Source: Clostridia bacterium (GTDB lineage Bacteria; Bacillota; Clostridia; Oscillospirales; Acutalibacteraceae). Taken from it: a stretch of 64,000 bases of DNA. Location: NCBI GenBank assembly GCA_017502085.1, contig JAFVVQ010000017.1:1-64000 (forward strand), given 5' to 3'. Below are positions 1 through 64,000 of this stretch, one piece after another (the stretch's first letter is position 1; each line of letters starts with the position of its first letter). Under the pieces are notes generated by a model. It had not been told where the DNA came from, did no database searches, and was given only the letters and a program-made list of their open reading frames with translations. The position numbers and the translations under genes were made by a program.

Positions 1-301
1 TGGTTGCGGAGACAGGATTTGACTCGCGCGACTGCGGTCGCTTGGTCGCTCGCGGTCACAACAGTCCACCGGACTGTTGCTCTGTGCCGCTCGTCCTTCA
101 AATCCTGTCAGATAAAAAACAACAGCCGACGAATGTCGACTGCTGTTTTTTGGTTGCGGAGACAGGATTTGACTCGCGCGACTGCGGTCGCTTGGTCGCT
201 CGCGGTCACAACAGTCCACCGGACTGTTGCTCTGTGCCGCTCGTCCTTCAAATCCTGTCAGATAAAAAAACAACAGCCGACGAATGTCGACTGCTGTTTT
301 C
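1..301. repeat. Two tandem ~150-bp units carrying tRNA-fMet 3' ends and terminators
   Basis: Unit 1 is 1-150 and unit 2 is 151-301, nearly identical and differing mainly by one A in an A-run. Each starts with the 22 bp that form the last 22 nt of tRNA-fMet including CCA (minus sense), identical to 302-323. Next comes a structured module bounded by a 12-bp inverted repeat, GACAGGATTTGA at 11-22 and TCAAATCCTGTC at 98-109 in unit 1, with an inner perfect 9-bp stem CAACAGTCC/GGACTGTTG. Each unit ends with an A-rich hairpin. Read on the minus strand this looks like tRNA tail, terminator, hairpin module, tRNA tail, terminator. No D-arm or anticodon arm is present, so these are not tRNA genes. The array may continue left of the window. 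Confidence 0.85.
264..300 (-). terminator. Ancestral tRNA-fMet terminator, now displaced by the prophage
   Basis: On the minus strand this reads AAAAACAGCAGUCGAC, loop AUUC, then a complementary arm ending in a U-run. The two apparent mismatches on the plus strand become G-U pairs on the minus strand, giving a 16-bp stem, so the direction is leftward. It directly follows the displaced tRNA 3' end at 302. A second copy lies at 114-150. Confidence 0.7.
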
Positions 302-346
302 TGGTTGCGGAGACAGGATTTGAACCTGCGACCTCCGGGTTATGAG
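302..346 (-). other. attL core (displaced 3' part of tRNA-fMet)
   Basis: These 45 bp are identical to 30942-30986 and cover the tRNA from the anticodon loop through the CCA end. The match breaks at 347, inside the anticodon arm. The integrase gene starts its 3' end 44 bp away. The layout fits a tyrosine integrase that crosses over in the anticodon region and brings its own copy of the tRNA 3' half, leaving this fragment behind. Confidence 0.9.
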
Positions 347-389
347 AGCAGTACCACAACGGCTGAAACCCTTGATATATAAGGGTTTC

Positions 390-1565
390 TCAACCTGTCT
401 GACTTGCATCTGACTTGCATTTTGATTTTTGCTTCAAAAATTCATCAAGTTTAACAATCGAGCGGGCCTTTTGAGCCTCCGAAAGATGAGTATATATTTT
501 CATAGTAGTATCGGCAGAAGCATGACCGAGAAGGTACTGTGCGGTAAGAACATCAACACCCGCTTCAAAGAGGATAGTCGCATACGTGTGCCTCAGATCG
601 TGCCAACCGAAGGGCTGAATTGTCAAAACAACTTCTTTCGGTTCACAATGCTTTTTTCTTCCGCTGCTTCCGAATTCACACTCAAGGTCAATCAGAAAAC
701 TTTCAAGCATTCGATTCCATCCATCAAGAGTCTGCATTTTATTTTTTGCAGAGGGACAGACATAAAGACTCGTCTTTGATTCTTTACGAAGGAAGTCGGA
801 CAAGGCAGAGGGCATCGAAATGACACGCACACCTGCGGCGGTTTTGGGAAGCTTCAATTCTTTTGCTTTGAAATCATAGCTTTTGTTTACGGTGATAGTG
901 TTATTTTCAAAATCAATGTCATTCCACGTCAAAGCAGTCATTTCTCCACGGCGCAGGCCTGCAAGCATAGCTATCATTGCGGCTCGTTTCCCTCTGTGTC
1001 CGGAGCTTAATGTGATAATATTATTTCGTTCCGATTCCGAAAGAGCACGTCTTTCGGATTTCTGAGCATTCTGAGGCATATCCGCAAATTCGGTAGGATT
1101 GAATTCAATAGCCCTGTTTTTTATCGCAAACTTAAAAACCTGAGAACAGACCTGCTTATATCCTACGATTGTTTTATGCGCTGATGGCTTACCTGTTGCC
1201 GGATTCCTTTTTGAAAGGTCGGTCAATGCCTCTTCAACCTGATAGACTTTTATGCTTTTGAGAGGAACTCCGCCGATGTAGGAATAAAAATATTCGATAC
1301 GTTTTTTCTTAGTATTATATTCAGATTCGGATAACTTGTTTTTCTGCGATGAAAGAAAAAGCTTTGCCCATTCTTCAAAGGTGTCTTTTTCTTTTGTAAT
1401 GTCAATCCCCTTCCCCAATGATGCACGCAACTCATCCGCTTTCTTCTGAGCTTCTTTTTGTGTTTTACCGTAGACGGTTTTATATTTTCGCTTACCGTTC
1501 TCGTCTTTTCCGAGATAAACCTGAATGGCAAACCTTCCGTCACTTCTGACTTGTTTTTTTGGCAT
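390..1565 (-). CDS. int: Tyrosine-family site-specific integrase
   Basis: Phage integrase of 391 residues. The N-terminal ~60 residues look like an AP2-type arm-binding domain (KDENGKRKYKTVYGKT), followed by a SAM-like core-binding domain and a catalytic domain. Visible active-site residues are Arg ~205 (AGLRRGE), the HDLRH motif (~322-326), LLGHAS (~348) and nucleophile Tyr ~358 (KIYTH). The ATG at 1565 is chosen over a TTG at 1598 because AAAGGGTG lies about 8 bp upstream of it. It is the first gene inside attL and reads toward it, as expected for a prophage integrated at a tRNA. The arm-type sites overlap its 3' end. Confidence 0.95.
   Translation of the reverse strand: MPKKQVRSDGRFAIQVYLGKDENGKRKYKTVYGKTQKEAQKKADELRASLGKGIDITKEKDTFEEWAKLFLSSQKNKLSESEYNTKKKRIEYFYSYIGGVPLKSIKVYQVEEALTDLSKRNPATGKPSAHKTIVGYKQVCSQVFKFAIKNRAIEFNPTEFADMPQNAQKSERRALSESERNNIITLSSGHRGKRAAMIAMLAGLRRGEMTALTWNDIDFENNTITVNKSYDFKAKELKLPKTAAGVRVISMPSALSDFLRKESKTSLYVCPSAKNKMQTLDGWNRMLESFLIDLECEFGSSGRKKHCEPKEVVLTIQPFGWHDLRHTYATILFEAGVDVLTAQYLLGHASADTTMKIYTHLSEAQKARSIVKLDEFLKQKSKCKSDASQTG
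401..420. promoter_or_regulatory. Left arm-type integrase sites (P arm)
   Basis: GACTTGCAT occurs twice in direct orientation (401-409 and 412-420) with an 11-bp period, 55 bp inside the attL core. The same 9-mer pair with the same period occurs near the right end at 30810-30829. Tandem direct repeats at both phage ends are the usual form of integrase arm sites. The left pair lies inside the last codons of the integrase gene. Confidence 0.65.
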
Positions 1566-1592
1566 AAAATAACACCCTTTCTTGAAAAATGG

Positions 1593-1706
1593 TTGCAAAA
1601 TTTCAAGCAGGATGCTATAATACTATTGCACTCCTGCTTACTGTGGTTGGTGGTGGGATTTGCGCTTCTTGTCTCCCGGTGTTGGCGCATCGGGAGACTT
1701 TTTTTT
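1593..1706 (+). ncRNA. Candidate small RNA between int and the DUF4236 gene
   Basis: On the plus strand TTGCAA (1593-1598), a 17-bp spacer and a perfect TATAAT (1616-1621) are followed about 50 bp later by a strong intrinsic terminator: stem GTCTCCCG (1671-1678) with CGGGAGAC (1691-1698), then eight T. No plus-strand gene lies between. The predicted transcript would be about 75-80 nt and antisense to the int leader region. The promoter also sits in an inverted repeat AAGCAGGA (1605-1612)/TCCTGCTT (1632-1639). The terminator is clear; a true sRNA is inference. Confidence 0.35.
1671..1706 (+). terminator. Strong intrinsic terminator (plus strand)
   Basis: An 8-9 bp GC-rich stem is followed by eight T residues. 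The T-run follows the hairpin only in the plus direction, although both neighbouring genes run leftward. It therefore ends an unannotated rightward transcript or blocks readthrough. Confidence 0.7.
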
Positions 1707-2472
1707 ATTTGAACTTGATATGAAGTGTTGCAATAAACATTTGCTCTCCATCTTCTGTGTGACTTCTGACGTCAAACAAGCTGCTTTCTATAATATCGAT
1801 ATAGCGAAGCAGTTTGGGAACATCGTCATTGATGATGCCGACGTATTCTTCGTCAACCAAAACCTTGACGGTGGGTGGATCGCAATCTTCACAAACCTCG
1901 AAAGAAAGATCTACATTAAATGTATCTGAATGCTTGTTTCGGTAAACTTTTCCGAGTATCCTCTGAGATTCGGGAGAATAGCAATCTTTAAGCTCCGCAT
2001 GAAAAGAACTTTCAGCACTCCCCGTTCTTTCAGCTTCTGCAGCAGCCTTAGCTTCTGTTTCTGCGACCTGAGCGAGCTTCTTGTCCTTGCGCTTTTTCAA
2101 TACAATAAAAACAACAAGAGCTACGACAGCAACGAAAATACAAGCAACGGGAATTCCAATCTTAGGATTAGCTTTCAAGAATTGAATTCCCGCCATAACG
2201 AAGGCGAAGATGACAAAAAGAACAATAAAGCCCAAGCAACCGATAGAACCGACGGAACCTCCGCTTGTATTCTTGCTTTTTGATTTGCCTCCCTTGGAAG
2301 AGGAATAATAAACTCCCGTGCCAGGAACACCGACTGAAGTTGTTCGTTTTCCTTTGGAATTAACGGTGTAGTGAGCACCCTTACCTCCAACAGTAATGCC
2401 AGCTGATTTTTTGTTAAGATTGAGCTTAACACCAGGAGCGATTTTAACACTTTTTCTGAACTTGAATCCCAT
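1705..2472 (-). CDS. DUF4236-type membrane protein of the lysogeny module
   Basis: A 255-residue protein. The first ~60 residues match the DUF4236 pattern: MGFKFRKSVKIAPGVKLNL, then glycine/threonine-rich TTSVGVPGTG. Two hydrophobic segments follow (~85-105 and ~110-128), then KKRKDKK and a soluble, partly charged tail of ~125 residues. It is probably a membrane protein with an extracytoplasmic or cytoplasmic tail. It lies between integrase and repressor in the same direction, so it is likely expressed from the prophage. That position is typical of lysogenic-conversion or superinfection-exclusion genes, but no function can be read from the sequence. Its stop codon lies in the T-run of the plus-strand terminator. 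Confidence 0.7.
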   Translation of the reverse strand: MGFKFRKSVKIAPGVKLNLNKKSAGITVGGKGAHYTVNSKGKRTTSVGVPGTGVYYSSSKGGKSKSKNTSGGSVGSIGCLGFIVLFVIFAFVMAGIQFLKANPKIGIPVACIFVAVVALVVFIVLKKRKDKKLAQVAETEAKAAAEAERTGSAESSFHAELKDCYSPESQRILGKVYRNKHSDTFNVDLSFEVCEDCDPPTVKVLVDEEYVGIINDDVPKLLRYIDIIESSLFDVRSHTEDGEQMFIATLHIKFK

Positions 2473-2493
2473 AATAACACATCCTTAATTACT

Positions 2494-3108
2494 TTATCTT
2501 ATCAAACTGAAAAAAGCAACGGCTTTGCCGAGAATTCTTATTTCGGCAAGTTGCTCGTTAGAATAAATCAAATCATCATACATCGGATTGCAAGGTGAAA
2601 GAACAATCTTGTTCGAAAATTTATGAACCTTTTTCAATGTTGCTTCATCGCCTATTAGAACGGCTGCGATTTCTCCGTCCTCAACATCAGGTTGACTGCG
2701 GATATAAACGATATCTCCGTCAAAAATACGGGCATTAATCATACTGTCGCCTTTGCACTTGAGTGCAAAATCGGCAGGAATGCTCTCGTCAACCTTCACA
2801 AACATTTCTATGTTTTCGGTAGCAAGGATAGGCTCTCCACAAGCGATTGTGCCAAGCAGAGGAACATTTTTGAATTTAGGTAAAGAAAGGATATTGTCAG
2901 GAAGAGCCTCTTCCCATCCCATAAGAGCAGAAGGACTTACCTTGAGAATCTCTGCTAATTGAGAAATCCTTCCATGTCGCAAAGATTTAATATTTCCACT
3001 TTCCCAACGTTGGACCGTTGCTTCGGAAACTCCCATTTTATCAGCTATCTCAAGCAAAGTATAGCCAAGTTCTGAACGTCTTCTTTTTAATACATCTGAT
3101 AAAGACAT
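2494..3108 (-). CDS. CI/LexA-like repressor (HTH_XRE + S24 peptidase)
   Basis: A 204-residue lysogeny repressor. Residues ~4-65 form an XRE helix-turn-helix (LSDVLKRRR, DKMGVSEATVQRWESG). The C-terminal half is an S24 self-cleaving domain with catalytic Ser ~122 in GDSMINARIFDGD and Lys ~159 in EATLKKVHKF. The likely cleavage site is the Cys-Gly in TIACGEP (~90). SOS-linked self-cleavage is family knowledge, not shown here. The start at 3108 is chosen from GAGGTGATAAG just before the ATG; upstream in-frame starts lack such a site. It is divergent from the Cro-like gene across a 156-bp operator region. Confidence 0.93.
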   Translation of the reverse strand: MSLSDVLKRRRSELGYTLLEIADKMGVSEATVQRWESGNIKSLRHGRISQLAEILKVSPSALMGWEEALPDNILSLPKFKNVPLLGTIACGEPILATENIEMFVKVDESIPADFALKCKGDSMINARIFDGDIVYIRSQPDVEDGEIAAVLIGDEATLKKVHKFSNKIVLSPCNPMYDDLIYSNEQLAEIRILGKAVAFFSLIR

Positions 3109-3125
3109 CTTATCACCTCGACAAT

Positions 3126-3154
3126 ATATTATCACATTCTTTCGCATAATGCAA
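3126..3154 (-). promoter_or_regulatory. Leftward repressor promoter (P_RM-like)
   Basis: On the minus strand the -35 is TTGCAT (3149-3154), the spacer is 17 bp and the -10 is TAATAT (3126-3131). The repressor ATG is 18 bp beyond the -10. It overlaps the 17-bp operator at 3139-3155, which fits autoregulation. Confidence 0.65.
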
Positions 3155-3155
3155 G
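3139..3155. promoter_or_regulatory. Operator O1 (17-bp pseudo-palindrome)
   Basis: CTTTCGCATAATGCAAG. It shares the pattern CTTWCGYAWAAYGMAAG with 3228-3244 and 3478-3494. Further half-sites lie between them (CTTGCAATTTGCAAA at 3162-3176 and CTTTCGCAAAAAG at 3181-3193). Likely binding sites of the repressor and the Cro-like protein. Confidence 0.6.
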
Positions 3156-3195
3156 AAGAATCTTGCAATTTGCAAAAAAACTTTCGCAAAAAGTA

Positions 3196-3224
3196 TTGAC
3201 AAACAAATAAATCAGTGATATATT
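3196..3224 (+). promoter_or_regulatory. Rightward early promoter (P_R-like)
   Basis: TTGACA (3196-3201), a 17-bp spacer and TATATT (3219-3224). The predicted start is near 3231, inside operator O2. It would drive the Cro-like gene and the early operon including the retroelement. Confidence 0.8.
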
Positions 3225-3227
3225 GAA

Positions 3228-3244
3228 CTTACGCAAAACGCAAG
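3228..3244. promoter_or_regulatory. Operator O2 at the early transcription start
   Basis: CTTACGCAAAACGCAAG covers the predicted +1 of the rightward promoter, so bound repressor would block early transcription. Confidence 0.6.
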
Positions 3245-3264
3245 AAGCGAAAGAAGGTGAGAAA

Positions 3265-3486
3265 ATGTATATCGTAAACGTTGAAAAGCTCAAAGGAAAA
3301 ATGGTTGAAAAAGGCTTTAACAACACCACTTTTTCATATGCACTTGGGATTGGAAGAGACACACTGAGAAGCTATCTTAAGGATTATAGCAAAATTCCTT
3401 ACGACATTCTTTCTAAAATGGCAGAGGTTTTAGAATGTGATGAACATGAAGCTAAGGCTATTTTTTTTGTTCTCAAACTTACGTAA
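3265..3486 (+). CDS. Cro-like HTH protein
   Basis: A 73-residue helix-turn-helix protein (FSYALGIGRDTLRSYLKD) with no other domain, divergent from the repressor and first in the rightward transcript. Size, fold and position fit a Cro-type switch protein that competes with CI at the shared operators. The ATG at 3265 follows AAGAAGGTGAG. Its stop codon lies inside a third operator copy (3478-3494). Confidence 0.75.
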   Translation: MYIVNVEKLKGKMVEKGFNNTTFSYALGIGRDTLRSYLKDYSKIPYDILSKMAEVLECDEHEAKAIFFVLKLT

Positions 3487-3494
3487 AACGAAAG
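3478..3494. promoter_or_regulatory. Operator O3 downstream of the Cro-like gene
   Basis: CTTACGTAAAACGAAAG is a third 17-bp copy, 250 bp from O2 and overlapping the stop codon of the Cro-like gene. It could allow looping with O1/O2, act as a roadblock, or control the next gene. No clear promoter is visible beside it. Confidence 0.5.
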
Positions 3495-3539
3495 CCAAGT
3501 CACACCAACCACAGAAAATAAAAAAAGGAGAGAAAAAGA

Positions 3540-3833
3540 ATGGCAGCAAAAAAATATACGTTCGATGCCTATTGGGAGAACCTTCCCGACGAACTGACAC
3601 CCGTCAACGTCGGAAATCTTCTTCAGCTTTCAGAGACCAACATCAACAAGAAGCTTAATTCGGGTGAAATACCCGGCTACAAAATCGGGGACTGTTGGCG
3701 CATTACCCGAGAAGAGCTTAAAGCGGATATTGAAAGCCGAAAGAACGATGAAGCCCGAAGAACATATCTGCTCAAAGAGCTTCAGAGAGTAGAAAGCCGC
3801 ATTCAGAAGAAGATATGTATCTTCGCACAGTAG
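3540..3833 (+). CDS. Small HTH_17/excisionase-family DNA-binding protein
   Basis: A 97-residue protein. Residues ~20-55 (LTPVNVGNLLQLSETNINKKL, then IPGYKIGDCWRITREEL) have the winged-helix pattern of excisionase/HTH_17 proteins, including the typical G-x-K-x-G-x-x-W-R-I segment. The C-terminus is a charged helix. AGGAGA precedes the ATG. As an early gene with this fold it may be the directionality factor for the integrase or a further early regulator; the sequence does not decide between them. Confidence 0.65.
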   Translation: MAAKKYTFDAYWENLPDELTPVNVGNLLQLSETNINKKLNSGEIPGYKIGDCWRITREELKADIESRKNDEARRTYLLKELQRVESRIQKKICIFAQ

Positions 3834-3847
3834 GAGGTAACCGGAAA

Positions 3848-4123
3848 ATGGTAGCATCGACATTCTATGAGATTATCGCAATGGTGATTATTGCCCTTGT
3901 TGCTGTTAACAAAGACAAGGTTGTTGACTGGGAGCAAAAACAGATAAAGAAACTCAAACGCTTTCTCCGCAAGCTTTGGAAAAAACTCAAGCGATTTCTT
4001 CGCAGACAGCTCCGCAAAAGCCCTCGCATCGTTGCTTGGGCGGAGAAACCTACAAAGCGCGGCAAACCCGATTCCGAATGGATTGAGGGTCAGATTAAGG
4101 TGTTCGGGGATGAGTGGAGGTAA
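3848..4123 (+). CDS. Small basic membrane protein
   Basis: A 91-residue protein. A single hydrophobic N-terminal segment (~5-22, EIIAMVIIALVAV) is followed by a strongly basic stretch rich in K/R/L (~32-60), probably an amphipathic helix, and a short tail. The start at 3848 is chosen because AGGAGGT lies 10 bp upstream; an earlier ATG at 3815 overlaps the preceding gene and has no such site. Not recognised. Its place between the early regulator and the retroelement suggests a small early effector at the membrane. Confidence 0.5.
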   Translation: MVASTFYEIIAMVIIALVAVNKDKVVDWEQKQIKKLKRFLRKLWKKLKRFLRRQLRKSPRIVAWAEKPTKRGKPDSEWIEGQIKVFGDEWR

Positions 4124-4169
4124 AACATTGATGTAATGTCAATTAATATAAAATTCAAGGAGGAAAAAT

Positions 4170-4781
4170 ATGAATCACATTGAAATTAACGGCATCAAAA
4201 TCGAGCTTAACGAAGCTCAGACTAAACAGCTTGCGGAGAGTTTTGCACTTGATTGCAAGCAGAAAAGACTTGCAGATTATTCAAAAAGCGAGGCAGTAAG
4301 AATCGGCGAATCAGAGTTTATTGTGCTTGAGCAGGAAAATGGCAGAACATATCTGCTACTCAAAGGATTGCTTACAGAAAGCACCGAGTTCGGCACAAAT
4401 AACTATTATGACGGCAGTAATGTTGACGAAATCTGCAACGATTTTGCTGTTGAGCTTATGAATGCGGTCGGAGAAGAGAACGTTCTTCCGTTCACGGTTG
4501 ACCTTACCGCAAACGACGGTCTGAAGTGCTACGGAACTATTGAAAGAAGGGCTGCTCTGCTTACTGCGGAACAGTACCGCAAGTATGTGTATATCATTGA
4601 TGAACAGAAGCTTGATAAATGGTGGTGGTTGGCAACACCATTCAGCACGGCAAAGCACAATGATACAGAATGCGCTCTTTGCGTTTCGCCCGACGGCATC
4701 ATGAGCTACTACGGCTTCAACAACAGTGTCGGCGTTCGCCCGTTTTGTATCTTAAATTCTAATATCTTTGTATCTGATTAA
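4170..4781 (+). CDS. Retroelement variable protein 1 (C-type-lectin-like, DUF6273-like)
   Basis: A 203-residue protein without signal peptide or membrane segment. The C-terminal ~60 residues have the C-type-lectin/DUF6273-like pattern WWWLATP, CVSPDG, GVRPF found in many retroelement targets. The variable repeat covers codons 175-187: the 12 mutable codons now encode D, I, M, S, Y, Y, G, F, N, N, S, V, framed by invariant SP and GVRP. The ~140 N-terminal residues would be the scaffold; it shares VGEENV and DLTxxDGLK motifs with variable protein 2, so the two are paralogues. RBS AGGAGG. Ligand unknown; with no tail-fibre domain or secretion signal, a cytoplasmic or virion-minor role is possible. 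Confidence 0.85.
   Translation: MNHIEINGIKIELNEAQTKQLAESFALDCKQKRLADYSKSEAVRIGESEFIVLEQENGRTYLLLKGLLTESTEFGTNNYYDGSNVDEICNDFAVELMNAVGEENVLPFTVDLTANDGLKCYGTIERRAALLTAEQYRKYVYIIDEQKLDKWWWLATPFSTAKHNDTECALCVSPDGIMSYYGFNNSVGVRPFCILNSNIFVSD
4676..4743 (+). repeat. Variable repeat VR1
   Basis: These 68 bp align without gaps to the template repeat 5715-5782. In the core there are 10 substitutions (4 A>T, 6 A>G), all where the template has A. The flanking TCTTTGCGTTTCGCCCG on the left and GGCGTTCGCCCGT on the right are unchanged. The right block, containing the small palindrome GGCGTTCGCC, is the candidate initiation-of-mutagenic-homology sequence. Confidence 0.95.
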
Positions 4782-4792
4782 GGAGAATGAAA

Positions 4793-5314
4793 ATGAGCAA
4801 AGTGATTGATAATGGCGCAACATTTGAGGTTGCAGGAATTGAGTTCATAAAGTTTCCCTATACTGACGGAATGGTGGCAGCGGTTGCAAGAAATATACTG
4901 TTTCGCTCGACTTTCGGAGAAAACAATAACCTTACAACAAGCAAAGTCTTGAGAACCTTGCAGTCAGAAATCCTGCCTTCAATTATCAAGACTATCGGTG
5001 AAGAAAATGTATGCGAATTCGAGACGGACCTTACAACCCTTGATGGTCTGAAACCTTATCCTGTACTTGAATCAAAAATCAGTCTGCCGACACTTGATTT
5101 TTACAGACAGAATGTCGAGATCTTTGATAAATACAAAGTCAATTCGTGGTGGTGGCTTGCAACTCCCGAAAGTTCGGATGAACACAGCAATTCAAACTGG
5201 ACTCTTTGCGTTTCGCCCGGCGGCGGCATTTACTGCAACTTCTACAACTTCATTAGCGGCGTTCGCCCGTTTTTAATCTTTAAATCTTCTATCTTTGAAT
5301 CTTTTTTAAAATGA
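4793..5314 (+). CDS. Retroelement variable protein 2 (paralogue of variable protein 1)
   Basis: A 173-residue protein of the same C-type-lectin-like/DUF6273-like class: WWWLATP, LCVSPGGG, GVRPF. Variable codons are residue 143 and residues 145-155, now G, then G, I, Y, C, N, F, Y, N, F, I, S. It is distinct from protein 1 in the N-terminal half but shares IGEENV and DLTTLDGLK. The ATG at 4793 is 7 bp after AGGAG; the ATG at 4787 is too close. The stop overlaps the start of the Avd-like gene (ATGA), so the two are translationally coupled. Two tandem targets served by one template let the phage hold two independently diversified binders. Confidence 0.85.
   Translation: MSKVIDNGATFEVAGIEFIKFPYTDGMVAAVARNILFRSTFGENNNLTTSKVLRTLQSEILPSIIKTIGEENVCEFETDLTTLDGLKPYPVLESKISLPTLDFYRQNVEIFDKYKVNSWWWLATPESSDEHSNSNWTLCVSPGGGIYCNFYNFISGVRPFLIFKSSIFESFLK
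5203..5270 (+). repeat. Variable repeat VR2
   Basis: These 68 bp align without gaps to the template 5715-5782. There are 12 core substitutions (5 A>G, 7 A>T), all at template adenines, and several differ from those in VR1. Both flanks match the template and VR1. Independent mutation patterns in two repeats show that the element has been active. Confidence 0.95.
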
Positions 5315-5688
5315 ATGATAAAAACGAAACCGAATTAAAGGTGATTGTTAAGGCCAAACAGCTTGCATCTCATACTTTTACACTTACATCAAACTGCAAT
5401 CGGTATCCGAAAAAGTACAGACATTCGCTTGTAGATAGAATTCAGTTGAAAAGCCTTGATATTTATGAAAAATTGTTTGAGGCCAACAGAATCAACAACA
5501 GGGTTACTAAAGCATTGCGGTGTGAAACCATAACGCAGGCGATTACTTACTGTGACGAGCTTCTGTTTTTCATCGAGCTTTCCATGGAACTGAAGCTTCT
5601 GAACGGAGATTCTGCTGCTTACTGGAGTAAAATGGTCCATGATGTTAAGTATATGGCAATAGCATGGAGAACCAAGGAGCAAAAATAA
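5311..5688 (+). CDS. avd: Avd-like accessory variability determinant
   Basis: A 125-residue, helix-rich, basic protein. Length, four predicted helices (LVDRIQLKSLDIYEKLFEA, then ALRCETITQAITYCDELLFFIELSMELK) and position between variable gene and template match the Avd/23S-rRNA intervening-sequence four-helix bundle family. In characterised retroelements Avd forms a pentamer that binds the reverse transcriptase and template RNA and is needed for cDNA synthesis (family knowledge). Its ATG overlaps the stop of variable protein 2 and lacks its own Shine-Dalgarno site. Confidence 0.85.
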   Translation: MNDKNETELKVIVKAKQLASHTFTLTSNCNRYPKKYRHSLVDRIQLKSLDIYEKLFEANRINNRVTKALRCETITQAITYCDELLFFIELSMELKLLNGDSAAYWSKMVHDVKYMAIAWRTKEQK

Positions 5689-5714
5689 GATCTTGGGTTA
5701 TGCGTTGTATTTTT

Positions 5715-5782
5715 TCTTTGCGTTTCGCCCGACGGCAACATAAACTACAACAACTACAACAACAATAACGGCGTTCGCCCGT
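5715..5782 (+). ncRNA. Template repeat (TR) of the retroelement
   Basis: A non-coding 68-bp near-copy of VR1 and VR2 lying between avd and the reverse transcriptase gene. The core holds 21 adenines in 12 codon-equivalents: seven AAC, one AAT, two TAC, one GAC, one ATA. None can become a stop codon by mutating A, and AAC/AAT give the widest amino-acid range. This is the hallmark of an adenine-mutagenised template. Just beyond the right border the template reads CGTATT where both VRs read CGTTTT. The 107-nt spacer to the RT start (5783-5889), with hairpin CCTTT-CCG-AAAGG, probably forms part of the template RNA. Confidence 0.95.
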
Positions 5783-5889
5783 ATTGGTGGAAAGCTCGAC
5801 AGAGTAGGCATAAGCCGAAAACCATGCGCCACATCAAAAGAACGCATAACCTTTCCGAAAGGATAAACAAAAAAAAGGAACTGTGTTGC

Positions 5890-6924
5890 ATGACAGACTT
5901 TGAAAAGGTAATAGAATTCGAAAATATGTATAAGGCTTACCGGAAATCTAAAAGCGGAAAGGGTTTCAAGAAAAGCTCCGCAAGGTTTTCGGTTATGGCT
6001 CTGGACGGTATACATTCCCTTATAGAACAGTTGGAAAACAAAACATATACCGTTTCAAAATACAATGAATTCAAGGTTTATGAGCCGAAAGAGCGGCTTA
6101 TCCAAACAACGTCATTCAAAGACAAGGTTGTGCAACACAGCTTATGCGACAACGTACTTTTACCCCGTATGCAGGAAATATTCATTCTTGATAACTGCGC
6201 AGGGCAAAAAGGGAAAGGCACGTTATTCGGGCTTGACCGTTTAAGTATGCATATGCTTGATTTTTACGGCAAAAACGGACATAACGGCTACATTCTAAAA
6301 TGCGATATAACAAAATTTTTCTACAACATTTCTCATCCGCAACTTAAAGATATTATTAGATACCATTTCGGATATGACAAAGATATTTGCTGGTTATGCA
6401 ATCTGTTTGTTGACAGCACGGAAGGCAAGGGCATCCCGCTCGGCAATCAAATCAATCAGGGACTTGCCCTTCTCTATCTTGATGGTATGGATAAGCTTAT
6501 AAAATACGAGCTTGGGATTGAGTATTACGGACGGTATATGGATGACTTTTATCTGATTCACCCTAATAGAGAATATCTTAAGTATTGCTTATCAGTAATA
6601 ACAGAACACCTAAAAACACTTGACCTTACTCTTAACGAAAAAACGCAGATATTTCCGTTTAAAAACGGTGTCAGCTTTCTTGGCTTTCATACTTATATAT
6701 CCAAAGACGGTAAGGTAATACGTAGGGTTAAGAACGAGAACAAACGGAACGCACAGCGCAAGTATTTAAAAATGGCGAAAATGGTTGCAAATGGCAGATT
6801 GCCTGCGGAAAAATTCGATGCCTCATATCAGGCTTATAAGAATCATTTATCGCACGGCAATTGCTACGGACTGTCAAAGGCGCTTGATGAAAGAATCTGT
6901 AAAGTTATACCGCAAAAAGAATAA
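5890..6924 (+). CDS. Diversity-generating retroelement reverse transcriptase
   Basis: A 344-residue single-domain reverse transcriptase with no maturase or endonuclease domain, which excludes a group II intron. Catalytic YMDD is at residues 216-219. Motif 4 is LGNQINQ (184-190), matching the [I/L/V]GxxxSQ-type signature of these RTs except that Asn replaces Ser; other bacterial RTs usually have QGxxxSP. It copies template RNA with adenine-specific errors, and the cDNA replaces VR sequence. The ATG at 5890 is 9 bp after AAAAAGGAA; upstream in-frame starts would overlap the template spacer. It is followed by hairpins at 6925-6953 and 6983-7011. Confidence 0.95.
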   Translation: MTDFEKVIEFENMYKAYRKSKSGKGFKKSSARFSVMALDGIHSLIEQLENKTYTVSKYNEFKVYEPKERLIQTTSFKDKVVQHSLCDNVLLPRMQEIFILDNCAGQKGKGTLFGLDRLSMHMLDFYGKNGHNGYILKCDITKFFYNISHPQLKDIIRYHFGYDKDICWLCNLFVDSTEGKGIPLGNQINQGLALLYLDGMDKLIKYELGIEYYGRYMDDFYLIHPNREYLKYCLSVITEHLKTLDLTLNEKTQIFPFKNGVSFLGFHTYISKDGKVIRRVKNENKRNAQRKYLKMAKMVANGRLPAEKFDASYQAYKNHLSHGNCYGLSKALDERICKVIPQKE

Positions 6925-7011
6925 CCGCCTCCCGACGGCCATCGGAAAGGCGGCACAGAAAAATAACTGTAAATATATTTTAAACTGCTTGAATGAAAAT
7001 GTCAAGCAGTT
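6925..7011 (+). other. Two hairpins downstream of the reverse transcriptase
   Basis: CCGCC/GGCGG (6925-6929/6949-6953) and a perfect 10-bp stem AACTGCTTGA/TCAAGCAGTT (6983-6992/7002-7011). Neither has a T-run on the plus strand, so they look like mRNA processing or attenuation structures that separate retroelement expression from the next early genes. Confidence 0.45.
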
Positions 7012-7028
7012 AAGAAAGGAGATGTCCG

Positions 7029-7523
7029 ATGCGTTCTTTTGAAGAAATAAAAGAAATAGTTGATGAAGGTAAGAAACTTCCGTCAACTGCATCGCCGGAA
7101 GAAGAATTTGCTTATCAGGAGCTTAAATTCGCTTTTATCCGCGAAAGAGAAAAGGTTATCACAAAGAATGTTTCCAAAGGAATGCAGACTCGAGCAAGAC
7201 GTTGGTTTAATCACATCCGTGAACTTCGTCTCAGATATGTCGAAACAACAAAACAATGGCAGGATTCGTTAATGAGAGCAGGCTGGATGGTCTCGGAACT
7301 TCTTAGTGCCATCAAGCCCGATGCCGATCCGTGGGAACTGCTCCGGCTGTCGCTTAAAATCATAGCCCGATATGAAAATCATAATGAAGATTTTTATGCT
7401 CACATTATGGATGAAAAACTGAACCTGCAGCCGCCCGAGAAAATAATAAGAACTCCCGTCGGTCTTATGCCTGCGAGAATAATGGAGAAGCATAATGAGC
7501 ACAAAGAAAAAGATTCAGCCTAA
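7029..7523 (+). CDS. Hypothetical early phage protein
   Basis: A 164-residue, soluble, helix-rich protein with many Arg/Lys/Glu and a Trp-rich middle (RRWFNHIRELRLRYVETTKQW). No signal peptide, membrane segment or metal site. AAAGGAG lies 7 bp before the ATG. It overlaps the next gene by 29 bp in another frame, which is common in compact phage early operons. I do not recognise a family. Confidence 0.6.
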   Translation: MRSFEEIKEIVDEGKKLPSTASPEEEFAYQELKFAFIREREKVITKNVSKGMQTRARRWFNHIRELRLRYVETTKQWQDSLMRAGWMVSELLSAIKPDADPWELLRLSLKIIARYENHNEDFYAHIMDEKLNLQPPEKIIRTPVGLMPARIMEKHNEHKEKDSA

Positions 7524-7737
7524 AGACAGGATTGAGCCCGTTTGCCGCGGATGCCATTACCGAAGAAATATCGGAAACGAACAGTATTATAACGGAGAAT
7601 CCAAGCGTGACAGCTCATGCGATTATTTGATAATCGAAGGCGAGCCCCGATGCTGTCAACCGCAAGGCAACTTCTGTGAGAAATTTAAGTCGAGAACTGT
7701 TTTGACAAGGAACAGAAAGCTTTTGATATTAAATTAA
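7495..7737 (+). CDS. Small Cys-rich protein, possible zinc-binding
   Basis: An 80-residue protein with cysteines in CRGC, SSCDY, RCC and FCEKF, a spacing that suggests one structural zinc site. The start lies inside the previous gene. Proteins of this type are frequent in Clostridia phage early regions; the function is unknown. Confidence 0.55.
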   Translation: MSTKKKIQPKDRIEPVCRGCHYRRNIGNEQYYNGESKRDSSCDYLIIEGEPRCCQPQGNFCEKFKSRTVLTRNRKLLILN

Positions 7738-7756
7738 AATTCAAGGAGAAAAAAAT

Positions 7757-8107
7757 ATGGTTAATGCTGTAATAGCAAAAATAGAAGCTCAACAGGCAGG
7801 GCTTGATGAGTTTGAAGCCGCTTATCAGGTGGGTGAGCAGCTTAAAGATATCTGCAGGAGCTGTCCAGAACAGGCAGAATTGATTCTTCACGATCTTGAC
7901 AATCCTCAGATGTCAATCGTAAAAGCGGAAAAGAAAATCAAAGAATTTGCCGATAAACATAAAACCGGCAGAAGTGCATGTGTTCCACCAAAGGTTGCCG
8001 ACAAAATCCTCAGAGAGTTTTACGGACTTGCAGATTCCCCGAAAGAAACAAAAGCTGATTCGGGCAAATCCGAGGGCGGCATTATTGATCTTGCAGATTT
8101 CCTGTGA
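7757..8107 (+). CDS. PcfK/AcrIIA9-like small protein
   Basis: A 116-residue protein. An N-terminal helical domain (GEQLKDICRSCPEQAELIL), a middle basic helix (IVKAEKKIKEFADKHK) and the segment VADKILREFYGL resemble the PcfK/AcrIIA9 family. It ends in an acidic IIDLADFL tail after a Ser/Lys-rich linker. The next gene encodes a PcfJ-like protein, and PcfK-PcfJ pairs are common on mobile elements. Some family members inhibit Cas9, but that cannot be inferred for this one. The family call is by pattern only. Confidence 0.45.
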   Translation: MVNAVIAKIEAQQAGLDEFEAAYQVGEQLKDICRSCPEQAELILHDLDNPQMSIVKAEKKIKEFADKHKTGRSACVPPKVADKILREFYGLADSPKETKADSGKSEGGIIDLADFL

Positions 8108-8116
8108 GGTGATCTT

Positions 8117-9910
8117 ATGAGCGTTGAAAACATACTTTCAAAACTTCCGCTTGCTCCCGGGAAAGAACATCTCAATCATTTAATGGAGGTTGATGATGAA
8201 GCCTTTGACGAGCTTTATAAAGATTATTGCTTCTACAAAAGAGAAGAGGTTATAACAAACGAGAATGCGTTTACAGATGCTTTCGGATTTGTTGATGAAC
8301 CGCCGAAAATCGGATACGGAGCCCGATGCCGTTGTTCTGCATGCGAACAAGAGTTTGTCACAGGGCTTAACAATCCAAAGAGAGAAACCGAAAGCGGCGG
8401 AATTATCTTGATTCAGGGAGAAGACGGCGCAGTTTACGACGGATATGCCGACGCAGACGATGAGAATGCGGTTCTTTATCGGGAAGATGATTTCTTTGAA
8501 TGCCCTCTTTGTGGTGAGATAGTTCATGTGAAAAGAATTTCAGAGATTGCCGACGAAGGTGAGCTGTACGCCATTCGCTCTCAGGAAATAGTTAATGTTG
8601 AGCAATATACAGTTGTTATGACTTGGGAATGGCGGCGGTGGCTCGCTCCTGAAGGCTGCTTTGAAAATGAAACGGTTCCGATCTGTGCTGTTATAATCGA
8701 TGACGGAGGAAACATCAGGTGTTTTTATTGGTACGGCAATAAATGGTGCGAAGAAATTGAAACAGAATTTTTTGACGGTCACCAGCAGCTCTATGATGAT
8801 TTTGCATCAATAAACGAGCTTAAAATCGGTGGAATATGCGATCCGTTTGTTCCGGATCTTGCCGGTAAAACAGGAGAAAAAACAGGACTTGAAGATTTTA
8901 TAAGAAACGAAGGCAATAACCCTATAGTCTGGCTGCTCAGCTGGAGAACTCATCCGAACATAGAAGCATTAATTAAATCCCCATACGGAAGAAGCTTTGC
9001 AGATCAGTTCAATGACATAGTTAACCAAAACATTGAGTATGATTGTTTTCCGACAGGTGCGATATCTGATTTTGATTGGATAGACTTTGCGGAACGAAAG
9101 CCGCATAAAATGCTCGGAGTTTCAAAAGAGGCTCTGATGGAGCTTGAAAGCTTTCGTTGGGGAGTTAACGAATACAAGATTTTTGACAGATATTTCAAGG
9201 AATACGGTGTTCTTCCGAATCAGTTTCGGCAGATGATGAATAATTACGGTCTTACGGCATGCAATAAAATTGCCGATCTGATTTCAGAAGCCCCGAAAGA
9301 AATTAATCTTGACAGAATAATGTTTTATCTTAAAAAGCAGAACTGCAACAATCATCGGGGAGCGGAACTCTTCATCGATTACATAAATATGGTCGGTTTC
9401 GAAGAAAAGGAATTGTTTTATCCGAAGAACCTTGAAGAGGCGCATGACAGAGCTGCGGATATGTTTAAAAGCAATAAATATAACAGCAAGACGAAAGGTT
9501 TCAAAGAGGTATACCAGCGATATTCGGAGCTTGAATACAGTGACGGAGAATTATCCATTATACTCCCGAGAACACCGAATGAGCTCATTCAGGAAGGAAA
9601 GGTGCTTCGCCTTTGTGTCGGGAGTTATGTGGACAGGCACGCAGAAGGTAACAGTGTTATATTCTTTGTCAGGCACAGCCGCCGCCCCGAACGCTCATAC
9701 TACACACTGAATATTGAATTCAGTGCGGTCGCTCCAAGAGAAGTTCAGCTTCACGGCTACGGAAACGAACGGCACGGTCCGAACAAACAATATGAACATA
9801 AGATTCCGAAAAAGGTTAGGAACTTCGTAAACAAATGGGAAAAAGAAGTCCTTATGCCTTGGCACAAAGTTCAGATAAGGAATAAATTGAAGAATCAAAA
9901 ATCAGCTTAA
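8117..9910 (+). CDS. PcfJ-like protein
   Basis: A 597-residue protein. The N-terminal part has two Cys pairs (CRCSAC at ~73 and CPLCG at ~133) that could form a zinc ribbon. The C-terminal ~130 residues carry the PcfJ signature: EGKVLRLCVGSYVDRHAEG, then YYTLNIEF, then QLHGYGNERHG. PcfJ proteins occur on conjugative plasmids and phages next to PcfK-like genes; a nucleic-acid role is supposed but unproven. It begins 9 bp after the PcfK-like gene, so the two are co-transcribed. Confidence 0.75.
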   Translation: MSVENILSKLPLAPGKEHLNHLMEVDDEAFDELYKDYCFYKREEVITNENAFTDAFGFVDEPPKIGYGARCRCSACEQEFVTGLNNPKRETESGGIILIQGEDGAVYDGYADADDENAVLYREDDFFECPLCGEIVHVKRISEIADEGELYAIRSQEIVNVEQYTVVMTWEWRRWLAPEGCFENETVPICAVIIDDGGNIRCFYWYGNKWCEEIETEFFDGHQQLYDDFASINELKIGGICDPFVPDLAGKTGEKTGLEDFIRNEGNNPIVWLLSWRTHPNIEALIKSPYGRSFADQFNDIVNQNIEYDCFPTGAISDFDWIDFAERKPHKMLGVSKEALMELESFRWGVNEYKIFDRYFKEYGVLPNQFRQMMNNYGLTACNKIADLISEAPKEINLDRIMFYLKKQNCNNHRGAELFIDYINMVGFEEKELFYPKNLEEAHDRAADMFKSNKYNSKTKGFKEVYQRYSELEYSDGELSIILPRTPNELIQEGKVLRLCVGSYVDRHAEGNSVIFFVRHSRRPERSYYTLNIEFSAVAPREVQLHGYGNERHGPNKQYEHKIPKKVRNFVNKWEKEVLMPWHKVQIRNKLKNQKSA

Positions 9911-9921
9911 GGAGAAATTAT

Positions 9922-11016
9922 ATGGAACTGACATTATTCGAAGGAAAGACCGAACTTCAGCAGGAAGCGATTAACCTTCATTATGAAATACGCAAAAACG
10001 GCGAAATTGCTGCCGTGGCGATGGTTGAATTTGCAAAAGGACTCAAAACCATGAGAGACAAGTATCTCTATAAAGAGCTTGGCTTTGAAACATTTGAGGA
10101 ATATGTTGAAAATGCAGTTGGACTGAAACAACGGCAGGCATATAACTACATTCAGGCTCTTGAGAGCTTCGGAGAGGCTGATTTGCAGTTGCATGCAAAT
10201 CTCGGAATCACAAAGCTTAAAATTCTCGGTGAAATCTCCCGATTCGAAAGAGCGGAGTTTATCGAAGAGAATAATGTTGCCGAGATGTCAACGAGAGAGC
10301 TGAAGGAAGCTGTTGACAAGCTCAAAGCGGCAGAGGAGCAGATCACGTTCCTCACTGCTGAAAAAGACAAGCTTGCCAAAGAGAATAAAGAACTCGAGGA
10401 AATGCTTGATGATTCTGTTGCAGTTGAGAACGAGCTTGAGATTGTTAAGAAATCTCTTGAGGAAAAAGAATCAGAGTTGATTGAAAAAGAACGGGAGCTT
10501 AAAGAAGCTTATGGAAAGCCTGTTCAGGTCTCGGTAAGAGAACCTTCGGCGGATGAAATTGCAAAGCTAACTGAGAAAGCAGTTAAAGCCGCCCGCAAAG
10601 AGACGGAAGAAAAATATAAAGCCGAGCTTAAAAAGGCAAAGGAAGATAAAGACAGGGCTGTTGCACAGGTGGATTCCGAATCAAAGAAAAAGTTTGCGGA
10701 GCTTGAAGCTAAATACAAGCTGATTATTGCAACCGCCGAGAAGGAAAAAACAGCGGCGGCAGACAGACTGGCTCTTGTCGAGAAGAATGCCAAGATATCC
10801 TCTAATCCCGAAACGCTCAAATTCTCGTTCTATTTTGAAGAAATTCAGAACAACATCAAGGAGATGAAAGATATTATTTCAAAACTTGAGGATGCCGACA
10901 CAGCTTTCAAACTCTGCAAAGCTCTTTCTGCTGTCAAAAAGCTTCTTGATATCGAACCTCCTTTTGAAACACCTTCTGATGCAGAGCAGCAAAGATTCGA
11001 TGAAGTAAATAATTAA
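9922..11016 (+). CDS. Coiled-coil early protein with ParB/DUF3102-like N-terminus
   Basis: A 364-residue protein. Residues ~1-115 hold a helical domain with HTH-like LGFETFEEYVENAVGLKQRQAYNYI, similar in style to DUF3102 proteins where a regulator binds after 'GxxxRxAxNxM'. Residues ~130-285 are an extended Glu/Lys/Ala coiled coil, and the C-terminus is short and globular. It is probably a DNA-associated structural or regulatory protein of replication. It is the last gene before an oppositely oriented zinc-ribbon gene. Confidence 0.6.
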   Translation: MELTLFEGKTELQQEAINLHYEIRKNGEIAAVAMVEFAKGLKTMRDKYLYKELGFETFEEYVENAVGLKQRQAYNYIQALESFGEADLQLHANLGITKLKILGEISRFERAEFIEENNVAEMSTRELKEAVDKLKAAEEQITFLTAEKDKLAKENKELEEMLDDSVAVENELEIVKKSLEEKESELIEKERELKEAYGKPVQVSVREPSADEIAKLTEKAVKAARKETEEKYKAELKKAKEDKDRAVAQVDSESKKKFAELEAKYKLIIATAEKEKTAAADRLALVEKNAKISSNPETLKFSFYFEEIQNNIKEMKDIISKLEDADTAFKLCKALSAVKKLLDIEPPFETPSDAEQQRFDEVNN

Positions 11017-11021
11017 GTGTT

Positions 11022-11240
11022 CTAATTGAACTTTGGTTTCCATTTAATTATTTTCGCTTTATTCAATCCGCTCCAATCAAGACACTGTCCGCAGCGGTCG
11101 CAATAACTCTGATAATCTCTTTCAAGCGTTATTTTGCATTGAGGACAAACTGAATAAGCATCTCCATTTTCAAACAGCAAAACTTCCGTAACCTTCATCG
11201 GTGTTCTGTAAGACTGAGCGGATTCAACTGGAGTTTTCAT
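11022..11240 (-). CDS. Zinc-ribbon protein, opposite orientation
   Basis: A 72-residue protein with CPQC and CDRCGQC, a four-Cys zinc ribbon. It is the only leftward gene between the repressor and the right end of the prophage. The ATG at 11240 is preferred to a GTG at 11249. It resembles small zinc-ribbon proteins carried as extra genes in Clostridia phages. Its isolated orientation suggests expression independent of the early operon, possibly in the lysogen. Confidence 0.5.
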   Translation of the reverse strand: MKTPVESAQSYRTPMKVTEVLLFENGDAYSVCPQCKITLERDYQSYCDRCGQCLDWSGLNKAKIIKWKPKFN

Positions 11241-11317
11241 AAAAAGCACTCACTTTCATCGTTTATTAATAAATGATGAAAAAAGAGGAACATCACATTA
11301 AGAAAAGAGGTGATTGA

Positions 11318-11518
11318 ATGCCATTTGAAAAAACATGTGAAACCTGCAGGTTTCAGAGCAAAGATAACCCTTTTGTATGTCTTGCCGAAGCTTGTTATTC
11401 CGGAGATATGTGGGAACCCGAGGAAACACAAAATGCAGAAAACGTACAAAGTCCTTCTGTGTTCAGCAAAAGTGACTGCGAAATAATTTATAACGACTTC
11501 ATGAAAGGGGTTGAGTGA
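11318..11518 (+). CDS. Small Cys-containing early protein
   Basis: A 66-residue protein with CETC and two further Cys (FVCLAEAC) in the first 30 residues, a possible metal site, and an acidic C-terminus. AGAGGTG precedes the ATG. Function unknown. Confidence 0.5.
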   Translation: MPFEKTCETCRFQSKDNPFVCLAEACYSGDMWEPEETQNAENVQSPSVFSKSDCEIIYNDFMKGVE

Positions 11519-11537
11519 TTTGGAGAAAGGCAAAGCT

Positions 11538-11723
11538 ATGGCAATTTTTACGCAGATTAACAGCGAAGAATATACGGACGAAGAAAAAGCCTTGGCAATT
11601 TATATGATAATGAGAATGATTACACATAACAGCATTACAAAAAATATGATGCTTGAGGTAATAAAATGGCTTTGGAATAAGGGCTTCGAAATTGTTGTGG
11701 CAGAATCTGCCGAAAATGAATAA
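11538..11723 (+). CDS. Small helical hypothetical protein
   Basis: About 61 residues from the ATG at 11538, which has GGAGAAAGG 7 bp upstream; a TTG at 11511 is an alternative start. Helical and amphipathic (DEEKALAIYMIMRMITH). No family recognised; overlap-style spacing with neighbours fits the early operon. Confidence 0.45.
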   Translation: MAIFTQINSEEYTDEEKALAIYMIMRMITHNSITKNMMLEVIKWLWNKGFEIVVAESAENE

Positions 11724-11738
11724 GAAAGGGCGAACACT

Positions 11739-12098
11739 ATGGCGAAAAACAGATATTTAATTATCATTCCTCCTCACAAAGAGCCTTACATAAAATCATT
11801 CAACAACCCGGATAAAGCTCTCTCGATTATCTCTTCAAAAACAGAGGGTGCACAGATCAAAGAATATGCTTGTGACTTTTTCAACCGTGAAACTGTGCTT
11901 CTGGCGGTAGATGGCAAAAAGAAAAAGACACTTCCGGCTAATGAAAAAGCAACATATATCACTCCTGAAGGAGAAACAAAACAGGTTAACGGACACGCAT
12001 TGATTTGCGGAGTTCCCGGTGATAACATCTGCGGATTCACTCTCGAAGAAGCTGAAAAAATGCTGAGAGATATAAACAACATATATATAGGAGCTTAA
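11739..12098 (+). CDS. DUF3846-like protein
   Basis: A 119-residue protein. A beta-rich start (YLIIIPPHKEPYIKSF), a helix with the phage DUF3846 pattern (KALSIISSKTEGAQIKEY), a middle segment on 'VLLAVDGKKK' and a C-terminal GHALICGVPGDNICGFT match the general layout of that family, whose function is unknown. Co-directional with the early operon. Confidence 0.5.
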   Translation: MAKNRYLIIIPPHKEPYIKSFNNPDKALSIISSKTEGAQIKEYACDFFNRETVLLAVDGKKKKTLPANEKATYITPEGETKQVNGHALICGVPGDNICGFTLEEAEKMLRDINNIYIGA

Positions 12099-12099
12099 A

Positions 12100-12414
12100 A
12101 TGTTTGAAGTTATAATCACGGCGAAACTCCTCGACAGTGCCGAACCTGATATTATCGGAATAAAGGAAGCTCTTGCAACGGTCATTGAAAAATGGACCGA
12201 CTGTATCAGCATATACGTCAAATCATCGGCTCCGCTTCAAATGACATTTGAGGACAAGCCTCAAATCAGAGAAAAAATAACCGTAGGGGCAGCAATTGAT
12301 TATCTCAATAAAAACAAATTGACTATTGAAGAACAGCAAAACATTATTCAAGCGATTATTAAAAACAACAAAATCGAAGCAACGGCCGAAGGCTCCAAGG
12401 AAATATTAAATTAA
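12100..12414 (+). CDS. Hypothetical early phage protein
   Basis: A 104-residue soluble protein starting 1 bp after the previous stop. It has an N-terminal beta-alpha segment (FEVIITAKLLDSAEPD) and a C-terminal helix with KLTIEEQQNIIQAIIKNNK. Not recognised. Confidence 0.5.
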   Translation: MFEVIITAKLLDSAEPDIIGIKEALATVIEKWTDCISIYVKSSAPLQMTFEDKPQIREKITVGAAIDYLNKNKLTIEEQQNIIQAIIKNNKIEATAEGSKEILN

Positions 12415-12453
12415 AACATATTATAAAAGGCTCGACAGAAAGGATTGTGAAAA

Positions 12454-13200
12454 ATGTTTGTAAAAGACCGAACCTTCAGCGGTGTTGTTTGTGAGCAGAG
12501 GGTTTATTTTGTGTCAGATAAAATAGCCGACATCAAGACTGCCGAGCCTTCGAAACCTCGTTTCAAAACAGAGGAAGAACGATTCCGCCACCGTTGGAAA
12601 ATGGCAAGACGAAAGCACGCACAGTTTTTCAATGCAAGCTTCTCCCCTTCTTCTTTATATTCAACGTTAACATTTGATGATGAGCACGAGGTACATACAT
12701 TCAAGGAAGCACGCAAAATAAGAGATAATTATTATAAAAGATTAAAATATTATTTCCCTGACAGCATTATTTTTATTTATATGGGAAGAGGAAAAAGCAC
12801 AGAGAGAATACATTTCCATATGGTCTCCGAAGGCATCCCGCAGAATGTCATCGAAGACCAATGGTATTACGGTGATATCAAAAGAATCAACAACCTCAGA
12901 AGCAAGAATTATTATGAAGGCAAATATTACGGTCAAGATTATTCAGGTCTTGCAAATTATCTATTCGACCATTGGACCGTTGAGCAGGGCGGTCATTATT
13001 ATAAAAAAAGCAGAAATGCAAAGAAACCGGAAAAAGAAGATCCCGTTGAATGCCTGAGACGGTATAGCGAAAGCAAGCCTCCGAGAGCACCCAAAGGATA
13101 TATCTTCGTCGAAAGCAGCACAGCCGAATTCGGCTATCTATATTTTAAATACATTAAAGATACCCGCAAGAACGTAAAGAATTGCAAAAATGCAAGCTAA
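12454..13200 (+). CDS. HUH-type (rolling-circle) replication initiator-like protein
   Basis: A 248-residue protein. The motif order fits Rep proteins: motif I STLTFDDEH (~68-76), motif II RIHFHMV (~111-117, the His-hydrophobic-His metal site) and a downstream Tyr-rich segment YYEGKYYGQDYSGLANYL holding the candidate nucleophile Tyr. Such proteins nick one strand at an origin and attach to the 5' end. No helicase, primase or polymerase gene is visible in the phage, so this is the best replication initiator candidate. The exact family and active Tyr are inference. Confidence 0.65.
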   Translation: MFVKDRTFSGVVCEQRVYFVSDKIADIKTAEPSKPRFKTEEERFRHRWKMARRKHAQFFNASFSPSSLYSTLTFDDEHEVHTFKEARKIRDNYYKRLKYYFPDSIIFIYMGRGKSTERIHFHMVSEGIPQNVIEDQWYYGDIKRINNLRSKNYYEGKYYGQDYSGLANYLFDHWTVEQGGHYYKKSRNAKKPEKEDPVECLRRYSESKPPRAPKGYIFVESSTAEFGYLYFKYIKDTRKNVKNCKNAS

Positions 13201-13266
13201 CTGAGAGGTCGGCTTGAGTAAGCCTTGTAAATGCGTAAGTTTTTGAACGAAAGGAGAAGACTGCAA

Positions 13267-13698
13267 ATGAATCCGATAAAAATGCTTGAATGTGCTCGCA
13301 ACATCTCCGACCTCATCGAAGAAAACATGACGGAGCTCAAACGTCTGCACGAAAGAAAAGAAAGCTTGCCCTCATCAACAATCGGAAGTGCAGGGAGTTC
13401 GAATGAGAATGATGCAGCGTATATCCGGGCATACGAAAAAATCGAGAATCTTGAAAAGAAGATTTTTGAAAACAACGCAGAGCTTGCCGATCACCTGAGC
13501 ACACTTGAACGCATCATTAACAAGATAGACCGCTGGGACTATAGACTCATCCTCAAGAAGAAATACATAAGCAATAAATCTCTGAATGCCATTGCGGAAG
13601 AAATAAACTGCTGTGAAAAAACTATTCAAAGAAAGCACAAGAAGGCGCTGGCAGCATTTGAAAAAGCTTATAATGCTATGCCTAAAAAATTTTTATAA
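13267..13698 (+). CDS. DUF1492/ArpU-like late transcription regulator
   Basis: A 143-residue protein with a long N-terminal helical/coiled segment (LIEENMTELKRLHERKESL) and a C-terminal HTH (LNAIAEEINCCEKTIQRKHKKAL), the sigma-like arrangement of DUF1492, ArpU and RinA-type phage regulators. The ATG at 13267 follows AAAGGAGA. It is the last early gene, immediately before an intrinsic terminator and the packaging genes, where activators of late transcription usually sit. Confidence 0.7.
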   Translation: MNPIKMLECARNISDLIEENMTELKRLHERKESLPSSTIGSAGSSNENDAAYIRAYEKIENLEKKIFENNAELADHLSTLERIINKIDRWDYRLILKKKYISNKSLNAIAEEINCCEKTIQRKHKKALAAFEKAYNAMPKKFL

Positions 13699-13714
13699 AT
13701 GTCCTTGAATGTCC
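13698..13714. promoter_or_regulatory. Candidate late-regulator target repeats
   Basis: AATGTCC occurs at 13698-13704 and 13708-13714, a 10-bp period, directly after the DUF1492-like gene. Downstream lies a weak TTGAAT (13706-13711)-N17-TTAAAA (13729-13734) promoter-like pair. Same-face direct repeats suggest a binding site for the adjacent regulator. Confidence 0.4.
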
Positions 13715-13782
13715 GCTATAACCTGCGTTAAAATGTAAACTGTGGCAATGAGGAAAAGAGCATTTCTCATATTTCCTTCAAC

Positions 13783-13824
13783 AAAGCGATTCACGGTTTA
13801 CAAAAATCGTGGGTCGCTTTTTCA
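13783..13824 (+). terminator. Early/late boundary terminator
   Basis: AAAGCGA (13783-13789) pairs with TCGCTTT (13814-13820), with an inner CACG/CGTG stem, then T residues. An upstream alternative stem (AGGAAA/TTTCCT, about 13751-13776) could make it conditional. It separates early and late genes. Confidence 0.65.
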
Positions 13825-13882
13825 TTCCTACAAAACATTCGGTTGTGTATGTGCATAGCAACAGCACCAGAAGGGGGCGAGA

Positions 13883-14176
13883 ATCATCGCCGAATTCGAT
13901 TATCATTGCGGACGTTGGAGAAAGAAGAGAGAGAAGATCCTTCGAAGAGACAAGTACAACTGTCAACATTTCAAACGTTACGGCAAACGCATCGAAGCAA
14001 AGACTGTACATCATATTTACCCTGCTAAGGATTATCCCGAGTATGCATGGTGTGACTGGAATTTAATTTCTCTATCCTTCAAGGCGCACGAGCTTATGCA
14101 TGACAGAGACACAGGAGAATTGAGCGATATCGGAAGAGCATTGATGAAAAGAACATCCCCCCCGGGTGCTTTATGA
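13883..14176 (+). CDS. HNH endonuclease without a standard start codon
   Basis: The open frame runs from 13859 (after a TAG) to 14176 and encodes a typical phage HNH nuclease: YNCQHFKRYGKR, then VHHIYPAKDYPEY, WNLISL and HELMH. It sits just before TerS, the usual place for the HNH protein that aids packaging. The frame has no ATG, GTG or TTG before the conserved ARIIAEFDYHC region. Options are AUC at 13883 or 13886 with AAGGGGG upstream, loss of the start by mutation (AAG at 13871 is one base from ATG), or an indel in the five-G run 13873-13877, since one G fewer would join it to the ATG frame starting at 13843. Confidence 0.7.
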   Translation: MIAEFDYHCGRWRKKREKILRRDKYNCQHFKRYGKRIEAKTVHHIYPAKDYPEYAWCDWNLISLSFKAHELMHDRDTGELSDIGRALMKRTSPPGAL

Positions 14177-14255
14177 TTTATTTTATAATTTTGCACGGGC
14201 GGGGTGGAACTCTTTCCAATAGTGCGCAGATTTTGAAACTTTTTCGAGGTGACTG

Positions 14256-14621
14256 ATGGGAAGGCAAGCGCTAAATAAAGAAACAATTAAAAAACAAGTC
14301 GTTGAAAAAATGCGAAAATTAGGCACTTATAAACCTCAATTTGACGACGTTATTGATATTTTTGCAGATATGCTTGAGCAGTACAGACGGCTTGAAATTG
14401 AATTTGCAAAAAAGGGCTTCAATTATGCCTCAAAAACAAACAGCGGAGATCTGAAAAAATCACCTTTGGTATCAACAATGGAACATCTGAGAAAAGATAT
14501 TCTCAATTATTCTGACCGCCTCGCCCTGAATCCGAAGAGTTTCTTCAAGGATGAAGATCCTCCGAAACCTCAGAACAAACTCGCAGAGGCGATAAAGGCA
14601 ATGAATGAAAAATTTTCCTAA
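14256..14621 (+). CDS. terS: Terminase small subunit (P27 family)
   Basis: A 121-residue protein. Helical, with the P27-type central part (FDDVIDIFADMLEQYRRLEIEF) and the C-terminal LNPKSFFKD motif seen before family ends. It recognises phage DNA for packaging and recruits TerL. RBS GAGGTGA. It overlaps terL by 17 bp. Confidence 0.85.
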   Translation: MGRQALNKETIKKQVVEKMRKLGTYKPQFDDVIDIFADMLEQYRRLEIEFAKKGFNYASKTNSGDLKKSPLVSTMEHLRKDILNYSDRLALNPKSFFKDEDPPKPQNKLAEAIKAMNEKFS

Positions 14622-16329
14622 CAGAGATGCTGTTTTTGAGTATGCTCAATCTATTGTTGATGGAAGGAAAATTGCTTGTAAAGAGCTTAAACAATCTGCG
14701 AAGCGATTTTTCAGAGATTTAGAAAATCCCGCTTATGATTTTGACCCCACGGATGCAGAGTGGGTTATAAATTTCATAGAAACAACCTTTGTTCATCAGA
14801 AAGGTGAAGACTTCAACGGTGTTGCACTCAGAGGCACACCGTTTTTTCTTACCATCTATCACAAGTTCATTGTTTATAACCTTCTCGGATTTAAATTAAA
14901 AGGCACTAATATCCGCCGATTCAAAGAAGCATTCATATTCATCCCCCGAAAAAACATCAAAACAACCTTCATTGCGGCTCTTGTGTTTGCCTTGGCCGTG
15001 AAACAGTGTGCGAGCGGCTCTACAGCATACATAACTGCAGCAGCTCTCAAGCAATCAACTCAGGCTTTCAAGTTTATTCTCTACAACTTGAAGAAGATGG
15101 GCATTGAAGATGAATTCAGAATACTCGACAACAACCAAGAGCACAGTATTTCAGGAGAAATCGGCGACGATGGTTCGATTGAAATAATCGCTCTGGCCGC
15201 AAATCCCGACAGTCAAGACAGTTTCAACTGTAACCTTGCGATTGCTGACGAGCTTCACGCTTATAAAACACCAAAGCAATACAACATCATTAAAGAGGCA
15301 ATGAAGACATTCACAAATAAACTTATGGTCGGAATAACAACTGCGGGTGATAACATCAACAGTTTCTGCTTCCGCCGTCTGTCTTACTGCCAGAAGGTCC
15401 TCAACGGCTTTTTCAAAGACGAGCAATTATTTATTTTTATCTGCAAAGCAGATGAGGACGAAAACGGCAACGTTGATTATCTCAATCCCGTTGTTCACGA
15501 AATGGCGAATCCCGGATACGGAATATCAATCCGTCCGGAAGACATTATGAACGATGCATTGCAGGCACAAAACGATCCACAGCAAAGGAAAGACTTCTTT
15601 GCAAAATCGCTAAACGTTTACACGGCGGCACTGAAAGCATATTTCGATATCAAAGAATTTCAGCGGAGCGATGAGAGATATAACTGGAGCATTGAGGAGC
15701 TTATAAAACTTCCTATCAAATGGTTCGGAGGGTCTGACCTTTCCAAGATGCACGACCTTACAGCTGCTGCAATGGTAGGAGTTTACGAAGACGTGCTCAT
15801 TATAATTCCGCATTGTTGGTTCCCGATTGTTAAGGCAAAGGAAAAAGCAGATGAAGACGGAATCCCGCTCTTCGGTTGGCAAGACGACGGATGGCTTGAT
15901 ATGTCAAACGGTCCTGTTGTCAACCATGCGGAAATAGTAAACTGGTATATCTCTCAGAAGAAGCGAGGATTTTCAATAAAATCAATCGGCCACGACAGAA
16001 AATTCAACCGTGAATACTTCATGTTGATGAAGAAAAAGGGATTCAAGATAGTTGATCAACCTCAGTATTACTATCTGAAATCCGAAGGATTCAGATTCAT
16101 TGAAAAAAAGGCAAAGGAGGGCAAGCTTTATTATTGCCACGCCGAGCCTTTTGAATATTGTGTTTCAAACGTTAAGGCTATCGAAAAAACAGACGATATG
16201 ATTATGTACGAAAAAATCGGAGAAACAGACAGAATCGATATTTTCGATGCTGCCGTTTTTGCTGTCAACCGATATCTTAGTGATTTGAGCACTGAAAGCA
16301 AATCAAGCAGCTGGTTTAAAAAGGAGTGA
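14605..16329 (+). CDS. terL: Terminase large subunit
   Basis: A 574-residue packaging motor. The ATPase has a deviant Walker A PRKNIKTTFIAAL (~114-126) and Walker B LAIADE (~211-216). The C-terminal nuclease domain carries acidic residues in WFGGSDLSKMHD and near FDAAVFAVNRY. Length is usual for the Terminase_1 family. It starts within terS and ends 5 bp before the portal start, as in HK97-type late operons. Confidence 0.93.
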   Translation: MKNFPNRDAVFEYAQSIVDGRKIACKELKQSAKRFFRDLENPAYDFDPTDAEWVINFIETTFVHQKGEDFNGVALRGTPFFLTIYHKFIVYNLLGFKLKGTNIRRFKEAFIFIPRKNIKTTFIAALVFALAVKQCASGSTAYITAAALKQSTQAFKFILYNLKKMGIEDEFRILDNNQEHSISGEIGDDGSIEIIALAANPDSQDSFNCNLAIADELHAYKTPKQYNIIKEAMKTFTNKLMVGITTAGDNINSFCFRRLSYCQKVLNGFFKDEQLFIFICKADEDENGNVDYLNPVVHEMANPGYGISIRPEDIMNDALQAQNDPQQRKDFFAKSLNVYTAALKAYFDIKEFQRSDERYNWSIEELIKLPIKWFGGSDLSKMHDLTAAAMVGVYEDVLIIIPHCWFPIVKAKEKADEDGIPLFGWQDDGWLDMSNGPVVNHAEIVNWYISQKKRGFSIKSIGHDRKFNREYFMLMKKKGFKIVDQPQYYYLKSEGFRFIEKKAKEGKLYYCHAEPFEYCVSNVKAIEKTDDMIMYEKIGETDRIDIFDAAVFAVNRYLSDLSTESKSSSWFKKE

Positions 16330-16334
16330 TAAAT

Positions 16335-17540
16335 TTGGCTGTGGTTAAAGTTGAAAAAAGAAATTCAAGAGATGCACCTCAAACAAGGTCCGCAAACAAC
16401 GGCGGTTCTCTCTTCTGGCTTCAGCCAGGACAGGTTTTGCCGACGGGATACGTTCCCATCACCAAAAACGAAGACGTCAGAAAGTGTATTCATATCCTTG
16501 CCGACCTTGTAAGTAACATGACAATAAAACTTTTTGAAAACGGTGAGGACGGAGATTATCGGGTTAAGGATGAACTTTCGAAGAAAATCGACGTCTGCCC
16601 CAACAACCTTATGACCCGAAAGAACTTCATATATAACATCGTCAAGGATGCTATTGAATGCGGAAACAAGGTTGCAGCTGTCAAAACGAACGGAATTTAT
16701 ATCGAGAATATAATCCCGTGGGCACCGTCAACGGTTTCTTTTGTCAACATCTCGGAGAACGGATACCAGATATCACATAACGGGCAGAGATTTGACCCCG
16801 ATGAAGTTTTGCACTTTGTTATAAATCCCTCATCGACGACCCCGTATATCGGAGAAGGCTTTACCGCAACGGTAAGACAGACCGTTCAGGATCTGGCACA
16901 GGCTCAGTCAACAAAGTCCGCTTTTTTGAAAAGTGAATATAAGCCGAGCTTAATTATAACCACGAATTCCGATGACGAAGCGATGCAGACTGAAGAAGGA
17001 AGAAAAAACGTTCTCGACAGCTATGTTTCAAAAACGAAACAAGGCGAACCGTGGATTATTCCCGCCGGAGAAATCGAAGTCAAAACAATTCAGCCCCTTT
17101 CACTGAATGATTTGGCGATTGCCGATACAATGCAGCTTGACAAGAGAGCGATTGCCCGAGCCTTCGGAATCCCGCCCTTTTTGATCGGTGTCGGCGAATT
17201 TAACAAAGAGGCATATAACAATTTCATAGCAACAACAATTCTCTCAATTGCCATGAGCATTCAGCAGGAGCTTACAAAGAAGCTTCTGCTCTCCGACAAG
17301 AGATATTTCAAATTCAATATCGAAAGCCTTATGCAGTACAGCATAAGTGAGAAGGTCGCATACGTCAAAGAAATGGTCGGCGGCGGCATTCTCAACCGTA
17401 ACGAAGGCAGAAACAAGCTCGGAGAATCGCCTGTTGACATTGAAGGCATGAATGATTTTGTTGTTCTTGAAAACTATGTTCCCGTTGCTAAGCTCGGAGA
17501 CCAGAAAAAATTGAGAAAGGAGGACGAACCCGATGAATAG
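16335..17540 (+). CDS. HK97-family portal protein
   Basis: About 401 residues from the TTG at 16335, which has AAGGAG 9-10 bp upstream; the in-frame GTG at 16326 overlaps that site. Portal features include VRKCIHILADLVSNM near the N-terminus and the family-typical AIARAFGIPPFLIG. It forms the dodecameric DNA entry ring. The acidic C-terminus overlaps the protease gene by 8 bp. Confidence 0.92.
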   Translation: MAVVKVEKRNSRDAPQTRSANNGGSLFWLQPGQVLPTGYVPITKNEDVRKCIHILADLVSNMTIKLFENGEDGDYRVKDELSKKIDVCPNNLMTRKNFIYNIVKDAIECGNKVAAVKTNGIYIENIIPWAPSTVSFVNISENGYQISHNGQRFDPDEVLHFVINPSSTTPYIGEGFTATVRQTVQDLAQAQSTKSAFLKSEYKPSLIITTNSDDEAMQTEEGRKNVLDSYVSKTKQGEPWIIPAGEIEVKTIQPLSLNDLAIADTMQLDKRAIARAFGIPPFLIGVGEFNKEAYNNFIATTILSIAMSIQQELTKKLLLSDKRYFKFNIESLMQYSISEKVAYVKEMVGGGILNRNEGRNKLGESPVDIEGMNDFVVLENYVPVAKLGDQKKLRKEDEPDE

Positions 17541-18102
17541 AAGAACTCTGACTATGCTGTCTGACCTTGAACACCGTTCAGAAGGTGAGAAAAAGTACAT
17601 CTCGGGGTATTTTGCTGTATTCAACTCAATCTATCAGATCTGTCCCGGTATAAGCGAAAGCATTGCACCGGGTGCTTTCGATGAAACAATCAATGATGAT
17701 ATCCGTTGCCTCATCGATCACGAATCAAGGCTTGTTCTCGGAAGAACCAAAGCCGGAACATACAAACTTCGTATCGATAAAAAAGGTCTGTGGGGCGAAG
17801 TTGAAATCAACGAGAAGGACTCCGATGCAATGAACCTCTACCATAGGGTTAAGCGCAGAGACGTTGACCAGTGCTCTATCGCATTTGAAATTCTTCAGGA
17901 TTCTTGCGAATACAGAGAAGACGGTTCTTGCCATTGGACCATTGAAAAGCTGAAACTTTACGAAGGTACAGTGTGCACTTTCCCTGCATATGAGGAAACA
18001 TCGGTTGAAGCACGCACAAGACAGAAAGAACACATCGAAAAGAGACAGCTTGAGCAGAAAAAGGCCGAGCTGTCAAGAAGATTGGAGGAGCTTAAATGCT
18101 GA
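17533..18102 (+). CDS. HK97-family prohead protease
   Basis: A 189-residue serine protease of the capsid. Catalytic His is in LIDHES (~59) and Ser in DQCSIAFE (~115); the family typical FPAYEETSVEAR lies near the C-terminus. It cleaves the delta domain from the capsid protein during maturation. It overlaps both the portal and capsid genes. Confidence 0.93.
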   Translation: MNRRTLTMLSDLEHRSEGEKKYISGYFAVFNSIYQICPGISESIAPGAFDETINDDIRCLIDHESRLVLGRTKAGTYKLRIDKKGLWGEVEINEKDSDAMNLYHRVKRRDVDQCSIAFEILQDSCEYREDGSCHWTIEKLKLYEGTVCTFPAYEETSVEARTRQKEHIEKRQLEQKKAELSRRLEELKC

Positions 18103-19499
18103 CAAGATTAAGACTTGAGTTTAATCTCAAGCAGAAAAGAACAGCCCTTGCCGCTCTTCTCGAAAGAAAAAGCGGCTATGAGGAAAGAAGTCGTGCACTT
18201 CGCACAGCTCTGGAAGAGGCACAGACAACCGAAGATACAGAGCTTATAAACACACAGCTCACCGAGCTTGAAAACGAAATCGGTGGAACTGATTTCGCCG
18301 CAGAAGAAGCAACTCTCAACGGTGAAATTAATGACATTGAAAACGAGCTTAAGGAGCTTGACGAAAAAGAAACAGCAGCAGCAACACCGCCTGCTCCCGC
18401 AGCGGTTGATTCTGCTACAACTACAACAGAAAGAAAGGCGGGTTATTCCCACATGAAAAGAAGAGGTATTTTTTATTCTCTGCCCGTTGAACAGAGAAAC
18501 GCTATCATCGCAAAGCCTGAAGTAAGAAGCTTCCTTGACGGCATCAGAGAAGCTGTTCAGACAAGAGCCGTTTCAGGTATGCAGCACAATGTCCCCGTTG
18601 ACGTTCTCGGTCTGGTCAAGGAACAGATCGGAGAATATTCAAAACTCCTCAAGCACGTGAACGTTGTTCCCGTATCCGGAGATGCAAAAGTTCCCATTAT
18701 GGGTATTGCACCCGAAGGCATCTGGACCGATGCAACATCCAAACTCAACGAAAGAAGCCTTGCCTTCTATCAGATTGAAGTCGGCAACTACAAGGTTTCG
18801 GGTTACGTTGCAATCTATAACTCAGATATCGAGGACAATGACGAAGCAACACTTTCAAACGTTATCGAAGCTCTTGGTAAGGGTATCGGTAAAGCAATTG
18901 ACCGTGCCATTATCTATGGTACCGGTAACAATATGCCTCTCGGCATCGTAACGAGACTTGCTCAGGCGGCAAAGCCTGCATCATGGAGCGCAAAGGCTCC
19001 CGAGTGGAAGGATCTTCACGAAACACACATTATCAAGAAGGACCTTACAAGCGCCTCCGGTTCGAAATTCTTCGAGGGAATCACCTCTGCAGCAGGTGTT
19101 CCTTCAAGCGAATACTCAACAGACGGTATGTTCTGGGCTATGTCGCACACAACCGCAATGGAAATCAAAGGTAAGGCAATCGCATTCAATGCTTCTGCCG
19201 TTCTTCAGTCCAACGTTGCAAACGAAATGCCCGTAATCGGCGGCGCAATCGAGGAACTTGATTTCATCCCCGACGGTGATATCGTTTTCGGTTACGGTTC
19301 CCTTTACACTATGGCCGAAAGAAAATCAATCACCCTCGGCAGTTCGGAGCACGTTCTCTATCTTGATGATCAGACTGTATTCGCAGGCAAAGCAAGATAT
19401 GACGGTGCACCCGTTATCGGCGAAGGTTTCGGCGTAATGAACATCCACAACAAGGATGTTGCAACCACAAGCACCTTTGCGGCAGTTGCAGCCAACTAA
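18096..19499 (+). CDS. Major capsid protein (HK97 fold)
   Basis: A 467-residue precursor. Residues ~1-120 are a charged coiled-coil delta/scaffold domain (LEERKSG, EALTELENEIGG-like) ending in an Ala/Thr/Pro-rich linker. The shell domain follows: VPVDVLGLVKEQIGEYSKLLKHVNVVPV, then ATSKLNERSLAFYQIEVGNYK. A cleavage site near VQTRAVSG (~150) is plausible. GGAGG precedes the ATG. Confidence 0.93.
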   Translation: MLTRLRLEFNLKQKRTALAALLERKSGYEERSRALRTALEEAQTTEDTELINTQLTELENEIGGTDFAAEEATLNGEINDIENELKELDEKETAAATPPAPAAVDSATTTTERKAGYSHMKRRGIFYSLPVEQRNAIIAKPEVRSFLDGIREAVQTRAVSGMQHNVPVDVLGLVKEQIGEYSKLLKHVNVVPVSGDAKVPIMGIAPEGIWTDATSKLNERSLAFYQIEVGNYKVSGYVAIYNSDIEDNDEATLSNVIEALGKGIGKAIDRAIIYGTGNNMPLGIVTRLAQAAKPASWSAKAPEWKDLHETHIIKKDLTSASGSKFFEGITSAAGVPSSEYSTDGMFWAMSHTTAMEIKGKAIAFNASAVLQSNVANEMPVIGGAIEELDFIPDGDIVFGYGSLYTMAERKSITLGSSEHVLYLDDQTVFAGKARYDGAPVIGEGFGVMNIHNKDVATTSTFAAVAAN

Positions 19500-19515
19500 T
19501 CAACACATCAGCAAG

Positions 19516-19536
19516 CAGGGGCGGCTTTCGCCCCTG
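19516..19536 (+). other. Hairpin after the capsid gene
   Basis: CAGGGGCG/CGCCCCTG, an 8-bp GC-rich stem with loop GCTTT, 17 bp after the capsid stop and without a T-run. It probably stabilises the capsid mRNA or partly attenuates transcription, which suits the need for many capsid copies and few connectors. Confidence 0.55.
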
Positions 19537-19560
19537 TGTTCCCATTTGGAGGTGTAGAAG

Positions 19561-19839
19561 ATGGATGATGCAATTAAACTTCTCAAACTCGATTTAGGGG
19601 TCAAAGGCGATGCCCGTAATGATTATTACAAAGATACTCTCGAGGCAATAATAAGCGAACTAAAAAAGCGAAAGGGAATAACAATAAACCTTGACGAAAT
19701 CGACGACAAAATGCTTGTTGTAGATCTTGCGGCATGGAAGATTCGAAACAGAGATAAAGGCACCGCTGTACCGACGAATCTTGTTTATGCGGTGCGAGGT
19801 CGTGCGCTTCGTGAAAGGAGCAAGAATAATGCAGGTTGA
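19561..19839 (+). CDS. Head-tail connector (gp6-like)
   Basis: A 92-residue helical adaptor. DDAIKLLKLDLGV at the N-terminus and a C-terminal VDLAAWKIRNR helix fit the phage gp6-like/QLRG connector family. It follows the capsid in the standard HK97-type order. RBS GGAGGTG. Confidence 0.8.
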   Translation: MDDAIKLLKLDLGVKGDARNDYYKDTLEAIISELKKRKGITINLDEIDDKMLVVDLAAWKIRNRDKGTAVPTNLVYAVRGRALRERSKNNAG

Positions 19840-20131
19840 AGAAACGCTTGAGCTTATAACCGTAATTGTCACAGACGAGAAAGATGCTTACGGTAATCCG
19901 ATTGAGCGTGAAGAAAAAAATGAGGTTTTTTGCAAAGCAGAAAACCCCGGAAGAAGCGAATTTTATGCAGCAAAAAGAGCCGACATGAAAGTTTCAAAAA
20001 TCTTCACGGTTTCGGACATCGATTACAGAGGAGAAACCGAGCTTATCTATGACGGCGACCGTTATAAAGTAGAAAAAGACTATCCCGTCAACCTGGATGA
20101 AATCGAGCTCACCTGTTCAAAGGTGGAGTGA
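19829..20131 (+). CDS. Head closure/head-tail adaptor protein
   Basis: A 101-residue beta-rich protein (ELITVIVTDEKDAYGNPIEREE, then DRYKVEKDYPVNLDEIELTCSKVE). The layout matches small head-tail joining proteins with a beta-barrel. The ATG at 19829 follows AAAGGAG and overlaps the preceding gene by 11 bp. Order and length support the call more than motifs do. Confidence 0.7.
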   Translation: MQVEETLELITVIVTDEKDAYGNPIEREEKNEVFCKAENPGRSEFYAAKRADMKVSKIFTVSDIDYRGETELIYDGDRYKVEKDYPVNLDEIELTCSKVE

Positions 20132-20133
20132 GT

Positions 20134-20583
20134 ATGGCAAGTTTCGGATTTAAGATGTCGGAAGAACTGCAAGAAGAGCTTTCAGAACATCTTTCAAAAA
20201 TTGATGAAGTTGCCCCCAAAATGCTTGAAGAGGCAGCACCTATTTTGGTGAAAGCCTTAAAGCATCATGCACCAACATCAATTAAAAAAGCTTCTAATAC
20301 TGTCAGAGCAAGTAAGCTAAAAAACAATATAAAAGCAAAAAAGCCTAAAAAAACCAAAAACGGGGCGTGGATACTTCCCATCGTTTTTACAGGCAAAGAA
20401 ATCCGAAAAACAAGCGACGGCAAATATTATGATGTCACGAATGCTCAAAAGGCAGCCTATGCGGAGTATGGTAAGAGCGACCAAGAAGCAAGTCCTTTCA
20501 TCAGACCTGCAATTGAAGATTGCGAGGATGATGTCAATATTGAAATGCAAGCAGTTTTCTTTAGGGAGATGATGAAAAAATGA
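20134..20583 (+). CDS. HK97 gp10-like neck/tail-completion protein
   Basis: A 149-residue protein. An N-terminal helix (EELQEELSEHLSKIDEVAPKMLEEAAPILVKALKHH), basic middle and PFIRPAIE near the C-terminus are the classic gp10 pattern. GGTGGAG lies upstream of the ATG at 20134. Its stop overlaps the next start (ATGA). Confidence 0.8.
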   Translation: MASFGFKMSEELQEELSEHLSKIDEVAPKMLEEAAPILVKALKHHAPTSIKKASNTVRASKLKNNIKAKKPKKTKNGAWILPIVFTGKEIRKTSDGKYYDVTNAQKAAYAEYGKSDQEASPFIRPAIEDCEDDVNIEMQAVFFREMMKK

Positions 20584-20963
20584 ATTATAACCCACGAATC
20601 ATAAGCGCATTAACGCCCATCGGCATTGAAGTCATTCCCGATTTCTACGATGCCAAAAAGAAGCGGGTTGATAAGAACGGCAATGAGCTTCCCGATCTTA
20701 AAGAATGGATTGTTTTCAATTATGTTACTGAATCTCCCATTCTTCATGGCGACGATGAGGATATCGAAGAAAAAACCCTTATCGATGTTCACCACTTCAC
20801 AAAGGACAAAGCAAAAGCTCACAAAATCAAAGAGCTTATAAAAAAGAGCCTGCGATATTCAGGCTTCACAATAGAATCAACGATGCCGCCTTCTTATGAA
20901 AACGACACGGGATTCTATCACACTACAGTCACGATAAGTGACACAGATTCAACGGAGGTATAA
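20580..20963 (+). CDS. Tail terminator/completion protein
   Basis: A 127-residue protein between gp10-like and major tail protein genes, where siphophages encode the tail terminator. The segment EKTLIDVHHFTKDKAKAHKIKELIKKSL fits gpU-like folds. Called mainly from position and size. Confidence 0.65.
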   Translation: MNYNPRIISALTPIGIEVIPDFYDAKKKRVDKNGNELPDLKEWIVFNYVTESPILHGDDEDIEEKTLIDVHHFTKDKAKAHKIKELIKKSLRYSGFTIESTMPPSYENDTGFYHTTVTISDTDSTEV

Positions 20964-20965
20964 AA

Positions 20966-21556
20966 ATGGCACAGTTTGTAGCAAAATTACCTATTATCGC
21001 AAAAAGAAAAATCTCAGAAAACGGAACAACAGTCACATTTGAGGAAGGAATGATCCTTGCAAAAATGATATCCTGTACCGTAACTCCCACTCAGAGCAAG
21101 GTTGAGCTTTACGGCGATGATGACGTTGCCGAGCAGGATAACAGTGTAACCGGCGCAGGAATCACCCTCAACACAACGCACCTGCCCACAAAACCCGCTG
21201 CATTTATGTTCGGTTCCGAATATAAAGAAGCAACGGAAAAAGATCCCGAGCAGATCATCTCGAAGGATTCTGATGAAGCGCCTGAGGTTGCTTACGGTTA
21301 CATCGATGGTCATAAGCAGAACGGAAAAAAGAAATTCAGGGTAAGAATTCTTCCCTGCGTTATTTTCAACCAGCCGGCGGAAACAAGCAATACCAAGGGC
21401 AATACGGTTGCTTTCACAACACCTTCGCTCAGTGGCACCGCAAAGGTTGACCCTGTTACAAGCGAATGGAAACATGATTATTTCTTCGATACTGCAATAG
21501 CGGCAATTGATTTTCTCAAGTCAACAATGGGCATACAGCCCGCAGCGGCACAGTAA
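20966..21556 (+). CDS. Major tail (tube) protein
   Basis: A 196-residue tube subunit of the phi13 type: KMISCTVTPTQSKVELYGDDDVAEQ, then PTKPAAFMFGSEY and C-terminal TTPSLSGTAKVDP. It polymerises into the tail tube around the tape measure protein. GGAGGTA precedes the ATG. The C-terminal part resembles the product of 25031-25537. Confidence 0.88.
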   Translation: MAQFVAKLPIIAKRKISENGTTVTFEEGMILAKMISCTVTPTQSKVELYGDDDVAEQDNSVTGAGITLNTTHLPTKPAAFMFGSEYKEATEKDPEQIISKDSDEAPEVAYGYIDGHKQNGKKKFRVRILPCVIFNQPAETSNTKGNTVAFTTPSLSGTAKVDPVTSEWKHDYFFDTAIAAIDFLKSTMGIQPAAAQ

Positions 21557-21571
21557 TCGGAGGTGTAACGA

Positions 21572-22021
21572 ATGAATGCAAGGATTATCAACAACGTTGA
21601 AGAAAGCCCTAATATTTATGAATACAAGGGAATCAAGCTTAACCTTCAATTAGGTATGTGGTCTTTTGCGAGAATAAAAGAAAAGTTTGCAGGCGGGATG
21701 AAAGAGGTTTTGACAAGGATCTCTGAAGATGATGTTTTCTTTTTTGTACTTGCAACCCTTATCGATGAAGCATTTATTGTAAAAGCATACGAAGAGGGTA
21801 AGGAGTATCCTCAGGCTGATATCGAATACTTGAAGGCAAAAACATCGCTGAAAAATTTTCCTGAAGCAACAAGGATAGTCGGCAGGGCAATGGGTCTTTC
21901 AATCGGCACAACAGATTCGGAGCAGGCTGAAATCGACAAAGAGATTGATGAAGCACTTGATGAAGAAGACATCGAAGATGCAGACGAAAAAAACTTGAAA
22001 GCCGAGCAGACAGCTCCCTAA
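21572..22021 (+). CDS. Tail assembly chaperone (gpG-like)
   Basis: A 149-residue chaperone for the tape measure protein. It starts with beta-type IYEYKGIKLNLQLGMW and a helical part with FARIKEKFAGG; the C-terminus is acidic. The A AAA AAC slippery site at 21988-21994 lies 9 codons before the stop, so a fraction of ribosomes should shift to -1 and add the gpT-like extension. Confidence 0.85.
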   Translation: MNARIINNVEESPNIYEYKGIKLNLQLGMWSFARIKEKFAGGMKEVLTRISEDDVFFFVLATLIDEAFIVKAYEEGKEYPQADIEYLKAKTSLKNFPEATRIVGRAMGLSIGTTDSEQAEIDKEIDEALDEEDIEDADEKNLKAEQTAP

Positions 22022-22170
22022 ATATCGATATGTGGTATTACCGGATGGTTTGTTTGCTCGGCTTTTCGGAATTCCAATTCTGGCATATGCGGATTATTAA
22101 AATGACCTCTCTTTACGAGGAATACTGCATACACCATGGATTGAAAAAAAGAGAGGCGGTGGTTGACTGA
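21988..22170 (+). CDS. -1 frameshift extension of the tail chaperone (gpGT-like)
   Basis: In the -1 frame after A AAA AAC (zero frame GAA AAA AAC) the reading continues without stop as LESRADSSLNIDMWYYRM and then GFSEFQFWHMRI, SLYEEYCIHHGLKKRE, ending at TGA 22168-22170. The W-rich FxFWH pattern with a Y...HG end is typical of the T part of such chaperones. The stop overlaps the tape measure ATG. Independent start at the ATG 22030 is possible but has no good Shine-Dalgarno site. Confidence 0.8.
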   Translation, partial: KKLESRADSSLNIDMWYYRMVCLLGFSEFQFWHMRIIKMTSLYEEYCIHHGLKKREAVVD

Positions 22171-24617
22171 TGGCAGATAAATATAAAATAGGTCCTTCGC
22201 TTGTAGTTGACGGCGAAGCGGAATACAAAAAAGCTCTCGCAGAAGTCAATAAATCGATGTCGGTCCTTGCCTCTGAAGCAAAGAAGACCGCCGCTGCCTA
22301 TGCTGACGATAAAAACAGTCTTGAGGCCTTGCAGGTTCAGACGGAAGATTACCAGAACCAAGCTGAAAAGCAGAGGGAAAAGGTTGAACTTCTCAGAAAA
22401 GCTTATGAAAATTCAAAAGAACAGCTCGGAGAGAATGCATCCGCAACCAAAGACTGGCTTATAAAACTTAACAATGCTGAAGCTGCCTTAACAAGAACCG
22501 AGAAGGCTAATCAAAAAAACAGAGAAGCGATTGAGTATCAAACCTCTGCAATTTTTGAATATAAAAGCGCTCTTGAAGATATCGATAAGTCAATGGCGCT
22601 TTTAGAGTCAGAGGCAAGAAAAACCGCTGCAACTTTTTCAGACAGCGAAAATAGCATTGAAGCTTTATCCGCTCAAACAAAAGAGTATCAAAACCAAGTT
22701 GATTTACAAAGAAAAAAGGTTGAAACTTTATCCAAGGCCTACGAAGAATCAAAAGAACAGCTTGGCGAAAACGATAACGCAACAAAAGACTGGCTTATAA
22801 GACTCAACAAAGCTGAAGCTGTTTTAATAAAAACAGAATCCGCTTTATCCAAAACCGAATCTGCGCTCGAAGAACACAATCAAAAAATCAAAGAGCAGAA
22901 AGCGGTTATAAATCAGGTCAAGGAAAAATATGAAGAGTGGAAAAATAAGATTGAGGATATAAAAAACGCTCATCCGGGCATGACGAAAGCTCTCGAAACA
23001 GCAAATAATGCTGCACACAAACTCGGAAGCGCAGGCCTTTCAGCTGTTAAGGGCGGGGCTGTTGTTGCCGCAGCAGGCATGACAGGCGTAGCGGCGGCGG
23101 GAGCAAGCATGATTAATAAGTTAAGCGAGATAAGCGAAGAAACAAAAGAACTTCGTGAAAATCTCGGAAAGCTTGAAACTGGATTCACAACAAACGGACA
23201 TTCGGCGGAGACAGCAACCGACATATATAAGAATCTTTATTCGATTCTTGGTGATAGCGACAAAGCTACAGAAGCGGCAAGCCACTTGGCTCTCTTAGCA
23301 AAGAATCAGGAGCAACTTTCGGATTGGACAAACATTGCAACAGGTGTTTATGCACAGTTTGGGGATAGTCTTCCAATTGAGTCATTGACGGAAGCGGCGA
23401 ACGAAACAGCTAAGACGGGATCGTTGACGGGATCTCTTGCAGATGCGCTCAACTGGGTAGGAGTAAAGGAAGATGAATTTCAAACAAAGCTTGATAAATG
23501 CAACACCGAACAAGAAAGAAGCGCCCTGATTACCGAAACCTTAAACGATCTTTATGATAAGCAGGCTGAAAAATATCGGGAAATAAACTCTGTTTTGATT
23601 AAAGCTCAAGAGGCACAAGTTACATATGATTTGAGCTTAGCAAATCTGGGCGAATCTGTTGATGGCATAAAAAACAAAATGACGGCTGAATTTTTGCCGG
23701 GTGTGTCAACGGTTGTTGATGGTTTGGCCGAAATGCTCTCTGGTGAAGACGGAGCTTCTAAGCTCATTGAAAGTGGTGTAAATGATATAGTTGCCAATTT
23801 TGAAGAGATGCTTCCAGAAACTAAATCTCTACTCAATGGGCTGGGGGAAACATTCGCCGAAGTTGCACCCGAAATAGTGATCACACTCTCAAACGGACTT
23901 CTTGACAACATAGATGTAATTTCAGAATCGTCAACGGAGCTTTTGAGCAGCCTTGCAAAGGGCTTAATTACTCCGGAAAATATGGAAAAACTTTCGGGGA
24001 CTACAGTTACGCTTGTTTCTGACGTTGTCGGTTTTGTCGGCGACAATGCCGATATGATGACGGACGGCGCAACAACCTTGATCCTCTCTTTTGTTGACAG
24101 CCTTTTGATGCCCGAAAACTCTCACAAGCTTGCCACCGGTTCTCTTGACGTCGTAACCGCTATTGTCGGCGGCCTGATTTCCAACTCCCCCGAAATGATA
24201 GCAGGTGCAATTGAGCTCATCGGAGTTTTGATTGATGAAATAATTCACTATGACTGGTGGGGCGTTGCAAAAGACATCTACGAGGGAATTAAGGACGGAT
24301 TCAAAAACATATTCAGCAACGAGGCTGACGGCTCACACGCAGGCGGTATTGACTACGTGCCCTATGATGGATACAGAGCAATGATGCACAAAGGTGAGCA
24401 ATTACTTACAGCATCAGAGGCTATCGTTTACAAGCAGGATAAAGCTGATAACTTCTCTGATTATGCAGAGCTTAACAGAAAAGTTGATGCTCTTATTGCA
24501 GCACAGAATAAGCCTGTCAATTGGACTATGACTGCTAATGGCTCACTCGGAACTCTTGTGCGGGTTCTGAATCCTGCGATCGAAAGAGAAAACAAAAGAA
24601 GCTCGGCTTTTGCTTAA
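22170..24617 (+). CDS. Tape measure protein
   Basis: An 815-residue protein that sets tail length. The N-terminal ~250 residues are coiled coil with a tandem duplication (residues ~18-111 and ~130-223). A Gly/Ala-rich hydrophobic segment (~285-312) could insert into the host membrane. The middle is helical and amphipathic. The C-terminal GGIDYVPYDGYRAMMHKGEQLL is common to Firmicutes tape measure proteins. Its ATG overlaps the stop of the chaperone extension. Confidence 0.93.
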   Translation: MADKYKIGPSLVVDGEAEYKKALAEVNKSMSVLASEAKKTAAAYADDKNSLEALQVQTEDYQNQAEKQREKVELLRKAYENSKEQLGENASATKDWLIKLNNAEAALTRTEKANQKNREAIEYQTSAIFEYKSALEDIDKSMALLESEARKTAATFSDSENSIEALSAQTKEYQNQVDLQRKKVETLSKAYEESKEQLGENDNATKDWLIRLNKAEAVLIKTESALSKTESALEEHNQKIKEQKAVINQVKEKYEEWKNKIEDIKNAHPGMTKALETANNAAHKLGSAGLSAVKGGAVVAAAGMTGVAAAGASMINKLSEISEETKELRENLGKLETGFTTNGHSAETATDIYKNLYSILGDSDKATEAASHLALLAKNQEQLSDWTNIATGVYAQFGDSLPIESLTEAANETAKTGSLTGSLADALNWVGVKEDEFQTKLDKCNTEQERSALITETLNDLYDKQAEKYREINSVLIKAQEAQVTYDLSLANLGESVDGIKNKMTAEFLPGVSTVVDGLAEMLSGEDGASKLIESGVNDIVANFEEMLPETKSLLNGLGETFAEVAPEIVITLSNGLLDNIDVISESSTELLSSLAKGLITPENMEKLSGTTVTLVSDVVGFVGDNADMMTDGATTLILSFVDSLLMPENSHKLATGSLDVVTAIVGGLISNSPEMIAGAIELIGVLIDEIIHYDWWGVAKDIYEGIKDGFKNIFSNEADGSHAGGIDYVPYDGYRAMMHKGEQLLTASEAIVYKQDKADNFSDYAELNRKVDALIAAQNKPVNWTMTANGSLGTLVRVLNPAIERENKRSSAFA

Positions 24618-24632
24618 GGAGGGAATAATTCG

Positions 24633-25031
24633 ATGTCTAAAATTTTGATAATTGACGGTGTGGATTATTCCGACACCGTTTTTGTTGATGAGATTGCAGA
24701 GAATTTCGTTCTTGCTGTCGGTATGGCATCAATGACCATGCAGAGCGGCCGCAGAAAGCACGATATTATCGGAACTGAATATTCACACACTCTTCTTATC
24801 AGGCGGAATCCGATGGTTTCGCCCGAAAAATGGGACGAATTTTATAACCATATAGCACAGCCCGTTGAGTTTCACACGGTAGAAGTTGAGCACGATCAGG
24901 GAACAATAATTTATGAAGCGCACATCACTAACGGCGGAAGAACGCTCATCCGCCGGGATGGCTGCAAAAAAATCTGGAGTGATCTTACTCTCACGTTTGA
25001 ACCTGCAGAACCGCAAAGGGGGGCTAAATAA
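24633..25031 (+). CDS. Tail protein after the tape measure
   Basis: A 132-residue, beta-rich protein (LIIDGVDYSDTVFVDEIAE, then GTEYSHTLLIRR). It occupies a distal-tail position but is much shorter than usual Dit proteins. AGGAGGG precedes the ATG. A structural role is inferred from position. Confidence 0.6.
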   Translation: MSKILIIDGVDYSDTVFVDEIAENFVLAVGMASMTMQSGRRKHDIIGTEYSHTLLIRRNPMVSPEKWDEFYNHIAQPVEFHTVEVEHDQGTIIYEAHITNGGRTLIRRDGCKKIWSDLTLTFEPAEPQRGAK

Positions 25032-25537
25032 TGACCGACAGAGCATTATTTCCCGTTTTCGCACCTAACACACACAGCGGCGGTGTTAAGCTCGGAAAAC
25101 TTATGAACGTTTCCGTAGCCGAAAGCTTCACCCAACTTTCAGGGCTCAATGAATACAGACAGGTTTTCAACTATGCGGCGGTGACACTTGGATCAACATA
25201 TATCTCCTCAAAGGCTTACGAAAAAGCCTTCGGAGCTTATGTTACCAAGGATTTAATCGTTGACCAGCCCTTAATGGGCATCCCCGGAAAGTTCGGATAC
25301 ATCAAGAGAGATGTTGAAGACGGGATGAAAAAATGGTGTGTGGTATGGATTGAGAGAATAACGTTCTCCCCTCCTCCGGACAGCGCCATAACGAAGGCAT
25401 CGTCAACAACCTTTGTTACACCATCAATAACGGGAATGGCCCACGAAGACGGAACAGGATGGAGAAAAAAGTTCTTCTTTACTTCCTTGAAGGAAGCGAG
25501 AGAATTCTTAGAGACGAAGGCGGGTGTTAATTATTGA
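25031..25537 (+). CDS. Second tail-tube-like protein
   Basis: A 168-residue protein whose C-terminal third follows the major tail protein: TFVTPSITGMAHED-x-W-x-FFF-x-A-x-EFLETKAGV against AFTTPSLSGTAKVD-x-W-x-YFF-x-A-x-DFLKSTMGI. It is therefore probably a tube-fold protein at the tail tip or baseplate, as distal tail proteins often share the tube fold. Confidence 0.6.
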   Translation: MTDRALFPVFAPNTHSGGVKLGKLMNVSVAESFTQLSGLNEYRQVFNYAAVTLGSTYISSKAYEKAFGAYVTKDLIVDQPLMGIPGKFGYIKRDVEDGMKKWCVVWIERITFSPPPDSAITKASSTTFVTPSITGMAHEDGTGWRKKFFFTSLKEAREFLETKAGVNY

Positions 25538-26976
25538 GAAAAAACAAAATAATTTACAACGATTTTGCGGCACTTGCCGCCGAAAAATCCACTGTACCCG
25601 CAGAGAGCTCATCCGATTATCAGGACGGCGGAAATCTCCTCGATAACGATTACCGTTCTCCTCTCAACTATGCATCTTTTGAGGGTCAGGGAATAAACCT
25701 CCTTGACCCGTCCCTCGTATTAGCCGAAGAAGGAGACAATCTCGGATTCATTTCAGAAGAAATAAGCAACGGCGGCAAGAGCACCAATGTTCAGCTTGTT
25801 ATCGACCTTGCAGACGGATATTATTCCGCCCCCGGCATCACCCTTTATTTTCATCAGAATCATTGCTCTGAGATCTTTATTGAATGGCAGAAGGATAATT
25901 CCCCCGTCGATTCAGCAACGACTTATCCGAGCTCTCTGAGCTTTTATTTTGAACATAAGGTTGAGGAATTCAACAAGGTGATCCTTACATTCAAAAAGAC
26001 TGAAACACCTTTTCAGTTTGTGAAACTTGCGGGCATCGACCTTGGAAGGACCAGAGACATCACAAGTTTCTTCGGTGCAATCAGTGTATTCAACGAGGTT
26101 TACCCAGATTGCTCGGATTTACCCGGTGCGACCTGCGACTTTGAAGCACTTCTGACAGAGGATTTCACACCGCAAAGTGAACAGGAAATTTTTCTTTATT
26201 CCGACGACGAACTTTTCGGCAAATTCATTGTTGAAAATGCAACTCCCAACGGCAACGGAAGATACTTTTTTGAATGCTCGGATGAAATAATGAAGCTTGA
26301 GGGTTCAGAATTTCCCGAGCTATCGCAAGGCTCATACACCGTATCCGAAATTGCGGAAGAAATAAAAAAAGCATCAAACATCGAAATTGACGTTGCACGT
26401 TTCGGTGCTATGAGCTTAACGGGATTCATTGAAAAAGAAAAAAGCTCCCGACTTGCGGCAACTATGCTCTCATTCGGCGCAGGTGTTTATATTATAAACG
26501 AGAAAAAGAAGTTGACACTTTGCAAGCCCCGCAATCGAAGGAACAAAGTTATCAATTCAAATCAGATTATCGGTTTTGCGACCTATAAGCAGAAATCACC
26601 TTGTGCTGCAGTCGATTTGCAAACCTTCAGCGGAGATTTTAAAACGATATCGTCGGAAAAGATATCCAGAAACCCCTCAAAAAAAGCAAGCGACAGCAAT
26701 ACGACCAAATTCTATAATAAATATTCGCTGATCAGCAACGTTGACAGCCGGTTCAACGAGCTTCTTGAAATGGGATATCATTGGAACGAAATCGAAGCAG
26801 ATATTATCCTGAAAGACGAGAAGGTCGGCGATATATTGAGAATAGAAACCCCGTTCAACGGTGTTAAGACAGGAATAATCAAATCAATGGATTGTGCCCT
26901 TTCAACCGAAGCAACGGCTCACATCGTAATTATAGAACGTGATTATGCTGCGGAAGGGGTTGAATATAATGGCTGA
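25534..26976 (+). CDS. Tail tip/baseplate hub-like protein
   Basis: A 480-residue protein starting with TTG overlapping the previous stop. Mixed beta structure; the middle (FGAISVFNEVYPDCSDLPGATCDFEALL) and C-terminal parts (KVGDILRIETPFNGVKTGIIKSMDC) have the look of hub/tail-lysin scaffold proteins that bind the tube. No peptidase motif was found. Called from position and length. Confidence 0.6.
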   Translation: MRKNKIIYNDFAALAAEKSTVPAESSSDYQDGGNLLDNDYRSPLNYASFEGQGINLLDPSLVLAEEGDNLGFISEEISNGGKSTNVQLVIDLADGYYSAPGITLYFHQNHCSEIFIEWQKDNSPVDSATTYPSSLSFYFEHKVEEFNKVILTFKKTETPFQFVKLAGIDLGRTRDITSFFGAISVFNEVYPDCSDLPGATCDFEALLTEDFTPQSEQEIFLYSDDELFGKFIVENATPNGNGRYFFECSDEIMKLEGSEFPELSQGSYTVSEIAEEIKKASNIEIDVARFGAMSLTGFIEKEKSSRLAATMLSFGAGVYIINEKKKLTLCKPRNRRNKVINSNQIIGFATYKQKSPCAAVDLQTFSGDFKTISSEKISRNPSKKASDSNTTKFYNKYSLISNVDSRFNELLEMGYHWNEIEADIILKDEKVGDILRIETPFNGVKTGIIKSMDCALSTEATAHIVIIERDYAAEGVEYNG

Positions 26977-28384
26977 AAAATATCTCTATTTTGAGATGAC
27001 AAAAACGGAGCACCCAAACACGGAATTCAGAGCAAAAATCGAAACAATTCCCGAATACAAAAACGCCAAAGCGTATGTCCGTTTCGAAATACAGTACAAA
27101 CACTCAGGAGCAGATGAAAAGATTAACAACTTTTGCTTCTCATACACAATGAATGAGAAAACCTGGGGTCCTTCCGTTAATTACTTATGGACGGCACACG
27201 ATACATCTAGCGAATGGGTCTCCATATCTCCGTTCTGGGGATACGAATGGATTGATTACTATCCCGGGTCTAATTCTTATTATGAAGCAAATTGCGATTT
27301 TGAAATCACAATTAAATCCGATCAGTCATCTTTCATTACATATCTCTATAAAACCGTCGGAACAGCACATTCTTCGTGGGCACTTGAGAAGATAGATATG
27401 TCGTCACCGGAAGTAACAAATCTCAAGGTGTCCGGCAACAGATACGGTTTCAATATCGGGGCAACGTTCAACACTGCTCACCGTTCATATAAAATAAATT
27501 CAATTGTATTTGAGCTTACAGGGCTGACGTATGAACAGGCAGAATCCCGTATTGGAAAAACTACTCAAGCAGACACTTCAGATTTGATTTCAAGCAGCAG
27601 TTCTTACGGTATAAGACTCACAAAAGAGAAAAATCTATCCATATCAAATGAAACCTTTTTCGACCTCAATTCGCTCAACGACTTAAGTCCCCTCGATAGC
27701 GGCGGTACGTACTATTATTCACTCGAAGTAACAGCTGAAAACGGCAAATCGAAGTCTGTATCTGGTAAATTCACGTTGCCTCAAAAAGTTACAGGCATCA
27801 CCTGCGACACAAACAACGAGTTACTTCCCGATACTCAGCATCAGCTGAATTACAACGTATTGCCATCAAATGCAGAAGAGCTATCTGTGACGTTTGAAAC
27901 AAGTGATCCCACAGTAGCAGTCGTTGATAATTACGGCAATATAACCGCAGTATCTGACGGCATATGTCAAATTCTTGTAATCACGGTTGACGGTAATTTT
28001 GCCGCAAGCTGTACAATCACAGTTGTTAACACCGAAGTATTCCCAACACTCCACGAAATACAAATTCTTTCAGCAACAGATATATCCCGAATTGCATTCG
28101 CCTGCAATTTTATCCGTGAAGAACTTATCGAAAAAGGTATTACCGTCCCTGAACTGGCAGACACCAAGGCTCAGGGCAAAGGACACCCGGTCAAAGGAAT
28201 CAAATCTCTTTTTGAAACGATCGAAGCAAACTGTCAGATTCTCCGGACAGCCTCTCCCGTTGAAATCACAAATCTTCCGCAGATCCAGATTATCAATAAG
28301 CAAAATGAGGATTGGTATTTCGTAGTTAACAACTGGATAGACTTCCTCAACGAAATTCACACAAAAATAAACGGAGGTGGTTAA
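26969..28384 (+). CDS. Tail tip protein with Ig-like (Big_2) domain
   Basis: About 471 residues from the ATG at 26969, overlapping the previous gene. A beta-rich N-terminal region with Trp/Tyr clusters is followed by a bacterial Ig-like domain at ~275-360 (KVTGITCD, LNYNVLPSNAEEL, TSDPTVAVVDNYGNITAV). The C-terminus is helical. Big_2 domains on phage tails bind surface carbohydrate, so this is the leading host-recognition candidate. It has no variable repeat. Confidence 0.65.
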   Translation: MAEKYLYFEMTKTEHPNTEFRAKIETIPEYKNAKAYVRFEIQYKHSGADEKINNFCFSYTMNEKTWGPSVNYLWTAHDTSSEWVSISPFWGYEWIDYYPGSNSYYEANCDFEITIKSDQSSFITYLYKTVGTAHSSWALEKIDMSSPEVTNLKVSGNRYGFNIGATFNTAHRSYKINSIVFELTGLTYEQAESRIGKTTQADTSDLISSSSSYGIRLTKEKNLSISNETFFDLNSLNDLSPLDSGGTYYYSLEVTAENGKSKSVSGKFTLPQKVTGITCDTNNELLPDTQHQLNYNVLPSNAEELSVTFETSDPTVAVVDNYGNITAVSDGICQILVITVDGNFAASCTITVVNTEVFPTLHEIQILSATDISRIAFACNFIREELIEKGITVPELADTKAQGKGHPVKGIKSLFETIEANCQILRTASPVEITNLPQIQIINKQNEDWYFVVNNWIDFLNEIHTKINGGG

Positions 28385-28385
28385 A

Positions 28386-29195
28386 ATGGATTTTCGTGTT
28401 GATTTTACATCAGATAACATCCTTCCCGACGGCAATAATTTCGGACAAGTCGGCGAACATAATGCCGCAATCCTTGTAATTACACCGCCGAAGGAAATGA
28501 CGGACAATGCAGAAATTCTTTATTTTTGTCTTGCCTGTGAGGTCGGCAGAGAATACATCAAATCAGTTGTCAGATCGGAACTTTACGAAAAAGCAGAAAC
28601 AATCAGAGTCCCTCTCTGGCAACAGGCAACAATCAGTGAAACAGCAAAGCTTCAGCTTGAAGGATATGATGGCAATAATAATGTTATTATCAAATCTAAG
28701 CTTGTTGCTTATAATCTCAATCCGTCAGCAAACGGACTTCAGGTTGAAAGAGACATAAACGGAGGCAGTCTTGCAGGAAGTGTCGCAAAACTCAGCAAGG
28801 AAATTGCTGAAATGAACGAACAGAGACCTCAAATGGTAGACGGCGTGGTAGACTACACCGAGATAGCAATGTTTACGACTGATCCGACTCTTGTAGTAAT
28901 CGAAACCTCGTTACTTCCTGAAAATGCAAGAGTCAAAAAAATTGAAATTCCTGACATTATGAATCAGACCAACGAGTATGTTTCGCTTGAGGATGTAATT
29001 GCAAAAGATACTGAAAACGGATATTCGTCTCCGTACTACATTATGTATCCGAAAAATATGATCGGAAATTTCTTTACCACGGCAGCAATCGTTGTCTTCT
29101 CGGCAATGAGTACGAACTCCTTCTACACCACGGTCGAAGCCAATTTGTTTATGGACCAGAAAATCAAAATTTATTATGAAATCGAGGAGAACTAA
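28386..29195 (+). CDS. Baseplate/upper-fibre-like structural protein
   Basis: A 269-residue protein. The start DFRVDFTSDNILPDG and the following beta-sandwich resemble the BppU N-terminal domain type that plugs receptor-binding proteins onto the tail. A helix (~125-145, AKLSKEIAEMN) separates a C-terminal beta domain. GGAGGT lies ahead of the ATG. Confidence 0.55.
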   Translation: MDFRVDFTSDNILPDGNNFGQVGEHNAAILVITPPKEMTDNAEILYFCLACEVGREYIKSVVRSELYEKAETIRVPLWQQATISETAKLQLEGYDGNNNVIIKSKLVAYNLNPSANGLQVERDINGGSLAGSVAKLSKEIAEMNEQRPQMVDGVVDYTEIAMFTTDPTLVVIETSLLPENARVKKIEIPDIMNQTNEYVSLEDVIAKDTENGYSSPYYIMYPKNMIGNFFTTAAIVVFSAMSTNSFYTTVEANLFMDQKIKIYYEIEEN

Positions 29196-29196
29196 A

Positions 29197-29547
29197 ATGA
29201 AGATTATTATTGACACAAAAGAAACAATTATGGTCGTTAACAACGAAACAAACTATTCAGTCATTCCCGATCTTTACGGCTACGGATCTGTCGCATTTCT
29301 TGCAGACTCTATTCCGAAGGATGCAATCATAACGGGCATCTTTGCTGACGGCAGAAGTCTCGAAAATTATCGCCTTAATTGTGACGGCGCATCCATTATT
29401 CTTCCGAGCGAGGAAAAACACGAAGGACACAATGTTGTAGCTGTATTCACAAGCCCCAACGGCGGGGATCTTTATGACCTTGCGGTGGCGAACCTCATCA
29501 CAAACTTTGTAGTTGAGTATATCAATCCCGTCCTCCTGATTCAGTAA
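29197..29547 (+). CDS. Small tail-associated hypothetical protein
   Basis: A 116-residue beta-rich soluble protein just before the lysis ORF. GAGGAGAAC lies upstream of the ATG. It shares the repetitive strand pattern of the preceding C-terminal domain but no named family is visible. Confidence 0.5.
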   Translation: MKIIIDTKETIMVVNNETNYSVIPDLYGYGSVAFLADSIPKDAIITGIFADGRSLENYRLNCDGASIILPSEEKHEGHNVVAVFTSPNGGDLYDLAVANLITNFVVEYINPVLLIQ

Positions 29548-29568
29548 AAAAAGAAAGGAATGTATAAG

Positions 29569-30621
29569 ATGAAACATATTGCTTTATTCAGCGCAGGTGC
29601 AGTCGGATCTGTAATTGCCTCTTTCTTTGGCGGTTGGTCGGCAGCGATGACAACGCTTCTTATTTTTATGACCATCGACTATGTGTCCGGCCTTATTGTT
29701 GCGGGTGTATTCCACAACTCAACGAAGACCGAAACAGGCGCACTCGAATCAAGAGCAGGGCTCAAAGGTCTCTGCCGAAAAGGCGCAATGCTGCTCATTG
29801 TACTCATAGCCTGCAGACTCGATATTATGCTGACAACCGCATATGTCAAAGATATGGTTTGTATCGCATTCATTCTCAATGAGCTTATAAGTATTGTTGA
29901 AAATTTCGGCCTTATGGGTGTACCGATCCCGCAGATTATTGTTAAAGCAATCGACCTCCTGAAGAAGAAAAACCCTTCAGAAAAAGGTGGAGGAACAATG
30001 ACTTTTGACGAGTTTATCGAAAAATATATCGGAAAAGCGGTTGACTATGACGGTAGTTGCGGTGTTCAGTGTGTAGACTTTGCAAAAATGGTGATGAAAT
30101 ATGTTCTCGGAATAACCCCGAAAGCAATCGGCAATGCTCACGCATACTTTGATGATTTTTATGAACACAGCTTCCTTAAAAATAATTTTCTCCTTATAAA
30201 AAACACTCCTGAGTTTGTCCCGCAGAAGGGAGATTTTTGCGTATGGAGTAAATCAATGAACGGTTACGGTCACATAGCGATTGCATCAGGCGAAGGAGAT
30301 ACAAAACACTTCTTTACATACGACCAAAACTGGGGAGGTAAACAGGCAAAAAAGGTAGAACACAATTACAAGTATTTTCTCGGAGTTCTCAGGCCGCTTG
30401 ATCAGACTGCATTTGAAACAAGCAAAGCTATTTACTTCCCGAAATATACGGGCGACAGCATCAGTTTTTCCGATGCGCTCAAAGAGATCGGAGCAAAGAA
30501 CAGATTCGATTATCGCCGTAAAATCGCAGTCGCAAACAACATCAAAGCTTATATGGGAACAGCGCAACAGAACATCAAGCTTTTCTCTATGCTCAAGCAG
30601 GGAAAACTCTTGAAACCGTAA
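29569..30621 (+). CDS. Fused holin-CHAP endolysin lysis protein
   Basis: A single 350-residue ORF. Residues ~1-143 are a phage_holin_4-type holin with four hydrophobic segments (FSAGAVGSVIASFFGGW, LLIFMTIDYVSGLIVAGVF, AMLLIVLIACRL, IAFILNELISIVENFG). From Met 144 (29998) follows a CHAP peptidoglycan hydrolase with Cys in CGVQCVDFAKM and His in GYGHIAIA, then a ~65-residue C-terminal wall-binding-like module (YFPKYTG, YRRKIAVANNI). GGTGGAGG sits in frame right before Met 144, so the endolysin can also be made alone. Holin and endolysin are usually separate genes; here the stop between them is missing. Confidence 0.85.
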   Translation: MKHIALFSAGAVGSVIASFFGGWSAAMTTLLIFMTIDYVSGLIVAGVFHNSTKTETGALESRAGLKGLCRKGAMLLIVLIACRLDIMLTTAYVKDMVCIAFILNELISIVENFGLMGVPIPQIIVKAIDLLKKKNPSEKGGGTMTFDEFIEKYIGKAVDYDGSCGVQCVDFAKMVMKYVLGITPKAIGNAHAYFDDFYEHSFLKNNFLLIKNTPEFVPQKGDFCVWSKSMNGYGHIAIASGEGDTKHFFTYDQNWGGKQAKKVEHNYKYFLGVLRPLDQTAFETSKAIYFPKYTGDSISFSDALKEIGAKNRFDYRRKIAVANNIKAYMGTAQQNIKLFSMLKQGKLLKP

Positions 30622-30637
30622 GAAAGGACGTGCAACA

Positions 30638-30733
30638 ATGGGACACTGGATTCTCACAAGCGGCAGCCTCTATGTCGTAATTTTCGTTACAATCATCAGA
30701 GGGATCATTGATAACATCGCAAATCTTTTCTGA
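30638..30733 (+). CDS. 31-residue hydrophobic peptide
   Basis: A short ORF after AAAGGACG: a polar start (GHWILTSGSLY) and a membrane helix (VVIFVTIIRGIIDNIANLF). It is too short for usual gene finders. It may be a late membrane peptide aiding lysis, or a type I toxin-like peptide. Its distance to the terminator fits a real last gene of the late operon. Confidence 0.5.
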   Translation: MGHWILTSGSLYVVIFVTIIRGIIDNIANLF

Positions 30734-30769
30734 TTTTGTAAAGGCATAACATAACAAATAAAAAAACAT

Positions 30770-30810
30770 TCCCCCGGAACAACAAAAGTGTAGTTTCGGG
30801 GGATTTTTCG
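30770..30810 (+). terminator. Terminator of the phage late operon
   Basis: CCCCCGGAAC pairs with GTTTCGGGGG (one mismatch), followed by ATTTTTC. It lies 37 bp after the last small ORF and before the right arm sites. Confidence 0.8.
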
Positions 30811-30829
30811 ACTTGCATTTGACTTGCAT
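30810..30829. promoter_or_regulatory. Right arm-type integrase sites (P' arm)
   Basis: GACTTGCAT at 30810-30818 and 30821-30829, the same 11-bp period and orientation as at 401-420, and 112 bp from the attR core. Confidence 0.65.
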
Positions 30830-30941
30830 ATTTAATTTGTTTTTCAATTTTTACGATTTTTTTCGCCTTAAAATAAAAAATAACAAGCAAAAGAAAAAAC
30901 CTCAAAACCCTTATTTTTCAAGGATTTCAAGGCTTTTTCTT

Positions 30942-31018
<77 letters not shown>

Positions 31019-31047
31019 ATATATATTCTCTTGCTTGGTGCTTTATA

Positions 31048-31075
31048 ATTATACACGTATTTCAGGATTTGTCAA
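31048..31075 (-). promoter_or_regulatory. Promoter of tRNA-fMet
   Basis: On the minus strand TTGACA (31070-31075), a 16-bp spacer and TATAAT (31048-31053), a perfect consensus, 29 bp before the tRNA start. Confidence 0.85.
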
Positions 31076-31216
31076 GTGTTTTTTTAAAATTTTCTTTTAT
31101 ATTTATTTTTACACTTTTTCATTTCTTATTATATGCGTTTTTTTCAAAATTATCCCACCTAAAAACAAACACTTTTTCCTTCTACTGTTCAAACACACGG
31201 CATATCAACATAATGT

Positions 31217-31246
31217 TTGACACGCCAGTTAATAGTATGTTAATAT
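31217..31246 (+). promoter_or_regulatory. Promoter of the transporter-glycosidase operon
   Basis: TTGACA (31217-31222), an 18-bp spacer and TAATAT (31241-31246), about 44 bp before the transporter ATG. The region 31021-31289 otherwise holds no gene that I can support. Confidence 0.6.
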
Positions 31247-31289
31247 TATAATATTAATACTTTTAACGTATGAAACAGGAGATGATTGT

Positions 31290-32777
31290 ATGGGCGAAGA
31301 AAACAAGAGCGTTGAAACTCAGAACAGCAAACAGGAGCACAAGCGACTTATCCGTCCGAGAGAAATTGCCGCTTTTGCCGCAACGTCATACACAATCAAT
31401 AATCTCACCTCGTTCATCGGTGCCACAAAGCAATACTTTATGATGAGCTTTATGGGACTCTCAGGCACGGCATTCGGTACTCTCAGCATGGTTTCTACTA
31501 TCTGGGATGCTCTTGACGATCCGATTTCAGGCGTCATCATCGACCGTTGCAGAACACGTTGGGGCAGACTTCGTCCGTTCCTCATTTTTTCAATGCCGTT
31601 CTGGGCAATTGCATCCGTGCTTTTTTATACGGTACCTAACAGCTTCAACAATACGCAGATGTTTATTTACGCCCTTGCGGCAACCATCATCTACGGCATC
31701 GGTTTTTCATATCTGAGCGGCTGGGAACTTCTGCTTTATAACATAACCCCGAACACAAACGAACGAAGCACTCTGATTGCAACTCAGAAATTCGTTAATC
31801 TTTTCACATGGCTCCCCTCCCTCGTTCCCGTTTTCGTCGACTTCGTTCCGAATATCACGAAAAATGCCGTCACCCAGCCTGAGGTTTACAAAGGCTTTTC
31901 AACCTTCTTCGTGCTTTTCGCCGTGGGCGGTGCATTATTCGGCTTCTTCAATATGAGGGAAAGAGTTTCCATCGCTTCGAAAGAAGAACTGAAGGAAACG
32001 GGATTTTTCAAATCCGCCAAGTCCATTATTACCTGCCGTCCTCTCGGCGCACTTCTTCTCTCAAACTTCTTCGGAGGAATCAAGGGTGTCGGCGGTGCAT
32101 CGGAAGATTTCTTCTGGCTAAACTGTACGGGTAAGCTCTCAAACAGGCTCCTCTGCAGTCTTTTCACGGGTATTCCGAATTATTTCATCACTCCCCTCGC
32201 CCCCAAACTGATTGCAAAGCTCGGTCTGCGCACCACCGCAATTTCAGCAGGTATTTTCAGCGGCGCCGCATACACGATTCTCTATTTCGTCGGCTATAAA
32301 CCTACGGGCAACAGTCTCATCGACTTTATCTGGGTTACCGTTGCACTGACGGTATGCGGTTTGCCCAACCACGTTATGGGTGTTTGCGATCCCCTTCTCA
32401 AGGGTGATATGTACGACTACCTCGAATGGCAGACGGGTATCCGCAACGAAGGTATCGTCAATGCGGTTTCAAGCTACGTCAACAAGCTTTCATCCAGTGT
32501 TCATTCCTGGCTTTCCGGTGCGGTATTCGACTGGATAAAGTTCAAGCCGCAGAAGGATATCTACGGCAATATTGTTCCCCACAAGAATCCGAAGGTGCTT
32601 CAGGGCATCTGGGGAATTTTCTGCCTCGCTCCCGCCGCCGCAAGATTCGGCTACGGACTTTCACTTCTTCTTTTCAACGTTCACGGCGAAAAGAAGGAGA
32701 GAATGCTTGCAGAACTCGAAGAACACAGAATAGCACGAACTGCTATGAAACAAAAGGATTTGGAGAGTATAGAATGA
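31290..32777 (+). CDS. GPH-family glycoside/pentoside/hexuronide:cation symporter
   Basis: A 495-residue MFS transporter with about 12 membrane segments. Typical features: LTSFIGATKQYFMMSFMG, the loop WDALDDPISGVIIDRCRTRWGRLRPF (GPH-type D-D-P-x-x-G-x-x-x-D-x-x-x-x-x-x-G-R), and YDYLEWQTGIRNEGIV. It probably imports a sugar or uronide with H+ or Na+. It overlaps the glycosidase-like gene by 4 bp (ATGA), which suggests that the imported glycoside is hydrolysed by that protein. Confidence 0.88.
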   Translation: MGEENKSVETQNSKQEHKRLIRPREIAAFAATSYTINNLTSFIGATKQYFMMSFMGLSGTAFGTLSMVSTIWDALDDPISGVIIDRCRTRWGRLRPFLIFSMPFWAIASVLFYTVPNSFNNTQMFIYALAATIIYGIGFSYLSGWELLLYNITPNTNERSTLIATQKFVNLFTWLPSLVPVFVDFVPNITKNAVTQPEVYKGFSTFFVLFAVGGALFGFFNMRERVSIASKEELKETGFFKSAKSIITCRPLGALLLSNFFGGIKGVGGASEDFFWLNCTGKLSNRLLCSLFTGIPNYFITPLAPKLIAKLGLRTTAISAGIFSGAAYTILYFVGYKPTGNSLIDFIWVTVALTVCGLPNHVMGVCDPLLKGDMYDYLEWQTGIRNEGIVNAVSSYVNKLSSSVHSWLSGAVFDWIKFKPQKDIYGNIVPHKNPKVLQGIWGIFCLAPAAARFGYGLSLLLFNVHGEKKERMLAELEEHRIARTAMKQKDLESIE

Positions 32778-34990
32778 TTAAATATCTGGAATTCAGAATA
32801 TTCGCAGAGACTCCGCCGTCAAAGAAAGCGGCGGGACTCTTTTCCGATGAACTCAGACTGCGTATCAACGATACATACATAACCGAATGCGGCAAAGACC
32901 GTGCAAATTTTCTTTTCATCGAGGATTCCTCGTTATCAAAGGACAGCTACTCCATCGTTTGCACAGACGAAAAAACAACCGTTTACGCAAGCGGGATCCG
33001 AGGCTTTATTTTCGGCATCGGTATGTTCCTTCGCAAGATTGAAAAGGTCGGCAACTATATTTATCTGACCGAAGATATTTCAGGAAATTATACTCCCGAT
33101 AAGGTTATCAGAGGTCATCAGATAGGTTACAGAACAACACCCAACACATACGATGCCTGGAGCTACGAAGACTACCGCAGATATTATCTCGATATGATGT
33201 TTTTCGGCTCAAATACGGTTGAACACATTCCCTATGAAAACGGTGTTTCGAAGAGAAACCGCCTGATGAAATATGACGAGGAGGAATTCATCGTCAACGC
33301 TTCGGCAATGGCGGATGAATTCGATCTCGACGTCTCCGTATGGCATCCCAACAATGACGGTGAAACAGTTGAATTTGCTGTTGAAAGGCGAAGAAAACTC
33401 TATGAAAAAATGCCTCGTCTCAACGTTGTTTTTCCGCCCGGAGGTGACCCGGGTGAGCTTCAGCCCGAGGAATTTGTTCTGCGTTGCAGAGAAATCGCAA
33501 AAGCGGCAAAAGCATCGCACCCCGATTGTCAGATGTGGCCATCGGCTCAACAGCCCCACTCAATCCACGATTGGGGAATCCGTTTCATTGGCGAAATGGA
33601 GAAACTTCCCGACGAAATCAGCGGTGTTATTATCGGTCCCAACAGAGCATTCCCGATAGATGAGCTTCGCCGCAGATTACCTGCAAAATATCCGATGCGT
33701 CTCTATCCCGATATCACCCACAACGTCAGATGCGAATATCCCGTTCATTTCGACCGCAACGATTGGCATTTCGCTCTCACAACGGGTCTGAGCCGTGAAT
33801 GCACCAATCCCAGACCGCGTGAATACAGACTCATCCACCGACTCACAAGACCTTACGTTATCGGCTCTGTCAGTTACTCTGAGGGTATAACAGATGACGT
33901 CAACAAGGCAGTCTGGGCAGATATGGATTTCTTCCCCGACTGCGACCTGAACACAACTCTGCTTGACTATTGCCGCCTTTTCTTCTTCGGTGCGGATGCT
34001 CGGAAGATAGCGGATTCCATTCTACTTCTTGAACTGAGCTGGCAATGTGATCCCGCCGAAAATCCATCAATCGACAACAATCTCCGCATTTATGATGAGC
34101 TTTCCGTTGCTTATCCGTTCCTCAACAAAAACTGGAGATTTCTCCAGCTTTATATGAGAGCAAAGTGCGACTGGGTGCTCCGTCACAGAAGGCTCTTTGA
34201 ACTTGACCTCATCAGAAAGGCAAGCAAAAAAATCAGATACGGCAAAATCGATGAGGCAAAAACGATTCTTCTCACCGAATTCGATGAAAATTATAAAAAG
34301 ATACGAAACGATATCACTGACCTGGCAAAAAAACTCTTCGATCTCATCGGCCTGCAGTCGGATATCAAGAATTACTGTGCCGATAACTGGGAAAGAGGTG
34401 CAATCCTCGAAACGATAGATTTGCCGATTACCGACAGAAAATGGCTTCTCGGCAAAATTGATTCGGCAGCCGAAACGTCCGATCCCGTCGGATATATGCA
34501 GAAGATTCTTGACCGCAACAAAGTTGACGGTGATGAATACTATTTCTCTGTTGCTCTTAACGGTCTTGAACAGTGCGGCGTTGATCAGACGGGTGAAATC
34601 TATATGAATTTCCAGGGTGACAGACCCAACGTGAATGACGGTTCGATGCCGACGTGTATGTTCAAGGTATATGACAACCTCACGTTCAGATGCAAAATCG
34701 GCGGTCTGACCGCTGACTGCGATTATGAACTTAAAGTCACGTATGCTGACAGAAAAATCGACTCACACAATCATAAAATCACAGTAAACGGTGTTACGAT
34801 CTATGAAGGTCCTCAGTTCGGCGGTGAAACCGACGAAGAATTTGATAAAACTATGCTCTGTGACGGATTTGTCAGTGCGAGTTACGCAATACCGAAAAAC
34901 ATTCTCGTCAACGGCTGTGCCGAACTTGAGCTGAGCGAACCCGAAATGGGAGTTATGTTTACCGAATTTGTCATCAGAAAAAAGAGATGA
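32774..34990 (+). CDS. Glycoside-hydrolase-like protein
   Basis: A 738-residue cytoplasmic protein. The first ~115 residues resemble the zincin-like domain before the barrel of GH20/GH67/GH84 enzymes (SIVCTDEKTTVYASGIRGFIFGIG). A TIM-barrel-like middle follows (RGHQIGYRTTPNTYDAWSYEDYRRYYLDMMFFGSNTVE, WHPNNDGE, NRAFPIDELRRRLP, SYSEGITDDVN), then a helical part and a C-terminal beta domain. The exact family is not clear; the substrate is probably what the coupled GPH symporter brings in. The frame is open far upstream (to 32426), but the real start is the coupled ATG. Confidence 0.6.
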   Translation: MIKYLEFRIFAETPPSKKAAGLFSDELRLRINDTYITECGKDRANFLFIEDSSLSKDSYSIVCTDEKTTVYASGIRGFIFGIGMFLRKIEKVGNYIYLTEDISGNYTPDKVIRGHQIGYRTTPNTYDAWSYEDYRRYYLDMMFFGSNTVEHIPYENGVSKRNRLMKYDEEEFIVNASAMADEFDLDVSVWHPNNDGETVEFAVERRRKLYEKMPRLNVVFPPGGDPGELQPEEFVLRCREIAKAAKASHPDCQMWPSAQQPHSIHDWGIRFIGEMEKLPDEISGVIIGPNRAFPIDELRRRLPAKYPMRLYPDITHNVRCEYPVHFDRNDWHFALTTGLSRECTNPRPREYRLIHRLTRPYVIGSVSYSEGITDDVNKAVWADMDFFPDCDLNTTLLDYCRLFFFGADARKIADSILLLELSWQCDPAENPSIDNNLRIYDELSVAYPFLNKNWRFLQLYMRAKCDWVLRHRRLFELDLIRKASKKIRYGKIDEAKTILLTEFDENYKKIRNDITDLAKKLFDLIGLQSDIKNYCADNWERGAILETIDLPITDRKWLLGKIDSAAETSDPVGYMQKILDRNKVDGDEYYFSVALNGLEQCGVDQTGEIYMNFQGDRPNVNDGSMPTCMFKVYDNLTFRCKIGGLTADCDYELKVTYADRKIDSHNHKITVNGVTIYEGPQFGGETDEEFDKTMLCDGFVSASYAIPKNILVNGCAELELSEPEMGVMFTEFVIRKKR

Positions 34991-35026
34991 TTCCGTCTGC
35001 CGAAATCAAAGATTTTTAATATCTGC

Positions 35027-35055
35027 TTGACATAATTCTTTAATTATTTTATTAT
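35027..35055 (+). promoter_or_regulatory. Promoter of the flavoenzyme gene
   Basis: TTGACA (35027-35032), a 17-bp spacer and TATTAT (35050-35055), about 50 bp before the start codon. Confidence 0.6.
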
Positions 35056-35104
35056 TATATAGGTTAAATTTTATAACAAATATTCATATAAGGATGTGTT
35101 ATTG

Positions 35105-37165
35105 ATGGACAAACAGTATGAAGCACTGTTTACCCCTTGGAAAATCGGTAACGTCGAAATCAAGAACAGAATCGTTATGTGCCCTATGGGCGGCACATCT
35201 CTTTTCGGTTGGTTTGAACTCGGCGGCTGCCATTTTGACAAGGAAGCAGCAAAGCTTTTCCTCGAAAGAGCAAACAACAACGTAGGTCTCATCATCCCCG
35301 GTATCGCACCCCTTCGCGATACATTCTGGGGCAAATGGCTTTGGCAGAATCCCAAGATGTTCGAAGACCTCAAGGTTTTCATGGATGAAATCCATAAGAC
35401 AGGTGCAAAGCTCTTCGTTCAGCTTACAGCAGGTATGGGCCGCTCATGGGCTATCACAGAGCTCGTTGCTCCCCTTCACAAAAACAAGTTCACTCGCGCT
35501 CTTGTCAAGCCGATTCTTGACACTTCCCACGAACTCGCTTCACCCAGCCCCCAGCCTTCACGTTGGGCTCACGATATTATCTGCCCCGAAATGACAAAAG
35601 AGCAGATTCACGAAATCATCGAAGCATTTGCAAAAACAGCAAAGCTCTGCCGTGATGCAGGCGTTGACGGTGTTGAAGTTCACGCTGTTCACGAAGGTTA
35701 TCTTCTTGACCAGTTCGCAATCGAATTCTTCAACAAACGTACAGACGAATACGGCGGAAACTTTGAAAACAGATACCGTTTCGCAGTTGAAGTTGTCAAG
35801 GCTATCAAGGAAGCCTGCGGCAACGATTACCCCGTTTCTCTCCGTTACTCCGTTGAGTCCAAGATGAAGGGCTTCTGCGAAGGCGCTATGCCCGGCGAAG
35901 ATTACGAAGAAGTCGGACGTGCAATGGAAGAATCCGAAAAGGCTGCAAAGTACCTTCAGGATGCCGGTTACGATATGCTCAATGCCGATAACGGTACATA
36001 TGACTCATGGTACTGGGCACATCCCCCCATGTATATGCCTCAGAACTGCAACCTCGAAGACGTTGCTCACATCAAAAAATTCGTTGATATCCCCGTTGTC
36101 TGCGCAGGCCGTATGGAACCCGACGTAGGTGCCAAGGCTGTTGCAGAAGGCAAGATCGACGGTGTCGGTGTTGCACGTCAGTTCCTTGCCGACCCTGAAT
36201 GGGTTACAAAGATTATCGAAGACAGACTTGAGGACATCAGACCCTGTATCTGCTGCCACAATGCCTGCTTCAACTTCTCATCATCCAAGGGTCACGCAAA
36301 CACTCAGGATCTTCTTGACACAATGGGTCTTTCACGCTGCGCCATCAACCCCCTTACAATGCAGTCCAAGAAATATAAGATCGTTCCCGCCAAGAAGGCA
36401 AAGAAAATTGCCGTTATCGGCGGCGGTATCGGCGGTATGGAAGCTGCTATCGTTTGCGCAAAGCGCGGTCACAGCGTAACACTTTATGAAAAGAGCGACA
36501 AACTCGGCGGCGTATTTATCGCAGCCGCAGCTCCTTCCTTCAAGGAGAAGGACCGTGACCTCATCGCATGGTACAACCGTGAGGTTGCAAAGCTCCCCAT
36601 CGAAGTCAAGATGAACACCGAAGTCAAGGATATCGCTTCTCTCGGTGCTGATGAAGTCATCATCGCAACAGGCGCAAAGGCAAAGAAGATTCCCGTCAAG
36701 GGTACTGATACTGCAATTGAAGCAGTTGATTTCCTTCTCGGCAATGCTGAGGTCGGCGAAAACGTTACAATCATCGGCGGCGGTCTCACAGGCTGCGAAA
36801 TCGCTTATGAGCTCTACCTCAACGGCAAGAAGCCCACAATCGTTGAAATGCAGGATGACCTTGTAACAACTCCCGGCATTGCTCTTGCAAACACGAGCTA
36901 TCTCAGAGACTTCTTCAAGACAAACAAAGTTCCCGTTCACCTTGAAACATCCCTCGTTGAAATCAACGAAGGCAGTGTAAAGGTCAAGGATAAGGAAGGC
37001 AAGGTATTTGATATCCCTGCTGATTCCGTTGTTATGTCCGTTGGCTATACTCCCACCCCCCTTGCTCCCAAGAGCAAACACGTTCACGTTATCGGTGATG
37101 CTGCCAAGGTCGGCAATCTCCGTACAGTTATCTGGGGCGCATGGGATATCGCTATGAAGCTGTAA
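35105..37165 (+). CDS. Old-yellow-enzyme/2,4-dienoyl-CoA reductase-type flavoenzyme
   Basis: A 686-residue NADH:flavin oxidoreductase. An FMN TIM barrel fills ~1-370 (FTPWKIGNVEIKNRIVMCPM, then HAVHEGYLLDQF). A 4Fe-4S site follows with C-x2-C-x3-C and a fourth Cys (CICCHNAC, then LSRCAINP). Two Rossmann parts come next: FAD at VIGGGIGGMEAA and NAD(P)H at IIGGGLTGCEIA. This build is shared by dienoyl-CoA reductase, enoate reductases and BaiCD/BaiH. It reduces an activated C=C bond; the substrate cannot be told. AAGGA is 10 bp ahead of the ATG. Confidence 0.9.
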   Translation: MDKQYEALFTPWKIGNVEIKNRIVMCPMGGTSLFGWFELGGCHFDKEAAKLFLERANNNVGLIIPGIAPLRDTFWGKWLWQNPKMFEDLKVFMDEIHKTGAKLFVQLTAGMGRSWAITELVAPLHKNKFTRALVKPILDTSHELASPSPQPSRWAHDIICPEMTKEQIHEIIEAFAKTAKLCRDAGVDGVEVHAVHEGYLLDQFAIEFFNKRTDEYGGNFENRYRFAVEVVKAIKEACGNDYPVSLRYSVESKMKGFCEGAMPGEDYEEVGRAMEESEKAAKYLQDAGYDMLNADNGTYDSWYWAHPPMYMPQNCNLEDVAHIKKFVDIPVVCAGRMEPDVGAKAVAEGKIDGVGVARQFLADPEWVTKIIEDRLEDIRPCICCHNACFNFSSSKGHANTQDLLDTMGLSRCAINPLTMQSKKYKIVPAKKAKKIAVIGGGIGGMEAAIVCAKRGHSVTLYEKSDKLGGVFIAAAAPSFKEKDRDLIAWYNREVAKLPIEVKMNTEVKDIASLGADEVIIATGAKAKKIPVKGTDTAIEAVDFLLGNAEVGENVTIIGGGLTGCEIAYELYLNGKKPTIVEMQDDLVTTPGIALANTSYLRDFFKTNKVPVHLETSLVEINEGSVKVKDKEGKVFDIPADSVVMSVGYTPTPLAPKSKHVHVIGDAAKVGNLRTVIWGAWDIAMKL

Positions 37166-37189
37166 TCCCCGATAAAACAACATAAATAT

Positions 37190-37224
37190 ACTCCCGGAAA
37201 GTTCAGACTTTCCGGGAGTTTTTG
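37190..37224. terminator. Bidirectional terminator between convergent genes
   Basis: ACTCCCGGAAAG/CTTTCCGGGAGT, a perfect 12-bp stem (37190-37201 and 37208-37219), followed by TTTTTG. It closes the flavoenzyme gene and, from the other side, the SGNH hydrolase gene. Confidence 0.85.
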
Positions 37225-37231
37225 TTTTTAT

Positions 37232-38413
37232 TCATCTGAACCAATTCAGATCAACATTTTCTGCAACGTATCTGCCGCCCTCCATATTGGGATGCAGATT
37301 ATCCTTGCCGAGGTATTCCTTCTTCGTGCAGTTAGGCTTATCGGGATTCACACACAAACCCGCCTGATCGTAAACTGCATGGAATCGGTCGCTGTTTTCT
37401 CCAAGCAGAGCATTATATTCACTGACCATTGCTTCTTTTTCGGGTCTCGAATCGATACACTCGCCGAAATTCATAACATTGAAAACAACGGTTCTGACAC
37501 CGTTTTTGCTGAGTCTCTCGGCAATACCCGAAACTGCATCGAGCATCTGCCTCGGAGTCGTCTTTTCGCTTTTGGGCGCGGCAATGGTATTATACTGCAG
37601 AAAATCGTTTGTTCCGAGTGCAAAAAGCACGTACTCCGTATCAGGATAATTCAAAACATCACGTTCAAGACGGTTGATTCCGCCGATACCGAAAAGTCCC
37701 TTGCAGAAAAACCTTTTGCTGAAGTCAAGCCTAGTGCGGTTACCCATAATTGACTTATTGATAACAGAGTATCTGCCGGGAAATTCGTTGCGTATTCTCT
37801 CTGCAAAGCAGTTTGTCCAATAGCCCTGCTGACTGATCGAATCACCGAAAACAACAATGGAGGATGCATCGGTTTCATTAAGAAGCTGCACGGACTGAAA
37901 AATCGGGATGGGTTTATGGAAATACATGCGAAGCAATTCCGAGGCAACTTCTCTGACCTTATCCCTTTTTCTGCGCTGATTTTCAACCGCGGTTTCAGTT
38001 GTAACGTCTCCTTTGACGGTTATAAGCGAAACATTATCAATCAGATTGCCGCTTCTGAGCGCGCCCTTTTCAACGTAAACACTGATGCAGAAATATTCAC
38101 CTGTGTCAACGGTGATATCAACAGGGTCTGTCATTACAACGTCACCGATGCCGAGATGTAACTTTTCGCTGCCGCTGACCGTAACTGTTTTATATTCTCC
38201 GATGAAATTACCGTTTTCATTGCATTTCGCCGCAGTTATTCTGCCTATGAAGACGTCGTTTTTTGCACATTCATTAGACAACTCAACACGCAATTTTTTG
38301 CCCGATATCGCAGACCTGATTACCATTCTGTAGGTCTTTTTGCACGAAGGATAATAAAAAAACGACAGCGCGGCGTGTGCCTGACCCCAGGCTTGTACCC
38401 ATTTTTCAGCCAT
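37232..38413 (-). CDS. SGNH/GDSL-family hydrolase
   Basis: A 393-residue protein without signal peptide. An N-terminal beta domain (~1-130) precedes the SGNH domain: block I FGDSISQQGYW (~190), Asn-containing block GTNDFLQ (~270), and block V DNLHPN (~374) with catalytic Asp and His. It probably deacylates or deacetylates a carbohydrate. AGGGG precedes the ATG. It stands alone between a terminator and the chromate-type transporter pair. Confidence 0.85.
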   Translation of the reverse strand: MAEKWVQAWGQAHAALSFFYYPSCKKTYRMVIRSAISGKKLRVELSNECAKNDVFIGRITAAKCNENGNFIGEYKTVTVSGSEKLHLGIGDVVMTDPVDITVDTGEYFCISVYVEKGALRSGNLIDNVSLITVKGDVTTETAVENQRRKRDKVREVASELLRMYFHKPIPIFQSVQLLNETDASSIVVFGDSISQQGYWTNCFAERIRNEFPGRYSVINKSIMGNRTRLDFSKRFFCKGLFGIGGINRLERDVLNYPDTEYVLFALGTNDFLQYNTIAAPKSEKTTPRQMLDAVSGIAERLSKNGVRTVVFNVMNFGECIDSRPEKEAMVSEYNALLGENSDRFHAVYDQAGLCVNPDKPNCTKKEYLGKDNLHPNMEGGRYVAENVDLNWFR

Positions 38414-38470
38414 ACCGAATCCCCTTTCAATTTATATAATAATACTATCACACATCCTTTTGCTTTTCAA

Positions 38471-38503
38471 GAAAAAAGATACCCTGCCTGATTGCAGGGT
38501 ATC
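38471..38503 (-). terminator. Terminator of the chromate-transporter pair
   Basis: GATACCCTGC/GCAGGGTATC (38479-38488 and 38494-38503) with a T-run on the minus strand. It closes the leftward transcript at the end of the 38512-39090 gene. Confidence 0.8.
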
Positions 38504-38511
38504 CGATAGCT

Positions 38512-39090
38512 TTACATTGAGAAAACAACACCCGCAACGGCAGAAACAGCGATAAAAACGATGGGATGAAGTTTTCCGAGTTTCTTGATATTCGTCATAA
38601 CAACAAGCACGACAGCAAGGATTGCCCCCTTCCAGTTGAATGCTGCAATGGAAAATGCCTCGGGGAAAAAATTCGCAACAGCTACGCTGAGACCCGCAGC
38701 GGCAATAAGGCCCGTCGATGCAGGTCGGAGACCGTAAAAAGCAGAATTGACATATTTATTGTCACGGAAGCTTTTAAGAAAAACGGCAACGATAAGAATG
38801 ATTATCACCGCAGGTGTTACAAGACCGAGCGTTGCACTCAACGCACCGAGAATAGCGGTGGGTATACCCGCCACCTTCATACCTGTTACATATCCGACAT
38901 AGGTCGCCATATTGACACCGATAGGTCCCGGAGTCGATTCACTGACCGCAATCATATTTGCAAGATCGTTGTGAGAAAACCAACCCGTACTGTCAGAAAT
39001 GTCATAGAGGAAAGGAATTGTCGCCATTCCGCCGCCGACAGCAAAAAGCCCCGTTTTGAAGAATGCCCAGAAAAGTTGGAGAAAAATCAT
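38512..39090 (-). CDS. Half-size chromate transporter (CHR family), second subunit
   Basis: A 192-residue membrane protein with about six segments. It opens with LFWAFFKTGLFAVGGGMATIPFL and contains AVSESTPGPIGVNMATYVGY, the CHR signature. Its start overlaps the stop of the other half by 4 bp. In the short-chain CHR type the two halves form a heteromer. The substrate may be chromate, sulfate or another anion. Confidence 0.85.
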   Translation of the reverse strand: MIFLQLFWAFFKTGLFAVGGGMATIPFLYDISDSTGWFSHNDLANMIAVSESTPGPIGVNMATYVGYVTGMKVAGIPTAILGALSATLGLVTPAVIIILIVAVFLKSFRDNKYVNSAFYGLRPASTGLIAAAGLSVAVANFFPEAFSIAAFNWKGAILAVVLVVMTNIKKLGKLHPIVFIAVSAVAGVVFSM

Positions 39091-39629
39091 GCCTTCTTAC
39101 CTCCCGCATTCTTGATAACAATACCGAGCACCGCCGCAATAACAACAAAAATTACGGGACTGAGATCTGTGAGAAAAGCCGCAAGTGCAACAACTATAAA
39201 AATCAGTGTAGACGGCAAATCGATAGCTGCTTTCTTGAAAAGCTTGATAACCGCATTGAGAATAAGTACGCATACACAAATGCGGATACCGCCAAAAGCA
39301 TGCTGTACCCAGACGATGTGCGAAAAAGCCTCGATAACACCCGCAAGCAGAGAAATAATCACAAGCGACGGAAAAACAAGACCGAGGGTTGCAAAAATAC
39401 CGCCGAGAATCCCTTTGTTCTTCTGTCCGATAAACGTTGCGGTGTTGACGGCAATGATACCGGGAGTGCATTGACCGATTGCAAAAAAATCCATCAGTTC
39501 CTCTTCGGATGCCCATTTCTGCTTTTCAACAACTTCTCTTTGAAGAATCGGCAACATCGCATACCCGCCGCCGAAGGTCATAACACCGACCTTTGCAAAC
39601 ACAAGGAACATTCTTAAAAGTAATTTCAT
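39087..39629 (-). CDS. Half-size chromate transporter (CHR family), first subunit
   Basis: A 180-residue paralogue of the previous entry: FAKVGVMTFGGGYAMLPIL and AIGQCTPGIIAVNTATFIG. GAGGAG lies upstream of the ATG. The 4-bp overlap with its partner suggests equal expression. It lies just downstream of the exopolysaccharide flippase, with 17 bp between, so it may be co-transcribed with that locus. Confidence 0.85.
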   Translation of the reverse strand: MKLLLRMFLVFAKVGVMTFGGGYAMLPILQREVVEKQKWASEEELMDFFAIGQCTPGIIAVNTATFIGQKNKGILGGIFATLGLVFPSLVIISLLAGVIEAFSHIVWVQHAFGGIRICVCVLILNAVIKLFKKAAIDLPSTLIFIVVALAAFLTDLSPVIFVVIAAVLGIVIKNAGGKKA

Positions 39630-39646
39630 TTTATCTCCTCATCTGT

Positions 39647-40981
39647 TCAGTATATATTATCAGCCTCTTCGGGAGTTTCTTTATTTTTCAGCATCGAAAA
39701 CACATGTTTGCTTTCACGGAATGCAAACATCGGATTGATACCCCTGAGAAGCAATCGGTTGTTTTGTCTGATCGGTCCGAAGATAAAACCGATAACAAAA
39801 TTCATTATAAACTGTGTGATAAGCGACGCTGCGGCCGCTCCGCAGGCATCCCATCGGGGAATAAAAAATGCGTTGAGAACGATATTGGTCATCGCCCCCA
39901 AAAGATTGATAACCCAGAGATATTTCTGCTTCTGCTCCGCAAGAATCCAGACGTTTCTGACAACACCCATAACCGAAAAACTGTAATACCAGATAAGAAT
40001 TCTCAGAACGGGAACAGCGGCAGAATATTCCGCTCCGTAGAGAACAATGATAATAAGCTCTGCCAGAACCGTAAACACAACACTCTGAGCTATCGCAAGA
40101 TACTGCGTTACACAATAAAGTCTCGATACGTTAAGACCGTATTCATCGGAATTTTGTTTTTTGTTTTCAAGAATAACAGGTCTGAAGGAATCAATAATTG
40201 CAATAAAAACAAACTGTGTCACCGAAGTGCAGGTTATTGCAGCAGAATATAACCCGTTCTGAAATTTTCCCGACATCTCAGTGAGCATAATATGGTCGGT
40301 ATTCTGAAGGATGACAAGCATCATCGATGCAGTGATATAATGTTTGCTTCTGCCAAGCATTTCCTTTGCGGTGGCCAAAGAAAATGACAGTCTGCCGCCT
40401 TTTTTTATGTAAATCACTAAAAGCACTGCTGCAACAAGACCGTATTCGAGAGAAATTGAAAGCGCAAACCAATAAACACTTTTTCCGCTTGCAAGCAGAA
40501 AAACCTTATAAACCATCACTGCGGTGTAAACGCAAAGCATAGTGATTGATGAATATTTGGACATCAGTTTATACTGAAACCAATATTGTATCATTTCAAG
40601 TGCGGCAAAAACCAGAGAAACACTGTAAAGAGCACAAACGAGAATCGTTTCTGTTTCTCCCGCATTCATTACGGATGCAAAGGCCGAAACCGCCCCCATA
40701 CATGCAAGACTCGAAGCAAAATTCATCGTAAGAGAAGTACCGATAATTTTGCTCTCCATATGCGGTTTCTCAACGAGTTCATGAACGAGGGTTGCATCCA
40801 TGCCAAGCTTCATAACGGGAAGCGCAAAAGCAACAACGGATGCCGCATATTTAAGCAAGCCATAGTTTTCGGGGCCAAGATATCTTGCACTGAACATACC
40901 GATAAGAAGCTGTAGCAAAGATTGCACAACCTTACAGATAACTATCCACTTTGCATTATCAAAAATCCGCCTGTATTTCAT
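39647..40981 (-). CDS. Wzx-like polysaccharide flippase
   Basis: A 444-residue membrane protein with about 12-14 segments of the oligosaccharide flippase/MATE-like family (FSARYLGPENYGLLKYAASVV near the start). It moves lipid-linked repeat units across the membrane. The ATG at 40981 has GGAG 5 bp upstream; an earlier in-frame start at 40999 lacks one. Last gene of the exopolysaccharide locus, after a hairpin (41001-41029) with a 9-bp stem but no T-run. Confidence 0.88.
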   Translation of the reverse strand: MKYRRIFDNAKWIVICKVVQSLLQLLIGMFSARYLGPENYGLLKYAASVVAFALPVMKLGMDATLVHELVEKPHMESKIIGTSLTMNFASSLACMGAVSAFASVMNAGETETILVCALYSVSLVFAALEMIQYWFQYKLMSKYSSITMLCVYTAVMVYKVFLLASGKSVYWFALSISLEYGLVAAVLLVIYIKKGGRLSFSLATAKEMLGRSKHYITASMMLVILQNTDHIMLTEMSGKFQNGLYSAAITCTSVTQFVFIAIIDSFRPVILENKKQNSDEYGLNVSRLYCVTQYLAIAQSVVFTVLAELIIIVLYGAEYSAAVPVLRILIWYYSFSVMGVVRNVWILAEQKQKYLWVINLLGAMTNIVLNAFFIPRWDACGAAAASLITQFIMNFVIGFIFGPIRQNNRLLLRGINPMFAFRESKHVFSMLKNKETPEEADNIY

Positions 40982-41045
40982 AATTCTCCAAACAATCATT
41001 CCGCAGTGCCACCCAAAGCAGCACTGCGGAACGCTTTAAATTATC

Positions 41046-44000
41046 TTACCCGACAACTCTGCCGAGCTCATCGAACGTGTAGTTCATTTCAACGGAAAGA
41101 CCGTTTGTTTCCCAGGCATAATATGTTCTGTTGACAGCAAGTAATCCGTCTTTGATGATGAAATAGTAATAACCGTCTATGTAGTTGAGACCTACTCTGC
41201 CGGGTTTACCCTTTTCATAATAGTATCTTTCGCCGTTCTTTTCAAAGAAACCGTCACGCATCTTACCGTCAGGTCCGAATTCATAATCGCCCTCGGGAAG
41301 AAGACCGTTATGCTTCCATACATTGATAGTCTTATCAACGGCAAGTTCACCGTTTGCACCGATTGCGTAATAGTAAGCACCGTTATACTCAACCAGGCCG
41401 TAGGATTCAGCCACACCGTCAATATAGAAATAAAGAACTCCGTTCTTATCAACGATTCCGTCAAGCATTCTGCCGTCAGCTCCGAATTCATATTCACCTG
41501 CAGGAAGTATTCCGTTGCCAACGCTGACATGCTGCTTCTTACCGACGGTCAGTTCACCGTTTGAGCCCTCAACATTGTAATACGCACCGTCGTATTCAAC
41601 CAGACCCGCCTTCATCGGCTTACCGTTTTCATAATAACAAAGAACACCGTTCTTATCAACGATTCCTCTGAGCATTCTGCCGTCAGCTCCGAATTCATAC
41701 TCCGCTTCGGGAAGAATTCCGTTCCCCTCCCAGACATATTTCTTCTGGGCGACAATGATTTCGCCGTTTGAGCCACCCGCGAAGTAATATTCGCCGTCAA
41801 TCTCAACCAGACCTGCGGCTTTTGCCTTGCCTTTCACGTAATAGTAAAGGGTACCGTTCTTGTTTACAATACCGTCAAGCATCTTGCCGTCGGGGCCGAA
41901 TTCGTAATTGCCCATCGAAAGAAGTCCGTTGGTCTCGCTGACATACTTAACGGCATTGACTGTCAATTCACCGTTTGAGCCGCTTGAGTAATAGTAATCA
42001 CCGTCTATCAGCAGGAGACCCGCTCTCTTGGGCTTACCGTTTACAAAATACGTAAGAACACCGTTCTTATTTACAATACCGTCAAGCATCTTGCCGTCGG
42101 GGCCGAATTCATAGGAAGCTTCGGGAAGCAGTCCGTTTGTCTCCCATGCATACTGGACCTTGTTGGTTACAAGCTCACCTTCACCGCCTGCAAAATAATA
42201 GTATCCGTCAACATAAACCAGGCCGGCTGCCTTTGCTTTGCCGAGTTCATAATAATAGAGTGTACCGTTTTTGTTTACAATACCGTCAAGCATTCTGCCG
42301 TCGGCACCGTATTCATAGTTGGTGGCGGGAAGCAGACCGTTTGTTTCCCATGCATACTGGACTTTGTTGGTTACCAGCTTACCATCACCGCTCGCGAAAT
42401 AATAATAACCGTCTTCATAAACAAGACCTGCGGCTTTGGGTCTGCCCTTATAGTAATAAATCTTTTCTCCGTCGATTTCATAAATGCCGTGAAGTGCCTT
42501 ATAATCATCGCCGAAGGTGTAGACGCCCGTGGGAAGGTCGCAATGTGTTTCTGCCGCATACTCCTTACCCTTGACCGCCTTGCAACGGTAATCAAACAGA
42601 TAATACGCTCCGTCAATCTCATGGAGACCCTCAAGCGCTATACCGTTAACAACGTAACTGAGAGAACCGTCTGCATCATTGTAGAAACCGTCAGGAATTA
42701 TTTCATCCTTGCAGATGCCGTCAGTGCCAAAATCATACCACGTATAGAACTCACTGTTTGATTCCTGAACACAACGTATGCCCTCATATCGGTAACCGCC
42801 GTAGAAATAGTATCTGTTGCCATCAATAGTCAACCATCCACGCTGATGGAATGACGGACCATAATAATATCTTGTGCCGAATACACATTTTGCCCAAACG
42901 CCTGAAACGAGTCTGCCGTTTTCTTCAAACTCATATTCGACGGCGCCAACCTTATATTTACCTTCTCTTGCGGCCTTTGTATCGGAATGGAAGTAATACC
43001 AATCCTCACCTATCAACTGCCAACCGGTAACAAGTTCGCCGAGCTTTGCATAGCGATAAAGAGAATCTTTTTCGTCGCAGAATACACCGGTGAATTTCGT
43101 TTGTCCGACGTTGATTCCGTTCTCTCCGAAATCGTAATAATATCCGTCGACAAGCTTTATACCGGTATACTTTTCGCCGTCTGCATAATATGCAAAGCCA
43201 CCACCTTCGTTCACCCAACCTTCCTTGATTGCTTTTGAAAGCGTATATGTGTCGGTGAACGATGAATAAACAGCGCCGAACCAACCGCCTTTTTCATTTT
43301 CATCACTGGGATTAACAAAGGGATAAATACCATAGTTCTGCTGATTTTCAGTCTTATTCGCGAAGGAGTAAAGAGCGGTTGCACGCATATAAACTTTATA
43401 GCTGACCTCTCCGCTGTGAACTGCCGCAATTCTGTCATTCTTCCACTCGGCATCTGCTTTCGGAGTGAGCTTGATTCCGCTGAGAATGCAAAGCGGGTTA
43501 GCCATCGCGGGGTCAATCGCCTGAGTCTGGTCAATCCAGTTAAGAGTCAGAGTCAGAGTGTTTGTATCCTCGTCAAACTCTGTTGAGGTAAGTGCGAAAT
43601 AATCGTTGATAACCTTCATTTCCGAATAATCAACGTCAAATCTGCTGTCGATAACAACAGTGGGCTTGACCTGCGTAAGAACACTTACCCTTTCTGCAAG
43701 CTGCATAAGGAATGTCCATGCTGATGCATTTTCAAGTTCTGCACCCGGCAGAAGCGATGTGAGCTCTTCGAGTTGCTCCGGAATGGGTATCTGCGTCATA
43801 TCGATAGCAAACGAATAGCTTGTTTCCATCGGTTTTTCCGGATCTATTGCTTCGTAGAGGTTATTATCCTCTGTGACGGAATTGCTGACCTCTCTGTACC
43901 AGGCAAAGGTTCTGTCTCCGCCCGTTGCCTGATCGAAATCGAATGAAAGCTCGCCCTGGTTGTAAAGTGAAATAACAACCGATGCCGTTACACTGTCATC

Positions 44001-47000
44001 CGCTGCAAGAGCTGCGTAAACAGTCAGATTCTTGATACCGGTGCCATCTGTTCCGATGAAGTACGAGCCATCAATAACACCCGCATCATTGTTGCTCAAC
44101 GTAAATACAACGTCATTCTCTGCAATTGTAACGGGTTTGTTCTCATAAAGCGCAATAATCGGAAGTTCTGTTTTCGCACCGTAAACAGTATCGATATTGG
44201 TCTTGGAGAAATAGATTCTGTCGGGAACAACAACATTAAGTGTAATCGTTCCGAGAACGTCTTCACCGAGCATCAGATTCACGTCAACCGAGCCGTTTCT
44301 CAATGCGGTGAACACACCGTCGGCTGTAACGGTACCCCACTTTTCATCAGAAACCATCCATGAAGTGCCTTCAGGAAGCGGAGCTGAATTGCCGGTTGCG
44401 CTGACACCCGAAGCGGTAAGCTGAACAGAGGCACCCTTTGTAAGATAATCAGTTTCGCTCTCTATAACAGCGTGATCGAATGCAGTTGAATTGGGAGCAG
44501 TCGAGACCATAATGAGTGACGTACTGACAGAACGTGAAGTACCGTCGGAAGGCTTGTTGACAACCTTCAGTTCATCCGTACCTTCAGGCTTTGAAACGAA
44601 CGTTGTTGATCCGCCACCGTCAAGGTTGATAGCTTCAACGCAGCCCGCTTCATACAGAATATGAGCGATTTCAACCATACTGCCGCCGCAGGAGACAGGT
44701 TCCTGTCTGCCGTCAAGCACCATAAACACAACCTTGCCCGTTCTCGTTATGCCGATAGCCGTACGGCTGTGGCGGGTTGTGTAATAGCTTGAATCTTTGC
44801 TGATTTCAATCTCACCGTTTTTGATGAGTCTCGAGCCAAATCCGCCGACAGCTTCCTTGAGCTGACCTTTATAGATAGTGTTATACTCTTCCGTTGTGCC
44901 GATAATTGCTTTGCCGTCCTTGGTGATACCGAAGAATCCGTTTGCACTCGGACCGTGGTACTCCTTACCGTCCATAACAAGAAGACCGCCCGGCTCACCG
45001 GTACTCATATTATAGCCGTCACCGTTGATTGAGGCAATAACGTTATAATTTTCAACGTAATGCTCGCTTTCGGGATTGCCGTATTTTTCCTGAGCTGCGT
45101 TTGCCTGAGTAAGAACAGGTTGCATACCCCATTTGGTGGGGTCGTTATCCTTATAGTTTGCAAAAATATGAACGTCGTCTCTTGTCAGGTCAGCGGTAGC
45201 AGTGTAGAATACCATCTGCTTGTTATCCGCGGAAGTTGCGTGTTTGATATTCTGAACAATACCCGGAGCAAGATTCGAGGTTTCAGATGCAAAAACAGTG
45301 AAATAGGGGTTCGCTGTGTTTTCAACGTAGTCACCCGCAAGAGAACAGATATAATCTGCAAAGGCATAGCAACAAGCCTTTCTCAGGTCTGCAAGATTGT
45401 TTGTTTTAAACTCTCTGGTCGCCTCGAGGGTAGTTATCATTTTATTACCCGTATATGCATTATAGACGGCATTACGGATATCCTGCCTTGTGCTTACGCC
45501 GCCAAGTCTGTTCTTGAGGAAATAATCCGCTCTGCTCTCAAGTGTGAGTTCTTCGGTGAAATATTCCTCAAAGAGTGATGTAATAAAGAAATCGGAATAA
45601 GTTTTGCCGATAATGTTATTCATCAGATAAAGTGCATCCATGTCGGCATAAATATCCTGCTGATTGAAGCCGCCGACTTCATCGGGGTTATCCTTGAGCA
45701 GATAGTCCTCTGAAACGGTTTTAATCATTTCATCAAGGCTGCCGTCCGTTCCGCCGTAATCGGAAAATTCAATGAGGTCAACAATATCACCCGCCCAACC
45801 TGCAACGTCTGCATGGTTGCGGCTCTTTTTATTATGATATGTGATATCCATTGCACCAAACATATGGCCGAAATCAACGAGGTCGCCGTTGGGAAGTTCG
45901 AAAAGTTCAATATTCTTCATTTCGCTGACAATGATGAACTCTTCGATGCCTTCCATCGAGTTATATTCATCCTCAACTCTGGCAACATAATCGGCGAAAC
46001 CTTTATCTTCATAACCCGCCATAATGCCCCATGAACCGTCAACATAATCCTCAACACCCGTTCTGATATACTTGATAACAAGCTCTGCGGGGTCTTTGCC
46101 GGGAACCTCAGTTGCATAGGAAATTGCCATTTCCTCAAGCAGGGCAAGATTAATCATAAAGGTTTCAAAATCAACAATACCTTCCGATTCAAGTCTCGGA
46201 ATTTCAACACGGGTTGAATATGCACAGCGTGTACACTTTTCGTGAGCTTCCCAGCCGACACTTGTATAGGTGGGTGCCTTTGCGGGAACTTCAACAATGT
46301 TATGACCGAGCGCAGGAATTACCTCTTGTTCTGCAAGAACTTCGTCGCATACAGAACAATGGCTGCCGTCTGTAAGACCTTCATCCTCACAGAATGCGGG
46401 AATTCCCTCATCGATTACCGGAGTATGACCAAGAGCCTGACCCTCGGTATAACCGCAAACCGAACAATGCGAAGCAGTTGTGCAAGTTGCCGCCACCATA
46501 CTGTGGCCCATTGCAACTGACTCGGATTCAATATACTGATAGCGGCAACGGGAACAAGTATAAACGGTAATACCGTTTTCCGTACATGTTGCCGGCGTTT
46601 CTGTTTTGGAAAGTTTATGTTCAAGCATCGGAGCGATCTCTGTGCCGCACTCAGTGCAGAACTGTGCATTTGTGCAGGTTGCTCTTCTGCCCGGAGTGTG
46701 TCCCTTTGCGGGTGAAACAATTTCACCGCACTTGAGACAAGTCTGTGCTTTATCGCAGGTTGCACTTTCCCCTGCCGTATGCCCCGTTGCATCCGCAAGC
46801 ACATCTCCGCAATCCGTACATAACTGTGCCTGGGTGCAGGATGCCGCCTTGTCGGGAGTATGCCCCTTGGGTGCAGTCTGCGAATCAGTATAACTGTCTC
46901 CGCAGTTGAGACAAGTATGAACTGTATATCCCATAGTTGAGCAGGTGGGAAGTATTGTCTGTGTTCTGTAATTATGACCCTTTGCGGGTGCGATTTCAGC

Positions 47001-50000
47001 AAAACACTCAGTACATATCTGATTATGCGTACAGGTTGCCGCCGCTCCCGGGGAATGACCCTTTGCGGGAAGCACGTGGCTTCCTTCCGAATATCCGCAT
47101 CTTGTACAGTGACTGCCTGAACTGTAACCGTCATCAAGGCAGGTAGGCTCTACCGAATCAAGATGAACGGTTTCGTGACCGAGAGCAGCTTTGAGTTCTA
47201 TGCCGCAAACGGTGCAAATCTGAGCCTCGGTGCAAGTCGCTGAAGCACCCGGAGCATGACCGTTTTCAGCTTTGATAATATCGCCGCACACGGTACATGA
47301 CTGAGGCTCTGTGCAGGTAGCTTCGGCGCCCGGAGTATGTCCGTTTTCGGGAACCACTGAATCGGTATACGAGTCACCGCAAACCGTACACTTGTGAGTT
47401 GTGAAACCTTTTTCCGTACAGGTAGGTGCGGTCACCGTATGGGAATAGCTGTGACCCTTTGCATCGGAAAGCATTTCGCCGCATACGGTACAGAATGATT
47501 TTTCAGTGCATGATGGTGCTTTATCAGGTTTATGACCGAGTGCAGCAACCTCACTGTTAACGGTAACCTCTCCGCATTTCGAACAGGTATGGGTTGTATA
47601 ACCTTTTTCCGTACAGGTCGGTGCGGTCACAACGGAAACGTACTTGTGCCCGAGAGGCGCTTTGAGTTCCTTACCGCAGGTAAGACATATCTGTGCATCC
47701 GTGCAAGTTGCGTCATCGCCGTGCTTATGACCCGTTGCGGAAATCTTCTCTGTGTAGGTGCTTCCGCAGAAACAGGTGAAGGTTCTGACACCGTCATTCT
47801 CGCAATCAGGCTGCAAAGTTACGGAAGAACTATATTGATGAGCGGCATGATCTTTCCAAATACCGCCGTTATAAACACTTGTTGATGAAGACGCCGTCTG
47901 CTCCTTATATGTACCGTCAGCATTCTTCAGTTTTGCGGGAGTAAGTCCGATATTGGAATATCCTGTGCCCTGAACAAGCTGATAAGTTGCGGTCTGGGTG
48001 CCTTTTTTCAGTCTTGCTTCACCTTTTTCTCCACCGCAGATATCCGCTCCGCCGACAGTAGTATAAAGATAACCTTGTGATGCGTCCAGCAAACCGTCCA
48101 CACGGATTTTTGCATCCTTGAGATCAGACGCCTTGCGGTTATATTTTCTGCCCGGGGCATAAGTCAACGGAATAAACGGCTTATTATATGCGCCGCAGAA
48201 ATTACCCCATTCAGCTGAATCATAAAGATAAACATTGGTACCCGAAGCAAGAATACAGCTTCCGTTTTCGCCGATTATGATTTCGGCACCGGGAAGAAGC
48301 GAAACATCCTGAGAAAGAATTACTTTACCGCTCGCAACGTTAACTGTTATATTGCCGTTGATAGGAAGCTCATAATTTTTGGAATTGATTTTTGTTGAAA
48401 GAATGCCGGAACCGATTGAGAGCTCTATGGGACTTATCGACATTTCGCCGTTAAGCTCAAAAACCAGTCTGTCGGTATTGACGTCATAATATTTTGTGAC
48501 CGTACCCGACGAAAGATTGAACATTGCTCCGCTTTTCGCAAAGACCTCAACACCTGCACCGAGATTCATGTTCGAAATGCACATGGTTGTATAACAGCTT
48601 TCAACCGCACCCGATTCGATGGTCAAAGGTACTTCGATATTCTGAATATAATACTGCGAAAGCGGGAAAACGCCGTTTTTCATATCAGAGGTCTGGCTTC
48701 CGCCTCTGAAGTCCATTACCTGGAAATATTCATAAACGGATGAACCGTTTTTAGCCGTAACACTGCCTGAGCCTGTAATAAAACCGTAGGCATAAAGTGC
48801 TGCACCTCTGTTGACTGTAATACTGCTGCCCTCATGCATTTTAATGAAGCTGCAGGCACCGTCGGGTGAGCCCGTATCCGTTCTGCCGCCGACTGCCGAA
48901 TAATGCTTTGCCGGCAGACTCAGAACGCCGTTAACCGTAATATGAGCGCCGGTTGACATTGTGAGTGTGCGGTATGCGGTCGGTGCGGTATGAGTTCCGC
49001 TGACGCATTCGGGAACGGTTGTATAAACAGTATGTGCATCGTCAAACGGAACAAGCAACGTTACACCCGCCGGAACCGTATAGTTGCCCGCCGGAAGCGT
49101 TGCATTGTTCATAAGAACAACCGTTTTCGACCCTGCATTTGCGGCATAAGCCGCTGCTTCGTTAAGGTCATCGAAAAGATATTTTCCGCCGTCAACGAGA
49201 AAATACGGAGTTGAAATCTTACCGCCGAAAACAGCCTTGACGGTCATTGCCGATGCCGGTTTCAGAACGTATTCTTTGTTTGTCGAAAGAACTCTGTTGT
49301 CGAGTGCATCAACCCACGCAACAAACTCGGTACCTACGGCGGGAGTTGCAACAAGCTTTGCGCCCGACTTGAAGCTGACGCTCTTTGATGAGCCCGCAGT
49401 TACGTCGGCGCCGTCAACCGTCACCTTTCCCGATGATGAATCAAAGCTGAATACGATATCGGAATTATCAGTTGCGGGAACAAGACTGAAATTATTCAGA
49501 ACAAGTGTTGCAGTTTTACCCGCATTCGCCTTGATTGTTATGGTGATGTTTTTATCGGGTTCGAGAACAACAACATATTTGCCTTTTGTTCCGCTTTCGC
49601 TGAAAGAACTGAAACCCGATGCACTGTATTCAAACCTCAGTGTTGCCGCAGTTGAAGAATTATTATAAATATCAACCGTATTGGTCTTGGCAGAAAGTGT
49701 ACTGCCCTTTGCGGTAATTGTTACGGAATCGCCCGAAACAACACCCGTGCCGAGTGAATCAGTAACAAGAACTTTGCCGCCGAGCACACTGTTTGTACCC
49801 GCCGCCTGAAGAACGGGATTGAGTACGGAATCGACTGTATCATAAAGAATACCGAGTGACTTTGCCGTATCAGTCGCAAAGAGCATTTCCTTTTCCTCTT
49901 CGCCAAGACCGTTCCACACGGGCTGAAGAGAATCTATATCCTCCTTTACACGGAGCATAGTTTCTTCATCCATCGCATAAACAGCGCTGACTATCTCCTC

Positions 50001-50240
50001 CTCCGAAAGAAATTCAGGGCCGAGATAGCGTATCATAACTTTGTTCATTTCTATCAGCGCCGACCAAAGCGGGTTACCCTGCGACAAGTCGGCAATTTCT
50101 TCAAGAATCTCCGACCCTGCAGTCTGACCCGCCTCTTTTCCCGTTTCGGGAGATGGCTGAATCGGTGCAGACGAAAGCATAACTATTACCGACATCAGCC
50201 ACGATATCAGCCTTTTAAAGATGATCACTGTTGTTGTCAT
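41046..50240 (-). CDS. Giant secreted NAGPA-type phosphodiester glycosidase with Cys-rich and C-terminal repeats
   Basis: A 3064-residue protein. Signal peptide at ~1-30. A beta-rich region spans ~150-800. Seventeen Cys-rich modules (~820-1350) follow: 16 CxxC plus one CxC, alternating with 'GHTPG..ATCT' type linkers. A helical domain lies at ~1350-1700. The NAGPA phosphodiester glycosidase domain is at ~1730-1910 (INGDGYNMSTG, GGLLVMDG, RTAIGITRTGKVVFMVLDGR, NLDGGGSTT), then Ig-like segments and seven ~66-residue repeats (~2560-3060; YEFGPDGKMLDGIVNKNG type) resembling choline/glucan-binding repeats. No LPxTG or C-terminal membrane helix, so it is probably held to the wall by the repeats. 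It may trim or modify polymer phosphodiesters. It overlaps the Wzy-like gene by 4 bp (ATGA). Confidence 0.85.
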   Translation of the reverse strand: MTTTVIIFKRLISWLMSVIVMLSSAPIQPSPETGKEAGQTAGSEILEEIADLSQGNPLWSALIEMNKVMIRYLGPEFLSEEEIVSAVYAMDEETMLRVKEDIDSLQPVWNGLGEEEKEMLFATDTAKSLGILYDTVDSVLNPVLQAAGTNSVLGGKVLVTDSLGTGVVSGDSVTITAKGSTLSAKTNTVDIYNNSSTAATLRFEYSASGFSSFSESGTKGKYVVVLEPDKNITITIKANAGKTATLVLNNFSLVPATDNSDIVFSFDSSSGKVTVDGADVTAGSSKSVSFKSGAKLVATPAVGTEFVAWVDALDNRVLSTNKEYVLKPASAMTVKAVFGGKISTPYFLVDGGKYLFDDLNEAAAYAANAGSKTVVLMNNATLPAGNYTVPAGVTLLVPFDDAHTVYTTVPECVSGTHTAPTAYRTLTMSTGAHITVNGVLSLPAKHYSAVGGRTDTGSPDGACSFIKMHEGSSITVNRGAALYAYGFITGSGSVTAKNGSSVYEYFQVMDFRGGSQTSDMKNGVFPLSQYYIQNIEVPLTIESGAVESCYTTMCISNMNLGAGVEVFAKSGAMFNLSSGTVTKYYDVNTDRLVFELNGEMSISPIELSIGSGILSTKINSKNYELPINGNITVNVASGKVILSQDVSLLPGAEIIIGENGSCILASGTNVYLYDSAEWGNFCGAYNKPFIPLTYAPGRKYNRKASDLKDAKIRVDGLLDASQGYLYTTVGGADICGGEKGEARLKKGTQTATYQLVQGTGYSNIGLTPAKLKNADGTYKEQTASSSTSVYNGGIWKDHAAHQYSSSVTLQPDCENDGVRTFTCFCGSTYTEKISATGHKHGDDATCTDAQICLTCGKELKAPLGHKYVSVVTAPTCTEKGYTTHTCSKCGEVTVNSEVAALGHKPDKAPSCTEKSFCTVCGEMLSDAKGHSYSHTVTAPTCTEKGFTTHKCTVCGDSYTDSVVPENGHTPGAEATCTEPQSCTVCGDIIKAENGHAPGASATCTEAQICTVCGIELKAALGHETVHLDSVEPTCLDDGYSSGSHCTRCGYSEGSHVLPAKGHSPGAAATCTHNQICTECFAEIAPAKGHNYRTQTILPTCSTMGYTVHTCLNCGDSYTDSQTAPKGHTPDKAASCTQAQLCTDCGDVLADATGHTAGESATCDKAQTCLKCGEIVSPAKGHTPGRRATCTNAQFCTECGTEIAPMLEHKLSKTETPATCTENGITVYTCSRCRYQYIESESVAMGHSMVAATCTTASHCSVCGYTEGQALGHTPVIDEGIPAFCEDEGLTDGSHCSVCDEVLAEQEVIPALGHNIVEVPAKAPTYTSVGWEAHEKCTRCAYSTRVEIPRLESEGIVDFETFMINLALLEEMAISYATEVPGKDPAELVIKYIRTGVEDYVDGSWGIMAGYEDKGFADYVARVEDEYNSMEGIEEFIIVSEMKNIELFELPNGDLVDFGHMFGAMDITYHNKKSRNHADVAGWAGDIVDLIEFSDYGGTDGSLDEMIKTVSEDYLLKDNPDEVGGFNQQDIYADMDALYLMNNIIGKTYSDFFITSLFEEYFTEELTLESRADYFLKNRLGGVSTRQDIRNAVYNAYTGNKMITTLEATREFKTNNLADLRKACCYAFADYICSLAGDYVENTANPYFTVFASETSNLAPGIVQNIKHATSADNKQMVFYTATADLTRDDVHIFANYKDNDPTKWGMQPVLTQANAAQEKYGNPESEHYVENYNVIASINGDGYNMSTGEPGGLLVMDGKEYHGPSANGFFGITKDGKAIIGTTEEYNTIYKGQLKEAVGGFGSRLIKNGEIEISKDSSYYTTRHSRTAIGITRTGKVVFMVLDGRQEPVSCGGSMVEIAHILYEAGCVEAINLDGGGSTTFVSKPEGTDELKVVNKPSDGTSRSVSTSLIMVSTAPNSTAFDHAVIESETDYLTKGASVQLTASGVSATGNSAPLPEGTSWMVSDEKWGTVTADGVFTALRNGSVDVNLMLGEDVLGTITLNVVVPDRIYFSKTNIDTVYGAKTELPIIALYENKPVTIAENDVVFTLSNNDAGVIDGSYFIGTDGTGIKNLTVYAALAADDSVTASVVISLYNQGELSFDFDQATGGDRTFAWYREVSNSVTEDNNLYEAIDPEKPMETSYSFAIDMTQIPIPEQLEELTSLLPGAELENASAWTFLMQLAERVSVLTQVKPTVVIDSRFDVDYSEMKVINDYFALTSTEFDEDTNTLTLTLNWIDQTQAIDPAMANPLCILSGIKLTPKADAEWKNDRIAAVHSGEVSYKVYMRATALYSFANKTENQQNYGIYPFVNPSDENEKGGWFGAVYSSFTDTYTLSKAIKEGWVNEGGGFAYYADGEKYTGIKLVDGYYYDFGENGINVGQTKFTGVFCDEKDSLYRYAKLGELVTGWQLIGEDWYYFHSDTKAAREGKYKVGAVEYEFEENGRLVSGVWAKCVFGTRYYYGPSFHQRGWLTIDGNRYYFYGGYRYEGIRCVQESNSEFYTWYDFGTDGICKDEIIPDGFYNDADGSLSYVVNGIALEGLHEIDGAYYLFDYRCKAVKGKEYAAETHCDLPTGVYTFGDDYKALHGIYEIDGEKIYYYKGRPKAAGLVYEDGYYYFASGDGKLVTNKVQYAWETNGLLPATNYEYGADGRMLDGIVNKNGTLYYYELGKAKAAGLVYVDGYYYFAGGEGELVTNKVQYAWETNGLLPEASYEFGPDGKMLDGIVNKNGVLTYFVNGKPKRAGLLLIDGDYYYSSGSNGELTVNAVKYVSETNGLLSMGNYEFGPDGKMLDGIVNKNGTLYYYVKGKAKAAGLVEIDGEYYFAGGSNGEIIVAQKKYVWEGNGILPEAEYEFGADGRMLRGIVDKNGVLCYYENGKPMKAGLVEYDGAYYNVEGSNGELTVGKKQHVSVGNGILPAGEYEFGADGRMLDGIVDKNGVLYFYIDGVAESYGLVEYNGAYYYAIGANGELAVDKTINVWKHNGLLPEGDYEFGPDGKMRDGFFEKNGERYYYEKGKPGRVGLNYIDGYYYFIIKDGLLAVNRTYYAWETNGLSVEMNYTFDELGRVVG

Positions 50241-51544
50241 ACCGAAACCTCCTCATTTATAGATTCCGTTTCTGCCACGTTGTTTTTTGTTCTGTTTACG
50301 AACGGCAGAGCTAACGAAAAGAACGCCATATATGCAATTTCCGTTCTCAATGATGAATTATAAAATACCATAATAAAACACACTATTGACATTATCATCG
50401 CAATACGACAGAATAGCTGATCGGAGACTTTTTTCTTCATTCTTCTCCATGCATTGATAAATACGAGCACAAAGAATGAAAGATAAGCCATCAAACCGAC
50501 ATACCCCGTTTCAAGAAACAAAAATGCACTCGAAAACCAGTTATAATTCATATAAGCATGGCTCTGATAGAATGAGCTGTTGCAAATTGCGAAAGACGAA
50601 GTATCGCAGTTGCCAAGTCCCATACCGAAAAGGCGGCTCAACGGTGTGGTCAAAATTTCACGGCTGATTATCGGAATAGCCGTAAATCTGCCCAGATCCC
50701 TTGCCGATGAATAGTTGGATGCCGTTATTGTTTTGAGTATGTTTTCTACCGTAAGCGCTCTGCTTTCACCGAAAAATATCGGAAGAAGCAGTCCTGAAAC
50801 TGTCAGCAGAAGCGCCGCAACAATAATAAGCAATGCTTTTTTGAACGAAAATCGGGTCATAACCGTACAAAAAGCGAGGATGATTACAAAAAGAATAAAG
50901 AAGAATTTAAGCTCTGCCATTGCTGATATCAGCAATGCGGTACCGCATTTTAAAAGACAAATGCCTGTTTTTTCATTTCCGAGCATAAAGTTAAGCAACG
51001 ATTTGCTGAGAACAATTGCAAAGAATATGACCGTGTATGCATTGCATCCTCTTTCGACTCCGAACAGTCCTCCCAGATAGTCCTGCCTGAGTCCCATAAA
51101 AAAGAACTGAAATGCAGTCACAATTGCATTGAGCCAGAAAACAACGTCCATAAATCTGAGGCATCCGTTTGCTTCCTCCTCATCAAACACCATAGCAAAC
51201 AGGAAAAACGCTGCAAAAAACCTGAAATTATTCCGCAAACCCCAGAGATAATAAAACGGCGACTGGAAATTGAAAAGATATATAAATAATGTATAAAACA
51301 AAAAGACTACCGTAAAAACAGCAAACGGAGCATACTTCTTTTCAATAATCTTTCCTCTTTCCAACATAACAAGAATAACCGCAATAAAATACATCCCGTC
51401 AACGGCGTACTTGATAAGCGACGGAAAATGAAGAAACTCCAGTAGGAAAGACATTATGAACGGAAACACAAAAATGCCGAGAGTCAGCGCCTCTTTGAAT
51501 GTCCGTTTTTTTATATACAACAGTCCTGACCTTTTTTTGAGCAT
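50237..51544 (-). CDS. Wzy-like polysaccharide polymerase / O-antigen ligase-like
   Basis: A 435-residue membrane protein with about 10-12 segments and a large outer loop (~245-320) rich in polar residues (SSARDLGRFTAIPIISREIL, GMGLGNCDTSSF). Such loops with conserved Arg and the G-x-G-x-G-N segment are typical of Wzy/WaaL proteins. It would polymerise the flipped repeat unit. CGGAG lies ahead of the ATG. Confidence 0.8.
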   Translation of the reverse strand: MLKKRSGLLYIKKRTFKEALTLGIFVFPFIMSFLLEFLHFPSLIKYAVDGMYFIAVILVMLERGKIIEKKYAPFAVFTVVFLFYTLFIYLFNFQSPFYYLWGLRNNFRFFAAFFLFAMVFDEEEANGCLRFMDVVFWLNAIVTAFQFFFMGLRQDYLGGLFGVERGCNAYTVIFFAIVLSKSLLNFMLGNEKTGICLLKCGTALLISAMAELKFFFILFVIILAFCTVMTRFSFKKALLIIVAALLLTVSGLLLPIFFGESRALTVENILKTITASNYSSARDLGRFTAIPIISREILTTPLSRLFGMGLGNCDTSSFAICNSSFYQSHAYMNYNWFSSAFLFLETGYVGLMAYLSFFVLVFINAWRRMKKKVSDQLFCRIAMIMSIVCFIMVFYNSSLRTEIAYMAFFSLALPFVNRTKNNVAETESINEEVSV

Positions 51545-51561
51545 AAGAATTCTCCGATAAT

Positions 51562-52578
51562 TTATTTTTTTGCTTTTAAATCAAGCAAAATCAGACACAA
51601 GACAAAAGCTTTGCCTTTCAAAAGTTTCCAGAAAATTGCCGAAGCTTTTGAAACCAGATTCAACGCCCCGGAGTTTATAACCGACATAAGCGTTTCATCT
51701 TTATAAAGTCGCTTGAGCAACAAACGTTTTTCATTAACAGAAGCCTTTACAGATGCTATCTGTTTAGCACCGACAAGAGCATAGTCAAGATATCTCGCCT
51801 TAAGATGATTCCTGACTTTTTCGGAATAGTTGTTTGACTCAGAAATTTCCATAATCATTTTCAGAAAAAGGTTGTTTTTTTTCTGAAAATCATTCTTGAT
51901 TTCATTTGAAAGTGAATCGGAATGAATCACGCACATATATAAATGCTCAGGGATAACCTTTGCCGATCTGACTGCTGAAAAATATTCTGTCAGGAAAACC
52001 GCATCCTCCGAAAGAAAAACTCTCTCCGAACGAAATCTGATTTTTTCATCCTTTAGAATTTTCATTTTCAGCATTTTACCGACAACACCGAGACCGAATC
52101 CCTTTGAATGATTGCAAAGGCTTGAAAAAAGCTCTTCAAGCACTTCTGAATCTCTGTAATATAACTTATCTGTGTAAACAGTTTTTTTCGATATATCCCC
52201 GTTCGGCAAAACATCTGCTCTGGCGCAGAGAACAGTATCTGCGTCACACCCCATTGATGCCGCAACGCATTTTGTAACCGTTTCAGTCCGGATATAGTCA
52301 TCACTGTCAATAAATACAACGTATTCTCCCGTTGCGACGTCAAGACCTGAATTTCTCGCAAGGCCCGCGCCTTCATTGACCTTATGAATGACCTTAAGAC
52401 GTTCATCTTTTTTCGCCCACTCATCACAGATCGCAGGACTTGAATCGACTGATCCGTCATCAACAAGAATTATTTCAATATTTTCATACGTCTGATTAAC
52501 GGCAGATTCAATGCATCTGTCAAGATATTTTTCCGCATTATACACAGGAATAATTACCGAAACTCTCGGCTGACACAT
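51562..52578 (-). CDS. Family 2 glycosyltransferase
   Basis: A 338-residue enzyme, GT-A fold: start VSVIIPVYNAEKYLDRCIES, VDDGSVDSSP, and the DxD-type FIDSDDYI (~92). Transfers a sugar to the lipid-linked unit. The C-terminus is helical and basic. Located between Wzy and a GT4 gene. Confidence 0.92.
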   Translation of the reverse strand: MCQPRVSVIIPVYNAEKYLDRCIESAVNQTYENIEIILVDDGSVDSSPAICDEWAKKDERLKVIHKVNEGAGLARNSGLDVATGEYVVFIDSDDYIRTETVTKCVAASMGCDADTVLCARADVLPNGDISKKTVYTDKLYYRDSEVLEELFSSLCNHSKGFGLGVVGKMLKMKILKDEKIRFRSERVFLSEDAVFLTEYFSAVRSAKVIPEHLYMCVIHSDSLSNEIKNDFQKKNNLFLKMIMEISESNNYSEKVRNHLKARYLDYALVGAKQIASVKASVNEKRLLLKRLYKDETLMSVINSGALNLVSKASAIFWKLLKGKAFVLCLILLDLKAKK

Positions 52579-52593
52579 TACGATTCACCACCG

Positions 52594-53610
52594 TTAGTCA
52601 ATAAAATTTTTTATTGCCGCATTCCAGTCATAATCAAGCACGGCAAGACGGGAACCCGGGTTTTTGCAGTTTACCGCTTCGCTGACAAGACGGTTGATTA
52701 CATCTGCATTGAAAGAATCAATAAAGTGAAATCCATTTTTACCGTTGAACGACTTCATTTCGCCGAAATCTGTTGTGACAATCGGCTTGTTGCACGAAGC
52801 CGCCTCAAGGCAGGATAACGGAACATCAATGCATCTGCCCTCTTCGACAACAGGGAAGAAATAAACGTCTGAAAGCTGATAAATTTCCTCAATATCCGGG
52901 ATATAATCGTCAATCAACCTGACAGCAGGACAAGACAAAAGTTTTTTCCTCAGTTCTTCATCCTGTTCATTTTTTGTCAAGGTGCTTGTGACAAGCAAAA
53001 CAAAAAATCTGTCGGCAAGTTTTATTAACTGCGATATATTTCTGCCCTCATTGAGATGTCCCACGTGGAGAACAACGGGCTTGTCGCAGGGAATACCGTA
53101 TTTCTTTTTCAGTTCAGTTGCCTTTTCGTCAGATACGGGAATGAATTTTTCCGTATCGATGCCGAGACAGATTTTTCTGATTCTTTTTTTATTTACGGTT
53201 TTCTCCATTTTCTGCTTTGTATCCTCTGAAATCACAAAAAACTCCGCATTACAAAGCAAAAGAAAAATCTTTGCCGCAAAGCTTATTTCCGTCACCTGAG
53301 AGAGTAGAACTCTGACTTTTTTTCGTGCAAAAAATGACAAAATTAGTATTCTCAAAGCCGTTGCAGACGATCTTGCGGGAAACGGAATATAAAGGATATC
53401 ATCATCGCATTTTCTGACTGCAGCTATCATTTCTCTTGTCAGAAGAAATTTGTTTGATCTGACAAAAACATCTGTCAGGCAGGATTTACGTTCATAAGAA
53501 ATAACCGTCACACCATCAAATGCTTTTTTGATTCGGCTGACAAGACTGTTTGCTACTCTGAGACATCCCTCATCAGGTGTCTCTGACAAGCAATTAGTTA
53601 ATACTGTCAT
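52594..53610 (-). CDS. Family 4 glycosyltransferase
   Basis: A 338-residue GT-B enzyme. The donor half shows VVLHVGHLNEGRN (~195) and the E-x7-E-type motif FFPVVEEGRCIDVPLSCLEA (~252). The ATG at 53610 is taken with CGGAAAG upstream; an in-frame GTG at 53622 is possible. Confidence 0.85.
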   Translation of the reverse strand: MTVLTNCLSETPDEGCLRVANSLVSRIKKAFDGVTVISYERKSCLTDVFVRSNKFLLTREMIAAVRKCDDDILYIPFPARSSATALRILILSFFARKKVRVLLSQVTEISFAAKIFLLLCNAEFFVISEDTKQKMEKTVNKKRIRKICLGIDTEKFIPVSDEKATELKKKYGIPCDKPVVLHVGHLNEGRNISQLIKLADRFFVLLVTSTLTKNEQDEELRKKLLSCPAVRLIDDYIPDIEEIYQLSDVYFFPVVEEGRCIDVPLSCLEAASCNKPIVTTDFGEMKSFNGKNGFHFIDSFNADVINRLVSEAVNCKNPGSRLAVLDYDWNAAIKNFID

Positions 53611-53628
53611 TTTTATCAACACTTTCCG

Positions 53629-54711
53629 TTATTTGTTTGCCGTGCAGTTTTCACAAGTTGAACAAGCGTCAAGCTGCTCTTTCGTTACCTTTCCGTCGCG
53701 GTAATCACGGACAATTTTATTCTCATACATTGAGTATTTCTTCTTTTTAAAGAAATGCAGAAACTTGTGCTTCACAACCCAAAATGCAGGTTTCCATATG
53801 TATTTATGCATTGCGGGGGAAACAGAGCCGATCATCCAGCAATTTCTGTCGCAACAGCGTACCTTTTTGCGTACAGCTTCAGCTTCCTGACTGTTCCACA
53901 GCTCGTCCCAGCTCTGCTCATTGAGATTTCCCATAACCTCTTTTTCTTTAGTTCCGTTACACGGCATAACATCACCGTAGGGGTCAATAAAAAATGTGTC
54001 AAAACTCATATCGCAGGGCAGAAGTCTTTTCTGACTGAAAATATAATTTATCAAGCCGTGATTAAAATATGCTCTGAACCACTTCTTGGGACTGTTTGAG
54101 TCCAGAAGACGGTTAATGAGATTCTCAAAATTTTCCGCAACCGTCAGTCTGTCATGAATTATATTGTTCGATTCAACAAAATAGAAACTGTTATGGAGCG
54201 AAGCAGTTGCAAACTCCATATCAAGCTCGTTTGAAATCTCATAAAGCGGCACAAGGTCAGGTGCATTTCTGTCCTGCACCGTCATACCGAAGCCGACGTC
54301 TTTCATACCCATATCAACAAGGGTTTTCAGCGTTGTGTAGCCTCTGTTGAAGCCGTCATCAAGACCTCTGATTTCATTGTTTGTCTTTTCGAGACCCTCG
54401 ATTGAAATTCTGATTCCGACCTGAGGAAACTCCTTGCAGAGATCAACGATTCTGTCCGTAAAAAATCCGTTTGTGGAAATAACGATACGGTCACTTTTTT
54501 TGTAAAGCTCACGGACTATTTCCTTGAGATCCTCTCGGATAAAAGGCTCTCCTCCCGTTATGTTGGTAAAATACATTTCAGGTAATTTACGGATTGTTTC
54601 AACCGTGATTTCTTCCTCGGGTTTTGAAGGCACCTTATATCTGTTACACATCGTGCACTTGGCATTGCAACGGTAGGTCACAATCACAGTGCCGTTAAGT
54701 TTTTTGGCCAT
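53629..54711 (-). CDS. Radical SAM/SPASM protein in the exopolysaccharide locus
   Basis: A 360-residue protein. The SAM cluster motif is C-x3-C-x2-C in CNAKCTMC (~15-22), with VTGGEP-type GGEPFIREDL. A SPASM-like C-terminal region has Cys in LPCDMSF, VMPCNG, CCDRNCW and the final CSTCENC, enough for auxiliary clusters. Radical SAM enzymes modify peptides or sugars by radical chemistry; no precursor peptide gene is visible beside it, so a sugar or glycan-linked substrate is likely. AGGTGAT precedes the ATG. Confidence 0.85.
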   Translation of the reverse strand: MAKKLNGTVIVTYRCNAKCTMCNRYKVPSKPEEEITVETIRKLPEMYFTNITGGEPFIREDLKEIVRELYKKSDRIVISTNGFFTDRIVDLCKEFPQVGIRISIEGLEKTNNEIRGLDDGFNRGYTTLKTLVDMGMKDVGFGMTVQDRNAPDLVPLYEISNELDMEFATASLHNSFYFVESNNIIHDRLTVAENFENLINRLLDSNSPKKWFRAYFNHGLINYIFSQKRLLPCDMSFDTFFIDPYGDVMPCNGTKEKEVMGNLNEQSWDELWNSQEAEAVRKKVRCCDRNCWMIGSVSPAMHKYIWKPAFWVVKHKFLHFFKKKKYSMYENKIVRDYRDGKVTKEQLDACSTCENCTANK

Positions 54712-54719
54712 TTAAACAA

Positions 54720-55892
54720 TCACCTGCCGAAGCGGTCATAATATTTTGCGGCAACCGACTGCCACGTTAAATTCTTTACAGCATTTTCTCTTGCCGCCGC
54801 ACAAAGCTTTCCGTGTTTTTCCGAATCATATATAATGTTTGAAATCTTTTCAGAGTCGGATTCACACACACACCCGTCGCCGACAGCGACACACATATCG
54901 CCGCAAACAATTACAGGCACACCTGCTGAAAGAGATTCAACGCATACAAGCGGAAATCCTTCATACCGTGATGCAATAACCGTTGCGTGAGCAATATTAT
55001 AAATACCGTTCATCTCTTCGTTGGGTGCAAATGCACCTAAATATTTCACCTGTTTTTCAACACCGAGTCTCACGGCATCGGCAAGAATTTTTTCATGATA
55101 TTCTGCCGAAACAATTTCACCTGCAAAAGCATAAACAAGGTCACTGTGCTTCTTCAATGCGGGTGTCAGTATTTCAAGCACCTTCATCTGACCTTTATTT
55201 TCATTAACGGAGCCAACCTGAAGAATAATCTTTTTGCCACGAATACCAAAGTTTTCTTTTATTGAATTTTTTTCATCATCGGTCAACGGTCGGTAAACAT
55301 CGGTATTCACACCGTTACCGATAAGAACAACCTTTTCTGCGCTCAATCCAAGATTACCAACGATATTCCGACGCATTGATTCGTTGAGAACAAACACAGC
55401 ATCGGCATTTTTCATGGCTTCAATTTCCTGAAAATAACGCTTTTTAAGTGTACCGCTGACTTCATTCCAGGGCAGACTCCACATACCGTTATGGTTAGTG
55501 TACGCAAGAAAAAACCGTGAACGGATTTTCTTCGGAACAAGCTTCAGAAAAAAGAACATATTATATTGATTATGAAAATGGAGAACAACTCTCTCTTTTT
55601 CATTTGCAAGAATTTTTCTCAGTCTGAAAGCAAGGCACACGGAATAAACAACTCTTTTGAGCTTATGAACAAGACCGAGTGCAACATCAGTCTTTGAAAA
55701 TACTGAAGGAACCTTTACCTCGGTTATCGGCAAATCATTCGGTGCTCTGTCATTTGAAGCAATATCAATTATCTCAACACTGCACCCCATCTGCATGTAC
55801 GCCTTTGTCAGTTCCTCAACAACGCTTTCCGTTGCCGCAGAAACACGCGCCGGAACAGGTGTATAACCCGTTCCGATTTCATATATTTTCAT
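54720..55892 (-). CDS. Family 4 glycosyltransferase
   Basis: A 390-residue GT-B enzyme. N-terminal GTGYTPVPARVSAATE-type glycine loop, HFHNQYNMFFF, donor site IILQVGSVNENKGQ (~226) and ASRYEGFPLVCVESLSAG (~318) with the E-x7-E motif. Probably adds one of the inner sugars of the repeat unit. Confidence 0.9.
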   Translation of the reverse strand: MKIYEIGTGYTPVPARVSAATESVVEELTKAYMQMGCSVEIIDIASNDRAPNDLPITEVKVPSVFSKTDVALGLVHKLKRVVYSVCLAFRLRKILANEKERVVLHFHNQYNMFFFLKLVPKKIRSRFFLAYTNHNGMWSLPWNEVSGTLKKRYFQEIEAMKNADAVFVLNESMRRNIVGNLGLSAEKVVLIGNGVNTDVYRPLTDDEKNSIKENFGIRGKKIILQVGSVNENKGQMKVLEILTPALKKHSDLVYAFAGEIVSAEYHEKILADAVRLGVEKQVKYLGAFAPNEEMNGIYNIAHATVIASRYEGFPLVCVESLSAGVPVIVCGDMCVAVGDGCVCESDSEKISNIIYDSEKHGKLCAAARENAVKNLTWQSVAAKYYDRFGR

Positions 55893-55895
55893 AAA

Positions 55896-57092
55896 TCAGT
55901 CCTCGTAAATACGAACAAGTTTTTCATAGTACGTTTCGGGAGTTTCAAAAAAAGTATTTCTGCAGTTTTCCGTGAACGCAGAAAGCTTTTCGGGGAAATA
56001 CAAAAGACTTTTCAGCTTGTCCTCAAGGTCAGAAACATTCCCCGCTTCAAAAAGCAGACCCGTCTCCCCTTCTCTGATAAGTTCGGGGATTCCGCCCATA
56101 TCCGATCCTATAACAGGGGTGCCGTATATCTGGGATTCAATTACGGAATACGGACAGTTTTCATAGCATTCCGACGGGCAGACACTGCACGACGCCTTCG
56201 AAATAAGCTCCGAGAGTTCTTCACCGGTTTTGAACCCCACATACTCTGCGTTGGGAACATCGGCGATCGCTTCAACAGCTTCACCGAATCCGGCGAAAAC
56301 AAAACGGATATCCGGCATATTCTTTGCCGCACGGAGCAAAGTCACGGTACCTTTTTCTTTCGAGAGATGACCGAATTCAAGAACATAATTCTCTTTTTTT
56401 TCCGCAACAACACATTTGGTTTCGATAAAATTGTGAAGCACAACCGTTTTGTCTGAAAACCTTTTCTGACTATCAAGTTTTGATTTCAGAAACCGTGACG
56501 GACAAACAATTGTATCAATATAAGAATAAGCTCTGCCGTACTTCCAGCGATAAGCATCCGCCGTTGCAAGCAGGCTTTTTAATTTCGATTTTTTAACGCA
56601 TACGGACTTGACACAGTACCAATAATTACCGCCAAGACATTTTTCACACACATTCATCTGCGAATCAAACAAACCGTGACTCGGACAGACGAGTTGATAG
56701 TCATGAGCTGTATAAACCAGTTTCACTTTTTTTTTGCTCTTTCTGCGGTAACTTTGTGCCGCAAGAATTATACTTGGTGTCAGGTGAAACTGAATGTTAT
56801 TGAAATGAATGACGTCAGGCTGAAAATTATCCAGAACTTTTTTCATTCTTTTTTTAGCCACTGAAGAATAAATGACTTTGAACGGTGCACTCAGATTTTT
56901 GGTTGCACCTTTTGAAAAATCCACATTCGGAGAATAAACTCCGATTCGGTTGCCGATAACATTGTCTTTATGTTCCATTCCGAAATACTCAACCTCGTGA
57001 CCCATTTTCTGCAAGGTTTCGCCGAGCCTGAAAACATAGGTCTCCGAACCGCCTTTCGGATATAAAAACTTATTCACCAGCAGGATTTTCAT
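55896..57092 (-). CDS. Family 4 glycosyltransferase
   Basis: A 398-residue GT-B enzyme: start LLVNKFLYPKGGSETYVF, DYQLVCPSHGLF with a Cys-rich insert (CEKCLGGNYWYCVKSVC) that may bind metal, and PSECYENCPYSVIESQIYGTPVIGSD near the C-terminus. It differs from its neighbours by this insert, common in a subgroup of EPS transferases. Confidence 0.9.
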   Translation of the reverse strand: MKILLVNKFLYPKGGSETYVFRLGETLQKMGHEVEYFGMEHKDNVIGNRIGVYSPNVDFSKGATKNLSAPFKVIYSSVAKKRMKKVLDNFQPDVIHFNNIQFHLTPSIILAAQSYRRKSKKKVKLVYTAHDYQLVCPSHGLFDSQMNVCEKCLGGNYWYCVKSVCVKKSKLKSLLATADAYRWKYGRAYSYIDTIVCPSRFLKSKLDSQKRFSDKTVVLHNFIETKCVVAEKKENYVLEFGHLSKEKGTVTLLRAAKNMPDIRFVFAGFGEAVEAIADVPNAEYVGFKTGEELSELISKASCSVCPSECYENCPYSVIESQIYGTPVIGSDMGGIPELIREGETGLLFEAGNVSDLEDKLKSLLYFPEKLSAFTENCRNTFFETPETYYEKLVRIYED

Positions 57093-57095
57093 AGG

Positions 57096-58241
57096 TCACT
57101 TCCTTTTTCGGTAAAGCTCAACGGTCTGATAAACAACGTCATCCCAATTATATTTATTGCAGACATATTCTGCACTTTTTGAGGCATAAGAACGAACAAT
57201 ATCAGGGTTTTTGCATAGCATTTGAAGTTGGTTTTTCAAATCATCCGTCTTATCTCTGTCGAAAACAACCCCGCAATCGCCGATAACCGAGGTGCACTCG
57301 GGAATATCGGAAACAAGACAGCAATTGCCGTAGCTCATAGCCTCAAGCAGACTCAAAGGCATTCCCTCAACATCAGAGGGAAGAACGTAAAAATATGCGT
57401 TGCTGAAAAGCTCTTCAAGCAACCTTCCTTGAACAAACCCCGTGAAAACGATATCGGGACAGTCCTTTGCGGCAGCCTTCAGTTCTTTTTCATACTCATC
57501 GGTATCCGACGAGCCGCCCGCAATAACAAGCTTTTTTTCGGGTGAAGCTTTTTTGAATGCTTCGATAAGGCGCATAACACCCTTTTCGGGAACAAGTCTT
57601 CCGAGATAAAGTATGTACTCTCCTTCGGCAAGACCGAAACGGCTGATAATTTCATCGGCACGTTTCTTTTCAACGGCACTGACACCGTTGGGAATAAATA
57701 CCGTCTGACGGTTATAGGTTTTCAAAAAATACTCACGTACGTTTTCACTGAGCACGATTATTTCATCAGCAAATCTGACTGCACATTTTTCACCGAAACG
57801 GATATACCACGAGGCAAATCTGCCCCATTTGGCACGTTGATGATCGAGCCCGTGAACCGTTGCCACACATCTTTTGCCGAAAAATTTCGGCAACCAGATC
57901 ATTGCACAAGGACCCTCGGCATGGAAATGAACTGCGTCATATATGCCGAATGCCGCTTTTAAAGCGGCAAAGAAGGATGATGATGCAGCGGCAAGACCGC
58001 CCTTTCTGACGGTAAAGACGCTTTTTATTCTGACACCTTTATATTCGGTGAGTCGCTCCGAATCGAACTCCTCACCGCTTACGTGGTGACCTTTTCTGTT
58101 GTAGCAGGAAACACTGTGCCCCGACGCCGCCATTCTTGTTGCAAGTTCCGTCACAACAATCTCAACGCCGCCCTCTCTTGACGGTATTCTTTTGTGTCCA
58201 AGCATCGCTATGCGAAGCCCGCCGTCTTTTTTCGGAGCCAT
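57096..58241 (-). CDS. Family 4 glycosyltransferase (WcaC/RfaB-like)
   Basis: A 381-residue GT-B enzyme: LGHKRIPSREGGVEIVVTELA near the start is typical of the second transferase acting on the first sugar (DUF1972/rhamnosyl-transferase type). Donor half ILYLGRLVPEKGVMRLIEAF and LPSDVEGMPLSLLEAMSYG. Its ATG overlaps the stop of the initiating transferase gene by 1 bp. Confidence 0.9.
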   Translation of the reverse strand: MAPKKDGGLRIAMLGHKRIPSREGGVEIVVTELATRMAASGHSVSCYNRKGHHVSGEEFDSERLTEYKGVRIKSVFTVRKGGLAAASSSFFAALKAAFGIYDAVHFHAEGPCAMIWLPKFFGKRCVATVHGLDHQRAKWGRFASWYIRFGEKCAVRFADEIIVLSENVREYFLKTYNRQTVFIPNGVSAVEKKRADEIISRFGLAEGEYILYLGRLVPEKGVMRLIEAFKKASPEKKLVIAGGSSDTDEYEKELKAAAKDCPDIVFTGFVQGRLLEELFSNAYFYVLPSDVEGMPLSLLEAMSYGNCCLVSDIPECTSVIGDCGVVFDRDKTDDLKNQLQMLCKNPDIVRSYASKSAEYVCNKYNWDDVVYQTVELYRKRK

Positions 58242-58918
58242 TATATGCCCTCCATACCAAAAACCACAGCAAAGGTTTTTATGAAAATTTTAATATCAGT
58301 AATGATGCTTCGCTCTTCAATGTATCTGATGTCACACTTCATCCAATCATCAAACGAAACATCGTTTCTCTGCGGAGTTACTTGCCAGAAGCAGGTAAGT
58401 CCCGGCTTGACGCAAAGACGCTGCAACTGATAATCGTTATACATTTCCACTTCTCTGGGCAGAGGAGGTCTCGGACCCACAAAGCTCATATCACCCTTTA
58501 TAATATTGATAAGCTGAGGAAGCTCATCAATACAGGATCTGCGTATAAACTTGCCGAATCTTGTGATTCTCGGGTCATTATGCATTTTGAACGCGGGTCC
58601 GTCCATCTCATTCTGCTCAAGAAGCGAATCGAGCATAGCTTCCGCATTTGGTACCATAGACCTGAATTTATAAAATTTGAATTCTTTTCCGTTTTTGCCG
58701 ACACGCTTCTGAACATAAATCGGAGAAGCGCCGGGACTGTCGATCACGATAATCACTGAAATAATCGCAAACGGAACAAGCAATATCACAAGAGCAAGAA
58801 CAGCAAAAACAACGTCAAGCACCCTCTTGAAAGCCTCGTAGACAGGTTTCTCCGCTGCTTTGACCTTGATATTCAGTTGTGCGTCTCTTGTGATATTTTC
58901 TTCAGGAATCTGTACCAT
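58241..58918 (-). CDS. Initiating sugar-phosphate transferase (WcaJ/CpsE-like)
   Basis: A 225-residue monotopic membrane enzyme. Basic start, one membrane helix (~33-58), then KFRSMVPNAE, the catalytic D-E pair in RRSCIDELPQLINIIKGDMSFVGPRP, and KPGLTCFWQV. It lacks the N-terminal CoA-binding-like half of long family members. It loads the first sugar phosphate on undecaprenyl phosphate. Confidence 0.93.
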   Translation of the reverse strand: MVQIPEENITRDAQLNIKVKAAEKPVYEAFKRVLDVVFAVLALVILLVPFAIISVIIVIDSPGASPIYVQKRVGKNGKEFKFYKFRSMVPNAEAMLDSLLEQNEMDGPAFKMHNDPRITRFGKFIRRSCIDELPQLINIIKGDMSFVGPRPPLPREVEMYNDYQLQRLCVKPGLTCFWQVTPQRNDVSFDDWMKCDIRYIEERSIITDIKIFIKTFAVVFGMEGI

Positions 58919-58955
58919 CAGAAGCTGCTCCTAACTGAAATTCTTTTTATTACCG

Positions 58956-59969
58956 TCAGCCTTTCTGTTCGTAGAAAAGGCTGATGACTGTTGCATCGAC
59001 CGAAGCTTTATCGGGATAAAACTCCATATGCTTTTCACCCTCAACATATTTACCTTCAAGAGCAAGAATATCATTGAACTGATAATCCATAATCTTCTCA
59101 GCAAACTTTTGAAGGGCGTTGCCCGAATAATCCGACACGATGAACTCCGAAAGCTTTGCACCTGCATTGACCGCAAAATTGCTGTTTTCTTTGCTTTTTG
59201 CCAAAGCCTTTGCATAAAGCGCCTCGATAAACTGGCGCTGACGTTCCATTCTTCGTGAATTTGAACTATCCTCGAGACCGTATCGTGTTCGTACGTATGT
59301 GAGTGCCTGTTCACCGGTAAGGTTGACTTTTTCACCCATAACAAGTGTATCATCAATGCCCGTGAAATCATCAAGCACGTCAACTTCAACACCGCCGACA
59401 TAATCCACCAAAGTCGGAACCGCATCCATTGTTACAGAGATATAACGGTCAATCTGAATATTGTTCAGCAAAGCTGAAACAGCATCGGCGGAATTTCTGC
59501 AGCTGACTTCTTTGCCATTACCGTAGGTATGGGCAAGGGCAATCTGCTTGCTGACTGTTCCGACCTTATCGCCCGCAACTCCGAGAATATTCATCTCCGC
59601 AACGGTATCACGGTTGATGTGGAGCGCAGAACACTTTTCTGCCTCGTGATCAATAACAAGAAGCATCATAAAATCCGACTGCTTGTCATTGTTATATGAT
59701 TCTTCGGTATCGGATCCGGACTCATATTTGTCCAGACCAAGAATAAGAACAGTTTCAATATTCTTCCTGAGTTTATATTTCTGACCGTTATATTCAACAA
59801 CGGATTCTGCTTTTGACGGTTGTTCAGAGGAATATCGATTATTATGCCTTTCCCACAAACCGATAAAAAGCAAGGCGGACGAAGCAAACAACAACACAGC
59901 CAGAACAATCGCCGCATATCTGAGTTTTTTTATCCGCTTTTCTTTCGTTGTGTAGTGGTGATTACTCAT
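58956..59969 (-). CDS. LytR-CpsA-Psr (LCP) family ligase
   Basis: A 337-residue protein: one N-terminal membrane helix (~18-35), then the LCP domain with ETVLILGLDK, NDKQSDFMMLLVID, LHINRDTVAEM, and YVRTRYGLEDSSNSRRMERQRQF. It attaches the finished polymer to peptidoglycan on the cell surface. Its ATG overlaps the stop of the next-upstream surface protein gene by 4 bp. Confidence 0.93.
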   Translation of the reverse strand: MSNHHYTTKEKRIKKLRYAAIVLAVLLFASSALLFIGLWERHNNRYSSEQPSKAESVVEYNGQKYKLRKNIETVLILGLDKYESGSDTEESYNNDKQSDFMMLLVIDHEAEKCSALHINRDTVAEMNILGVAGDKVGTVSKQIALAHTYGNGKEVSCRNSADAVSALLNNIQIDRYISVTMDAVPTLVDYVGGVEVDVLDDFTGIDDTLVMGEKVNLTGEQALTYVRTRYGLEDSSNSRRMERQRQFIEALYAKALAKSKENSNFAVNAGAKLSEFIVSDYSGNALQKFAEKIMDYQFNDILALEGKYVEGEKHMEFYPDKASVDATVISLFYEQKG

Positions 59970-60637
59970 GCTTCCTGCTTTTTCTTCTTAAGAACAACAA
60001 GAACAAATGCAAGCGACACTGCGGAAATAACCATTACTGCTGCAGGGATAACAAGCATTTCACCAGTAACAGGAATATCGCTTGCGCTCTTGTCAACAAC
60101 GATTGCAAAAGGTGAAAGGTCATCAACTGTGAAAGTCAATTCATTTTCAGCCTTATTAACAACAGCATTTTCAACTACTTCCCAATCCTTATTGCCGTGG
60201 CGATGAAGGAGAGCTGCAAAGTTTTTGAGGGTTTCTGCCGAAATGGTGATTGTAACAGAACCGCAATACTCGTGACCGTCCTTATGATATGCACTGATAT
60301 CATAAAGGTCGCTTACTGCAAGATCGGTTGTCTTTGCGCCGAGAGCGGTTGCGATGCTGATAAGCTTTGATGAAAGGTTGGAGAGATTCTTGTTTGCAGC
60401 GATTTCGTCATATGCCTTTTCAAGAGCTGCTCTCTTTTCTGCGCTGAGCTTGTGACGCTCTGCATAAGAAGTGATAACGATTTCGGGTTCACATGAATCT
60501 TCGCCGTACTCAACGTTTTCGATAACGGGTGCCTTGTTGCCGGAGGGACTTGCAAGGAAGCCGCCCTTTGCGAATGCGACAACGCCTGTGGAAACTGCGA
60601 TGATTGCTGCGAGGATGAGTGCCAGAACTTTTTTCAT
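59966..60637 (-). CDS. Secreted membrane-anchored surface protein
   Basis: A 223-residue protein: signal peptide (~1-23, cleavage after AFA), a ~155-residue soluble domain with two Cys, then IPVTGE, a membrane helix and KKKKQEA. The tail is an LPxTG-like sorting signal with altered first residue. It resembles small surface proteins beside polymer loci. The promoter-proximal position of such a gene inside an EPS locus, between PHP phosphatase and LCP genes, suggests a part in polymer attachment. Confidence 0.6.
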   Translation of the reverse strand: MKKVLALILAAIIAVSTGVVAFAKGGFLASPSGNKAPVIENVEYGEDSCEPEIVITSYAERHKLSAEKRAALEKAYDEIAANKNLSNLSSKLISIATALGAKTTDLAVSDLYDISAYHKDGHEYCGSVTITISAETLKNFAALLHRHGNKDWEVVENAVVNKAENELTFTVDDLSPFAIVVDKSASDIPVTGEMLVIPAAVMVISAVSLAFVLVVLKKKKQEA

Positions 60638-60658
60638 AATAGATCTTCCTTTCGAAAA

Positions 60659-61357
60659 TTAATTTTTATTTGTGAAAAAATTATCTGCATATGCTGAAAA
60701 GCCGGACATATAATTACTGCCAAGCTTATTTAAAAGAATAGAATGCGCCCTTCCGATATCGGGGGCTCTGGAATGAGTGTTGTGGCAATCGGAGCCGAGA
60801 AAATGCACCTTGCTTTTTTTGAAAAGCTTCATTGCCCTGAATCGGGTTCGGAAATCATTGATGAAACCCGAATTCATCTGCATAAGAATGCCGTTTTCAA
60901 GCAACCTGCCGAAAACCTCTTTACTTTGGAAAAATATGCAACGTTCAATATGAGCTATAACAGGAACCGTTTTGCCTCCCGAAGCAATGTCGGTAAGTTC
61001 TCTGACCGCATATTCCGACCATTTGCCGACAGGCATCTCAATCAACAGAAGATTTGTATTTTCTATGCAGAGTGATGAGAGTCCCTCAAGACGGCTGATG
61101 CCTTCATAATAAGCTACCTCTGCACCCGGAAAAATCCGAGGCATTCCGCGGGGTATCTCAGCCTCAAGCTTTGCCAGTGAATCACGCCGCCTTACAAGAA
61201 AATCCGCAACGGTTTCACGGTCAGGATTGTAGTGAGGCGTTGCCGCGACCCTGTCAATCCCCTGTTGTTGCAGAAGCCTGAGCATTTCACAGCTTTCGGC
61301 AACGCTGCGGCTCCCGTCATCCATTTCGGGAAGAACGTGAGAGTGGATATCAGTCAT
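60659..61357 (-). CDS. CpsB/CapC-type PHP tyrosine-protein phosphatase
   Basis: A 232-residue metal-dependent phosphatase. PHP motifs: TDIHSHVLPEMDDGS (~2-16), ATPHYNPDRE, PVIAHIERC and LGSDCHNTHSRAPD. It dephosphorylates the CpsD-type kinase and thereby tunes polymer length and export. Confidence 0.92.
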   Translation of the reverse strand: MTDIHSHVLPEMDDGSRSVAESCEMLRLLQQQGIDRVAATPHYNPDRETVADFLVRRRDSLAKLEAEIPRGMPRIFPGAEVAYYEGISRLEGLSSLCIENTNLLLIEMPVGKWSEYAVRELTDIASGGKTVPVIAHIERCIFFQSKEVFGRLLENGILMQMNSGFINDFRTRFRAMKLFKKSKVHFLGSDCHNTHSRAPDIGRAHSILLNKLGSNYMSGFSAYADNFFTNKN

Positions 61358-61369
61358 ACCGTCACCTTC

Positions 61370-62113
61370 TTATTCTTTTTCAGGTGATTCACCGTAAGTC
61401 TTATATTTGTAATAACGCTTGTATTTGCCGTAGGATCCTCTGCCGTCTTTGTAATCGTTGATAACACAGCCGAGAACGTTGACGTCAGAGAGTCTTAACT
61501 GTCTGAAGCAGTTCTCAAGTTCTCTCTTTTCGGAATAATCGGCTCTGATAACAACTACCATTCCGCTGATAAACTGCGAAACCGCAAGAGCATCGGAAAC
61601 AAGATTGACGGGCGGAAGATCGAGAACTATGCAGTCAAAACTCTCGGAAAAAGACTTAAAAATGTTTTTCATTCTCACCGAGCCGAGAAGTTCCGACGGG
61701 TTGGGAGGCAATGCTCCGGACGGCATAATATAAAAATTGTTGAATTCTTCATATTTGAAATCGTTCATTTGAACGGAGCCTGCGCCTTTGAGCAGATCGG
61801 TCAGACCGAAATTGTTTTCTATGCCCATCTTCTTGGCTATACTCGGAATACGCATATCGCCGTCAATCAGAAGAACTTTTTTGCCGCTTTCCGCCAGAAC
61901 GTAGGCAAGATTGACGGAGGTTGTACTCTTGCCCTCTCCTCTCATCGCACTCGTTACACCTATAATAGGACATTTTTCATCCTGCGGAAGAGTAAACGAA
62001 AGATTGGTTCTCAACAGTTTATATTGCTCCATCGCAGTGAACTCAAGGTTCTTGTGAAGCGTTTTCTTGCTCTCGTTACCCGAGAAAAAACCGGTTTTAT
62101 TTTTCTTTCTCAT
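61370..62113 (-). CDS. CpsD/CapB-type bacterial tyrosine kinase
   Basis: A 247-residue BY-kinase. Walker A VTSAMRGEGKSTTSVNLAY (~50-68), Walker A' LLIDGDMRIPS, Walker B CIVLDLPPV. The C-terminal end is a Tyr cluster (YGKYKRYYKYKTYG) that is the usual autophosphorylation site. It works with the CpsC-type membrane adaptor just upstream. Confidence 0.95.
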   Translation of the reverse strand: MRKKNKTGFFSGNESKKTLHKNLEFTAMEQYKLLRTNLSFTLPQDEKCPIIGVTSAMRGEGKSTTSVNLAYVLAESGKKVLLIDGDMRIPSIAKKMGIENNFGLTDLLKGAGSVQMNDFKYEEFNNFYIMPSGALPPNPSELLGSVRMKNIFKSFSESFDCIVLDLPPVNLVSDALAVSQFISGMVVVIRADYSEKRELENCFRQLRLSDVNVLGCVINDYKDGRGSYGKYKRYYKYKTYGESPEKE

Positions 62114-62127
62114 ATCGATTATGCACC

Positions 62128-62892
62128 TTAATTGTTTTTGTAGTAGGAATAGGCGTATCTGCTTCTCCTGGAGCCCGAATCAAGGAGATCGGGAACCTTT
62201 GCAAGAATCGGGTAGCCGTAATTGTTGAGGATATATTCTTCATCGTGAACAGTGTTATCAAGAAGAGCAAGAATAACAAGAAGAATAACCGAAAGAAGAA
62301 TTCCGAGAACAAAACCGATTGCCGTGAACATCGTTATGCTGGGAGCAATCTTTTTCGTGTTGGCAATCGCCGAATCGACAACTTCCATTGAGCTGCCCTC
62401 AACGATTTCAGAAACACGTTTCGGCAGAATTCTCGCAATACCGTTTGCGATTTTTTCCGCTTCATACGGATCTTTTGAAGTTACAGTGATTGACATAATT
62501 TCCGTATCGTTTACCGGAGCCGCTTCAATCATCTTATAAAGCTCTTCCCACGTATAGTTGATCTTTGTTTCGTCGATGACTTTTTCGAGTGTCGTTCTGT
62601 TTTTGAGAAGCACCGTATAAGTTTTGACAAGACTCTGTGCTGCTGTGATTTCAGATGAGCTGATGCTGAAGCCGATATCTCCGACAGTAAATGAACTGTT
62701 GTTGACGTAAAGCATAATCGAAGACGAATATGTCGGCGCTATCGCAAAAGCTGAAAGGAAGAATCCGATTGCACCCGAAACGACGCCCGCAAGTATAACC
62801 GCCCATATTCTGCTCCAGACACTCTTGACAATGTGCGCAATATCGACAACATAATAATCTCTTTCAGCCGCACCGTTTTTTCTCTGTTCCAT
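62128..62892 (-). CDS. Wzz/CpsC-type chain-length and kinase-adaptor protein
   Basis: A 254-residue membrane protein with two helices (~20-45 and ~185-208) flanking an outer domain (SSIMLYVNNSSF, ITVTSKDPYEAEKIANGI). It activates the BY-kinase and sets chain length. The ATG at 62892 lies after AGGAGAG; the ATG at 62916 is upstream of that site. First gene of the leftward locus. Confidence 0.92.
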   Translation of the reverse strand: MEQRKNGAAERDYYVVDIAHIVKSVWSRIWAVILAGVVSGAIGFFLSAFAIAPTYSSSIMLYVNNSSFTVGDIGFSISSSEITAAQSLVKTYTVLLKNRTTLEKVIDETKINYTWEELYKMIEAAPVNDTEIMSITVTSKDPYEAEKIANGIARILPKRVSEIVEGSSMEVVDSAIANTKKIAPSITMFTAIGFVLGILLSVILLVILALLDNTVHDEEYILNNYGYPILAKVPDLLDSGSRRSRYAYSYYKNN

Positions 62893-62984
62893 TTGCTGTT
62901 TACTCTCCTGTAACATTCATATCGGTTGTGCAGCACCCATAATCGGGCATTGCACTGATTTTATGGTATAAAATTACATAGATA

Positions 62985-63013
62985 ATTCTATATCAAATAT
63001 AATTAAAAGTCAA
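62985..63013 (-). promoter_or_regulatory. Promoter of the exopolysaccharide locus
   Basis: On the minus strand TTGACT (63008-63013), a 17-bp spacer and TAGAAT (62985-62990). The ~90-bp leader to the first ATG holds no other clear motif. Confidence 0.6.
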
Positions 63014-63042
63014 TAAGAATATATAAATTTATAATATTACAT

Positions 63043-63077
63043 AAAAAAGGCATCGGATTTTTTGTTCCGATGCCTTT
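63043..63077 (-). terminator. Terminator of the upstream surface-protein gene
   Basis: AAAGGCATCGGA/TCCGATGCCTTT, a perfect 12-bp stem (63046-63057 and 63066-63077) with a T-run on the minus strand, 25 bp after the stop codon at 63102. Confidence 0.85.
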
Positions 63078-63101
63078 ATCTGTGATTGGTTTATTGGTAT
63101 T

Positions 63102-64000
63102 TCACCATTTCGCTGCAAAAAAATTCTGATTAACCGTTCTGTTGAGCCTGAAAAGATTTTTGAAAAAAGATATAAGTTTCTGGAAAAATCCCGCTTTAAC
63201 GGTAACCTTCTGTGAATCGGAAATCTCATTTCCTCTTTCATCGGTCAGAGTTTCTCCCTCGCTGTCAAGCAGTTTGACCTCGACTGTTTTTGTGCCGCTC
63301 AAGAAATAAAGCATAAAGGTCTCTCCTCTGCCCTTTTCAACGCCGTCAACAAACCAGCAAACCTCAACGTCAAGTTTTCCCGTAACCTTTGCCGTGAGGC
63401 ACAATGTTTCACCGTATTTGATCACGGCTTCCTTGGGATTTCTGGCAATTTCGACCTTCATTGTCTTTCGTTCGTATTCATAAGCAAGGTGTTCATTGAA
63501 CACATCCTCGTCATCAAAAACATCTCCGCAATCGGAGCAGACATAGAGGTTTTTATCAAACATTGCTTCGAAAGTCAGATCGCCAGCCGGCATGGAATCA
63601 GGAACTTCGGGCATCCAGCATCTGAAAGTATATCCGCGTTTTTCGGGATTCTGCGGAAGAACAATCGTCTGCATATACTCATAAGTCTGAACTGTCGAAA
63701 CACCGTCAACAACCCACGTTACAGTATAGCTGAGTTTACCAAAATGCGGAATAATTACGGCAGGAACGTCCTCACCTGCAACAAGCGGAAATTCCACCAC
63801 AATACCGTTTTCGTCCGTCCAGCCCACAAACGAATGTCCTTCAGGCGCATCGGGAGTCTCGGGAGCAGGGATCGTTTCGCCGTAAAGATATTCGTTCGTT
63901 TCTCCGTTGACCGTCACGGGATATTTTGATCTGTCAATGAAAACCTCAAGAACAAGAGAACCGTCAGCGGCAACAACGCCTGAAAGAACGCTCTTTTCTT
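63102..64000 (-). CDS. Partial surface protein with InlB-type (Flg_new) repeat
   Basis: The open frame extends past the right window edge: codons upstream of the GTG at 63917 continue without stop to 64000, reading VVAADGSLVLEVFIDRSKY. Repeat features: PEGHSFVGWTDENG and KRGYTFRCWMPEVPDSMPAGDLTF, typical of Listeria-Bacteroides (InlB B) repeats. One CSDCGDVF pair and an Ig-like part follow. The C-terminal end (FFKNLFRLNRTVNQNFFAAKW) has no membrane helix or sorting signal. It is a secreted or wall-associated protein whose N-terminal part lies outside the window. Confidence 0.75.
   Translation of the reverse strand, partial: EKSVLSGVVAADGSLVLEVFIDRSKYPVTVNGETNEYLYGETIPAPETPDAPEGHSFVGWTDENGIVVEFPLVAGEDVPAVIIPHFGKLSYTVTWVVDGVSTVQTYEYMQTIVLPQNPEKRGYTFRCWMPEVPDSMPAGDLTFEAMFDKNLYVCSDCGDVFDDEDVFNEHLAYEYERKTMKVEIARNPKEAVIKYGETLCLTAKVTGKLDVEVCWFVDGVEKGRGETFMLYFLSGTKTVEVKLLDSEGETLTDERGNEISDSQKVTVKAGFFQKLISFFKNLFRLNRTVNQNFFAAKW

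Follow-up and report, generated by a model that had tools for sequence, protein, structure and literature searches.

The 64,000-nt stretch of DNA analysed here, hereafter the window, comes from a Clostridia bacterium of the gut; it carries a reverse transcriptase (RT) gene together with two tandem paralogous genes, which raises the question of what kind of element this is, whether it works and where its two targets may act. The window element is very probably a diversity-generating retroelement (DGR) of a temperate phage with two targets. This assignment is based on the anatomy of the cassette, adenine-specific divergence at both targets, the fold of the template repeat (TR) RNA, the placement of the RT in the DGR clade and a change in the second variable repeat (VR2) of a relative. 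Two targets and the NQ motif of the RT are already known among DGRs; new are the recurrence of the unit target 1 (T1)-target 2 (T2)-Avd-TR-RT in an RT clade with early-gene neighbours, the natural VR2 change in a relative and arrays of ATCT units.

Cassette, repeats and template RNA

The T1-T2-Avd-TR-RT parts were all found present, intact and on the same strand between positions 4170 and 6924 (Table 1), within a 30.7-kb prophage inserted at tRNA-Met, in agreement with the earlier note, which had described the DGR as complete, with two targets and carried by a prophage. That one template serves two targets is likewise real, but its rarity had been overrated: according to the available excerpts of two surveys, about 13% of DGR cassettes are two-target (PMC10743442) and 28.6% of DGRs have several VRs (PMC6642488). 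T1 and T2 are tandem paralogues, assigned to DUF6273 by sequence, with the Pfam score of T2 below cut-off; the accessible part of PMC10743442 models this domain as C-lec. By hydropathy, neither T1 nor T2 has a segment resembling a signal or membrane sequence (T1 maximum 1.04), and comparison of T1 with solved structures gave no match up to E = 1. The gene described earlier as Avd-like does match the PHROG Avd family, its score against Pfam bAvd PF22296 (0.0024) being below cut-off.

Table 1. Coordinates of the cassette, its repeats and the surrounding prophage features in the window
Feature	Position	Strand	Evidence
attL, 45-bp direct repeat, copies tRNA-Met end	302..346		identical 45-mer at 302 and 30942
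Prophage tyrosine integrase	390..1598	-	phrog_1 integrase 3e-72
CI/LexA-type repressor	2494..3189	-	phrog_4 2e-40; C-terminal half UmuD-like
HTH_17/excisionase-like early gene, upstream side of cassette	3540..3833	+	HTH_17 2e-7; phrog excisionase 1.5e-5
T1, DUF6273 protein, 203 aa	4170..4781	+	PF19789 1.2e-7; phrog_9958 1e-36
VR1	4676..4747	+	11/11 mismatches to TR at TR adenines (over 72 nt)
ATCT array 3' of VR1	4749..4775	+	ATCT at 4749, 4764, 4772; variant ATTCT at about 4756
T2, DUF6273-related, 175 aa	4787..5314	+	phrog_9958 1e-27; PF19789 0.027, below cut-off
VR2	5203..5273	+	13/13 mismatches to TR at TR adenines (over 71 nt)
ATCT array 3' of VR2	5276..5302	+	ATCT at 5276, 5284, 5291, 5299
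Avd, 125 aa; ATG overlaps T2 stop	5311..5688	+	phrog_3206 'Avd protein of DGR' 1.3e-21
TR RNA closing helix, 5' arm	5695..5706	+	11 pairs, 5 with both-side changes, 99.7% paired in 27 sequences
TR, 72 bp, 22 adenines	5715..5786	+	5783 looks like a fixed TR/VR difference
TR RNA closing helix, 3' arm	5841..5852	+	pairs with 5695..5706
RT, LGNQINQ and YMDD	5890..6924 (likely start 5890; frame open from 5824)	+	RVT_1 1e-14; phrog_1423 8e-105; tree
attR, within tRNA-Met (30942-31018, minus strand)	30942..30986		45-mer shared with attL

The RT probably starts at ATG 5890 (MTDFEKV), because this codon is conserved and positions 5824-5889 lie partly inside a conserved RNA structure. Its best match among solved structures is a reverse transcriptase, 8ub7 (6e-27), which we take to be the BPP-1 DGR enzyme. 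In the phylogeny that had been suggested as a check, the RT grouped with known DGR RTs: 90 DGR-type rows were split from three group II/Cas1 RTs with support of 100/99, and the clade of the window RT comprises 34 rows (98/99). The domain-4 motif LGNQINQ, which had been singled out as an unusual variant, is indeed present and is not of strict SQ type, but it is a listed variant of (I/V/L)GxxxSQ: the accessible text of PMC3521204 gives SQ for about 90% of described DGR RTs and lists NQ and AQ as variants. The xNQ motif also occurs in 24 of the 103 unique RT rows gathered, a few of which are near copies. No weight was given to the PADLOC results, in which the RT matched RTs generically and T2 had a single weak match to HEC-01A (0.0017), or to the window promoter scan (12 seen against 10.0 expected).

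The repeats measure 71-72 bp rather than 68 bp, and the starts of VR1 and VR2 are separated by 527 nt instead of 521 nt. Both differ from TR at TR adenines alone and agree with it completely at non-A sites, each with its own A-to-N pattern, as had been noted before. Adenine 5783 of TR, within CCCGTATTG, seems to mark a fixed difference between TR and VR, which accounts for one mismatch in each pair; across 21 VRs with the CCCGTATTG context this position is T in 19, G in 1 and A in 1. Position 5783 being apparently fixed, 21 mutable adenines are left, in 12 codons. A hairpin formed from GGCGTTCGCC at the VR end was considered and rejected, as by eye the relatives do not keep it. The tandem paralogy of T1 and T2 might suggest that TR and VRs arose by ordinary gene conversion or tandem duplication, with an adenine bias due to chance. 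However, the 72-nt repeat is also found in TR, outside the targets, and in 60 TR-VR pairs of the DGR family (rows L142, L119, L147 and L015 left out) 633 of 1207 TR adenines were changed as compared to 28 of 2797 other bases; this adenine bias and the L142/L143 comparison below already refute gene conversion, to which we assign a negligible probability. Variation at non-adenine positions, named in the earlier note as a sign against a DGR, thus amounts to about 1%. Furthermore, the TR-RNA fold covaries, with 27 double-change cells as compared to 4.8 ± 1.9 in shuffles.

Recurrence and activity among relatives

The T1-T2-Avd-TR-RT unit recurs in many relatives across the supported RT clade, and two targets were found in 30 of the 37 distinct loci having Avd followed by RT. 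Among 29 two-VR cassettes, 20 could be anchored; judged at non-A sites, the cassette's own TR was the best match or tied for it in 19 of these for VR1 and in 16 for VR2 (strictly best in 18 and 15, respectively). The target tree, with an inner clade and an L139-L150 group, is not explained by one simple duplication, and a single duplication is therefore claimed for the inner clade only.

The relatives L142 and L143, whose RT is 57% identical to the window RT, differ at 12 positions over 11,957 aligned bp, and all 12 are TR adenines of VR2. This is natural DGR activity in a relative, and the VR is thus variable among related genomes, where invariance would have spoken against the earlier interpretation. 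Two substitutions between L118 and L119 were considered as VR1 activity and rejected, because both (5298-5299) precede VR1 (5332). The window's exact TR was not encountered in viral contigs, and a search by Avd returned no near copy of the window element (best match 79%), so that we only infer the activity of the window cassette itself. Scanning for the exact TR of three relatives likewise turned up no further copies. No further VRs besides VR1 and VR2 were detected across the host genome (84.5% complete).

The element might instead be decaying or silent, its VR differences being old. A VR change was seen in one of 11 groups of near-identical relatives with at least one comparable VR and in none of the other 10; TR equals VR1 in L147; and two relatives look damaged, L126 having T1 split into two tblastn pieces and L132 having targets and Avd with no RT match within the locus. 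Against this, every gene of the window cassette is open, its TR and VRs are identical at all non-A sites, double changes keep the TR-RNA pairs, and L142 and L143 differ in VR2 only. We consider loss of function improbable.

ATCT units downstream of the variable repeats

For a functional DGR, we propose that the TR RNA, which an 11-bp helix closes, would be held by its 3' spacer, that RT and Avd would copy it into cDNA with errors opposite adenines, and that this cDNA would take the place of VR1 or VR2 where the 3' ATCT array marks the site, the outcome being variant surfaces on two putative C-type-lectin-like proteins. ATCT units 7-8 nt apart follow each VR and are nearly absent 3' of TRs. Apart from the VR2 array, no site on either strand of the window has three strict ATCT units spaced 7-8 nt apart. 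In the excerpts available, PMC3240598 and PMC12875486 give IMH and hairpin as the known DGR target signals, with target choice and cDNA integration incompletely understood, and the open-licence PMC literature, as far as its text was available, yielded no description of an ATCT array after VR or of early DGR targets. A simple scan for a hairpin 3' of VR (stem of at least 7, loop of 3-5) detected it in 1 of 63 clade targets as compared to 7 of 23 distant DGRs; a GC-rich hairpin or cruciform directly 3' of VR belongs to target sites of the BPP-1 type and is not a defining feature of all DGRs.

In the clade the array sits inside the coding ends of T1 and T2, and it could stem from constraint on the codons or the protein at the DUF6273 C-terminus instead of being a signal, in line with the ATCT units borne by L192 and L214, DUF6273 genes in whose genomes no Avd was found. 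However, spaced ATCT pairs far exceed a synonymous-codon null, namely 67 against 1.8 (maximum 8) for T1 and 45 against 1.4 (maximum 7) for T2. Moreover, 10 of 18 distant DGRs with a settable frame have at least three ATCT, and in 8 of these 10 the units run past the stop codon, while spaced pairs are lacking in 24 of the 26 DUF6273 homologues that were anchored in genomes of the host family. We see little chance that coding constraint is the explanation, and regard the ATCT array as a candidate homing signal: following VR and not TR, kept without a hairpin and missing from most non-DGR DUF6273 genes, it lends itself to testing.

Sites of target action and comparison with known systems

The window cassette lies in the early region, not among structural genes, and no tail domain was found in its targets. 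Among the families shown, regulators, replication genes and terminases make up most of the pooled neighbours of 27 relatives. There are 188 neighbour families upstream and 138 downstream, and the 25 commonest include no tail family and no head family besides terminase. The earlier note had mentioned neither the early-gene location nor the ATCT arrays. In Brigit, Toutatis, Lelie and nd4, too, the small DUF6273 target is situated in an early or DNA-metabolism region, and in these phages and nd12 the large target is beside the RT and the small one about 10-41 kb off. Judging expression timing and location by gene order, it is about an even chance that T1 and T2 are a co-kept pair made early in infection or induction and acting intracellularly on changing partners.

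An alternative to the intracellular part is that both targets belong to the virion and serve in receptor binding or decoration, like the target of BPP-1 or the Hoc-like targets, their gene position being incidental. Viral DGR targets of three clades are mostly annotated as tail proteins in the accessible text of PMC8144416, T1 has a further PHROG match, to 'Hoc-like head decoration', in its C-terminal part, and in several relatives the cassette is close to terminase genes, which come after it. The Hoc-like match is confined to the lectin-like end of T1, though, and both the neighbour families and the remote small targets described above argue against a virion role, which we consider plausible at rather less than even chances. 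The combined proposal, that the ATCT array is a cis signal for DGR targets, remote ones included, replacing the hairpin in this clade, and that the retroelement is devoted to an early intracellular pair hypervarying against host factors (e.g., defence proteins) and not receptors, is tentative and on balance unlikely as a whole. If phages do hypermutate early, never-exported proteins, DGRs would serve intracellular conflict and not host recognition alone, and a likely role would emerge for many small DUF6273 early genes that now carry no label.

The BPP-1 DGR of Bordetella phage (mtd-avd-TR-brt) shares with the window the order target-Avd-TR-RT, an adenine-specific VR (17/17 mismatches at A by the same script), Avd and a related RT (28.5% identity). 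By contrast, it has one target, a tail protein adjoining structural genes, and a GC hairpin 3' of VR without an ATCT array, whereas the window has two small targets in the early region and ATCT arrays without such a hairpin. Treponema and other multi-target DGRs likewise combine one TR with several VRs, but in other gene families and in cellular hosts, as described in the accessible parts of PMC10743442 and the survey PMC6642488. The excerpt available of PMC8143477 describes Bacteroides uniformis Bacuni phages with two targets, one of them far from the RT; unlike in the window, these are DUF1566/fimbrial-tip-like with a presumed adhesion role. Faecalibacterium phages Lelie, CP11, Toutatis and Brigit have DUF6273 targets with a small second one early, according to the portions available of PMC11792537 and PMC5883640, on which the likeness of CP11 rests; the remote VR was confirmed for Lelie, Toutatis and Brigit (15/16, 13/13 and 7/8 mismatches at A, respectively). 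Contrary to the window, their RT and large target are late-region genes, and by eye CTCT-type rather than ATCT units follow the VR.

The tentaclin phages nd4 and nd12 resemble the window in having one TR and two DUF6273 targets, and the accessible text of PMC10743442 describes nd4_tgt2 and nd12_tgt2 as proteins of a single DUF6273 domain whose VR lies at the 3' end and which are modelled as C-type lectin. The nd12 RT is 50% identical to the window RT, and regular ATCT units stand 3' of both nd12 VRs, those of nd4 being weaker, with one spaced pair per target. In nd4 and nd12, however, one target is a protein with Ig domains encoded next to the RT, and the small target is found at a distance of about 10 kb in nd4 and 12 kb in nd12, whereas the window has two small paralogous targets arranged in tandem with the DGR.

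Cassette, prophage and template RNA

The diversity-generating retroelement (DGR) lies on one strand at 4170-6924 and comprises two DUF6273-type target genes (T1 and T2), an accessory gene (Avd), the template repeat (TR) and the reverse transcriptase (RT) gene, every frame being open, which bears out the earlier note's description of a complete two-target DGR in a prophage. The prophage measures 30.7 kb, sits in tRNA-Met between two copies of a 45-bp repeat (302 and 30942), and carries integrase, CI/LexA-type repressor, terminase, portal, head, tail and endolysin genes. The TR differs from the variable repeats of T1 (VR1) and T2 (VR2) at 11 and 13 positions, each a TR adenine; both targets have thus changed from the template as had been claimed, while the 68-bp template length of that claim has to be replaced by the interval listed here. 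Position A5783 of the TR reads T in 19 of the 21 family VRs sharing its context which is why it was regarded as a fixed mark for where transfer ends; when it is set aside, 21 mutable adenines remain and fall in 12 codons, the number proposed earlier. Neither further VRs nor further DUF6273 matches above the limit were found in the host genome.

Coordinates of repeats, helix arms and leaders in the window
Feature	Position	Remark
TR	5715-5786	
VR1	4676-4747	in T1
VR2	5203-5273	in T2
Closing helix, 5' arm	5695-5706	encloses TR
Closing helix, 3' arm	5841-5852	encloses TR
Leader, first copy	4142-4168	before T1
Leader, second copy	7728-7754	before early gene 7757

An 11-pair helix encloses the TR in 27 relatives including the window, both partners having changed in five of its pairs, and 99.7% of cells pair; the whole TR RNA fold contains 27 double-change cells, whereas shuffles gave 4.8 ± 1.9 and slid versions no more than 9. 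Since the long RT frame holds the 3' arm within its opening codons and a conserved TGTATGACCGA comes downstream of that arm (in the window TGCATGACAGA), RT translation probably starts at 5890.

To the left of attL (1-301), two near-identical units of ~148 bp, each starting with a tRNA-Met-end fragment, look like remnants of earlier integrations. Outside the prophage, a minus-strand ORF of 3064 aa (41046-50240) encodes phosphodiester glycosidase, choline-binding and Ig-like domains.

Adenine-directed variation and history of the clade

Change is not spread over non-adenine positions: in 60 TR-VR pairs of the clade, 633 of 1207 adenines were altered as compared to 28 of 2797 other bases. The substitutions were A>G (347), A>T (246) and, rarely, A>C (40). 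AAY codons (n = 447) mostly became Tyr (82), Gly (66), Asp (59) or Ser (49), with 91 remaining Asn, which partly resembles the bias of the BPP-1 enzyme at AAC towards Tyr and Ser reported in PMC12875486. Nor are the VRs invariant in every related genome. L142 and L143, separate IMG/VR entries with an RT 57% identical to that of the window, differ at 12 positions over 11,957 aligned bp, all of them in VR2 and all at TR adenines, their TR and VR1 being identical; VR2 of two further loci (L141 and L144) equals that of L143. Among 13 groups of near-identical relatives, at least one VR was comparable in 11, and 10 of these 11 showed no VR change. For 20 of the 29 two-VR cassettes, namely those anchorable at both repeat ends, mean agreement at non-adenine sites was 0.98 (lowest 0.70) between VR1 and its own TR and 0.81 with TRs of other cassettes; the values for VR2 were 0.92 (lowest 0.46) and 0.77. 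Such better agreement would be expected if VRs were overwritten from the local TR. In L147, the TR shows no difference from VR1 over 64 nt (5263-5326 and 6394-6457), and VR2 has more adenines than this TR; it seems that the template was overwritten by VR1 or that the repeats collapsed in assembly.

Relatives were collected by RT and Avd searches; the genome matches are mostly Clostridia, several placed by their titles in ruminant guts (the IMG/VR entries give no source). After removal of 18 near copies from 55 Avd-then-RT loci, 37 remained: two targets are present in 30, one in four (L052, L115 and L131 with intact flank, L120 cut by the contig end) and none in three (L053, cut; L153 and L056, outside the clade). 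L126, whose T1 is broken, is excluded from T1 counts. The 11-kb locus L132, outside this set, holds targets and Avd with no RT match, and may be a DGR that lost its RT. As the earlier note had anticipated, the window RT groups within DGR RTs, in a clade of 34 rows (98/99) that includes two repeat rows (L110, equal to the window, and L109, equal to L130); three group II/Cas1 RTs stay outside the DGR RTs (100/99), and some branches outside the clade are long. Of the 103 unique RT rows, 24 show xNQ instead of xSQ, 22 of them in the 37-row Avd-RT set. In the target tree, the second targets of the inner clade all fall together (21 rows, 100/100), and so do its first targets plus the three singles (24 rows, 98/92). 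The two-target state is accordingly old there, with at least two losses of T2. Two distinct DGR-type RT genes ~2 kb apart were seen in each of L022 (6975-11062), L058 (2788-7017) and L071-L073, possibly two DGRs side by side.

ATCT units downstream of the variable repeats

The part most worth testing is an array of ATCT units 3' of VR1 and VR2, spaced 8, 7 and 8 nt (with a variant as second unit in the VR1 array) and absent 3' of the TR. We infer that it may act in homing. The T1 codons AAA TCT AAT ATC TTT GTA are invariant wherever the residue is shared (24-32 of 32 sequences), in proteins with 28-54% identity to window T1. Mean codon homozygosity exceeded expectation by 0.44 at the T1 end and 0.40 at the T2 end as compared to 0.02 in the remainder, these last-20-codon stretches partly overlapping the VR, whose codons derive from the TR; the Avd end showed no such rise (0.05 vs 0.03 elsewhere). 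Codons after the last Arg-Pro, which avoid most of this overlap, contain 67 spaced pairs (two units 7-8 nt apart) in 32 T1 genes and 45 in 30 T2 genes, against 1.8 ± 1.4 and 1.4 ± 1.3 in a synonymous-codon null. Deduplication reduced 47 distant DGRs to 23. Their 60-nt stretches 3' of the VR contain 54 ATCT and 25 spaced pairs; the ATCT counts were 2 after the TR, 4 before the VR and 17.3 in shuffles, and the corresponding counts of spaced pairs 0, 0 and 0.5. At least three ATCT occur in 10 of the 18 distant DGRs whose reading frame was set by script, and in eight of these 10 the units run beyond the stop codon. A simple scan detected the GC hairpin described for BPP-1 (PMC3240598) in 1 of 63 clade targets vs 7 of 23 distant DGRs.

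As control, 30 DUF6273 homologues from host-family genomes were used, 26 of them anchorable; 24 of these lack spaced pairs. The two exceptions are L200, ~100 bp from a partial Avd, and L192, where five ATCT units follow the DUF6273 gene; the 2.5-kb locus of the latter has no TR, and in its genome Avd was not found and the sole RT match is on another contig. L192 is possibly a remote or orphan DGR target. Among the four unanchored controls, L214 has by eye two ATCT 7 nt apart, and its genome yielded no Avd or RT; in L217 a repeat is adenine-biased (8/9) and the stretch viewed contains no ATCT. Judging from these sequences, the array is enriched at DGR targets and not proven exclusive to them.

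Early-region targets and known phage DGRs

The cassette is located downstream of a repressor and an excisionase-like gene and upstream of early genes. A leader of 27 nt that contains a ribosome-binding site occurs twice (89% identity); a scan found these 2 sites vs 0.02 expected, and, the pattern being made from its own copies, says solely that no more exist. In 27 relatives pooled, the commonest upstream families listed are repressors/regulators, SSB, ParB, methyltransferases, helicases and replication proteins, and those downstream serve replication initiation (9 of 126 ORFs) or are HNH and terminase families. Tail families, and head families besides terminase, do not appear among the 25 commonest listed per side. 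We give even chances to T1 and T2 acting inside the cell. Hydropathy detected no signal- or membrane-like segments in either, which virion proteins lack too, and a virion role for the targets is a serious possibility that falls a little short of probable.

DGRs with a remote second target have been described before (PMC8143477; Lelie, PMC11792537; nd phages, PMC10743442), and the available portions of these three papers contain no discussion of early, intracellular target roles. The remote VR of Brigit, Toutatis and nd4 lies in a small DUF6273 gene near regulator, recombination, replication or SSB genes, ~41, 37 and 10 kb from the RT in the record. The remote VR is 14 kb off in Lelie, where the neighbourhood lacks gene names but is collinear with Toutatis, and ~12 kb off in nd12, with unnamed neighbours. 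Two early genes whose annotation reads hypothetical or DUF6273, Brigit gp06 (L157, 3948-4559) and Toutatis gp24 (L158, 5749-6396), serve as remote targets of a DGR, with 7 of 8 and 13 of 13 mismatches at TR adenines, respectively. In the part of PMC5883640 available, the target given for Brigit is Hoc-like alone and that for Toutatis has no function assigned.

The ATCT array was not found in BPP-1, VP58.5, phiARM81mr, Versailles and Shimadzu; it is present in BalMu-1, Lagaffe and nd12, in weaker form in nd4 and, judged by eye, in a CTCT form in Brigit, Toutatis and Lelie. Taken together, the DGR of the window is real and of a kind already known; its early-region two-target clade represents a variant of that kind.
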